Part shown: positions 1 through 40,862 of the stretch, piece by piece | How the letters are laid out: each line of letters opens with the position of its first letter | Numbering within the stretch: position 1 is the first letter of the stretch | From: Candidatus Krumholzibacteriia bacterium | GTDB taxonomy: Bacteria > Krumholzibacteriota > Krumholzibacteriia > LZORAL124-64-63 | DNA length: 40,862 nucleotides | Direction: 5' to 3' | Assembly (NCBI GenBank): GCA_023270185.1 | Contig: JAGLCY010000096.1 | Span: 1 to 40,862, forward strand | Program-made: the position numbers and the translations under genes | The notes under the pieces: model-generated | The model's database searches: none | What the model saw: only the letters and a program-made list of their open reading frames with translations | Told to the model about the DNA's origin: nothing

Positions 1-5
1 TTCAA

Positions 6-31
6 GTCCTACCCGAGGAGCCAATTCTTAT
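6..31 (+). repeat. 26-bp dispersed repeat copy 1 (GTCCTACCCGAGGAGCCAATTCTTAT)
   Basis: Exact match to 16117-16142. Confidence 0.9.
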
Positions 32-51
32 TTGATGGCCGTTCGGCGAGT

Positions 52-474
52 ATGTCGAACGGTTTTCTGTATGTGGCAGTTACGTTTACGCCGTCGAACA
101 CAAAGTTCGGGCCGACGCATTTGAGGATCTTGGCTTGTTTCTCTGGATTCGCGGCAAGGATCGACGCCTCCACCTGTCATGTCGACAGGGAAAGGAGGTG
201 CGGTACTTTGAACCGTCTCATACCAGCAATAGGCTTTATCCAAGCAGGCCTCGACACCCTCTCTCCAGAGCAGCTCGAAACGATCGATGCGGGCATGGAT
301 CTGTTCCCGCATTCCGTCGGTATGTTGCTGCAGATTCAGTCCGAATCCCACGCGGATGGACTGCTCAGCGATGACGAGGGAGATCTCATCCAATCCTGCT
401 TGAGATCCTGGAACTCGTCGCCGGCGGCAATGAGAATCGTCGTGGCTGAGGCTATCTCAGCCCTTTCGGTGTAG
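52..474 (+). other. Uncertain ORF region (140 aa on + strand; a competing 28..393 minus ORF overlaps it); possibly a decayed gene or mobile-element remnant
   Basis: Open frames on both strands, neither recognised. The + ORF stop lies inside a 27-bp inverted repeat. Window edge. Confidence 0.2.
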
Positions 475-539
475 CGTCTAGAAACTAATGTCTCCCAATT
501 AACCTGGAAGAAGGGAGACATTAGTTTCTAGACGCTACA
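470..539. repeat. Perfect 27-bp inverted repeat with 16-nt spacer (TGTAGCGTCTAGAAACTAATGTCTCCC ... GGGAGACATTAGTTTCTAGACGCTACA)
   Basis: Arms 470-496 and 513-539 are exact reverse complements. Confidence 0.95.
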
Positions 540-552
540 ATTAAATATGTTT

Positions 553-2715
553 TCATTCCACCCAATGGAGTACATCCTTAATCAAACTCCAACGAGACTC
601 TTGGATCTTTTTAGTCTCACCAAGAATCCAGTAATCGTAAAGCCTTCCAAATTCACCTGTTGCATCCATGACGTCAAGCCAAGTATTTACAACACAAAGA
701 AACTCAAGCTGGTTAGATGCTACTGGGTAACTCATTGGGATTTGAACCAGCGGCTCCAGTGGAACAACGCTGAAATCAGGATAAAGTAAGGTCCAAAATG
801 CTCCTGCTTCCGCAGACCAGATCCAACCATCCAAATCATCATGGCCACCACTTAGATAATCCAATGGAGAATCAATTGGAACTTTCGTTGCTCCAGAGAA
901 ATGATGTTCGAATAGTCGCTGCCTGGAAGAATGATGAATGATACCAATCTTGAAATTGTCGAAATCGCGAAGGTGCATTTGTCGTCCCATTTCCCCGCGT
1001 CGATGGTCCTCCACGATCACAGCCCCCGTTGCAACCATATAAGAATTTGAGAAGATAACAGAGCGAGGGGCTTGTGGAAGAACCATAGTTCCACCCATGA
1101 GAATATCGTAAGTTCCATCTCCTAGTTCCTTATGATATTTAGCTGAATCCGCTAGGACAAACTCTAATCTACAGTTGAGGCCAGCAGCCAGTCTACGGGC
1201 CAAATCCATATCCAGCCCTACCAAATCACCTCCTGAATTTATGAATGAATGAGGTAGATTATTGGAATAATACCCAACCCGCAGTGCTCCGTACCTCTCA
1301 ATTCGTTTTATGACCGGAAGGCGTTTACGTTCCAGATCCAAAGATGGTTTTTCATTCAGGACAATTGATGATTCAGTGCTTACTGCGGCATGCATCCCCA
1401 GAGCGAGATTGTCTTTTGTATAAGCCACGTTTAGAGTGTCATCGAAAAAAATATGGACACAAAAAAGCACAGTGGCCCAAATTCCCAAGGTTAGAGCAAG
1501 AAAGGAAAGAACTCGGACAAGACGAACCCTGAGTAGACCACGCATGACAGCAGCAGTCATTACTGCCACAAATAAAAGATGGACCGCACCAAGCGCATCG
1601 CCAACTCTTTCACAGTAAATTCCAGATAGGATAAAAAGCTGGAACATGTCAGCTGGTAACTTTTGCAGATCAAGCAGGAAGGGCATAGCAACAAGTGGAC
1701 TACCAAAAAAACTCAAACTACCTGCCAAGAGCAAAAGGGGGTATTGTACAAAAGCCATTGGCTCACCGCCAAACCAAGCAGCAAAAGGCAGAAACAATAA
1801 GGCCAACAATTTCCCTGCATGGGGAAATGGATAAATCAGCAAAATCACCATCCGGATAATATTCTTATCAGTAGGTCTTACTACTTCTTTGTTGCTGAAC
1901 ATTTGCCTTGTTTGTTCAATTAGCATCGGCAGAACAATAAAGACTTTTCCAGTTACAAAGGCCGTCATTAACGGAATTCTAACAGCACGAAAAACCTCTC
2001 CGTATTTGAATGGTGTTAAACCAACGATCAACCCTGGAAAAACTACAAATCCTATCAATCCAGCAGCAACTGAATATAGCAAAATATAGGCTTGCAATCG
2101 CTCGAATTCAACCAACTCAATCGTGCCAGCAGTGCTGGCAGCAATAGAAAAAATACCAAGGGGGGTGAGTTGCATCAGGAACCGGTTAACTCGCTCTAAA
2201 ACATCGGTCATAATTTCAAAAGCATCCACCAGACCTTCCCGGTTTTGCATGGTATTGATTGCTGCACCCAAAAAAACACAGAACAACACTACAGCCGGAA
2301 TGTGGTTGTTGGCCAAAGAGAAGAAGGGATTTGCGGGAATGAATAATTTGAGGAAATTCACATTTGCCACGGGTTCCAAAGTTGTAAAACTAAAGAAGGA
2401 TGCTGATTTAAGCGGAGGTAATGTAAATGGAAGAAGAACAATTGCCAACATGGCGATAAACCAGGAAAGGGTCAGAAATCCGATGACAGCCGAAACCAAG
2501 CGCCTGTTTTTTCCGTGAGGCATTCCCCCAATATTAGCAATTAAAGCCACTGAAATGTACGGCAAAACAGTCATCTGTAAAAGACCAATATATACTTCAC
2601 CAACTTTGGCCAAGAAGCCAACATGTTCCCCGAAAAACAAACCGCAAACAATTCCCCCCAACAACCCCAAAGCGGTTAATGAGGCTAAATCAAAACGCTT
2701 TGGAAATTTTTTCAA
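553..2715 (-). CDS. SDF (dicarboxylate/amino acid:cation symporter)-like membrane domain fused to a C-terminal periplasmic solute-binding (SBP_bac_3-like) domain
   Basis: N-terminal 'LLGGIVCGLFFGE...VYIGLLQMTVLPYISVALIANIGGM' and 'PLMTAFVTGKVFIVLPMLIE' are SDF-like. C-terminal 'YGALRVGYYSNNLPHSFINSGGDLVGLDMDLARRLAAGL...YDILMGGTMVLPQAPRSVIFSNSY' is SBP family 3-like. Confidence 0.8.
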   Translation of the reverse strand: MKKFPKRFDLASLTALGLLGGIVCGLFFGEHVGFLAKVGEVYIGLLQMTVLPYISVALIANIGGMPHGKNRRLVSAVIGFLTLSWFIAMLAIVLLPFTLPPLKSASFFSFTTLEPVANVNFLKLFIPANPFFSLANNHIPAVVLFCVFLGAAINTMQNREGLVDAFEIMTDVLERVNRFLMQLTPLGIFSIAASTAGTIELVEFERLQAYILLYSVAAGLIGFVVFPGLIVGLTPFKYGEVFRAVRIPLMTAFVTGKVFIVLPMLIEQTRQMFSNKEVVRPTDKNIIRMVILLIYPFPHAGKLLALLFLPFAAWFGGEPMAFVQYPLLLLAGSLSFFGSPLVAMPFLLDLQKLPADMFQLFILSGIYCERVGDALGAVHLLFVAVMTAAVMRGLLRVRLVRVLSFLALTLGIWATVLFCVHIFFDDTLNVAYTKDNLALGMHAAVSTESSIVLNEKPSLDLERKRLPVIKRIERYGALRVGYYSNNLPHSFINSGGDLVGLDMDLARRLAAGLNCRLEFVLADSAKYHKELGDGTYDILMGGTMVLPQAPRSVIFSNSYMVATGAVIVEDHRRGEMGRQMHLRDFDNFKIGIIHHSSRQRLFEHHFSGATKVPIDSPLDYLSGGHDDLDGWIWSAEAGAFWTLLYPDFSVVPLEPLVQIPMSYPVASNQLEFLCVVNTWLDVMDATGEFGRLYDYWILGETKKIQESRWSLIKDVLHWVE

Positions 2716-2750
2716 CTATCCAACTCCCTTCGAACTGAATGGCCCAATTG

Positions 2751-3389
2751 TTAGTGCATCAAAGGGTGCAAAACCATTGCTGAAACTTCCCGCGGAATGG
2801 AGGAAAAGTCGACAGGCTTCTCTTTTTTTTGGGCAGACTTGAAAATCAGGTTCCATACGGTTCCCCTGAGAACACTTTCCAGTGAGGCCACATTTAGCGG
2901 CGGTAGTTCTCCAAGGTTACAGGCCTTCTCCAGAAGGTCGATATCCTGGTTCCGATGCAGTTCGATTCGATCCCGAATCCACGGAGCACAATCTGTTTCG
3001 TACCGCATGTAGGCCTGAAGGGTTGCAACGTGGTGGCTCATGTACTCGCACAAGAGTTCCCATTCAATTCGAAAGCTCTGGAGAGGGGAATTCCTCGGGT
3101 TCGTTCGGGTGAAAGCACGAATCCCCTCATGGATATTGATGTGGCAGACAACCAATTCGTCCAAGACATTTTGTTTGTTGTGAAATTGGCTTAAAAGCCT
3201 TTTCATAGAGATACCTGATCTTTTGGCTACCATCCCCATGGTCATGCCCTCGTACCCAATTTCCGAAATAAGATCATTTGCTGAAGCAAGTATTCTCTCG
3301 CAGCACTCATCCCTGTTTTTGCACTCAAAGGTTCTAGGATCTTTGAACTTCTTCACGGGATCAACCTCTTGTGTGGTGCTTGCTGGCAA
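2751..3389 (-). CDS. TetR/AcrR family transcriptional regulator
   Basis: N-terminal HTH 'CERILASANDLISEIGYEGMTMGMVAKRSGISMKRLLSQFHNKQNVLDELV'. Confidence 0.8.
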   Translation of the reverse strand: MPASTTQEVDPVKKFKDPRTFECKNRDECCERILASANDLISEIGYEGMTMGMVAKRSGISMKRLLSQFHNKQNVLDELVVCHINIHEGIRAFTRTNPRNSPLQSFRIEWELLCEYMSHHVATLQAYMRYETDCAPWIRDRIELHRNQDIDLLEKACNLGELPPLNVASLESVLRGTVWNLIFKSAQKKEKPVDFSSIPREVSAMVLHPLMH

Positions 3390-4179
3390 TCAAGCATTCG
3401 GAGGTCATATCTTCATACTCAAGAAAATTCATCAGATCCGGGGCATAGGTGTTAATGACGGCTTTAACTCCCTCAACCGCCCATCGCGGCATCGCCGCAA
3501 GTTCATTGGCAATTTTGATACATTCGTCCTGAAATTTATCCTCGGGAAAACGGCCATCGAGTAAACCGAGCCGGAATAGATCACTTGCTGACGTCGGCTT
3601 CTTAGAAAAAAGCAGGTCCCTGGCTTTCATATGGCCAACAAATCTGGGTAGAGTGAAACCCAGACCGCCACCTGGGATGATCCCTAGCTTTAAATGAGAG
3701 GGCTGGAATGTCATCTCATCTGTTCCGAAGCGGTAGTCTGCTACGAGACTGGCACCAAAAAACGGTGGCGCAACATCGCCCTCAAACCCGACAATAACCA
3801 GTTTCCTGAAGCTCAGTATTTTACAGATAAATTGATTGAATGTATTTTTCAGCCTATCAAACTGGAGGGGGTTGCCACTGTAGGGTGCCGATTGAATGTG
3901 ACGATCCGCGCCGCTTGCTTTTGCTGCGATCGCATTTCTAATGAAGCGCATGTAGTTTTCGTCATCCAAAACACCTGGAGAGTTCAAGATAAGAAGGACC
4001 TTAACTTCAGGGGAGGCATTCAGCGAGTGCATGCTGGACAGGAGCGTTTCTTTTGCGGACAGACTGGTTCCCAACTCATATATGTCACCCGAAAAACGAA
4101 TGACAGCAATCGGTCCTCGTACATCCAGAGAATAGCAAGACGATCTGCATTCAGTCGGGAAATTCACAACAAACCCCAT
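3361..4179 (-). CDS. Enoyl-CoA hydratase/isomerase (crotonase) family protein
   Basis: 'FGASLVADYRFGTDEMTFQPSHLKLGIIPGGGLGFTLPRFVGHMKARDLLFSKKPTSASDLFRLGLLDGRF' is crotonase-like. Overlaps the TetR gene by 29 nt. Confidence 0.75.
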   Translation of the reverse strand: MGFVVNFPTECRSSCYSLDVRGPIAVIRFSGDIYELGTSLSAKETLLSSMHSLNASPEVKVLLILNSPGVLDDENYMRFIRNAIAAKASGADRHIQSAPYSGNPLQFDRLKNTFNQFICKILSFRKLVIVGFEGDVAPPFFGASLVADYRFGTDEMTFQPSHLKLGIIPGGGLGFTLPRFVGHMKARDLLFSKKPTSASDLFRLGLLDGRFPEDKFQDECIKIANELAAMPRWAVEGVKAVINTYAPDLMNFLEYEDMTSECLIASKHHTRG

Positions 4180-4618
4180 TTGTTTTTATGTGCAACAGCC
4201 ATTCAAGACCTTCAGCGACTGTCCGGAACACCGACACATCAACATCCCAACGTCCGTCAACGTACATCGACAACATTCTACCCAGCCCAAATTCAAGATC
4301 TCTCCCAGCTACAATCGCGCAGCGCCCCATGCCTAACAATTCTCTCCTGTCCGAACACATTTGCGCGATAGTTCGAATATCATCCGCCGTCAACGGGTCT
4401 GCCAAAAGCTCAGTGTGATCGTACATCCACGACATTCCAGGATTCCATTCAGCATGAACCAGCATAGCACCAAGAAGGTCTTCGAATTGTGCGGTAACGG
4501 CTTCGCCAAAAGTTGTCCCCACAAAGTACCCGTCTTTGTATTCGATCCGAAACTCCACGCCCACTCCTTTATCACTTACAGTGAAGGCACGAAAGAATTT
4601 GTATTCACAAATTCTCAT
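4151..4618 (-). CDS. Small unknown protein (STAS/SpoIIAA-like fold suspected)
   Basis: 155-aa ORF in operon context, overlaps the crotonase ORF by 29 nt. 'MSWMYDHTELLADPLTADDIRTIAQM' resembles SpoIIAA-like families. Confidence 0.5.
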   Translation of the reverse strand: MRICEYKFFRAFTVSDKGVGVEFRIEYKDGYFVGTTFGEAVTAQFEDLLGAMLVHAEWNPGMSWMYDHTELLADPLTADDIRTIAQMCSDRRELLGMGRCAIVAGRDLEFGLGRMLSMYVDGRWDVDVSVFRTVAEGLEWLLHIKTNGVCCEFPD

Positions 4619-6827
4619 TCGCGCACAATATGGCTCTGTCGACTTGCGGTTCCACCACTACTACATCAACGAATTGTCGATCTAACAAGCAATCCTTCAC
4701 TTGGTGCGGGGACCATGCTTGACTCCGGACCATTTCCTCAAAACAGGGAGCCGAATTGTACATTTCCAGCAGAATAATATTGAGTAGGGCTACCGAACTG
4801 CGGGAGCCACGATCCGTACGAATGTTGGTCAGCGTATACGGTAGACCGGTACTGAACATTTTGAGACTATCAATGTAGGACACAGGAAACATTTTTTGGG
4901 TTGGTTGGACACTAGTCGGGAAAAAACGTGACAACTCCTGTGTAATCTGTTGCAGCAGATTTGCTTGCAGCTCACCCCCGGGCTTGGTGATATCATTTAG
5001 TTTGTAACGCTTTTGACCAAAAGGCAGGGAAACAAGAACCTCATCCCCAAATATAAAAGCATAATTATAATAGCTGGCCAGAACCAATGGCCGCAACGCT
5101 GGCACAGCACCCTCCAGATCCACACCGTCACTGTAGTCACCCACCGGATTGGTAACGCCAAAGTATCCGCTCAACAAGGTCGGAACGATATCCACGTGGG
5201 AAGTCCGCGACGTTATAAGGCGCGGTTCACGCCCCGGTAGGTGGATGATCATTGGTACTTGCGTTTGCCAGCGGGTGAAATTGCTGCCGTGGCCCCAGTA
5301 GTTGGCGCCATCGTCGTTGAATTCCTCAGCATGATCACTGGTTATGATCACAATAGTATTGTCCATCAGCATGGTATCGTCGAGACGGTCGATTATCTGC
5401 CCAACCAGGTCATCATCGGAATAGACGGCGTTCCGGTAGTCGTTCATGAACGCCTGGATATCGTTCGACCCGGTCACTACGCGACTGGTCAACTCCTTGC
5501 TGGGTTGGAATTTCTTGTGTTCCTCGTCAGAGAAATAGCTGAAATGCGAAGCCTTGTAGAACCCGAACAGGAAGAAGGGTCGCATACTGTCCCGGTGGCA
5601 GTCCAAAAAATCCAGCATCTGGTTGGTCATGTCTTTGTCCCAAGCATCAGCTGTCTTTCCTGCAAAATCTTCAATAACCGGGATGTCCCTGAAGATCGTG
5701 TCCTGGATCTTGTGTCGCCTGAAGTTCGACTTTGCGTAGACTCCAATGTCGTAGTTCTCGTCGTGCATCACGTCCAGCAGTGGTGGATTGTCCGCCAGGC
5801 TGGCGCGGGCCTTGAGTGCGTCCCAGTAGGTTGGATGAATACCAAAGAGCAGTCCGGCGATGCCGGCGACGGTCGAATTGCCGGAACTGAAGTGATCCCG
5901 ACAAACCGTGCTCCGGCGCCCGAAGTCGGCGATGCGCGGACTGACCTGATCGTTCATCGTGTCTGCGCGCCAACTCTCCAAGAGTATCATGACAACATTC
6001 GGAGGCTGGTTGACCCCGACCGTATCGCGGCAAATCGGGGCTAGCGGGAAACGCAACAGACCTGCTGGACCGGCCCCGCATGCAGGGGCGGCGATTGCCT
6101 TACCCACCCCAAAACGATTGCCGTACCGGACCGCGTACGAGTGCGAATGTAGGGGCATATAGGCAGGCAACAGAGGCGTGGTACGGGTGAACCGATAATC
6201 ACCTTTCTCGTAAGCGACGACATGCACCAATTGGCTACTCACCAACCCAAGTAATGCCAGAACAGGAAAGACCAACCACAGCAACCGGGCTCGACGCCAC
6301 CGAAACGCAATGACGCTCAGTTTCCATTCCGCGAGCAGGATCAAGGCAAACAGGAAACCTGCCGCCAACACGTAAACTCTGGGAAGCCCCAAGCCGTGGA
6401 AATCCTGGACCAGGAAGCTGAACCAAAAAATATTGACGTGGAACTTGTAGATCGAGAAAACAACACTATCAACCAACAGGAAAAAAATATAGCCGGACAG
6501 AAATACAACACATGTCCAGCGCGCCAAATATTTCTTAAAAGGCAGCACCATTGTAAACACGGAGAGGCCGAGTAGGATTGGGAACATATACCAGCCGACA
6601 ATAACCCCGGCGTGGTACAAAAGAGACGGGATTCCGGTGTCGGCTCCTTGCAAGTTTCGCATGAGAACCAGTGCAACCAGCGGCAGATTGAGCGCAGTCA
6701 GGGCCGCCACGGTCTGCAGACTATCGCTCACTGGGAGCCAAGCCCAAAGGACTTGGCCCCCAAACCGTCTCCGGCCGATCCTCAATGCCTTAATTGGCGA
6801 CACTAGATCCACCGCCCAAGACAGCAT
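4605..6827 (-). CDS. YejM/PbgA-like inner-membrane sulfatase-fold protein (track ORF extends to 6890; start uncertain)
   Basis: N-terminal TM segments with 'VFSIYKFHVNIFWFSFLVQ', then 'NVVMILLESWRADTMNDQVSPRIADFGRRSTVCRDHFSSGNSTVAGIAGLLFGIHPTYW' and 'IVIITSDHAEEFNDDGANYWGHGSNFTRWQTQVPMIIHLPG' (alkaline phosphatase/sulfatase superfamily). Confidence 0.75.
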   Translation of the reverse strand: MLSWAVDLVSPIKALRIGRRRFGGQVLWAWLPVSDSLQTVAALTALNLPLVALVLMRNLQGADTGIPSLLYHAGVIVGWYMFPILLGLSVFTMVLPFKKYLARWTCVVFLSGYIFFLLVDSVVFSIYKFHVNIFWFSFLVQDFHGLGLPRVYVLAAGFLFALILLAEWKLSVIAFRWRRARLLWLVFPVLALLGLVSSQLVHVVAYEKGDYRFTRTTPLLPAYMPLHSHSYAVRYGNRFGVGKAIAAPACGAGPAGLLRFPLAPICRDTVGVNQPPNVVMILLESWRADTMNDQVSPRIADFGRRSTVCRDHFSSGNSTVAGIAGLLFGIHPTYWDALKARASLADNPPLLDVMHDENYDIGVYAKSNFRRHKIQDTIFRDIPVIEDFAGKTADAWDKDMTNQMLDFLDCHRDSMRPFFLFGFYKASHFSYFSDEEHKKFQPSKELTSRVVTGSNDIQAFMNDYRNAVYSDDDLVGQIIDRLDDTMLMDNTIVIITSDHAEEFNDDGANYWGHGSNFTRWQTQVPMIIHLPGREPRLITSRTSHVDIVPTLLSGYFGVTNPVGDYSDGVDLEGAVPALRPLVLASYYNYAFIFGDEVLVSLPFGQKRYKLNDITKPGGELQANLLQQITQELSRFFPTSVQPTQKMFPVSYIDSLKMFSTGLPYTLTNIRTDRGSRSSVALLNIILLEMYNSAPCFEEMVRSQAWSPHQVKDCLLDRQFVDVVVVEPQVDRAILCANENL

Positions 6828-8208
6828 AGAGTTGCACTTGGTTGGCGATTTTAGCCATCCGCAATCCGACCAATACCTGCTGAGACCCATAGAGAGACCG
6901 TTGCGCTACCGACACACTCAAGAAGTCATCGATTCCTTTGTTGTAGCGAGCTACCGCCAGGTCGTAGGTCTCTTCCGTGGCAGTAACCAGCGACTCCTGG
7001 GCTGCGACTTGTTGGTCGATGGTACCCTTGACTGCAAGCGCATCCGCCACTTCCCTGAAAGCACTCTGGATTGCTTTCTGGTACTGGGTCAGGACGATTT
7101 GCTGGTCGACCTGGCTGACTCGAAGCGCGGCATGGGTGCGGGGATCAAAAATAGGCATGCCAATTCGCGGAGCGAACGTCCAAGTGTCTGAACCGGAGCC
7201 AAAGAGGCCCGACAAAGAGGAACTCGCCGTTCCCACCAGGGCGGTAAGAGAAATCCTCGGAAAAAAGGCGGCCCGGGCCACCCCGATATAAGCATTGGCT
7301 GCCCTCAACTGATGCTCAGCCGCCATGATATCCGGTCGGCCCAGCAGGACCAGTGAAGAGAGGCCAGGATCAATCTCCTGGGGCAAGGTGACGCTGCTCA
7401 GGTTTTTAGGCAACAACTCGGCAGGTACTTGTGTACCTGCCAGGAGATTCAGTGCATTCTCATCCTGAGCAGCCAGTTGGGTATAAACAGCCACATTCCG
7501 TTGTGCAAGGTTCACCTGGGTTTGGACTCGCCGAAGATCCAACATTGTCGCCAACCCCGCATCGTACTGCTTTTCGATGAGATTATAGAACGCCTGCTGG
7601 GATTCCAAGGTCGCCTGTGCCAACTGGAGCTGTTCGCGGGAAGCAGCCAGGGCCATATAGGACTGACCAACAGCGGCCACAAGCGATAGTTGGGCCCCAC
7701 GCCGGCCCGCTTCGCTCGCTAGATACTGTTCCCACGCTTGGTTCTTTTCACTCCGAACGCGGCCAAAAAGATCTAGCTCCCATGACGCGATCCCAACATC
7801 GATGCTGTACTCTTCGACCGTCATGTTCGAACCGGTGAAGGAGAGGTCTGCGGGTGTCCTGTGCCTGGTCCCCGCACCCACGGCATAGACTGAAGGATAA
7901 AGATTGGCTCGCTTTATTTTGTAGAAAGCCTGCACCCTTTCGACGTTCAGAGCGGCGAGACGCAAGTCCAGATTGTTTGCCAGCGCCAGTTCAAGAACTT
8001 CTTGCAGGCTGTTGTCCTGGAAAAATTCCATGGGGGTCATTTCCGGCGCTGATGTCATTTCCAAGACAGCCAGGCTATCCGGGTAGGCCGCCCCCTCAGG
8101 CCACTCCGGAGGAACAGACGCCTCGGGCCGGATATACTGGGGAGCCATGGTGCAGCCCGCGCTGAAAACAATCAGCACCAACACGAGGGAACAGCTTAGT
8201 CCTTTCAT
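6790..8208 (-). CDS. RND efflux outer-membrane factor lipoprotein (OprM/NodT family)
   Basis: Lipobox 'VFSAGCTMAPQYIRPEASVP' and TolC-like repeats 'YKAIQSAFREVADALA'. ATGA overlap with the upstream RND gene. Confidence 0.92.
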   Translation of the reverse strand: MKGLSCSLVLVLIVFSAGCTMAPQYIRPEASVPPEWPEGAAYPDSLAVLEMTSAPEMTPMEFFQDNSLQEVLELALANNLDLRLAALNVERVQAFYKIKRANLYPSVYAVGAGTRHRTPADLSFTGSNMTVEEYSIDVGIASWELDLFGRVRSEKNQAWEQYLASEAGRRGAQLSLVAAVGQSYMALAASREQLQLAQATLESQQAFYNLIEKQYDAGLATMLDLRRVQTQVNLAQRNVAVYTQLAAQDENALNLLAGTQVPAELLPKNLSSVTLPQEIDPGLSSLVLLGRPDIMAAEHQLRAANAYIGVARAAFFPRISLTALVGTASSSLSGLFGSGSDTWTFAPRIGMPIFDPRTHAALRVSQVDQQIVLTQYQKAIQSAFREVADALAVKGTIDQQVAAQESLVTATEETYDLAVARYNKGIDDFLSVSVAQRSLYGSQQVLVGLRMAKIANQVQLYAVLGGGSSVAN

Positions 8209-11200
8209 TTCAATTCCCCCTTTGACGGGTTCGAGTCGACAGATTCATCCATGGCGGTTTTCCTGCGTTTGCCGAGGAACGAGTAGATCAGCACATAAAA
8301 AAGAGGCGCAAAGAAGATGACCAGGAAAGTGGACGTGATCATGCCTCCCATCACGCCAGTACCGATCGCCTTTTGGGCACCGGAACCGGCCCCGTTCGCA
8401 ATAGCGAGTGGCAGCACACCAAACCCGAAGGCCAGGGAAGTCATGATGATCGGGCGCAACCGCAACCGGGCGCCTTCGAGCGTGGCTTCAATCAACTCCA
8501 TACCCTCATCCACTTTGCCACTGGCGAATTGAATGATAAGAATGGCGTTTTTCGTAGTCAGGCCGAGCACAGTGAGGAGCCCGATCTGGAAGTACACATC
8601 ATTCGGATAAGCCCTCATACTTGTGGCGATCACACTACCGATGACGCCCAGAGGCATGGTCATCAGAACTGCGATGGGAATTGGCCAGCTTTCATATAGG
8701 GCAGCCAGGACCAGAAACACTACGAAGATGGAAAACGCATACAGCAGGCCGGTTGAGGACGAAGCCATGCGCTCCTGGTAGGACAGTCCAGTCCAGTCGT
8801 AGGCAATGCCCTTGGGCAACTTGGAAGTAAGTTCCTCCATGGCCTGCATTGCGTCACCGGAACTCTTGCCCGGTGCGGGCTCGCCCCAGAGGTTCATGGC
8901 TGGGAATCCGTTGTAACGTTCCAGCAGGGGCGATCCGGATTCCCAGTGTCCGGAAGCCAGAGAGGACAACGGTACCATCTGGCCCACCGTATTTCGTACA
9001 AAAAGCTTGTTCAGATCCTTGGGCAGCATTCGGTCACTGGCATCGGCCTGAACAAAGACCTTCTTAACCCGCCCGTTCTGGATGAAGTCGTTCACGTACG
9101 CGCTGCCGAAGGCGGCGGCGATGGTGTTGTGGATGGAGGTGATGGGAACACCCTGCGCACCGGCCTTGTCCCAGTCCACATCAACTATATATTCGGCGAC
9201 ATCCTCCATTCCGTTGGGACGAACCCGGACAAGTCGCGGATCCTGGGCTGCCATACCCAGTAACTGGTTGCGGGCCGCCATCAGGGCATCGTGGCCCAGA
9301 CCACCGCGGTCCTGTAGTTGGAAATCGAAGCCAGAGGCATTGCCCAATTCGACCACCGCTGGCGGCGGAAAGGCGAAGACCATGGCCGAGTTGATCTGGG
9401 AACAAAACCCCATAGTCCGGCCGGCTACCGCGTCCACTTTGAGATTGCGATCGTGGCGAAGGTCCCAGTCCTTGAGCTTGGCGAACCCCATGCCCATATT
9501 CTGAGCCTGGCCACTGAAACTCATACCGGAAACGTCCAGAAACGATTCCACGGCATCGGATTCATGGGTCAGCAGGTACTCCCTGACCTGGCCCATCACT
9601 TCTTCGGTTTGCTCCAGGGTGGAACCTGAAGGCAGGATGGCCTGGACCATCAGCATCCCCTGGTCTTCATCAGGGAGGTAGCCGGTAGGCATTCGCATAT
9701 ATAGGAACCCCATGGCGACCACAATTATCAGATACACTACCAGCGAAACCATACGGTGCTGCAGAGTCCGCCTCGTTAGGTTCACATAATGACCCCGGAA
9801 ACTGTAGAAGCTGCGGTCGAACCAACGAAAGAAGGGGCGGAAGATCGGCAACACTTGATCCGAAGGTTGGTGTCCCGCCGGCACCGGCCTGAGCAGGGCG
9901 ACGCAAAGGACCGGGGTCAGGACCAGAGCAACAACTACTGAAAGCATCATGGAGGCCGCAATCGTCACCGAGAACTGCCGATATATGATGCCCGTGGAAC
10001 CTGGGAAGAAGGCCATGGGGCCGAAGACCGCAGCCAGCACCAAGCCGATGCCAATCAGGGCACTCGAAATCTCGTCCATGGACTTACTGGCCGCCTCCTT
10101 CGCCGGAATCCCTTCTTCGGTCATAAGCCGTTCCACATTTTCGACAACCACGATGGCATCGTCAACGAGCAGGCCGATGGCCAGCACCATGGCGAACATG
10201 GTCAACATGTTGATGGAGTAGCCGAACAACCCCAGGACACCGAAGGTACCCAGGATCACCACGGGCACAGCGATTGTCGGAATCATGGTTGCCCGGATGT
10301 TGCCCATGAACAGATACATGACCAGGAACACCAGCAGAATGGCGATCAGGAGTGTCTTGACCACCTCTTCGATGGCAACCTCGGTAAATGGTGTCGTCTC
10401 GTAGGGGTACGTCACTTCCATGCCTGGAGGGAAGTTCATACTCAGCTGTTCCATGGCGTGCTTGACGGCTTCGGCCGCGTCCAGGGCATTCGCTCCTGCG
10501 GCCTGACGGATTGCCAGGGCTGCCGCAGGATGGTCATTGTTTTTGGCGAGCACATCGTAACGCTCAGAGCCAATGGCGGTCTCACCGATATCACTGATTC
10601 TGACCGTGGATCCGTCGGGGTTGGTGCGGATGGGAATTGCCGCAAATTCTTCCGGGGTCTGCAACAGGTGCTGAACAATAATGGAGGCATTTAGACGCTG
10701 GCCTTCTTTGGCGGGCGTGCCGCCGAATTGTCCGGCGGAAATTTCCACGTTGTAGACCCGGAGGGCCATGACGACATCTTCAAACGTGAGGTTGAATTTG
10801 GTCAGCTTGTCGGGGTCAACCCAGACTCGCATGGCGTACTGGGTCCCGAAACTCTCGACCTCACCCACACCCGGTACCCGGGCCAGAACTTTTTCAACAT
10901 TCGACTGGGCGTAATCCCGTAGGGCATCTCCGTCCAGGCTGCCATCCGGTGATGTCAGTGCCATGATCATCAGGTAGTTCCTTGTTGACTTGCTAACCTT
11001 GACTCCCTGACGTTGCACAACATCCGGCAGGCTGGCCATGGCCAACTGGAGCTTGTTCTGGACCTTGGCCCAGGCGAGATCTGGATCGGTCCCGGGAGCA
11101 AAGGTCAGCCCCAAGCGGGACAATCCCGATGAGGAGCTCTTGCCGGAGATGTACAGCATATCGTCAAAACCGGTCATCTTCTGCTCGATGATCTGGGTGA

Positions 11201-11384
11201 TGGTGTTTTCAACGGTTTCGGCAGAAGCGCCGGGATAGAACGACTCGATGGCGATGGACGGTGGCGCAATGGGTGGGTACTGGGAAACAGACATACTGTA
11301 GATGGCCAGACCGCCGGCTGCCATCAACGCTATGGCGACAACCCAGGCGAACACTGGTCGCTGTAGGAAGAATCTTGAAAGCAT
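8205..11384 (-). CDS. RND multidrug efflux transporter (HAE1 family, AcrB/MexB-like)
   Basis: 1059 aa. 'MLSRFFLQRPVFAWVVAIALMAAGGLAIYSMSVSQYPPIAPPSIAIESFYPGASAETVENTITQIIEQKMTG', 'LVDDAIVVVENVERLM'. Confidence 0.97.
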   Translation of the reverse strand: MLSRFFLQRPVFAWVVAIALMAAGGLAIYSMSVSQYPPIAPPSIAIESFYPGASAETVENTITQIIEQKMTGFDDMLYISGKSSSSGLSRLGLTFAPGTDPDLAWAKVQNKLQLAMASLPDVVQRQGVKVSKSTRNYLMIMALTSPDGSLDGDALRDYAQSNVEKVLARVPGVGEVESFGTQYAMRVWVDPDKLTKFNLTFEDVVMALRVYNVEISAGQFGGTPAKEGQRLNASIIVQHLLQTPEEFAAIPIRTNPDGSTVRISDIGETAIGSERYDVLAKNNDHPAAALAIRQAAGANALDAAEAVKHAMEQLSMNFPPGMEVTYPYETTPFTEVAIEEVVKTLLIAILLVFLVMYLFMGNIRATMIPTIAVPVVILGTFGVLGLFGYSINMLTMFAMVLAIGLLVDDAIVVVENVERLMTEEGIPAKEAASKSMDEISSALIGIGLVLAAVFGPMAFFPGSTGIIYRQFSVTIAASMMLSVVVALVLTPVLCVALLRPVPAGHQPSDQVLPIFRPFFRWFDRSFYSFRGHYVNLTRRTLQHRMVSLVVYLIIVVAMGFLYMRMPTGYLPDEDQGMLMVQAILPSGSTLEQTEEVMGQVREYLLTHESDAVESFLDVSGMSFSGQAQNMGMGFAKLKDWDLRHDRNLKVDAVAGRTMGFCSQINSAMVFAFPPPAVVELGNASGFDFQLQDRGGLGHDALMAARNQLLGMAAQDPRLVRVRPNGMEDVAEYIVDVDWDKAGAQGVPITSIHNTIAAAFGSAYVNDFIQNGRVKKVFVQADASDRMLPKDLNKLFVRNTVGQMVPLSSLASGHWESGSPLLERYNGFPAMNLWGEPAPGKSSGDAMQAMEELTSKLPKGIAYDWTGLSYQERMASSSTGLLYAFSIFVVFLVLAALYESWPIPIAVLMTMPLGVIGSVIATSMRAYPNDVYFQIGLLTVLGLTTKNAILIIQFASGKVDEGMELIEATLEGARLRLRPIIMTSLAFGFGVLPLAIANGAGSGAQKAIGTGVMGGMITSTFLVIFFAPLFYVLIYSFLGKRRKTAMDESVDSNPSKGELK

Positions 11385-11396
11385 TTTGATCCTCCC

Positions 11397-12596
11397 TTAT
11401 TCCGGTTGAGCTGTGTTGGGAGTGGATTGTTTATCGCGCCCACCATTGGATCCTGCCGAGGGACCACCAGGAGCGCCACCATGCCCGGCGCCCGGATCAA
11501 AAGGAACGACCTGGATCGGCGTACCTGGGCGTCGCAGGCTCTGCAGCCCCTCGACGATCAACTGGTCTCCGGCGGCCAAACCTTCAGTCACCAGCCATTT
11601 GTCACCAATAGCACGGTCCAGAACGAGTTCCCGGATCTGGGTCTGGCCCTCCGCGTCGACAATCCAGGCAAACGGATCTCCTTTGGAATCGCGAGAAACA
11701 CCCTGCTGTGGGACCAAGATGGCGTTCTCACTGACCCCCTCGTTTACTAGCGCACGGACGAACATCTGCGGCAAGAGCGTTCCGTTCGGATTGGGGAAAA
11801 CCGCCCGCAGAATGACCGAACCGGTTGTTGGATTCACCGAGATATCCCGGAACTGAAGGGTGCCCTCCAAGGGGTAAACCACGCCATCTTCTTCGACCAA
11901 CCGCACGATGTTCTGTCCGGTGCCGGACTGGTTGAGGGTGCCCCCGGCAAGTTCGCGTCTCAGGCGCTGTACTTCGGCGGTTGACTGGGGGATGTCCACA
12001 TACATGGGATCAAGTTGTTGAATGGTCGCCAAATACACGGGTTGGTAAGCTGTGACAATGGCGCCTTCGGTCACATTGGATCGTCCTATCCGACCAGAAA
12101 TGGGTGCGGTGAGATTTGTGTAGTCAAGGTTGATGCGGGCAGCCTTCACTTGGGCTTGCCAGGATTTTACGCCCGCCACGGCGTCATCATAGTCCTGCTG
12201 GCTGACAGCATGGTCCGGCAGCAGGTCCTCAAATCGGTCCTTACGTAACTGGATCGCCGCGAGATTAGCCTCCGCATTATCAAGCGCCACTTGATAGGGT
12301 GCGGGATCTATCAGGTACAGGGTTTGGCCCTTTTCTACTTGCGACCCCTCTTCGAACAAACGCTCCAGGATAATCCCGTTCACCTGGGGACGGATTTCCG
12401 CAATGCGGTAGGGGACCGTGCGGCCTGTCATTTCGTTAGTCAGGGTGAGGTTTTGGGTCCCCACCGTCACCACTGAGACCACAGGCTCTCGCGACTGCGG
12501 AGGAGCCTCGCCCTTATCGCATCCCGCGAGCAGCAGGATGCCTGCAATGGCGAATGGAATCACTTTTTTGACGAGCACCTTTGCACAGGTTTGCAT
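11397..12596 (-). CDS. RND efflux periplasmic adaptor (MFP, AcrA/MexA-like lipoprotein)
   Basis: 'ILLLAGCDKGEAPP' lipobox and 'AEIRPQVNGIILERLFEEGSQVEKGQTLYLIDPAPYQ'. The track ORF starts at 12620; ATG 12596 is a better start. Confidence 0.93.
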   Translation of the reverse strand: MQTCAKVLVKKVIPFAIAGILLLAGCDKGEAPPQSREPVVSVVTVGTQNLTLTNEMTGRTVPYRIAEIRPQVNGIILERLFEEGSQVEKGQTLYLIDPAPYQVALDNAEANLAAIQLRKDRFEDLLPDHAVSQQDYDDAVAGVKSWQAQVKAARINLDYTNLTAPISGRIGRSNVTEGAIVTAYQPVYLATIQQLDPMYVDIPQSTAEVQRLRRELAGGTLNQSGTGQNIVRLVEEDGVVYPLEGTLQFRDISVNPTTGSVILRAVFPNPNGTLLPQMFVRALVNEGVSENAILVPQQGVSRDSKGDPFAWIVDAEGQTQIRELVLDRAIGDKWLVTEGLAAGDQLIVEGLQSLRRPGTPIQVVPFDPGAGHGGAPGGPSAGSNGGRDKQSTPNTAQPE

Positions 12597-12616
12597 GGAA
12601 AATCCTTCCGATGGGC

Positions 12617-13156
12617 TCACAGACCCGAAACGGTTATCAAAGTCATGAATCCAAATATTCTTTTGAATAATATATTTAAAAGAATATCTGGATCCTGTGG
12701 ATGGGACCTGGTTTCCGGGTCCTCTAGACAGCCAAGAAGAATGGTGGTGGTAAGGCTATTGACGGTAATAGCCAAAAAGTATGGATTGGCAATTTTGTTG
12801 AAGCGTTTGCGCTTGATACTCTCAGCGAAAACCTTGGTGGGGTTTTTTATGAATTCGGCATGCCGAACTCTGATCTCGCCATCAAGGCCTGCCTTGAAAT
12901 TGAAGCCGGCTCCGCTCGTTTCCTGGAAATAGAGTCGGACGATCTCCAGGTTTTCACAAAAGACAGCCGCCTTGTCAGCTACCTGTTGCATGGTCACACG
13001 GTGGAATCCGTATTCCGAAAACAAACACAAGGCAGCATCCGGAATCTCCTGGTGATTCCTTAGCTGGTCTCTTTCCTTACGTGTAGGTTCTTTCTTGAGC
13101 ATGATCGATTCTTTCTCAATAATGAGGCTTATGTCGTAAAACGAATTTAACATCAT
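12617..13156 (-). pseudogene. Internally deleted TetR/AcrR regulator adjacent to the RND operon
   Basis: 'RKERDQLRNHQEIPDAALCLFSEYGFHRVTMQQVADKA' jumps directly to 'AVFCENLEIVRLYFQETSGAGFNFKAGLDGEIR', so the recognition-helix segment is missing. Confidence 0.65.
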
Positions 13157-13387
13157 TATATGAAGCTAGATTCATTATAATGAATAAAAATCTATCTGTC
13201 CAGAAAATTATTGGCAGTACTTGAGGCTAGTTTTAGGCTGATATGGTGGGTCAGGCAAAGAGCCTGTAATCAAGGTAAAGCCTTATTGACGTAACCCCCA
13301 ATTGTGGTTAATTTAAGGGTGGTGTTGATGTGTTCATTTTATGACGCCGTCTTCGTATCCCATCTCGAACTTTCCTTGGAGCCATCG

Positions 13388-14032
13388 ATGAAAGACAACA
13401 GCCCAATTAATTCGAAGCAGTCCCAACGCAAGGCCAAAGCACGGGCCTCGGACCGACGGGACATCCTGAATGCCGCTTCCAAGCTGTTTGCCGCCAAGGG
13501 TATTGAACAAACTACGATGACGGAAATTGCTGATGAATCCGGCTTTTCCGTCGGGAAGATTTACAAGTTTTTCCCAAGCAAGAAAAGTCTGTTTCTGGAA
13601 ATCGTTGGTTCTTTTCTTGAGTATCTTCAAAATTCATCATTGGAAGCAAATGATCCGGCTCTTCCTCCCTTGCAGCGACTTCAAAATGTCTTACAAGCTG
13701 CCATTGATGTGGCTAATTCCGATCCGGATCGGGTCCTTATCCATTTACGCGAAAGTCCTTCACTTTTTGCAGAACTTAAGATTCACTATCAGGACATTTA
13801 TGTCATGAATAATAGCCAAATTCTTGCTGAAGCGATGGAAGCAGGTCAATTGAAACCGCACGATTCCCAACTTCTGGCGATTATGCTAGTCGGTGCTGTT
13901 GATTCTCTATTTTCCCATTTGGCAACATCAAGCAGGGAACCCTTTTCCGACATCCCTCGACTTGTATTTGATCACTTGATTTCTCCCCTGGTGGTAGATT
14001 CCAATTTTGTCGACAAAAAGCCAACTCAATGA
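13388..14032 (+). CDS. TetR/AcrR family transcriptional regulator (track ORF from 13304)
   Basis: 'DRRDILNAASKLFAAKGIEQTTMTEIADESGFSVGKIYKFFPSKKSLFLEIV'. Confidence 0.9.
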   Translation: MKDNSPINSKQSQRKAKARASDRRDILNAASKLFAAKGIEQTTMTEIADESGFSVGKIYKFFPSKKSLFLEIVGSFLEYLQNSSLEANDPALPPLQRLQNVLQAAIDVANSDPDRVLIHLRESPSLFAELKIHYQDIYVMNNSQILAEAMEAGQLKPHDSQLLAIMLVGAVDSLFSHLATSSREPFSDIPRLVFDHLISPLVVDSNFVDKKPTQ

Positions 14033-14403
14033 GTGACAATCAATTCATTCATTTAAACACTTCGTTAGACGGTTCTTCCATGGCCGGAGTGAGTGCAATC
14101 TTAGATCCGAAATGATAGTGAATCGCCGCATGCTGTTCGCTTGTGTATCGAACTTCTTGGTTTTAAGACAGTTCATCTGCAAATAGGACATTGAATCCTT
14201 GCCATGAATTCCGACATCCACTATTTTAGGTCACTAAGTTTCCGAAGAGTTCGATAAGGGTATCGATCGGGGAGCCAGTCTATTTTCAGCGGAATTTTTG
14301 CTCATTTTCGGCAGGCCAGACGGTCTGCTTTTTTGTGCGTATAAGTGGTTGGAATAAAAGGGTTAGCGGGGATGGAAAACAAGGTGCCCAGTTCTCTTAG
14401 ATT

Positions 14404-14489
14404 CCTCGGTTAACAGACTTGCCCAAATCAGCCTCCAAATTGATCTCAAACTCTCAGAAACCGTGTGATATACTGTTTTCGGTTAACAG
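14404..14489 (-). repeat. Intergenic dispersed repeat copy (related to 19679-19764)
   Basis: Contains TCTCAGAAACCGTG...CTGTTTTCG and TTGATCTC shared with 19679-19764; ends GGTTAACAG. Confidence 0.6.
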
Positions 14490-14700
14490 GAGGCACACTC
14501 CTCGTGGGCTAGTTGATATTGCTGACGAAATCGAATCTTTGAACGGCCCAGGCAACGTGTATTTGGTTCCCTGAATTTGACGCCAGTAGCTTGATCGGAG
14601 AACCAAGTGGAAGATCTTGCCCCGTTTGAACCGGGGCGGCTTCTACGGCCCATCTGATATCCCGGACCGTCAACTATTCGTTTTTTTGATGAGGAGAAAT

Positions 14701-14739
14701 ATGAAAGGCCGGAATAAAGTCACAGCAGAAGAACAATGA
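14701..14739 (+). other. Putative 12-codon micro-ORF (MKGRNKVTAEEQ) with GAGGAG Shine-Dalgarno
   Basis: GAGGAGAAAT-ATG...TGA followed immediately by a GC hairpin at 14743-14761. Confidence 0.35.
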
Positions 14740-14742
14740 AGG

Positions 14743-14761
14743 CCCCCGGCTATGCCGGGGG
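14743..14761 (+). terminator. 8-bp GC hairpin (CCCCCGGC-TAT-GCCGGGGG), possible attenuator/terminator without a clear U-tract
   Basis: Perfect inverted repeat. Confidence 0.4.
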
Positions 14762-14802
14762 ATGATTAATTCTATTTCGAATCGCGACAAGAGGTGATTG
14801 TG

Positions 14803-16017
14803 ATGCGGTCTTCTACGGTTGTCGTTCTAGTCCTTTTGGTGCTGGGTAATGTCGGCCCCGCGGCTTCCCGTGAATGGCATGTCCCGAATCAAGTCTCCAC
14901 AATTGCAGCCGCAATTGACTCTGCGGCGGTGGGAGATTCCGTAGTCATCGCATGTGGTACCTACATGGAGCATGACCTGGTAGTAAAAAGCGGGATCACC
15001 ATTCGCAGTGAAACGGGTTTGCCGGACTGCGTGACGATCGATGCCCAGCAATTGGGCTCGAATCTCCTCTGCGACGCCCTGGACGGGACGACGGTCATTT
15101 CGGGGATCAGGCTGCTGGCCGGGGAAGCAGGGAACTCGGGAGGAATTATTCAGTGTACAGGCGGGAGCAGTCCATACTTTGAAAGGTGCATTTTTGAAAG
15201 GGGTGTGGCTGACCTCAGTGGCGGTGGAGTGTATTGCTTAAACTCCACCCCTAATTTCGTCGATTGCCAATTCCTTGGCAATAGTGTCAACGCGGGGAAC
15301 GGAGGAGCATTGGCCGCGTTTGGTTCGTCTCCTGTACTGACGGGATGCCTTTTCAGGGGAAACGGGAGCCAGGGCGACGGCGGTGGAATGAATATTGAAG
15401 GTGGAGTGTTGAGTTTGAATAACTGCACCTTCGAAGAGAACAACGCTTCAAACTACGGGGGTGGACTACGTTCCATAGATTGTGGAGGAGAGATCACGGA
15501 CTGTCGGTTTCAAGGTAATATTGCTGGCTCGGGCGGCGGCGGAGCCTTGATCAATTGGGGCGATGTTGTTCTTCTCAATTCATCTTTCGAAGGGAATCAG
15601 GCGGCAGGCTTATGGGGCGGCGGTCTTCAAACTGGTGGCGGGGTAGCCCATACAGTCCAAGCGGACAACTGCATATTTACTGCGAATTCAACTCCCGAAG
15701 GAGGGGGGATCATGGGAGGCAGCAATTTGATCCTCCGATATTGCGGCATTAGTGAGAACGTGGCCAGTAATTATGGTGGAGGGATCAAGTTCAATGGAGG
15801 AATTCACCTGGAGGTTGAGTACTCCACCATATTGGGAAACATTGCTCCAGATGTTGCCGATGGTTTGATCCATTGGAACGGCACGGCAACTTTGAGGTGC
15901 TGTGAAATTGAGACTTCCGCTTGGCACGATTTGGCTGTCATCACCATCGATAATGAGGATTGTCAGGTTGCTGTGGAACGCTCTTCATGGGGATCGTTGA
16001 AGTCTCTGTTCCGATAG
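14803..16017 (+). CDS. Secreted right-handed beta-helix (polymorphic-membrane-protein-like repeat) protein ending in SWGSLKSLFR
   Basis: Signal peptide 'MRSSTVVVLVLLVLGNVGPAAS'. Repeats 'GGGVYCLNSTPNFVDCQFLGNSVNAGNGGALAAFGSSPVLTGCLFRGN' typical of beta-helix proteins. The track ORF begins at GTG 14794. Confidence 0.85.
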   Translation: MRSSTVVVLVLLVLGNVGPAASREWHVPNQVSTIAAAIDSAAVGDSVVIACGTYMEHDLVVKSGITIRSETGLPDCVTIDAQQLGSNLLCDALDGTTVISGIRLLAGEAGNSGGIIQCTGGSSPYFERCIFERGVADLSGGGVYCLNSTPNFVDCQFLGNSVNAGNGGALAAFGSSPVLTGCLFRGNGSQGDGGGMNIEGGVLSLNNCTFEENNASNYGGGLRSIDCGGEITDCRFQGNIAGSGGGGALINWGDVVLLNSSFEGNQAAGLWGGGLQTGGGVAHTVQADNCIFTANSTPEGGGIMGGSNLILRYCGISENVASNYGGGIKFNGGIHLEVEYSTILGNIAPDVADGLIHWNGTATLRCCEIETSAWHDLAVITIDNEDCQVAVERSSWGSLKSLFR

Positions 16018-16116
16018 TGAACTTTCCTTCCTTTTCCGATATCTCGAATGTGCCTAATATCGAGCCGGGACTATGTGAGGGCCTGCCAAAATTCTTAGAA
16101 AAAATTCACGAATAGC

Positions 16117-16142
16117 GTCCTACCCGAGGAGCCAATTCTTAT
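16117..16142 (+). repeat. 26-bp dispersed repeat copy 2 (GTCCTACCCGAGGAGCCAATTCTTAT)
   Basis: Exact match to 6-31. A shorter related string AGCGTCCTACCCG occurs near 18817-18829. Confidence 0.9.
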
Positions 16143-16281
16143 AAGTAACATAACAACAACAAGTTAAGTCAGGCCGGTTCACGTGGGTCGGGGGGCGCCG
16201 GCCGGGGGCGCCAACTCATAGTTGGTTTTCCCCTAACTAACAAAATATCTGAGCCCGATGTCCCCCATATCTCTCTGATAA

Positions 16282-16320
16282 TCTCAGATATTGTGTCCGT
16301 TCTTGTCTTGCGGTTAACAG
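16282..16320 (+). repeat. Short repeat TCTCAGA-TATTGTGTCCG-N12-GGTTAACAG
   Basis: Same register as 19050-19088 (TCTCAGA-ATTTGTGTCCG-N12-GGTTAACAG, up to one ambiguous junction base). Confidence 0.5.
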
Positions 16321-16583
16321 CCCATTGGAAGTCCGGATAGACTTTTGGTAGGCACAGGTAAAAGAATTGTTCCTCCGTTCGCGAACTCCACGCTGGCCCT
16401 GCCCATTGTCGAGATAGTCGTTTTCGACAAGCCAACTTTGCCAAGCAAATTCCCAAAGAGAAATCTTGATTCCTGGCAAAAAACAGATCAGTCTCCCAGT
16501 TCCCTAAATGTCGCGATATCAACATGGACAGAATATTCTGTAGGCACAGTTTCAGGTTAGGTTAAAGGACAGGTCCGCATTCC

Positions 16584-18524
16584 ATGCTACCGATTGAATC
16601 GATTGCCGCACTGATTTTGGTATTTGCGCCGGGGGCCATTTGGTCCTTCCCTGTGTTTCGGAATTACGGATTCAGGTTCTCCGATAATCTGGTTTGGTGG
16701 TTGGCCGGTATTCAGGCGGCCGCACTTTCGACCTTATGGGTCGAGCGATTTGAATTTTTTACCTTCGTTTGTGTTTTTCTGACGTTCATGGTGCTTGTCA
16801 CGGTTATCCGACTCAGGGTGGTCGAAGATCGGTCCGCCAATTCCGACCTGACCGTCAGCGATGGATTCCTTGCCTCATTGATCGTCGTCGCCATATGGGT
16901 CCCGGCCAACGTCTATGCGGATGTGCCCAGAATAATCGATTCCCTCACCTATCACCTGCCGATGGCGGCCCAGTGGGTACAGACCCGATCGATTATGGCC
17001 CAGGACAGCGGGGTATGGTTCTATCCTGGCGGCTATGAATTGCTTACATCGGTGTTTTTCTTGATCGGGAGCGGAGACTTCCTGTGGTTTGTGCCGGACC
17101 TCCTCTCCTGGACCCTTCTGGTCGTTTCGATCCACAGTCTGTTTTCAACATTGGGGGTCAATCGGAACGCCTCCTCCCTCATGGTCGGAGCCATCGTCCT
17201 TAGCCCGGTGGTCCTGGTTTCCCTCTCCCGCGGATACAATGACCTGTTCGTGGCCGCGCTGGCCGTTTCGGCGGTAACGGCCTTCGCGCGCGCGGAACTC
17301 CAGGACAGTCGGCAGGCCCGGGCCACGGGATTGGTGTGCCTGGGTGCATTGGTCTGCACGAAATATTCCGCCTTTCTCCTGGTTCTGTTCCTGATTCCGT
17401 TTGTCGTCTTACGAAGGGGAAAAACATTTAGGCCTTTCGGGTGGCTCGAAACGTTCGCTATTATTGTGGCCGCCGTATTGTTGATGAGTTTCCCGTTGCG
17501 CAACCTCCTGATCACCGGGAATCCGATTTTCCCGGTAGGTGTCAAGGGCCTGATTCCGTGGGGAGATACCAGCCTCCTGGTGGCCAGTGTTCCGAAAATT
17601 AGCCCTGAACAATTGACTTCGACGGCCTTGATCCACCATCCGTGGGCCGTCTGGCGAATATTCTTCAGGGAGTTGGGGGAGTGGGCGGCGTTCCTGCCGG
17701 TGCTGGCCGCGCTAGCGGTGGCCTTCCGCCTTTTCAAGAATAGGGTTTTACATCTCGGCCGGATTGATTGTTTCGTGTTGGCCGCCGCTTTCCTGTCGTT
17801 GGTTGGGTTCATCACCCAACCCCTGGTCGTGGATAATCACCCTGGTTCCCTGGCGACGATATCGAGTGGAGTTTCCCTGCGATTCGGCCTGACCTGGATC
17901 ATTTTGGTGGCAGCGTGGTTCTTTTCAAAAATCCCGGTGCGCTTTTCCCTTATCACCGCTTCGGCCCTGTTTATCCTTCCTTTTGTGATCAATGATTTGT
18001 TCCAATACGCCGTGGTCATCCTGCTTGCCAACTTCGTGCTGTACCTGATCGGTCGGTTCTCCGGTCCTCGAATCACCTATGCGGGATTCCTGGTTCCCCT
18101 GGCTCTGGCGGCCGTGCCCCTCGTCGCGGATCACGCGAGACCCTTGCAGGCGGCCAATGCCTACACCGTTGCCTACATTTCCCAGGTCAAGTCGGGGATT
18201 GCAGAACACGTCCAGCAAAGCCGCTGTTCGCAGGTGATCATCCTTAGCACGGGCCTGAAGGCGTGGCCGCTGATCGGTCATGATTTGAAGAATCGGGTCG
18301 TGCAGGTGGGGATGTCACAGCCCGCCGAAGAATTCCGGCAACAGGCGAATCTTCACGATGCCACGATGATCATTGTCCCCAGGTTTATCCAGGATGGCAA
18401 GTGGCCGTCCCCGGGGAGGCCCTTCGCTGAAATGGAGCGAATAGGCCAGATTCTTGGGCCAGAATGGCGCGTTGGTTACGATGACGGCGTCGTCATCGCG
18501 TACACGAGAGGTAATGAGATTTAA
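16584..18524 (+). CDS. Polytopic membrane protein, GT-C-type glycosyltransferase-like
   Basis: Many TM helices. 'ADVPRIIDSLTYHLPMAAQWVQTRSIMAQDSGVWFYPGGYELL' is typical of GT-C/PMT-like proteins. Confidence 0.65.
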   Translation: MLPIESIAALILVFAPGAIWSFPVFRNYGFRFSDNLVWWLAGIQAAALSTLWVERFEFFTFVCVFLTFMVLVTVIRLRVVEDRSANSDLTVSDGFLASLIVVAIWVPANVYADVPRIIDSLTYHLPMAAQWVQTRSIMAQDSGVWFYPGGYELLTSVFFLIGSGDFLWFVPDLLSWTLLVVSIHSLFSTLGVNRNASSLMVGAIVLSPVVLVSLSRGYNDLFVAALAVSAVTAFARAELQDSRQARATGLVCLGALVCTKYSAFLLVLFLIPFVVLRRGKTFRPFGWLETFAIIVAAVLLMSFPLRNLLITGNPIFPVGVKGLIPWGDTSLLVASVPKISPEQLTSTALIHHPWAVWRIFFRELGEWAAFLPVLAALAVAFRLFKNRVLHLGRIDCFVLAAAFLSLVGFITQPLVVDNHPGSLATISSGVSLRFGLTWIILVAAWFFSKIPVRFSLITASALFILPFVINDLFQYAVVILLANFVLYLIGRFSGPRITYAGFLVPLALAAVPLVADHARPLQAANAYTVAYISQVKSGIAEHVQQSRCSQVIILSTGLKAWPLIGHDLKNRVVQVGMSQPAEEFRQQANLHDATMIIVPRFIQDGKWPSPGRPFAEMERIGQILGPEWRVGYDDGVVIAYTRGNEI

Positions 18525-19049
18525 GCCATCTGTTCTCTCTGTCCCTCCTTTTTATTCATCCGAGTGCCCTAGCCTACGAATCAGGCTCATTGATCCTGTA
18601 GGACTCGACCCCGAGTAGTTCATGTCGTGTGTAGGGAAGTGTCGTCTTGGGATAATATGGCCAGTAGGTGGCGCGAGGGAGACCGACCCATCAAATTTAC
18701 CCCGAAGACCTCGAGGCTGAGTGACTACGCAGCCCTCCTGGTGTAGCGGTGATGCAGGCCACCGAGGAGCGGTGACGATCTGTTCGATGCCCTGTAACTA
18801 CCATTTAATCCATCTGAGCGTCCTACCCGGGATTTCACCCCCGTCTCTTGTCAAAACTCCATTTTTGTTCGTTTTGGGGGATGTGGCTTCAGTTTTCCTT
18901 TGGGGATGCAAAAAAATTGTATATTATTGTTTCCAAGGGTTTGCGGAGCCGGGCGACAGATGCCACTCCGCCGATAGAGTTTGAGAAGAGATTCTGCTTT
19001 GCTGCAGGGGCGTGGGGATGCCTCGAAAACCTCTCAGACTTTCAGAATC

Positions 19050-19088
19050 TCTCAGAATTTGTGTCCGCCGATCGGATCTGGTTAACAG
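19050..19088 (+). repeat. Short repeat TCTCAGAATTTGTGTCCG-N12-GGTTAACAG
   Basis: Same register as 16282-16320. Confidence 0.5.
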
Positions 19089-19109
19089 CGACGACGGCGC
19101 GTCCATGGA

Positions 19110-19251
19110 ATTCCCCCGACAGTCGGGGGAACCAAGGTTCGGCAAGCGAATTAATTGCCGAGCCAATTTGAAGCACAGCGGATCTGCCGGAAAAAGCTGG
19201 CGATCCTGAGTGCTTGGTTTAGTCGGCACGCCGACATTTGGAGAAAAGACC
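19110..19251 (+). promoter_or_regulatory. Structured 5' leader RNA copy A upstream of an RRM gene
   Basis: Aligns without net gaps to 32220-32361 (constant offset 13110). Four hairpins: 19113-19129, 19136-19164, 19186-19201, 19222-19235. Confidence 0.75.
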
Positions 19252-19572
19252 TTGAAGAAGATCTACGTGGGCAACCTGCCCTTCAGCGCGACCGAAGACG
19301 ATGTCAAAGAACTGTTCGGTCAGCACGGCACGGTTCACTCCGTGGCCCTGATCATGGACCGTGAGACCGGCCGCCCCCGCGGTTTCGGTTTCATCGAAGT
19401 CGATGACGAAGCCCTTTCCGCCATGATCCAGAACCTGGACGGCAAGGAAATGGACGGCCGCGCGCTTCGCGTGAACGAGGCCCAGGACAAACCCCGTGGT
19501 GGCGGCGGCGGCGGCGGCGGCGGCCGTGGTGGCTACGGCGGCGGTGGCGGCGGTGGCGGCGACCGTTGGTAG
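19252..19572 (+). CDS. Glycine-rich RRM-domain RNA-binding protein A (TTG start)
   Basis: 'MKKIYVGNLPF' (RNP2) and 'RGFGFIEV' (RNP1), with tail GGGGGGGGGRGGYGGGGGGGGDRW. The track start at GTG 19210 is not conserved: paralog B has an in-frame TAA at 32329-32331. Confidence 0.93.
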   Translation: MKKIYVGNLPFSATEDDVKELFGQHGTVHSVALIMDRETGRPRGFGFIEVDDEALSAMIQNLDGKEMDGRALRVNEAQDKPRGGGGGGGGGRGGYGGGGGGGGDRW

Positions 19573-19604
19573 GTTAGTCAGTCAGCCCATGGGTTGATGA
19601 TTGG

Positions 19605-19639
19605 AACCCCGCTACTCATTGAGTGGCGGGGTTTTTTTT
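19605..19639 (+). terminator. Rho-independent terminator of RRM gene A
   Basis: AACCCCGCTAC-TCATTGA-GTGGCGGGGTT followed by a T-run. Confidence 0.9.
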
Positions 19640-19678
19640 GGAATTTGAGATGGAATATATTTCGTCGGTTTTGAGTAA

Positions 19679-19764
19679 ACCTGGTGAGCCAATTCGCCCA
19701 AAATGATCTCTATGTTGATCTCGTTTTCTCAGAAACCGTGAAAGAAACTGTTTTCGTTCAACAA
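19679..19764 (-). repeat. Intergenic dispersed repeat copy (related to 14404-14489)
   Basis: TTGATCTC...TCTCAGAAACCGTG...CTGTTTTCG shared with 14404-14489 at matching spacing. Confidence 0.6.
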
Positions 19765-19910
19765 GCTGGGATTCTTTCTGTTCCTGCAAGCTGAAACGGG
19801 ACAAGACATGAAAAGGGCTACTTCTCAAATACTTTGTTTGGGGATAAACCACATCGATGTGGTAGGCCAGGGCCAACTGCCGGGCCTTCGGGTTGTAGCG
19901 ACATAATTTC

Positions 19911-19940
19911 TTGACGTGAGTACGAAAAAACGTATATAGT
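19911..19940 (+). promoter_or_regulatory. Candidate sigma70 promoter TTGACG-N18-TATAGT for the TetR operon, overlapping inverted repeat ACGTA...TACGT
   Basis: TTGACG at 19911-19916 and TATAGT at 19935-19940, just upstream of the GTG start at 19971. Confidence 0.6.
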
Positions 19941-19970
19941 ATAGTACGTACCCAAGCAAATGAGTAATAT

Positions 19971-20543
19971 GTGAGTACACGAAATAAAATTCTACATTCG
20001 GCCCAACAACTATTTGGCCGGTATGGACTTAAAAAAGTCACAACCGATGACATTGCCCGTGAGGCCCAGGTCTCCAAGGCGACGATTTATAAAATCTACA
20101 AGAATAAACAGGCCATTCTGAAGGACGTGGTGGGTCACGAAATGGAAGTCATGTTGGCCAGCATCAGAGGCGCGGTCGATGCACAGGATACGGTTGAGGG
20201 GCGATTGCGTGCCCACCTCGTGACCAAGATCAAAACCGTTCATCAACTGATCAATCTGTACAACGTGACTAACGAAACGCTGGCCGAGCACTGGGGGCCG
20301 GCCCATCTCATGCGGGAGATGTTTATCCAGGAGGAGTCTCGGATTCTGGAGGAAATAATGATCAAGGGTATGGAAACCGGGGAGTTGGAAATCGCGAATG
20401 TGAAAATCACCGCGAGTTTCATGGTGATCTCACTTCAGTCCCTGGAATCCCCATGGGCCATCGAGGGATTGAATGTGACCGTGGAAGAACAGGTTGAGTT
20501 CATGCTGGAGTTGATGATGAACGGTCTGCGGAAAAGGAATTAA
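19971..20543 (+). CDS. TetR/AcrR family transcriptional regulator
   Basis: 'RNKILHSAQQLFGRYGLKKVTTDDIAREAQVSKATIYKIYKNKQAILKDVV'. Confidence 0.9.
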   Translation: MSTRNKILHSAQQLFGRYGLKKVTTDDIAREAQVSKATIYKIYKNKQAILKDVVGHEMEVMLASIRGAVDAQDTVEGRLRAHLVTKIKTVHQLINLYNVTNETLAEHWGPAHLMREMFIQEESRILEEIMIKGMETGELEIANVKITASFMVISLQSLESPWAIEGLNVTVEEQVEFMLELMMNGLRKRN

Positions 20544-20558
20544 CAAAGGAGAGAGCTC

Positions 20559-22046
20559 GTGAAGGCACTGCTGATTTACCCTGACTATCCCGATACCTTC
20601 TGGGGTTTTCGCAGCGCTCTGAAGCTGGTTGACAAGAAAGCCAGTGAGCCACCGCTGGGCCTTCTAACCGTGGCCGCCTTGCTGCCCGCCGATTGGGATC
20701 TGAAACTCATCGACATTAAAGTGGACGCGCTGGATGACTCCGACATCCAGGGGGCTGACCTGGTTTTCATCAGTGCCATGTCGATTCAAAAAGATTCGGC
20801 CAAAGACGTTATTGCTCGCTGCCGCCGACTGGGAGTCAAAACCGTTGCCGGCGGTCCCCTGTTCACGACCTGCCCGGAAGATTTTCCTGAAGTTGATCAC
20901 CTGGTTCTGGGTGAGGCGGAGATCACCTTGGCTCCGTTCCTGGAGGATCTGGCCAATGGCGCCGCCCTCCACATATACCGGACGGACCGGCGACCGGCCA
21001 TCCGGCGATCTCCCTTGCCGCGTTACGATCTGATAGATATCCATCAGTACGCAACCATGGACCTCCAATACTCCCGGGGCTGTCCTTTCGACTGTGAGTT
21101 CTGCGATATCACATCCCTGTTTGGGCACAAGGTTCGGACCAAGAGCACTTCCCAGGTTCTCAGGGAACTCCAGAACTTCTACGCCATGGGTTGGCGTGGC
21201 ACGGTGTTCTTCGTCGATGACAACTTCATCGGGGACAAGGTTCGACTCAAGCAGGATATTTTGCCGGCCATCATCGAGTTCATGAAGGCCAGGGACTATC
21301 CCTTCGGACTCAGTACCCAGCTTTCCATCAATCTGGCTGACGACCCGGAGCTCATGCAGCTCATGCGGGAGGCCGGATTTGCAGGGGTTTTCGTGGGCAT
21401 CGAAACCCCGCACGAGGGGAGCCTGGCGGAATGCGGCAAGGTGCAGAACGAGGGGCGTGATCTGCTTGATTCGGTGGCCAGGATCCAGAAGGCCGGCCTG
21501 GAGGTCAAGGCCGGGTTCATCATCGGGTTCGATAGTGACCCCAATACTATTTTTGAACAGATCAGTCAGTTCATCGCCGCCTCGGGCATCGTCACTGCCA
21601 TGGTCGGGTTGCTGAACGCGCCGCGCGGCACTCGCCTCTATCAGCGCCTGAGTCGGGAAGGCCGGCTCCGGCAGGAGGCCACCGGTGACAATACGGACTG
21701 CTCCTTGAATTTCGTGCCGAAAATGAATCCCTCGACCCTCATCTCAGGCTACAAGCAAGTGCTTAAAAGCATCTACTCGGCCGGTCCTTATTATGATCGT
21801 GTCGGGAGTTTTTTGAAGAAGTTCACCAAGGCCGGTCCCCGACGGCGATTGGGGCGAATCCAGCGCAAAGATGTCATCGGCCTGTTTCGCTCGATCTACA
21901 CTCTCGGTCTGCGCGGAAACAGTCGGCGGCAGTACTGGCGGCTGTTTTTCGAAACCCTATTCCTGCGTCCCCAACTCTTCTCTTTGGCCATGACCTATGC
22001 TGTCTATGGGCACCACTTCCGTTCCGTCTACAGGGAACATCTGTAG
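20559..22046 (+). CDS. Cobalamin-binding-domain radical SAM protein
   Basis: N-terminal B12-binding-like region, 'YSRGCPFDCEFCDIT' CxxxCxxC motif, and a C-terminal extension typical of DUF4070-type members. Confidence 0.9.
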   Translation: MKALLIYPDYPDTFWGFRSALKLVDKKASEPPLGLLTVAALLPADWDLKLIDIKVDALDDSDIQGADLVFISAMSIQKDSAKDVIARCRRLGVKTVAGGPLFTTCPEDFPEVDHLVLGEAEITLAPFLEDLANGAALHIYRTDRRPAIRRSPLPRYDLIDIHQYATMDLQYSRGCPFDCEFCDITSLFGHKVRTKSTSQVLRELQNFYAMGWRGTVFFVDDNFIGDKVRLKQDILPAIIEFMKARDYPFGLSTQLSINLADDPELMQLMREAGFAGVFVGIETPHEGSLAECGKVQNEGRDLLDSVARIQKAGLEVKAGFIIGFDSDPNTIFEQISQFIAASGIVTAMVGLLNAPRGTRLYQRLSREGRLRQEATGDNTDCSLNFVPKMNPSTLISGYKQVLKSIYSAGPYYDRVGSFLKKFTKAGPRRRLGRIQRKDVIGLFRSIYTLGLRGNSRRQYWRLFFETLFLRPQLFSLAMTYAVYGHHFRSVYREHL

Positions 22047-22060
22047 GAGGAGATAGAGTC

Positions 22061-23168
22061 ATGAACGGCATGCCCGGGCTGAAAATCGGATCCATGGAAA
22101 TCAAGCTTCCCATCATCCAGGGCGGTATGGGGGTGGGGGTTTCCCTTTCAGGTTTGGCCGCGAGTGTCTCCAACGCGGGGGGGGCTCGGGGTTATTGCCG
22201 CGGCCGGTATCGGGCTCCTGGAACGGGGAAAGGCCCACGACCTTAAAAATGCCAATCGCCGTTGCCTGGCAAGGGAAGTCCTGCGTGCCCGGAAAGTGAC
22301 CAAGGGTCCAGTCGGCATCAATCTCATGGCTGCGATGAGCGATTTTGACGATCTGATCGCTACCTCGATGGAGGTTGGTGTCGATGTCGTTTTTGTGGGG
22401 GCCGGTCTGCCCCTGAAGATTCCCACTACCGTGACCCTGGAACAGCTCCGGGAATCGTCCACTCGATTCGTTCCGAAAGTTTCCTCCGTACGGGCGGTCG
22501 AATTGATTCTGCAATACTGGAGTCGCCATTACGGCCAAGTGCCGGAGGCTTTCGTTCTGGAAGGGCCCAGGGCGGGCGGACATCTTGGTTTCAAAAAGGA
22601 GCAACTGGGAGACCCGAAATTCTCTCTCGAGAAAATGTTGCCGGGGGTGGTGCGGGCCGTGGCGCCCTACGAGGATAAGTGGGGCAGGCGCATACCGGTG
22701 ATCGCCGCGGGAGGGATCTATTCGGGTGCGGATATTTTCGCCTGCCTCGAACTGGGGGCCGCAGGAGTTAAGATGGGCACCCGTTTCGTGGGCACCCACG
22801 AATGCGATGCCCATCCGAACTTCAAGGAGGCCTACCTGCGTTGTGAAGAAAATGATCTACAGATCATTGATAGTCCGGTCGGTTTGCCTGGCCGGGCCAT
22901 CGGCAACAAATACCTTTCCGATGTGGCCAAGGGAGTCATGAAACCCTGCCGGTGTGCGTGGCAATGCCTGAAGACCTGCAATGTCAGGGAAGCGCCGTAC
23001 TGCATAGCCTGGGCACTTAAGCAGGCCAAAGAGGGCGATTTCCGGAATGGCTTCGCGTTCGCCGGCAGCAACGCTTTTCGGGTGAAGAAACTCGTTTCGG
23101 TGAAGTCGTTGATGACCTCGCTCGTTCAGGAGTTTGAGACTGCGGCTTTACAAGCCAGCTGCCCATAG
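22061..23168 (+). CDS. Nitronate monooxygenase / 2-nitropropane dioxygenase-like flavoprotein, interrupted by a single-nt frameshift at G8 (22177-22184)
   Basis: 'MKLPIIQGGMGVGVSLSGLAASVSNAGG'-type N-terminus in one frame; 'LGVIAAAGIGLLE...FVLEGPRAGGHLG...IPVIAAGGIYSGADIFACLELGAAGVKMGTRFVGTHEC' in the next frame. Confidence 0.85.
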
Positions 23169-23576
23169 CCAAAACCCTATAACTCTCCCCGCCAACCTCC
23201 AATTTCCATCCACGCCCACCTTCTTAACATAATTCTGCCCCCGGGGGGCATCCCGGACCAGGATTCTTCCATTAAATACTTCCATGTTTTTATTTGGGGT
23301 TTCTAAACTGAACTTGCCTTTTTCCAGATATCTCGATTGTGCTACAGGCCGATGCCAGATTAATTAGGTGACAGATTCCCTCTCCTGGCCCGGACACGGT
23401 CCACAAACGGGAGGAAAATGTCATGTCATTCTGGAAGCCAACCAAGACCAAGAAAAGGGAACCCCGGCCCCAATGCACAGACACAATTTCAGAAGCACAA
23501 CCGAAGGAATTCAGGAAATAATTGGATCATTCTATGATTTATTGGATAAAAATAGCTGGTAATTATCCTAAAAATC

Positions 23577-23605
23577 TTGACAGGGGCAATTTTAATTGCT
23601 TTAAT
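23577..23605 (+). promoter_or_regulatory. Near-consensus sigma70 promoter TTGACA-N17-TTTAAT with palindrome GCAATTTTAATTGC in the spacer
   Basis: Direct reading of the sequence upstream of the Fic gene. Confidence 0.75.
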
Positions 23606-23677
23606 GGCTAAAAACTGCCAAAAAAGAGCCGAAAAACGGAAAATGAGCTAATGATTGGGCTACATGCGGAGGGACCT

Positions 23678-24724
23678 ATGAAATCTCTGACCCCCGAATT
23701 TTTGGACGCTCTCACTTTCAGCGATCGGCAGATGGCCTCATTGGCTCTGATCGGCACATTTCAAGGAAAGCAGGCACTTTACGGGGAGCAGCTTCCGGAT
23801 ATCCTCAAGGCCATGCGCAAGATTGCCCAAGTGGAATCGGCCGAGTCATCCAATAGGATTGAAGGTATTGAAGCTCCACGAAAGCGCATTCAGGGTATCG
23901 TTCTGGAGAGCACGAACCCGGAAAACAGGCCCGAGCAGGAAATTGCAGGGTACCGGGATGCTCTGGCTTTGGTCCACGAGTCGGCCAAGGAGATGGATTT
24001 CTCGATAGGTGTGATCCGACAACTGCATACAGTGATGTATCGTTATCTCCCCCAACCTGGAGGGTCCTGGAAACCAACGGACAATGAGATCATCGAACGC
24101 AATTCGGATGGTTCGCGGGTCGTTCGCTTCCGCCCGGTTTCAGCTGTGGGGACACCCCATGCGATGGAGGATCTGACACAGGGCTTCAAGCGGGCGTTCC
24201 ATTCCGAAGAGCGCCCCGGCCTCATCGTGGGGCCGTTGGCTGTTCTCGATTTCCTTTGTATCCATCCTTTTTCGGATGGGAATGGGCGGACCTCCCGGTT
24301 GCTGACTCTTCAGCTTCTCTACAAAATGGGGTTCGAAGTTGGGCGCTTCATCAGTCTCGAACGTGTCATTGAGGAGTCCAAGAAAACTTATTACGAGGCC
24401 TTGAGGGTCAGTTCAGAGGGGTGGCACGAAGGAACTCATGATCCTCATCCCTGGTTGAACTATTTCTGGGGAGTTCTCATTAGAGCCTACTCGGAATTTT
24501 CGGACCGGGTCGGGGCACTAAACCGTGGGGCGGGAGGAAAAGCAGCTCAAGTGCGCAAGGCCGTCAACCGTATGACCAGACCATTTTCCTTGTCGGATCT
24601 TCAGGCTGAATGCCCCGGTATCAGTCTGCCTACGATCAAGCGGGAGTTGGGTGCAATGAAGGAAGAGGGCTTGGTCATGCTCACAGGGCGGGGACGTGGA
24701 GCCAAGTGGAGCCGGTTGGACTAG
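23678..24724 (+). CDS. Fic family protein (class II-type N-terminal inhibitory motif, C-terminal winged-helix-like domain)
   Basis: 'HPFSDGNGRTSRLL' Fic motif, 'SSNRIEGIE' inhibitory motif, GGAGGG Shine-Dalgarno. The track ORF starts at 23651. Confidence 0.95.
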   Translation: MKSLTPEFLDALTFSDRQMASLALIGTFQGKQALYGEQLPDILKAMRKIAQVESAESSNRIEGIEAPRKRIQGIVLESTNPENRPEQEIAGYRDALALVHESAKEMDFSIGVIRQLHTVMYRYLPQPGGSWKPTDNEIIERNSDGSRVVRFRPVSAVGTPHAMEDLTQGFKRAFHSEERPGLIVGPLAVLDFLCIHPFSDGNGRTSRLLTLQLLYKMGFEVGRFISLERVIEESKKTYYEALRVSSEGWHEGTHDPHPWLNYFWGVLIRAYSEFSDRVGALNRGAGGKAAQVRKAVNRMTRPFSLSDLQAECPGISLPTIKRELGAMKEEGLVMLTGRGRGAKWSRLD

Positions 24725-24820
24725 GCCTTGATATGTCGAAAAAAACCAGATGTATCGACATGTCACCCATCACGGCAGGCTCAACTTGCCGCGACATCGT
24801 GTTCGCGCAAAACCAGACCA

Positions 24821-26119
24821 TCAAAAGAAGTACCGGCCTCGGAATTCCAGCTTCCAGTCGTTGATCTTCTCACCATATTCTGTTCCGGATTTCCCGAAGA
24901 GCAGGTTCATCCTTACACGTAATTCAAGGTTTTCGACGCCAGTGTATACTACCTCGGGGATGAGGTTGAACGATCCGTCATCGGCGTTGACGATGGAGAA
25001 CAGAGACGGTGTCAGGTACAACCATCCGAAGGGCTCCTTCTGGGAAGCCTTGAGGTAGAAGTAGTTTCGCATGAAATTGGGCACCTGGTAGCCCGCCAGC
25101 AGGGGACGAATAGAGGCAAGCTGCTGCTCATCCAGATCGGTGATATGAGCGAACAAGTCGCCCGCTTCTGCGGCTGTGTATCCCTGGCCGTTATGGTAGT
25201 ACTCGAATATAAAGGTGGTGTTTGTGGGTGCCAGGTAGCGAACCCCCGCCAGGTAGCTGTGAACATCATCAATGGGGGTGGTGACCGCTCCATCCTTATC
25301 CACAATGGTCCTGGAGTAGTCGCGGAAAAGGGCGGCTTCGCCATGGATCTCGAAATTGGCGGAGAGATTCCGCGACAGGGTCAACCCGTATCTGGGACTT
25401 TTGCTACCCGAGGAAAGAGCCATCAAGTCGATATCGGTATTGTGGAAAAGCAGGTAGAGTTTTGCTGCTGCATTAACCTGATCGGATGTTCCGAACCCGC
25501 TGTTGATGTCATCGGTCACCGGTAAGACGATCCCGGTAAAAGCCATATTTCTGAGAGCGCCGTTGAAGCTCTTGACGAAGTCGACTTGCCCCAGCCAGTG
25601 GCCTTCGAGGGCCAGGTCGGGGTCCGAAGGGTTTTTGTCCCGGCCGACGAAGTTGGTGGGATTCCAGGCGTAACCCGTGCCCCACCGCGACAGCGATTTT
25701 CCCCCGGCAACGAAGACGTAGGGATTGATTTTCCAGGAAACACGGCTTTCGAACAGGAGGGCGCTGCTGTCCCAGTCGGTGCCGTTGTATTCCTGTTCCA
25801 AATTGCCCAGGCCGAAAAACGTGATGGGTCCTTCCTGAAAGGTGAGCCCCATCTGCAGCTCTGCTCCACCCTGGATAAGGTGGGAATCCTTTTCCTCTTC
25901 CAGGAAGGCCAACCGGTAAAAAGGTGAATTCCGGTTCAGGGCAAGATAATCCAGATTTCCTTGAAGAAACCCATCCAGGGTCCAGGGAGATTTGGAAAAT
26001 TCCTGGAAGTCGAACGAGAATTCTTCATCCTGGGCCTGAGTGGGGCCGACAACCAGGGAGAAGGCGACCATGAGCAAAAGGCCGCAACACAAGTACCTGG
26101 AATTAATGGGACGACTCAC
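24821..26119 (-). CDS. Outer-membrane beta-barrel protein (operon partner of a Lol-like exporter)
   Basis: Signal peptide and barrel-like alternation. C-terminal '...WKLEFRGRYFF' ends in Phe. Confidence 0.65.
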   Translation of the reverse strand: MSRPINSRYLCCGLLLMVAFSLVVGPTQAQDEEFSFDFQEFSKSPWTLDGFLQGNLDYLALNRNSPFYRLAFLEEEKDSHLIQGGAELQMGLTFQEGPITFFGLGNLEQEYNGTDWDSSALLFESRVSWKINPYVFVAGGKSLSRWGTGYAWNPTNFVGRDKNPSDPDLALEGHWLGQVDFVKSFNGALRNMAFTGIVLPVTDDINSGFGTSDQVNAAAKLYLLFHNTDIDLMALSSGSKSPRYGLTLSRNLSANFEIHGEAALFRDYSRTIVDKDGAVTTPIDDVHSYLAGVRYLAPTNTTFIFEYYHNGQGYTAAEAGDLFAHITDLDEQQLASIRPLLAGYQVPNFMRNYFYLKASQKEPFGWLYLTPSLFSIVNADDGSFNLIPEVVYTGVENLELRVRMNLLFGKSGTEYGEKINDWKLEFRGRYFF

Positions 26120-26874
26120 CGCAGCTCTTCAACCTTGGGCAGGAAATTCAGGGTAAAGGTCTCATCGCTGAACTCACGGGGCGTGATGCCGTCAAAAAGC
26201 ATGACCGAGCGGTAGCCTTTCTGCAAGGGACTGTCGGTTTCCAGAATGCTCGGGCGCACCAGGCCGTTGCCGAAATCCTTGACCTTGCTGTAATGCAGGG
26301 TCTTGATGAGGATCCCGGAGGTCGCGAAACACCGGATTTCCGTGGGGATGAGCGTTGCCTTGTCCACTTCCATCTCCAGATGATCGTAGGCCACGGTATT
26401 GGATTTGGCCTTCAGATTCAGGTGGATCTGTTCGTCTTCCTCGGTGATGGATTCGACATCGTACTCACTGGAATAGTCCAGCCGCAGGATATCCGAGTTG
26501 TTGAAAACCCCGCCGACGATTGACTGAAGACTGGTAATTCGCAAGGGTTTGCCCACGCTCGGCATGTAGAGCCACATGTTGTCCTCAAGGCGGAGCGTGG
26601 AACGGCCTTTCTCGCTTGCCGGAGAGAGGAACAGGGCCACCATCTTGTCCTGGCCCTTCTTGATGGTGTACAGAACGAATTCCTTCTTGCTCCCATCCGG
26701 TTCGATGTTGATGAGTTTGCGGTACATTTCGTAGGTCTCGGGATTGAGGTTGCGATCCACCTGAAGCAGGACGGCTGCCCCGTCAAGAGCCCAACCGGGC
26801 ATCGGCAAGACGGCCAGAAAGACCACCATGGTCAAGGTCACCAAAATACCCGCGCGTAGGTTTCTCATGTTCAT
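26116..26874 (-). CDS. Outer membrane lipoprotein-sorting (LolA-like) protein
   Basis: 'VLYTIKKGQDKMVALFLSPASEKGRSTLRLEDNMWLYMPSVGKPLRITSLQS' typical of the family. ATGA overlap with the downstream ORF. Confidence 0.8.
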   Translation of the reverse strand: MNMRNLRAGILVTLTMVVFLAVLPMPGWALDGAAVLLQVDRNLNPETYEMYRKLINIEPDGSKKEFVLYTIKKGQDKMVALFLSPASEKGRSTLRLEDNMWLYMPSVGKPLRITSLQSIVGGVFNNSDILRLDYSSEYDVESITEEDEQIHLNLKAKSNTVAYDHLEMEVDKATLIPTEIRCFATSGILIKTLHYSKVKDFGNGLVRPSILETDSPLQKGYRSVMLFDGITPREFSDETFTLNFLPKVEELR

Positions 26875-26882
26875 ATCCTTTT

Positions 26883-28122
26883 CTAGACTTGCCGCATGGC
26901 CGTGACCGGTTCCATACGGGAGGCCTTGAAGGCAGGTTGAAGGCTGGCCAGGGTCGAAATGGCGATGACCAGCAGGGAAACGATCAGGATCTCGTTGAGG
27001 TCGACGGTCGGTGACAGCACCAGGCCTTTCTGGCGGCCGAAGTCGAAGGTCAGGGGATTGGCCTGGAGAATGAGGATCGCTGCCAGGGACAGAATCGAAC
27101 CGATCAGGGACCCCAAAATACCAAGGCTAAGTCCTTCGATGAGGAAGAGGCTGAGGATTTTACCGGGACGCGTGCCGATGGCGGCAATGGTTCCGATCTC
27201 CTTGATGCGCTCGAAGACGGCCATGATCATGACATTCATTACGCTGACCAGAACAATGGAAATGAGCATGATCCTGATGAATAGCGTCATCAAATCTATC
27301 ATGCGGGCGATATTGTAGAATGGCGATAGTTTTTCCCAGGAGTGGATTTCAAATTTGGGCATATTCTGCTTGTTCAGGTTGGCGGCCAGGGATTCGGTGA
27401 GGTGGGCCTGCACCTCATGCAGTGCACCCGGGTCTTTCAGCCTGATGGCGTATTCGTTGGCCTCAATGCCGTCGATCCTCAGGATTTCCTTGGCATCATC
27501 GATGTGAACATAACCGTCTCGGCCGCCCGGTCCGGAGAGGCCCTCTAAAACCCCGCTCACCGTGAAGGTCTTGGCATTGACCGAACCGTCCCGATTGGTC
27601 GCAACTATCACGACGGTGTCGCCGAGCTTGACTTTCATTCCCCTGGCCAGGAGTTCCGGCACCAGGATTTCGCCCGACTTGATCATCACCGCCGATTCCT
27701 TGCCCTGTAGGAGCCTTTTGGCCAAGAGGGGAGCGGAGGCAAGTTCCCGGGCGGGATCGACGCCGTTCAACCGTACATTGGTCGTTTCCTCGAAGTTGCT
27801 GAACATACCGCCGAATTTGATGCGGGGAGAATAGGCCTCGACGCCAGCCATGTCGTCCAGTTCCCGCTCGATAATCTGCACTTCTTTCGGTGCCAGATTC
27901 AGGTGCAGGGGAAGATTGTCGATGGAAGCCACATACCCGCGTTTGTGCACCTGCAGGTGGCCTATCATCGAGTCGGTGATCTGACTGATCATCATGTTCT
28001 TGAATGCCCCGGAAATCGCGACAAACAGCAGGACTGCCATGACTCCGATCGTGATGAGGGACGAGGTCAACAGGGTTCGTCGTTTATAGCGCAGCAGATT
28101 GCGCAGGGCGATCTTGAAGAGA

Positions 28123-28130
<8 letters not shown>
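26883..28130 (-). CDS. ABC transporter permease (FtsX/MacB/LolC-E family)
   Basis: 'LFKIALRNLLRYKRRTLLTSSLITIGVMAVLLFVAISGAF...MAVFERIKEIGTIAAIGTRPGKI'. Confidence 0.9.
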
Positions 28131-28827
<697 letters not shown>

Positions 28828-29814
28828 TTGCTCCCGGTGTTCAATTCCAAGTCAGGTTCAGCAACCAATCTAATATATCCGGACTTGAGCCGCAGCTACC
28901 CAAAAACCCATTCGAGGCATCGCCGCACCGTGAAGGCACAACCAATACCTATAGGGCCAAACTATTTTTTCCTTCATGTTCGCGACTTCATCGCGCCGCG
29001 CATGACAGGACGTAACGTCACCTACTGTCTGCTCTACGAATCAGCAGGGCTTCTGGGTCTGCAAAACGACGCCATCACATTCGACGCGGAAAAAACCGAT
29101 ACCCTGCGTTCCCACTTTCAGTATATCGCGGCCAACCACTTCGATGATCCCAGCTACCAGAGGATTGACGGACGGCCTGTCGTTTATCTGTATCTGACCC
29201 GTACGTTTGGGGGTACCTATGAACAGGCGCTCCAACTCGTGCGTCAGGACATGCTCGCTTTGGGTTTCGACATCTATCTGATCGGCGACGAGGTATACTG
29301 GGGCACGCCCAACTCTACGCGTATCGCCACCTTCGATGCTATCACGGCCTACAACATGCACGGCCCTGTTCATCTGTCAGGTTTTCCGGATGACAGTGGG
29401 TTCCTGACGGAGGTGTCGGCCAAATATTCACAGTACCAATCGACGGCGAGCGGCCTGAACGTCGCCTTCATTCCGAACATCATGCCGGGCTTCAATGATC
29501 GCGGCGTACGCCTGGAGGTGAACCATTACGTCATTCCGCCGCAGGTCAACAACTGGGCGAGCCACACGAGCACCCTGGAGGTGATCAGGGAACGGCTGGG
29601 TCCAACAGCGGTGGTGGTCCCTCCAACGGTGTTCAGCAATGAGATTCGTCTGGAGGGATATCCCAATCCCTTCAATTCCCGGGTTGTGATTCAATACGAG
29701 GTGGCCTGGCTGGGAGACGACCTGGCCGGTCGACCGGTTGCTTCGGGAGTTTATTTTGTGCGGTTGGAAACGGGGACCGAGGCGGCTACCCGACGTATTT
29801 CGCTGGTCAAATGA
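28828..29814 (+). pseudogene. Truncated GH99/WbsX-like glycoside-hydrolase remnant with an internally deleted FlgD-like C-terminal domain
   Basis: 'DTLRSHFQYIAANHFDDPSYQRIDGRPVVYLYLTRTFGGTYEQALQLVRQDMLALGFDIYLIGDEVYW' without signal peptide or N-terminal part. CTD jumps from 'YPNPFNSRVVIQYEVA' to 'WLGDDLAGRPVASGVYFVRLETG'. Confidence 0.6.
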
Positions 29815-29871
29815 GTGTGAACCTCCCTACAGGTGGGATCTCCCGGTAAGGTATCCCGCACAAAAACGAAA

Positions 29872-29897
29872 GCGCCCGACTCAACCGAGCCGGGCGC
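29872..29897 (-). terminator. Rho-independent terminator for pckG (minus strand)
   Basis: GCGCCCGACTC-AACC-GAGCCGGGCGC; on the minus strand it is followed by a T-rich TTTCGTTTTTG. Confidence 0.75.
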
Positions 29898-29926
29898 CGT
29901 CTTTCCGGTCTTTTTTCCGACCGATA

Positions 29927-31888
29927 CTAGCCGAGCTGACCCGGCTTGACCACTGGACCGAATTTGCCCTTAAGCTCATTCAGGCCGGCTTCCCACTCGC
30001 CATAGACCTTTAACAGCTGCTTCGGCAGGTTCTCCTCTTTGCCGAAGGCCTCGCGCTGCAGGTCGATGCGAGCTTGGATCAGGTCCGTGTAGATGGAGAA
30101 CTGCATGTCGTACAGTTCGCGCGGATAGTCCTTCTGGATGGTGTCGGCGAAGGTCTGCTTCATCTCCTCGTAAACGGGGATGAAGCCGAAGGGCGTCTCG
30201 ATGCCCTTGTAGTCGCCGTGGGCGAAGCGGGCCAGCCAGGTCAGCCATGCCCTCACGTCGCGTTTTTCACCCAACAGCTTCTTGCCTTCGCTGCCGCCTC
30301 GGGCCTCGCTGGTCAGGAAGTAGTTGAGGCCCGCCAGGATCGGCTTGCCGGCATCGGTGAACTTATCGCTGCCGAAGAACTCGAACTGGACGCGCATGTA
30401 ATCGGCCAGGGAGCCGGGGATGAACGGAGCGTTGGCCCAGGGCTGGCGTTTCACGCCGGAGGCGCCGACCTCGGTCGCGGTGGCGGCCGAAACGATGGAC
30501 GCGCCGATGACCACGCCGTCATCCGAGTTCTTGCCGGCCCACACCGGAGGCATGGTGTCGGCGTCGCGGCCGGAGTAGGTCACGACTTTCACCGGGGCGC
30601 CCTCGGGGTTTTCGCCGGTTCCGTGGCTGAAGTTGCCGATGTCCTTGGCGCGCAGGGTGCAGCGGGCGTTGGGATGGGAGATGGGGATCTCCTTGCCCTC
30701 GGCGTTCGTCTTGCCCTTGAACCACTCGCCCTGGAAGTTGACGCCCTTGTCCGCGTGTTCCTCGAGATTGCCCGTCCAGTGGGGCACGCCCTTGTCGTCG
30801 ATCAGCACGTTGGACCAGATGACCTCCGTGCCCTCTTTGCGCAGGCAGTCCATCAGGAACGGATCACCCTCGCGGTTCACGTCGGCCACGATGCCGAAGA
30901 TGCCCTGCTCGGGGTTGATCGCCCGCATGGTGCCGTCCTCGGCGATCCACATCTGGGCCAGGTCGTCACCGACGAACTCGGTGCCGGCCATGGCTGTGGT
31001 GGTCTTGCCGCAGCCGCTGGGCGCGGCGCCGGCGAACCAGGTCATGCGGCCGCTGTCCTCTTCCACGCCCGTGATGAACATGTGTTCGGAGAGTTCCTGG
31101 CCCTTGCCGTAGTAGATGGCCAGGTCCACGGCGAAGCGGTGGTTGCCCTTCTTAAGCAACAGGGTGTTGCCGGCGTAGGTGCAGAACATGGAGAAGGTGG
31201 TCAGCCAGCTGCGGTCCATGAAAACGCGGGCATTGGGCAGATCCTCGGGGCGATTCGGGCCCTCGCTGTGCACGTTGGTCAGGAAGGTGCCCGATATCCC
31301 GACCTGCTCGTCGAAGCGGTCGTAACAGTGACGGTACAGGATGTCGCCCGAGTGCATGACGTAGGTCGACGAGGTGATCTCCAGGGCGGGCAGGGCCATC
31401 TTGGCGCCGGCCGGGCCACGGCTGAAGAACCCGACGATCATGGTCTTGCCCTTCATGATGCCGGTCATGTATTCCTTGATGTAGGCGTGAGCCTCGTCGC
31501 GCGGCATTTTCTTGCCCAGGGTACTGGAGGGTTCACCCTCGTTGACGATGTAGAAGGTGCGATCGACGATCCGGCCCTGCTCCTCGGACAGGTCGTAATG
31601 GATCGTGTGATCCTTCATGGCCAGCGTCTTTTCTTCCCCCTTGTCCAGGCTCATTTGCCGGACTTTCTTCATGTCCTCCGGGGATCCGGTGGAGATGTAG
31701 ACAGCGTCCGGCTGACAGCATGCGATGGCGTTGGCGATCTTCAGGATGGCATCCTCTGTCTTGATTTTCGACAGCCTCGCCTGGTGTTCGTCGTCCAATT
31801 TTTCCTGGATCAGCTTCCACGCCTCACCTATGGAATCGATGCCCCCCACTGCGGAGAGAATATCCACGCCCTTCTTCAGCTCCAGCAT
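29927..31888 (-). CDS. pckG: Phosphoenolpyruvate carboxykinase (GTP)
   Basis: 653 aa. 'WFAGAAPSGCGKTTTAM', 'FVGDDLAQMWIAEDGTMRAINPEQGIFGIV', 'VRAWLTWLARFAHGDYKGIETPFGFIPVYEEMK'. Confidence 0.97.
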   Translation of the reverse strand: MLELKKGVDILSAVGGIDSIGEAWKLIQEKLDDEHQARLSKIKTEDAILKIANAIACCQPDAVYISTGSPEDMKKVRQMSLDKGEEKTLAMKDHTIHYDLSEEQGRIVDRTFYIVNEGEPSSTLGKKMPRDEAHAYIKEYMTGIMKGKTMIVGFFSRGPAGAKMALPALEITSSTYVMHSGDILYRHCYDRFDEQVGISGTFLTNVHSEGPNRPEDLPNARVFMDRSWLTTFSMFCTYAGNTLLLKKGNHRFAVDLAIYYGKGQELSEHMFITGVEEDSGRMTWFAGAAPSGCGKTTTAMAGTEFVGDDLAQMWIAEDGTMRAINPEQGIFGIVADVNREGDPFLMDCLRKEGTEVIWSNVLIDDKGVPHWTGNLEEHADKGVNFQGEWFKGKTNAEGKEIPISHPNARCTLRAKDIGNFSHGTGENPEGAPVKVVTYSGRDADTMPPVWAGKNSDDGVVIGASIVSAATATEVGASGVKRQPWANAPFIPGSLADYMRVQFEFFGSDKFTDAGKPILAGLNYFLTSEARGGSEGKKLLGEKRDVRAWLTWLARFAHGDYKGIETPFGFIPVYEEMKQTFADTIQKDYPRELYDMQFSIYTDLIQARIDLQREAFGKEENLPKQLLKVYGEWEAGLNELKGKFGPVVKPGQLG

Positions 31889-32219
31889 CGCGGCCTCCTC
31901 ATTGAATCCGCCGAATTCCGGCGGATTTGGTACGGATTACAGGTTTTAGAAAAATCCAATCTCATATGTAACTCATAAGGCCGAACGTCACAAACCAAAT
32001 CGCTTCAATGGGGGTGCAACGGTAAGCTGTATTACGTCGGAGGCCGCGAAGGTCTGGGCGTGCTCGCGGTTCGTCCATGGCCCGGGGAGCCGGGTTCTCC
32101 GGCAACGACTGGACGGTCAAATCGGGTGAATTCATCTGGGCGGATGATCGGTGAGCCCGGGTAGGCTTTTCTCGCAATAACTTGTAAAAATGCCCGGATT
32201 GTATTAGTTTCCGGCCTGA

Positions 32220-32361
32220 ATTCTCCCGACAGTCGGGGGAGCTACGGTTCGGCGAGCGATTGAATTGCCGGGCCAATTTGGAGCGCAGGGGATTTGTCGG
32301 AAAAAGCCGGCGGTTCTGAGCGCTTGGTTAAGCCGGTAAGCCGGCACTTGGAGATAATGCT
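32220..32361 (+). promoter_or_regulatory. Structured 5' leader RNA copy B upstream of an RRM gene
   Basis: Hairpins 32223-32239, 32246-32274, 32296-32311 and 32332-32345 correspond position by position to copy A. Confidence 0.75.
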
Positions 32362-32685
<324 letters not shown>

Positions 32686-32717
32686 GTTAGTCAGTCAGCC
32701 CACGGGTTGATGATTGG

Positions 32718-32745
32718 AACCCCGCTACCGGGAGGTGGCGGGGTT
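32718..32745 (+). terminator. Terminator-like hairpin of RRM gene B (weaker U-tract)
   Basis: AACCCCGCTACC-GGGA-GGTGGCGGGGTT. Confidence 0.7.
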
Positions 32746-32951
32746 ATTGTATGTGTGCACGTCTAATATGATATTCCCGACAAGAAAAATTGAGTCAGAC
32801 TCATGAAGGCCACATTTGTCGGAACCTATGGGCCGTAGGAGTTGTCATATCTCAAACCGGTTTCCGCGGTTGGTCGGTTGCTATCGTCCCTGCATTATTA
32901 TTACAAGTACTGTTGGGCACTTCACAACGCGCTCGAATCTGGGAGGACGAA

Positions 32952-33455
32952 ATGAATTCACGAATCTTCTTCACTGTTTTGTTGGCCATTGCCCTGGTTG
33001 CTTCGGTAGCCGGCGCCGGTACGATCGATGAGAACAAAGCCTTGGTCGCTAATTTTATCGAAGCCAACAATGCGAAGGATTTCGATAATCTTCCTACCTA
33101 TGTCACCGACAATTTTCGCCGACATTCACAGGCTTCACCAGGTGTTGTCGTGGCCAATAAGGAACAGTTCATCAAACACATGGGCGACGATTTGAACACA
33201 TTTCCCGATGCCAAAATCGATGTTCAGCAAGTTGTCGCGGAAGGGGACCGTGTTGCCGTTTGGGGCAGTTACCTGGGAACGTATAATGGTGAGGTTCCGG
33301 GTAGCGGGTCAGCCGGACGAAAGGTCAATGTCGACTTCTCTGCCATTTATCGCATAGAAGGTGATAAAATCGCCGAATTGTGGATCACCTGGGATAATTT
33401 GGCTGTCCGTACACAGCTTGGAGAGAAAACCGTTCCTGGAGGTATTGCAGAATGA
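32952..33455 (+). CDS. Exported SnoaL-like / ester-cyclase-family protein (track ORF from 32790)
   Basis: Signal peptide 'MNSRIFFTVLLAIALVASVAGAG'. 'ENKALVANFIEANNAKDFDNLPTYVTDNFRRHS...FPDAKIDVQQVVAEGDRVAVWGSYLGTYNGE' is SnoaL-like. Confidence 0.8.
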   Translation: MNSRIFFTVLLAIALVASVAGAGTIDENKALVANFIEANNAKDFDNLPTYVTDNFRRHSQASPGVVVANKEQFIKHMGDDLNTFPDAKIDVQQVVAEGDRVAVWGSYLGTYNGEVPGSGSAGRKVNVDFSAIYRIEGDKIAELWITWDNLAVRTQLGEKTVPGGIAE

Positions 33456-33967
33456 AGACAGTACTTTGCATCGTTGCGCTATGTTTATCGGCATCACTTC
33501 CGGCCACGGCAGAGCAACAAGGCTTCCAGGATCCACTACTTGATCAAATGGCCGGGAATTGGGTCATGGAAGGCACCATCGCGGGCGACGAGTCTGTGCA
33601 TGATATTCTCGTTGAGTGGGTGCTTGATCATCAGTATCTGCGCTTTCACGAAGTGGCGCGCGAAGAAGAACCGGATGGCACACCGTTGTATGAAGCCATC
33701 GTCTTCATTGGCTGGGATCAGCCGACAAATCAGTATGCATGTCTATGGCTGGACTCGACCGGGGGAGGCGGACTTTCCGCCCCTGCCATCGGTCACGCGA
33801 AACCAAGCGGAGATACATTGCCGTTTGTATTCGACATGGGCGAGGGCGGAACCTTCCACACGACCTTTGTCTACGACCGGGACACCGATTCATGGAAGTG
33901 GCTGATGGACATGGAAAACGGCGGGGAACGTACTCCGTTCGCGCGGGTGACCCTGACCAGGCAATAG
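33452..33967 (+). CDS. Exported small unknown protein (DUF1579-like suspected)
   Basis: Signal peptide, then 'LLDQMAGNWVMEGTIAGDESVHDILVEWVLDHQYLRFHEVA'. ATGA overlap with the upstream ORF. Confidence 0.6.
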   Translation: MKTVLCIVALCLSASLPATAEQQGFQDPLLDQMAGNWVMEGTIAGDESVHDILVEWVLDHQYLRFHEVAREEEPDGTPLYEAIVFIGWDQPTNQYACLWLDSTGGGGLSAPAIGHAKPSGDTLPFVFDMGEGGTFHTTFVYDRDTDSWKWLMDMENGGERTPFARVTLTRQ

Positions 33968-33970
33968 ACC

Positions 33971-34585
33971 ATGACGACTTTCCATAGAAGACTCACCATC
34001 AGCTTTCTGCAGAACCTGGTTCGCTCGGTTCTGGTGCTCATGATTGTAATGGCGATGATCAGTCTCCCTGAAATTCAGTGGTTCTTCGATATCTTCCTGT
34101 TCGTATTGCCGCTGTCCCTGCTCCTCGCAACGCTGTTTACCGTGGGCTTCCTTGCGCGCGATCATGAATTGACGGCATTGAGGGCTGCAGGGTGGTCGAT
34201 GTTCCAGATAACGTGGCCTGTGATCTCGATTGGGGTTGTGGCTTCACTGGTATCCTGGGCACAGTATTTGGCCGATTTGCCAAAACCGCTCTCAATGCCA
34301 ACTGATGCCGCGGGGATAACAGCGTTCCATGCCGGCCTGTCTTATCCATTGGTTAATCTTCTTGCCGTTTACCTGGGAATCGGGCTTGCCGCTTCACCCC
34401 GAAACAAGTCGAGGTTTGTTGGTTTCCTGCGCGCGGGCATGTGGCTGATGGTTTACTACATAGTGTCGGCAACCGCGAACGCATTGGGGCGACACGGTGG
34501 ATTGCCGCCCCTGGTGGCAGGCTGGATGGCTGCGGTTTTTCTTGCCGGGATCACAGGAATTTTGTGGTGGAAAGCGGAATGGTGA
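33971..34585 (+). CDS. Compact LptF/LptG (YjgP/YjgQ)-like membrane protein lacking the periplasmic jellyroll
   Basis: 'LPLSLLLATLFTVGFLARDHELTALRAAGWSMFQITWPVI' and 'LSYPLVNLLAVYLGIGLAASPRNKSRFVGFLRAGMWLMVYYIVSATANALGRHGGLPPLVAGWMAAVFL' match LptF/G TM regions; only 204 aa in total. Confidence 0.6.
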   Translation: MTTFHRRLTISFLQNLVRSVLVLMIVMAMISLPEIQWFFDIFLFVLPLSLLLATLFTVGFLARDHELTALRAAGWSMFQITWPVISIGVVASLVSWAQYLADLPKPLSMPTDAAGITAFHAGLSYPLVNLLAVYLGIGLAASPRNKSRFVGFLRAGMWLMVYYIVSATANALGRHGGLPPLVAGWMAAVFLAGITGILWWKAEW

Positions 34586-34681
34586 TCGGCGGGATTGATT
34601 TTGCCATCTCAGATCATGTACAATTTATTGCTTCGGTTAACGGGCGAAAGAATTGGGCTGGTCAATAGTTACGGGAATATT

Positions 34682-36394
34682 ATGAAATCAATTGGATCTT
34701 CCTCGGTGAATACTCGCTTAGCCATGATGATATTGGCGATTGCCTTGACGGTATTTGTGGGTGGATGTGACGAGGAATGCAATCCGTGTATTCCAGATAC
34801 CGTGGAAACCCCGGACCGTATTCTGCCCGGTTATGCCAGGGTCGTCAGCCAGGACGATGTCGATGCCCTCGAGGGTGTGACGGAAATCCTCTACAATCTG
34901 GCTATCGGTCCCAGCGATGACATCGTCGATCTCAGTCCGCTGAACCGGTTGCGCACCGTTGGTGGCGAACTGTCGATCCGGGCCAATAAGACTTTGTCCT
35001 CCCTGGCCGGTCTGGACAGCCTCGCCCTGGTGGGTGGGTCCCTGTGGATTGAGGGGAACACCGTTCTTGGAAATTTGGCCGGGCTTGAGAACGCCGACGT
35101 AGCGTTGTCGGTATTTATCATTGGAAATTATGGGCTCACCACCATAGCAGGATTAAGGCATGAGCTGTCGGCGACGGCTGTAAACATCGGCCCGAATCGC
35201 ATCCTGCCTGACCTCAGCGGAATGCCCGACCTGCCCCTGGTCACTTCATTGACGATCAACGGGGACAGCGGGATGTCACTGACCGGTCTTGGCGCCACGC
35301 CGGCCCTGACGAATTTGGTGATCCGGGGAGTAAGCGATCTCAGCGTGCTCAGCGAGGTGTCCGACCGACCATTGTTGCAATCACTGACGATCGAGAAGTG
35401 TCCCGGCTTGGGTGATCTGTCCGCGCTTCCGTCATACTCCCAGCTGGAATCCTTGAAAATAAAGGAAAACGAAGGGTTGGAGACGGTCGGTACATTACCG
35501 GGCTTTGCCGCCCTCCGTAAATTGGAGATCACCAGGAACTCCAGCCTGGTGCAACTCGGGGAAATCGGGGCATTGCCCGGGCTGGAATTGCTCTACATCA
35601 CACGCAATGACAGCCTCGTTTCCCTGGCCGGGTTGCCCGATCTGTCCGGCGTGACGCGGTTGGATCTCAGTTATAATGTGAGTTTGGTAAACCTGACGGG
35701 GCTTGGCGCCCTGCCGAAGATCGAGGATTTGACACTGTATGGTTTGACGGGTCTTGAAAGCCTCGCGGGTATTACCGACCTGAGCGCACTCACGAGATTT
35801 ACACTGACAGGTATCGGAGTTACTTCCCTGGAGGGGCTGCCGGCCTTGCCGGAATTGACTTCATGGAGAATGAAATATTTTCCAAGCCTAAACAGTTTGG
35901 CGGGGATGCCGGAAATGCAGGACGTATCGTATTGGTCCATCGACCAGTGTGAGGTTCTGGCCGACCTGCGCGGAATGCCTGAATTACCGATGCTGAAAAT
36001 ATTGTCGATTATTGACATGCCAGGCATGACTTCGTCGGCGGGTATGAGCCAGGTCGGTCCGGAGTGCGAAGTCAGGTTGGAAAACATGCCGGTTCTTACG
36101 AGCCTTGAGGGGTTTGCTGGAGTCGAGGAACTTGGGAGACTGTCTGTTTTCAGCTGCAACTCTCTTGTCGATTTTAAGGGCCTCGAGTCCCTGCGGCGAA
36201 TTGCATCCGGGTTGATTATCGGCACAAACGAATCCCTGACTGATGTAAGCGCGTTGGCTGGAATTGTCGACACGGCGACCGCCTATGTAGGCTTTAGATG
36301 GAACATCAGCCTGGACCAGTGTGTGCTCATGGACATGGTTTCGAATTGGGAATGTGATTACCTCTCCGTGGGGAATAATGGCCCCTGTCAGTAG
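34682..36394 (+). CDS. Lipoprotein with leucine-rich / receptor-L-like repeats (track ORF from 34595)
   Basis: Lipobox 'TVFVGGCDEEC' and repeated 'L..L.GL..LP.L..L.I' units. Confidence 0.75.
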   Translation: MKSIGSSSVNTRLAMMILAIALTVFVGGCDEECNPCIPDTVETPDRILPGYARVVSQDDVDALEGVTEILYNLAIGPSDDIVDLSPLNRLRTVGGELSIRANKTLSSLAGLDSLALVGGSLWIEGNTVLGNLAGLENADVALSVFIIGNYGLTTIAGLRHELSATAVNIGPNRILPDLSGMPDLPLVTSLTINGDSGMSLTGLGATPALTNLVIRGVSDLSVLSEVSDRPLLQSLTIEKCPGLGDLSALPSYSQLESLKIKENEGLETVGTLPGFAALRKLEITRNSSLVQLGEIGALPGLELLYITRNDSLVSLAGLPDLSGVTRLDLSYNVSLVNLTGLGALPKIEDLTLYGLTGLESLAGITDLSALTRFTLTGIGVTSLEGLPALPELTSWRMKYFPSLNSLAGMPEMQDVSYWSIDQCEVLADLRGMPELPMLKILSIIDMPGMTSSAGMSQVGPECEVRLENMPVLTSLEGFAGVEELGRLSVFSCNSLVDFKGLESLRRIASGLIIGTNESLTDVSALAGIVDTATAYVGFRWNISLDQCVLMDMVSNWECDYLSVGNNGPCQ

Positions 36395-36426
36395 TGGGAA
36401 GATCATTTGAATGAAGGGGAAATGTC

Positions 36427-37014
36427 GTGATTCGCACCATGGTTTTCATCGTCTTTATCACCCTGGCGGGAACCTCTTTGGCAGATGTGGTCGACATCAG
36501 TTTTCCCGAACTGGCGAGTTACTATGAAACCGGGTGGGTAGATCCAGTCATTGCGCCCGCAGGGCGAACGACAACCTTCATGTTCCATCCGGATGTACAA
36601 AGCATGGATGGATTGCGCCTGGTAATCTCAGGAGACTGGAATGAGGGAGAGATCCATTGCGCCAGCCTGTGGGGTCCTCCTGACACCACCAGTTTCACAC
36701 CCGGCCTGAGCATATTTTTAACGGCACCCGAGGCCTTTGAGGGAACATTTCATGCCACGGTCCAACCTCCCGATGGGCCGTTTGACCAATCGACCGCGAC
36801 TTTTGAATACCTTTACCCGCCGGATGGTGCGGATATTAACCTCCTTTTGGGAGTGGAGGTTTCCGTGGAATTTTTCTGTGACCTGGTTCTTCCCGGAAAT
36901 TGCGGGGTGTTCGCCGACTCACATGGATCCGTGACTGAAGTCCGGTTGGAGGCGTTTGGGGCGGTGCCGGCGGAGGGGTTTTCGTGGGGAAGGGTGAAAT
37001 CGCTATTCCGATGA
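36427..37014 (+). CDS. Exported unknown protein ending in SWGRVKSLFR
   Basis: N-terminal 'MVFIVFITLAGTSLADVV' signal peptide. C-terminus 'GFSWGRVKSLFR' matches the tail of 14803-16017. Confidence 0.7.
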   Translation: MIRTMVFIVFITLAGTSLADVVDISFPELASYYETGWVDPVIAPAGRTTTFMFHPDVQSMDGLRLVISGDWNEGEIHCASLWGPPDTTSFTPGLSIFLTAPEAFEGTFHATVQPPDGPFDQSTATFEYLYPPDGADINLLLGVEVSVEFFCDLVLPGNCGVFADSHGSVTEVRLEAFGAVPAEGFSWGRVKSLFR

Positions 37015-37092
37015 TTTTGGTATCGAAAGCATGGCTCCCACCGCGATAGCTGAGCCGCTCTTCCGCCGATTATGGCCTGTTGGTCATTGGTC

Positions 37093-38547
37093 CTACGGTA
37101 ATATGATCCACTCCGACCAGTCCTGCTCATTGAGCAAACTGTTGAAGATAGCCGAGCCGCCCTGCGGATTTCCCGATGACCTGGACATTGCCTCAATGGC
37201 CAGCTTGCGGAAGGGATCCTTCAGATCCGGTTTGGTGGACAGGGCATTCAGGCCCCTCAGGCCCTTGGGCAATTCTCCCGTGATACAGGGATCGGTTGTC
37301 GGCACGTAATACCGCGCGGGTTCGCCCTCCAGGATAATGATGAAATCGGTAAACTGGTCCATGGCGCAAGTGGTGCGATCGATGTGACCCAATTGGCGGT
37401 CGCGGCTCAGCAACACGTCGACCGGCAGGTCCAGCGACAGGCACATGGCGTACATCAGGGCTGACTTCCCGAACCGGTTGGCCTCGTGTTTGACCAGGAT
37501 GTCTTCCAGCTTCGAGGAATAGTAGTCGTCGAAGAAGCAGACCATTTTAATGTCGTCCTGGACGAATTTGTACAGGGCGTCGGCCTTTTCGGCGTCAGTG
37601 GTCAGGTCCGCCGTCAGCTCCCGGGCCTTGGCCTTCACCACGGAACTTTTTTCCTGGATCCGCGCCCTGTACCCTGAAGCAAAAACGGCCACCATGTTCC
37701 ATGAGGAGGTTTCCATCCAGGCTTCGGTCATGTCGTTGTACTGAGCCTTGGGGTAGACAATAAGAAACGGCTGGTATTCATAGAACATGGGGGCGTCTTG
37801 GTTCTTCTTGTCGGCGGGGATGTCCACTACGGTGAACTTTATGTCGATGGGATAGCCGTCCTTTTCCTTGTAGACTTTTTTCCCATACTTCTTTGAAACC
37901 AGGTTGTGGCCCAGGAATTCGAGGCTGAAAAAGCCGCCGGTCTTGACCCGCGTGTTGCACAGCATCACGGGCAGATCGCAGCTCATTCGCAGGTGGGATC
38001 CCATGTAGGGATGTTCCTTTTTGGCCTCGACCGAGTAGCAGACCACGTCGCCCTTTTCCAGGTCGGGAAACGAAAAGACGACATCCTGGGGGCTTATGCC
38101 TCCGGTCTTGTCGATGTTCCGGTTGCTTTCCTCCAGGTGAATGACCTTGCCGTCCCGCCAGATCCAGCCGCCCGTGAATTCAATGGTCGCCTCACTTGAA
38201 AAACCGAGGGTCCGCGTCCTGACCAGTTCGTGGTCGGGTTCGTTGATTTTCACCACGATGTTGTGGATGACCACATGGGATTCCCGGGTCGAGTCGAATT
38301 CGCGGCACCCGTAGAGAACGACGGCGGGTTCCTGGTCCAGGCCGGTTTTCTTGGCCAGCTTGTCTTCGAGTTGGCCCACGAGTTTTTTGATCTGGGCGTC
38401 GTCCCTTCTGGCTGCACAGCGATCCGGGGGGCTTGCGTTGGCAAGGTTGCCACACAGAAAAACCGCCAGGAAGGCGGTTAGCGAAACGACAAGAAGGTAA
38501 TGATGAAGTCGCAAGCAGGATTGGGTTCCAATATTACGGAGAGCCAT
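37093..38547 (-). CDS. Exported DUF3857/transglutaminase-like-fold protein (catalytic motif apparently lost)
   Basis: 'VVIHNIVVKINEPDHELVRTRTLGFSSEATIEFTGGWIWRDGKVIHLEESNRNID...FSFPDLEKGDVVCYSVEAKKE' is DUF3857-like; transglutaminase-like region follows. Confidence 0.6.
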   Translation of the reverse strand: MALRNIGTQSCLRLHHYLLVVSLTAFLAVFLCGNLANASPPDRCAARRDDAQIKKLVGQLEDKLAKKTGLDQEPAVVLYGCREFDSTRESHVVIHNIVVKINEPDHELVRTRTLGFSSEATIEFTGGWIWRDGKVIHLEESNRNIDKTGGISPQDVVFSFPDLEKGDVVCYSVEAKKEHPYMGSHLRMSCDLPVMLCNTRVKTGGFFSLEFLGHNLVSKKYGKKVYKEKDGYPIDIKFTVVDIPADKKNQDAPMFYEYQPFLIVYPKAQYNDMTEAWMETSSWNMVAVFASGYRARIQEKSSVVKAKARELTADLTTDAEKADALYKFVQDDIKMVCFFDDYYSSKLEDILVKHEANRFGKSALMYAMCLSLDLPVDVLLSRDRQLGHIDRTTCAMDQFTDFIIILEGEPARYYVPTTDPCITGELPKGLRGLNALSTKPDLKDPFRKLAIEAMSRSSGNPQGGSAIFNSLLNEQDWSEWIILP

Positions 38548-38685
38548 GGCGTTCCCCCTTTGGATCGGTCCCTTGTCACTTGGTTGATCTGACGGGGATC
38601 ATGCCATATTAAGGCAAGGAAATCAACTGTGCCGGAACGGCGTAACGTGGAGATTGGTTTATATTAAGAGCCAAGGGGGTTCATC

Positions 38686-39438
38686 ATGCGGATTCTGTTT
38701 TTGACGACCACCTGTTTGTTGTGGCTTCTCGCTGGGATCGGAACAGCCCAGGACTATCCCTGGTGCTCGAGAATGGACGATGTTTTTGCAGAGGTTGAAG
38801 GCGGCAACCTGATTCTTCACCACAAGAATGTCACCTACAACTGTTGCCCCGATTCCTTCACCTTCACCGTGACCATCTCCAACGACATTCTGTACGTCAC
38901 TGAAAAGGAAATTCTCACAAATCCTTGCACCTGCCTGTGCTGCTACAACCTTTCCTCGACTGTGGAGGGATTGTCCCCCGGTGAGTGGCAGGTTGTGTAC
39001 CGATGGTACGACGATGATCCGTGGGGCTGGCGTGATTGGCACCTGACAGTGACCGTCGGCGACCTGGGTGCGCCAGGGCCGGTCCAAATCGGACGATCAA
39101 AGGCATCCGGTTGTGTCGATCCCTCCGGAACACCCACGGACCCCGATCTTCCCGTCACCGGAATCGGGCTTCTGCAAAATGCTCCGAATCCGTTCAATCC
39201 CCAAACGACCATCGCATTCGAAATCCCGGAGAAGGCTGCTGTGAGCTTGCGCGTGTTCGATGTGTCGGGTCGATTGGTGCGAGTGTTGATCGACAATGAA
39301 ATTGTTGAGCGGGGTCGCCACGAGACGGTCTGGAACGGTCGGGATGACACAGGTCGGAATGTCGCCACGGGTGTCTACTTCTACCGTCTCGAATCGGGGC
39401 CGTGGTCCGAGATGAAGAGGATGGCATTGATCAAGTGA
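38686..39438 (+). CDS. Secreted protein with intact PNPFNP/FlgD-like (T9SS-type-A-like) C-terminal domain
   Basis: Signal peptide. 'LLQNAPNPFNPQTTIAFEIPEKAAVSLRVFDVSGRLVRVLIDNEIVERGRHETVWNGRDDTGRNVATGVYFYRLESGPWSEMKRMALIK'. Confidence 0.9.
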   Translation: MRILFLTTTCLLWLLAGIGTAQDYPWCSRMDDVFAEVEGGNLILHHKNVTYNCCPDSFTFTVTISNDILYVTEKEILTNPCTCLCCYNLSSTVEGLSPGEWQVVYRWYDDDPWGWRDWHLTVTVGDLGAPGPVQIGRSKASGCVDPSGTPTDPDLPVTGIGLLQNAPNPFNPQTTIAFEIPEKAAVSLRVFDVSGRLVRVLIDNEIVERGRHETVWNGRDDTGRNVATGVYFYRLESGPWSEMKRMALIK

Positions 39439-40352
39439 ACCGTTCTCTCACGGAGATAGAAATCCTTTCTGCGGAATCCCTTGGCGTCAGGGGCTTGGGC
39501 TGTCATGTGAAGATTGGACCGAGGCATATCCTTATTGATCCGGGCTTCGCTCTTGGGTACATGCGACATAAGCGCATGCCACATCCAAGGCAGGTGATTC
39601 TGGGAGAAAAGGTCCGGCAAAAAGTCGTTAATCTGTGGGGGAAGGCTACGGATATTGTTTTCAGCCATTTTCATGGTGATCATGTCCCGCTTGTTGATGC
39701 CAATCCCTACCAACTTCACACTTCCGAATTGGCGGGCTTGGATGACAATGTGAGAGTCTGGCGAAAAAACCTTTGTCATCTTTCCCCCCATGAGACAGTG
39801 CGCGAAGCATCATTGAAAGAGGTTCTTGGCCTCGATTTTCTGTCCGGAGAAAATGTTGTGGACGGTCCCCTGTGTTTTTCCCATGCCGTACCTCACGGAG
39901 ATCCGGATCTGACGAATGAGTCGGTAATGATGACCCTGATCAAAGGAGAGCAGAGATTTCTTCACGCGCCGGATATCCAGCTTCTCCACGATCAGACCGT
40001 TTCACAGATTCTTGATTGGCGACCGGATATAGTCCTCGCAGGCGGCCCACCTCTCTACTTGGCAATTCTGACTGAGACACAAATTGCCAGGGCCTGGCAA
40101 AATGCCTTGAGATTGGCCCGAGGTGTTGAAACCTTCATTCTCGATCACCACCTCTTGAGATCCAGGGAGGGCCTTACCTGGCTTGAAAAGTTGTCGACGG
40201 CCGCGGGTAGACCGGTCCAATGCGCCGCTGATTACATGGGCAAGGACAGAATGCTTATGGAGGCGGAACGGGAAAGCCTCTATCAACGCTTTCCCGTGGC
40301 TAAGAACTGGCATGAGGATTATGCAAAGAGAAAAGCGAACACTGAACATTAG
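39435..40352 (+). CDS. MBL-fold metallo-hydrolase (GTG start overlapping the upstream TGA)
   Basis: 'FSHFHGDHVPL' metal-binding motif. Track ORF starts at 39402; GTGA overlap suggests 39435. Confidence 0.75.
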   Translation: MNRSLTEIEILSAESLGVRGLGCHVKIGPRHILIDPGFALGYMRHKRMPHPRQVILGEKVRQKVVNLWGKATDIVFSHFHGDHVPLVDANPYQLHTSELAGLDDNVRVWRKNLCHLSPHETVREASLKEVLGLDFLSGENVVDGPLCFSHAVPHGDPDLTNESVMMTLIKGEQRFLHAPDIQLLHDQTVSQILDWRPDIVLAGGPPLYLAILTETQIARAWQNALRLARGVETFILDHHLLRSREGLTWLEKLSTAAGRPVQCAADYMGKDRMLMEAERESLYQRFPVAKNWHEDYAKRKANTEH

Positions 40353-40862
40353 CAGGTTGTTGTGTATCACTCTTTTCGCAACCGCCATGGGATTCCTGGA
40401 GGCCATCTGTGTTGTCTATCTCCGGGAAAAACTCTTTTCTCCCGGCACTGACACCCAGGAGATCGTAGCGCAACTCGGTCGCTTCGGAATCGAACATGTT
40501 CGTGAAGCGTGCACCATCGTCATGCTGATGACAGTGGCGTGGCTGGCTGCATTCAGCGTCCGAACCAGAACCGCGATGTTCTTTCTAATGTTTGGCGTCT
40601 GGGATATTACCTACTACATCGGCTTACGGGTCTTTACCGGCTGGCCTGGTTCGATATTGGAATGGGATTGCCTGTTCCTGATTCCCGTACCCTGGTTCGG
40701 GCCGGTGCTTGCCCCCGTACTCATCAGTGCATACATGGTTGTCAGCTGTGCCCTGCTGATTCTTCGCGAGGCCGCCGGCTCCCAATTGCGAATGACATTA
40801 CCGGCTTTGGCCCTGGTGGGGTTGGGGTTCGGGCTCTGGTACTGGTCGTTCGTGAAGGATTC
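40321..40862 (+). CDS. Partial polytopic membrane protein, truncated by the window edge
   Basis: ATG with GAGGA upstream. 'MQREKRTLNISRLLCITLFATAMGFLEAICVVYLREKLFSPG...' stays open to the window end. Confidence 0.7.
   Translation, partial: MQREKRTLNISRLLCITLFATAMGFLEAICVVYLREKLFSPGTDTQEIVAQLGRFGIEHVREACTIVMLMTVAWLAAFSVRTRTAMFFLMFGVWDITYYIGLRVFTGWPGSILEWDCLFLIPVPWFGPVLAPVLISAYMVVSCALLILREAAGSQLRMTLPALALVGLGFGLWYWSFVKD

Follow-up and report, generated by a model that had tools for sequence, protein, structure and literature searches.

What does it mean that two dissimilar proteins encoded on one contig end in almost the same residues? The window, by which we mean the whole stretch of DNA analysed here (40,862 nucleotides from a Candidatus Krumholzibacteriia bacterium), carries on its forward strand a gene for an exported, right-handed beta-helix protein of 407 residues (14,794–16,017) whose tail reads SSWGSLKSLFR, and one for an exported protein of 195 residues (36,427–37,014), matched by no Pfam family, whose tail reads FSWGRVKSLFR. 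A sequence-only reading of this DNA had proposed that SWGxxKSLFR is the C-terminus of both, and the translated open reading frames confirm it. In copy 1, the extended tag region (15,967–16,014; VAVERSSWGSLKSLFR), delimited with a profile of 125 tags, has E at position −13 and S at −10, counted from the last residue, ahead of a core running from W (15,988) to R; with the stop codon (16,015–16,017), the core forms the 15,988–16,017 segment found by motif search. Copy 2 comprises the final 16 residues before the stop (36,964–37,011; VPAEGFSWGRVKSLFR), with the core W at 36,985. Signal sequences had been claimed for both proteins, and both N-termini are indeed signal-peptide-like, that of the beta-helix protein extending approximately over 14,794–14,868 (MIVMRSSTVVVLVLLVLGNVGPAAS) by heuristic. 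Equally correct is the remark that the shared residues are written in different synonymous codons (TCA/TCG, AAG/AAA, TCT/TCG and CTG/CTA); the stop codons differ, too (TAG in copy 1, TGA in copy 2).

The gene for copy 2 begins 33 bp behind the end of a leucine-rich-repeat protein gene (34,595–36,394, forward strand), whose product has a lipobox-like FVGGC near its start; the two genes possibly form one operon. Elsewhere in the window, a near-identical pair of glycine-rich RRM RNA-binding proteins (MKKIYVGNLPFSATEDDVKELFGQHGTVHSVALI...GGGGGG) is encoded at 19,210–19,572 and 32,362–32,685, again on the forward strand.

A terminal tag on exported proteins

Could the likeness be a coincidence, or the product of a recent duplication? 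We searched for W-G-x-x-K-x-x-[YF]-R-stop and used the reversed pattern as a control. The genome to which the window belongs (3.22 Mb) holds 21 exact terminal matches, against about 0.01 expected from base composition, and the control none. Where not cut by contig ends, the 21 carriers are mostly 200–400 residues long with signal-peptide-like N-termini, and their bodies are mostly unrelated to one another. The lineage is Candidatus Krumholzibacteriia, as the best PEPCK matches (83–95% identity) include two MAGs bearing this name. Phylum-wide, there are 663 terminal copies in 77 of 82 genomes, again without a control hit; the search of this genome and its relatives that had been suggested as a check thus comes out in favour of the tag. 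Some tagged genes are tandem paralogs, as copying would leave them. However, the excess over expectation, the empty controls, the differing codons and stops, the unrelated bodies and the presence of the tag outside the phylum leave chance or copied DNA virtually no room, and the own-genome, phylum-wide and outside-phylum counts refute it.

Internal occurrence of the motif had been named as an observation that would speak against a terminal signal. In about 98 places of the phylum-wide search the motif is followed by a sense codon (control, 1), yet all 22 of those inspected end one or two residues later (YRD, YRE or YRTP before the stop) and none is truly internal, so that this possibility is rejected. 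One genome without an exact terminal match (G062) has the motif ending one or two residues before the stop as well.

Among 125 non-redundant tag proteins, the core consists of W at −9, G at −8 (94%), I/V/L at −6 and K at −5, and the end of A/S at −4, L/M/I at −3, Y/F at −2 and R at −1 (91%); upstream, E occupies −13 (55%) and S/T −10 (80%), and V/P/T are enriched at −14 to −17. The search pattern dictated W and K but not E, S/T and V/P, which therefore lend independent support. Signal-peptide-like N-termini are found on 110 of 121 carriers as compared to 8 of 99 in a control made of the same carriers minus their first 60 residues—an enrichment whose absence would have counted against the tag. 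Of the 11 carriers without one, several are truncated at a contig end or have an uncertain start; another is a lipoprotein. Judged by this heuristic, the carriers appear to be Sec-exported.

The tag outside the phylum

The earlier inference of a signal particular to this lineage did not hold. In a sample of 311 genomes from outside the phylum, ten (from families f59, f74, f77, f107, f145 and f223) are tag-rich, with 11–58 copies each, about 20 more have one or two copies and most have none; the reversed control is empty throughout. The tag-rich loci again encode exported proteins, often in tandem. Many of the single copies belong to one small secreted family made of a signal peptide, an FN3-like domain and the ending TWGSIKAMFR. 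Across its 12 full-length members, from 12 genomes, the WGSIKAxFR end is invariant; elsewhere, besides the start, only Y77, D81 and Y94 are, and whole sequences are 30–41% identical to the first member. The fold is an ordinary FN3-like one, for which we found no informative relative in the PDB. Comparison of sequences thereby establishes a protein-level constraint on the tag that spans phyla. Gene contexts vary among the 12 loci, with an M23 peptidase gene recurring near the tagged gene in four genomes of three families (L206, L207, L264 and L267).

Might the tag be a substrate for an enzyme rather than an address? Conservation upstream of the core (E at −13; V/P at −15 to −17), on many unrelated exported carriers as in many-to-one sorting, would suit a site of cleavage or transpeptidation near TE..SWG, a soluble counterpart of the PEP-CTERM or MYXO-CTERM signals. 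Such processing nevertheless seems unlikely to us: the tag lacks a transmembrane segment, no conserved processing enzyme lies beside the FN3-tag gene across the 12 loci, and there are no cleavage data. C-terminal peptides may also serve as protease or chaperone signals, and the tag is exposed and flexible in AF2 models, as a periplasmic chaperone or degradation signal without any role in localisation would be. An invariant degradation tag on a small FN3 protein across phyla would be hard to explain, though, and the tag is conserved on bodies of secreted and cell-surface type, where it is swapped for a localisation domain (see below). We consider this explanation very improbable.

Exchange of the tag for a type A C-terminal domain

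If the tag is an address, where does it lead? What we found suggests a connection with type IX secretion (T9SS) and the cell surface. Homolog comparison identified an exported protein in the window (38,686–39,438, forward strand) that ends in a T9SS type A C-terminal domain (CTD; 39,178–39,435; TIGR04183, 27.7 bits, cut-off 23), located in the very position that the tag takes in homologs elsewhere. Within this body family, the CTD is found in three genomes (G000, G001 and G020) and the tag in 11 proteins of other genomes (about ten loci), including the variants KTLYH, WSALKIRFR and WSSVKVLYR; in most of the distant homologs, the N-terminal region contains a lipobox-like GC. One and the same body family would therefore be placed by a lipid anchor, a CTD or a tag. 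The homologs of the copy 1 beta-helix protein likewise bear the tag or its variants, some without the final R (WSQVKILY and WSAVKAMY), or a CTD; nine have neither, so the bodies can function without either tail. A third case of exchange connects loci L042 and L133 (E-values 1.5e-13 and 3.8e-15). Tag and CTD were never seen together on one of these homologous bodies. Taken at the level of homology, the tag replaces the Ig-like type A CTD. Together with the 663 copies, the 110 of 121 signal-peptide-like carriers and the unrelated bodies, these exchanges support the original proposal of a short terminal signal on exported proteins.

These families show other C-termini as well. Distant lipoprotein-like relatives of the 38,686–39,438 protein (L173, L177, L179, L187 and L188) share a short conserved C-terminus, HYPWG(L/Q) or RYPWGI, and beta-helix homologs from one genus (L281, L283 and L295) end in another motif, SGF[RQ]AVxAGL, which may be one more type of tail. 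The degenerate tags at L280, L282, L300 and L276, which are shortened or lack the final R (KILY, KAMY, WGKIKE and KALYQ), offer natural variants from which the importance of single residues might be judged. In the window itself, a protein with weak WbsX/GH99-like matches (28,828–29,814, forward strand) has a possible T9SS CTD end, which at 18.2 bits stays below the TIGR04183 cut-off.

Association with type IX secretion genes

Within the phylum, presence/absence profiling is uninformative: the translocon component SprA was detected in all 82 genomes (in 77 over the cut-off), and so was the type A CTD. Outside the phylum, 30 of the 31 genomes with the tag have SprA above the cut-off, versus 4 of the 46 without it (Fisher p ~6e-16, with genomes that are not phylogenetically independent). 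Save for one genome with a single tag and only a weak SprA match (G185), the tag in our sample is thus confined to genomes with this T9SS core gene. Since T9SS genomes share ancestry, this nesting is not phylogenetically independent.

Two of the 12 FN3-tag loci also have T9SS genes close by. At L203, 64 bp separate the start of the tagged gene from the end of a preceding PorD homolog (DUF4835, 4.5e-25; NF052317, 1.2e-25), and a PorV/PorQ-family gene lies nearby (NF033709, 7e-11), both NCBIfam scores being below the curated cut-offs. At L209, a DUF4835 gene (1.1e-11) is found two genes away on the same strand. No PorD homolog was detected near the other ten loci.

The main rival takes the co-occurrence with T9SS to reflect the shared ancestry of these phyla: the tag would be a peptide for surface anchoring or retention, independent of T9SS translocation, which binds or becomes attached to an outer-membrane or surface receptor once the protein has left by another route. 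It can draw on the lipoproteins among the distant relatives of one tagged body, as membrane attachment may be the shared need, and on the tag itself, whose predicted amphipathic helix with its aromatic residues, K and R would suit binding to a membrane surface or in the groove of a receptor and which lacks the Ig-like domain of a CTD. By itself, however, anchoring explains neither the distribution of SprA among tag-bearing and tag-less genomes nor the replacement of CTDs on homologous bodies. We regard it as possible, but doubtful.

Predicted structure and a proposed mechanism

AF2 models of the beta-helix protein (pLDDT 89, with the beta-helix reaching to about residue 386) and of the FN3-tag protein (pLDDT 85) agree in presenting the tag as a short helix behind a disordered linker, albeit at low confidence (local pLDDT about 50–58). 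Neither model contains a C-terminal Ig-like beta-sandwich of ~75 residues. The helix is predicted to be flexible and amphipathic, with W, I/V/L, L/M and Y/F on one face. Motif E of the CTD is a beta-strand, whereas the tag is predicted to be helical, so that a direct mimicry of motif E has no structural support. The basic residues fall at K −5 and R −1 in tags and at K −6 and R/K −1 in local CTDs.

How, then, could so short a tail act? In the reading that we prefer, it is a minimal C-terminal sorting tag for the surface of T9SS-bearing bacteria, probably a short alternative T9SS signal; our confidence in it, including the inferred T9SS step, is evenly split. After export of the carrier by Sec, a disordered linker would connect the folded body to the tag, which would form a short amphipathic helix with K and R opposite a face of hydrophobic and aromatic residues. 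It might be recognised by part of the T9SS machinery, a shuttle or a component of the translocon and most likely a barrel of the PorV family, with K and the terminal R taking the role of the motif E lysine and the terminal basic residue of CTDs. The protein would then be carried across the outer membrane or retained on the cell surface even though it has no full CTD. Translocation via T9SS, any cleavage and the receptor are all inferred. Weighing against the T9SS reading are the lack of any experiment, the non-independence of the SprA nesting, the presence of PorD in only two of 12 loci, K at −5 as opposed to −6, a tag modelled as a low-confidence helix where motif E is a strand, the nine beta-helix homologs with neither tail, and G185 with its weak SprA match. 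More tentatively still, and somewhat short of an even chance, the tag might represent a further class of T9SS signal: a helical C-terminal peptide of 10–16 residues without an Ig-like domain, read either by a dedicated shuttle or by the usual translocon. Its ancestral form in several phyla would be the terminus of the small FN3 protein, from which it would have spread to dozens of cargos in Krumholzibacteriota and a few other groups.

What defines T9SS signals is a domain of 70–200 residues, and which part of it is essential is still debated. A natural tag of ~10 residues that replaces CTDs would reveal the minimal T9SS address and make predictable, in uncultured phyla, hundreds of surface proteins that escape current models. 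Should it be no T9SS signal, it would still be an undescribed C-terminal sorting or anchoring tag common to several phyla, one with a clear consensus and with carriers that can be tested.

Comparison with known C-terminal signals

The tag looks undescribed. Neither TIGR04131 nor any other NCBIfam tail model or Pfam model covers it, and our literature search, whose scope excluded subscription papers and preprints, found no paper that describes it. That it is unlike LPXTG, PEP-CTERM, GlyGly-CTERM and MYXO-CTERM had been suggested from the start and stands, as the profile shows no run of hydrophobic residues over its final 20 positions. Like the tag, these signals are short and C-terminal, and within a genome dozens of exported proteins share one, in a many-to-one pattern; they differ by a signature motif of their own, a transmembrane helix, a basic cluster and a sortase-like partner, whereas the tag has no transmembrane helix and, near the 12 FN3-tag loci, no conserved partner. 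Nor is it a full T9SS CTD, again as proposed: neither tag protein of the window matches TIGR04183 or PF18962, and a hidden Markov model built from local CTDs matches 0 of 127 tag proteins but 33 of 33 CTD proteins. Type B (PF13585/TIGR04131) and type C CTDs provide precedents for alternative T9SS signals alongside type A (PMC10202324), yet these are regions of at least 100 residues with their own motifs, and the tag is far shorter. By analogy only, the single-copy FN3-tag protein recalls PorA of Porphyromonas gingivalis, which is likewise small, conserved, exported and found in T9SS bacteria, but has an ordinary CTD (PMC7712824).

The closest comparison is with the type A CTD (TIGR04183/PF18962). 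At about 10–17 residues versus 70–80, the tag lacks the Ig-like fold, has an invariant W-G and is a predicted helix rather than a strand. Both, however, sit at the extreme C-terminus of Sec-exported, mostly unrelated proteins, co-occur with SprA, occupy the equivalent place on homologous bodies and combine a conserved K, at −5 in tags but −6 in local CTDs, with a basic end (K/R in CTDs). Among type A CTDs, the final 22 residues are sufficient in HBP35, motif E lysines are required, and RgpB is no longer exported once two residues, though not one, are removed from its end; an extension of the C-terminus, by contrast, is tolerated (PMC11285876, PMC10202324). The single conserved lysine of the CTD makes contact with PorV (PMC10994853). 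The tag parallels these traits with its invariant K, its basic last residue, its tolerance of one or two additional residues and the existence of versions without the last residue. On these grounds we favour a minimal alternative T9SS address, at no more than the evenly split confidence given above.

Follow-up and report, generated by a model that had tools for sequence, protein, structure and literature searches.

A conserved structured leader RNA precedes the genes of one RRM-glycine-rich protein subfamily in Candidatus Krumholzibacteriota

The window analysed here, a stretch of 40,862 nucleotides on contig JAGLCY010000096.1 of a Candidatus Krumholzibacteriia bacterium, carries two genes that each encode a small protein with an RRM domain and a glycine-rich tail. 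Copy A (19252..19572; 106 amino acids; PF00076, E=1.5e-19) and copy B (32362..32685; 107 amino acids; PF00076, E=6.4e-20) both begin with TTG, and both are directly preceded by a leader, at 19110..19251 and 32220..32361 respectively, with leaders and genes alike lying on the forward strand. The start codon adjoins the leader end in each case (19252 and 32362) and a GGAG stands 8 nt upstream of the TTG in both. Direct alignment yields a gap-free repeat of 86% identity between 19108-19407 and 32218-32517 at a constant offset of 13110, while immediately 5' of 19108 the similarity is at background level. The gap-free pairing of the two leaders before TTG starts and the abrupt loss of likeness 5' of the first hairpin, both reported by a first-pass annotation of this DNA, are therefore confirmed. 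Coding-region tail and 3'UTR are also 87% alike between the copies (19498-19615 and 32611-32728). A probable intrinsic terminator, read from the sequence, follows copy A at 19600..19640, and the copy A transcript is probably single-gene with this terminator directly downstream; no strong sigma-70 promoter was found by consensus. The source genome holds four RRM genes, three with the leader (copies A and B and one on another contig, L001) and one without it (L002).

Two further features of the window are recorded here. A Fic/DOC-family gene lies between the two RRM genes at 23651-24721. An intergenic element of the form CTCAGA-N(3-5)-GTG-N(10-24)-GTTAACAG occurs at 14453-14489, 16283-16320 and 19051-19088, with a partial copy at 19727; these are its only three matches in the whole source genome, all within 4.7 kb, and in other genomes a sequence resembling it is seen roughly 170-230 nt ahead of the RRM start at several loci with the leader. 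It may be a promoter, a boxA-like site or a repeat.

The leader comprises four helices followed by the ribosome site. Hairpin H1 (19112..19130) pairs 19112-19119 with 19123-19130 around a CAG loop, and H2 (19136..19164) pairs 19136-19145 with 19155-19164, its loop differing in length among relatives. Folding of the copies together with covariation defines P3 (19171..19215), a stem of three stacked segments formed by 19171-19176/19210-19215, 19180-19184/19202-19206 with 19185 bulged, and 19186-19190/19197-19201. Finally H4 (19222..19235), pairing 19222-19226 with 19231-19235, ends 4 nt before the Shine-Dalgarno GGAG (19240..19243). Copy B has the same helices at +13110. Of the four hairpins quoted in the first-pass annotation, H1, H2 and H4 are present as described; its third was incomplete, being the tip of the longer stem P3. 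A further 5' hairpin upstream of H1 is weak (mean z -1.0 compared with -0.3 further upstream) and is not claimed. Both leaders fold better than their dinucleotide shuffles, with z -5.2 for copy A and z -2.3 for copy B. Between A and B alone, a single pair is truly compensatory and, judged from these two copies only, recent duplication would explain much of their similarity; the claim of a structured leader therefore becomes strong only with the approximately 100 homologues described below.

Homologues were sought with two covariance models, R1 covering the 3' half (P3, H4 and the ribosome site) and R2 the full leader, both of which have copy A among their top matches. Among 82 searched genomes of Candidatus Krumholzibacteriota, R1 gives about 105 convincing copies, with matches in 33 of the 39 genomes of the same family and in 46/82 of the phylum. 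Of 109 model matches, 103 stand directly before an RRM start, two lie at a contig edge and four are not before an RRM gene; the latter are weak (E>=1e-5), and the strong, readable leader copies all lie directly before an RRM start. The best of these four is an orphan P3 and H4 fragment (L270 1001-1065; G006:C199:53538-53602) with neither a ribosome site nor an RRM gene behind it, which looks like a fragment, either a decayed leader copy or a stand-alone RNA. At another locus (L160; G019:C657) an intact leader with the best R2 score of all precedes a protein that is missing the second RRM half and ends RETGRPRGGGGGRW.

Presence of the leader tracks one protein subfamily. By identity to the copy A protein, it precedes 34/37 genes at 80% or more, where two of the exceptions are at contig edges, 58/61 at 70-79%, 4/12 at 65-69% and 0/19 below 65%, so that at least 70% identity corresponds to 92/98; for one exception in the 65-69% bin (L273), the full model does detect a weak leader. 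Other types of RRM gene in these genomes, L002 of the source genome among them, are without the leader. The search of related genomes that the first-pass annotation suggested thus finds the leader before close RRM homologues in the phylum. Among genomes carrying the nearest public RRM relatives, which are labelled as many other phyla, it occurs in 1/45. This single match (L085; JAHOYV010000106.1) is titled Gemmatimonadales, and the record has the same two leader matches at the same coordinates as a phylum member (G020); it appears to be the same genome, the Gemmatimonadales label probably being wrong. The leader was not found in the 44 searched genomes from outside the phylum. Steroidobacter-type proteins reach 70% identity yet lack the leader, so its presence does not follow from protein conservation alone. 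From comparison across these genomes, the predicted RNA is always placed directly before one gene type, with H4 docked immediately upstream of the Shine-Dalgarno.

Covariation supports each helix. In a structure-free alignment of 15 leaders, 16 of 39 pairs are double-changed, where shuffles give 7.9, and pairing holds in 96% of cells but in no more than 50% once the partners are shifted along. With 100 leaders aligned on R2, 93% of pair cells pair and 38/39 pairs carry double changes; the double-changed cells number 432, compared with 95 after shuffling. As the R2 alignment leans toward the proposed structure, the 3' half was additionally aligned with MAFFT, blind to structure, as a check; the six top-scoring column pairs of that alignment are all proposed pairs, the highest of them in P3. 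Against a tree-based null that preserves the tree and the substitutions, implemented in a custom script modelled on R-scape rather than with R-scape itself, 25 of the 26 highest-ranking of 9045 column pairs belong to the proposed set and two pairs are significant against all pairs, while a two-set test of the proposed pairs only returns 23/39 as significant with H1, H2, P3 and H4 all represented. The covariation anticipated by the first-pass annotation is thus significant under this null. For H1, 8/8 pairs have double changes among the 100 leaders and 6/8 are significant in the two-set test; for H2 the values are 10/10 and 9/10. In H4, relatives swap between GC, AU, CG and UA with 99.6% of cells paired. 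Compensatory change across the aligned leaders shows that the four predicted helices H1, H2, P3 and H4 are maintained. Together with the RRM-only location and the tracking of one subfamily, covariation in every helix upholds the earlier proposal of a cis-acting structured leader of RRM genes.

The leader represents a new RNA family, of a kind already known, that is absent from Rfam. At gathering and at permissive thresholds (cmscan of the leaders, E<=10 and E<=5) Rfam gives nothing relevant, in line with the first-pass annotation, which recognised no named riboswitch. Outside the 224-motif collection published by Weinberg in 2017, a literature search found no paper naming the leader or RNA-binding proteins of the phylum. 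The nearest counterpart is Chlorobi-RRM (RF01697; Weinberg et al. 2010), listed as a likely RNA that is likely cis-regulatory and not a switch (PMC2864571). It too is a structured RNA with a proposed cis-regulatory role, and its name ties it to RRM genes; the leader shares its placement upstream of such genes (103/109 matches), but Chlorobi-RRM has a 73-position model and belongs to the phylum Chlorobi rather than Candidatus Krumholzibacteriota. RF01697 exceeds its gathering cut-off in 0/29 genomes of the phylum, its sole match (E=0.54) lying at an unrelated place and none at the leaders, and it is unlisted in the cmscan of the leaders at either permissive threshold. The 5'UTRs of cyanobacterial type I rbp genes contain conserved cold-response boxes (work of Maruyama 1999 and Hamano 2004, cited by PMC9333190), likewise a 5'UTR element tied to one RRM-Gly-rich protein class; that source describes them as sequence boxes, and R1 found nothing in two searched genomes with cyanobacterial species names (L097 and L136). 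Leaders of the cspA type also combine a long structured 5'UTR with a small RNA-binding protein gene, but the present leader has no Rfam match, its Shine-Dalgarno is not predicted to open in the cold, and the protein folds are unrelated. In the autogenous leaders of ribosomal-protein genes, a structured leader is confined to the gene of its ligand; the same restriction to the gene of the proposed ligand is seen here, that ligand being the RRM protein. A Bacteroides rbpB mRNA bears an RbpB binding site (PMC11697453). The highly conserved unpaired aptamer core expected of a metabolite riboswitch is missing. Unpaired leader positions are weakly conserved apart from A19191 and G19196 in the P3 loop and A19236, and few unpaired columns outside the Shine-Dalgarno exceed 1.2 bits. 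With so few strongly conserved unpaired positions, protein recognition or structural control fits better than a metabolite aptamer.

On balance we consider it probable that the leader belongs to a cis-regulatory family of one RRM-Gly-rich subfamily that acts in translational control and is bound by its own RRM product. Autogenous control is suggested by the exclusive linkage to one subfamily of RNA-binding proteins, including several copies per genome. The RRM protein would bind the leader of its own mRNA and, when in excess, would stabilise H4 and P3 beside the ribosome site and so keep 30S subunits from loading; the start codon of these mRNAs is often a weak TTG or GTG. Where structured RNA of the cell titrates the protein away, as might happen in the cold, translation would be released, and as several paralogues per genome share the same leader they may form one common feedback loop. 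The rbpB mRNA and Chlorobi-RRM serve as precedents, and a possible cold link of this scheme is suggested by the missing cold-shock-domain proteins of the host family and the cold requirement for Synechocystis Rbp1, both described below. The binding step, the sign and the trigger of this scheme are all inferred. H4, at its distance of 4 nt from the Shine-Dalgarno, falls inside the usual 30S footprint, and the conserved fold leaves the Shine-Dalgarno itself, which is 89-99% conserved and keeps the 8-nt spacing in 55/103 leaders, unpaired. Folding gives no indication that the Shine-Dalgarno is sequestered in a conserved way: its mean partner weight is 0.25 for the coding region and does not exceed 0.10 for any other stretch. 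Masking of the Shine-Dalgarno by the CUCC-like 5' arm of H1 was rejected, with CTCC present in only 41/102 leaders and the arm explained by H1. Start codons behind the leaders are TTG in 44, GTG in 34 and ATG in 25 cases (n=103), hence TTG or GTG in 78/103; against an argument from weak starts, non-ATG starts are also common in leaderless RRM genes (19/41). RRM domains bind mostly single strands, and this preference, together with the only modest conservation of the leader loops, counts against autoregulation. The exclusive linkage to one gene is also consistent with a leader that only sets mRNA stability.

Rather unlikely, though the strongest of the rivals, is a cspA-like leader that responds to temperature: its RNA would itself refold in the cold and raise translation or stability of the RRM mRNA, with RRM proteins replacing cold-shock proteins in the lineage. 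Cold-shock-domain (CSD) proteins are found in 0/24 genomes of the host family compared with 14/15 from other families of the class, a contrast that may reflect a single evolutionary event, and their absence from the host family makes a cold link plausible. The 5'UTR cold-response boxes of the cyanobacterial type I RRM-Gly-rich genes point the same way, and the Synechocystis RRM protein Rbp1 is required in the cold, at 15 C (PMC9333190). However, the predicted median accessibility of the Shine-Dalgarno is lower and not higher in the cold (0.34 at 5 C, 0.42 at 37 C), a weak reverse trend from folding alone, no conserved alternative fold was found in the leaders, and no Rfam thermosensor family exceeds threshold. 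An improbable reading is that the 5' hairpins only make the mRNA more stable or expose its ribosome site, and sense nothing. The very stable H1 near the likely 5' end, and a Shine-Dalgarno outside the conserved helices, would suit such a protective or standby structure, which would however require neither helix-by-helix conservation across the phylum nor restriction to one subfamily. Highly improbable is a site for another regulator, either an sRNA chaperone or CsrA bound to a GGA in a hairpin and a second GGA at the Shine-Dalgarno. CsrA is encoded in 30/39 genomes, including the source genome, and GGA does occur at the P3 end and within the Shine-Dalgarno; yet both G of the P3 GGA are paired, unlike in CsrA sites, no CsrA match was found in two leader-bearing genomes (G039, 96% complete, and G048, a single contig), and a general regulator should show its motif before other genes. 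That the likeness of A and B reflects recent gene duplication only, with no selected RNA structure, is suggested by a similarity that also takes in the coding sequence and some of the 3'UTR, and is contradicted to near certainty by compensatory changes in all helices of about 100 homologues.

Autoregulation by the RRM protein might extend further. It is possible, if doubtful, that the leader is a phylum-wide autoregulatory RNA through which an RRM-Gly-rich family that replaces the missing CSD proteins controls all its paralogues, the common leader sensing the load of unfolded or cold-stabilised RNA. The leader constitutes a well-supported RNA family from an uncultured phylum and offers a concrete candidate target, testable in vitro, for the RRM proteins of bacteria, about whose targets little is known. 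Alongside Chlorobi-RRM and the 5'UTR boxes of cyanobacteria, it raises the possibility that bacterial RRM genes are repeatedly preceded by structured self-leaders, and the loss of CSD proteins in the family rich in leaders allows a test of the long-standing idea that RRM and CSD proteins can substitute for one another.
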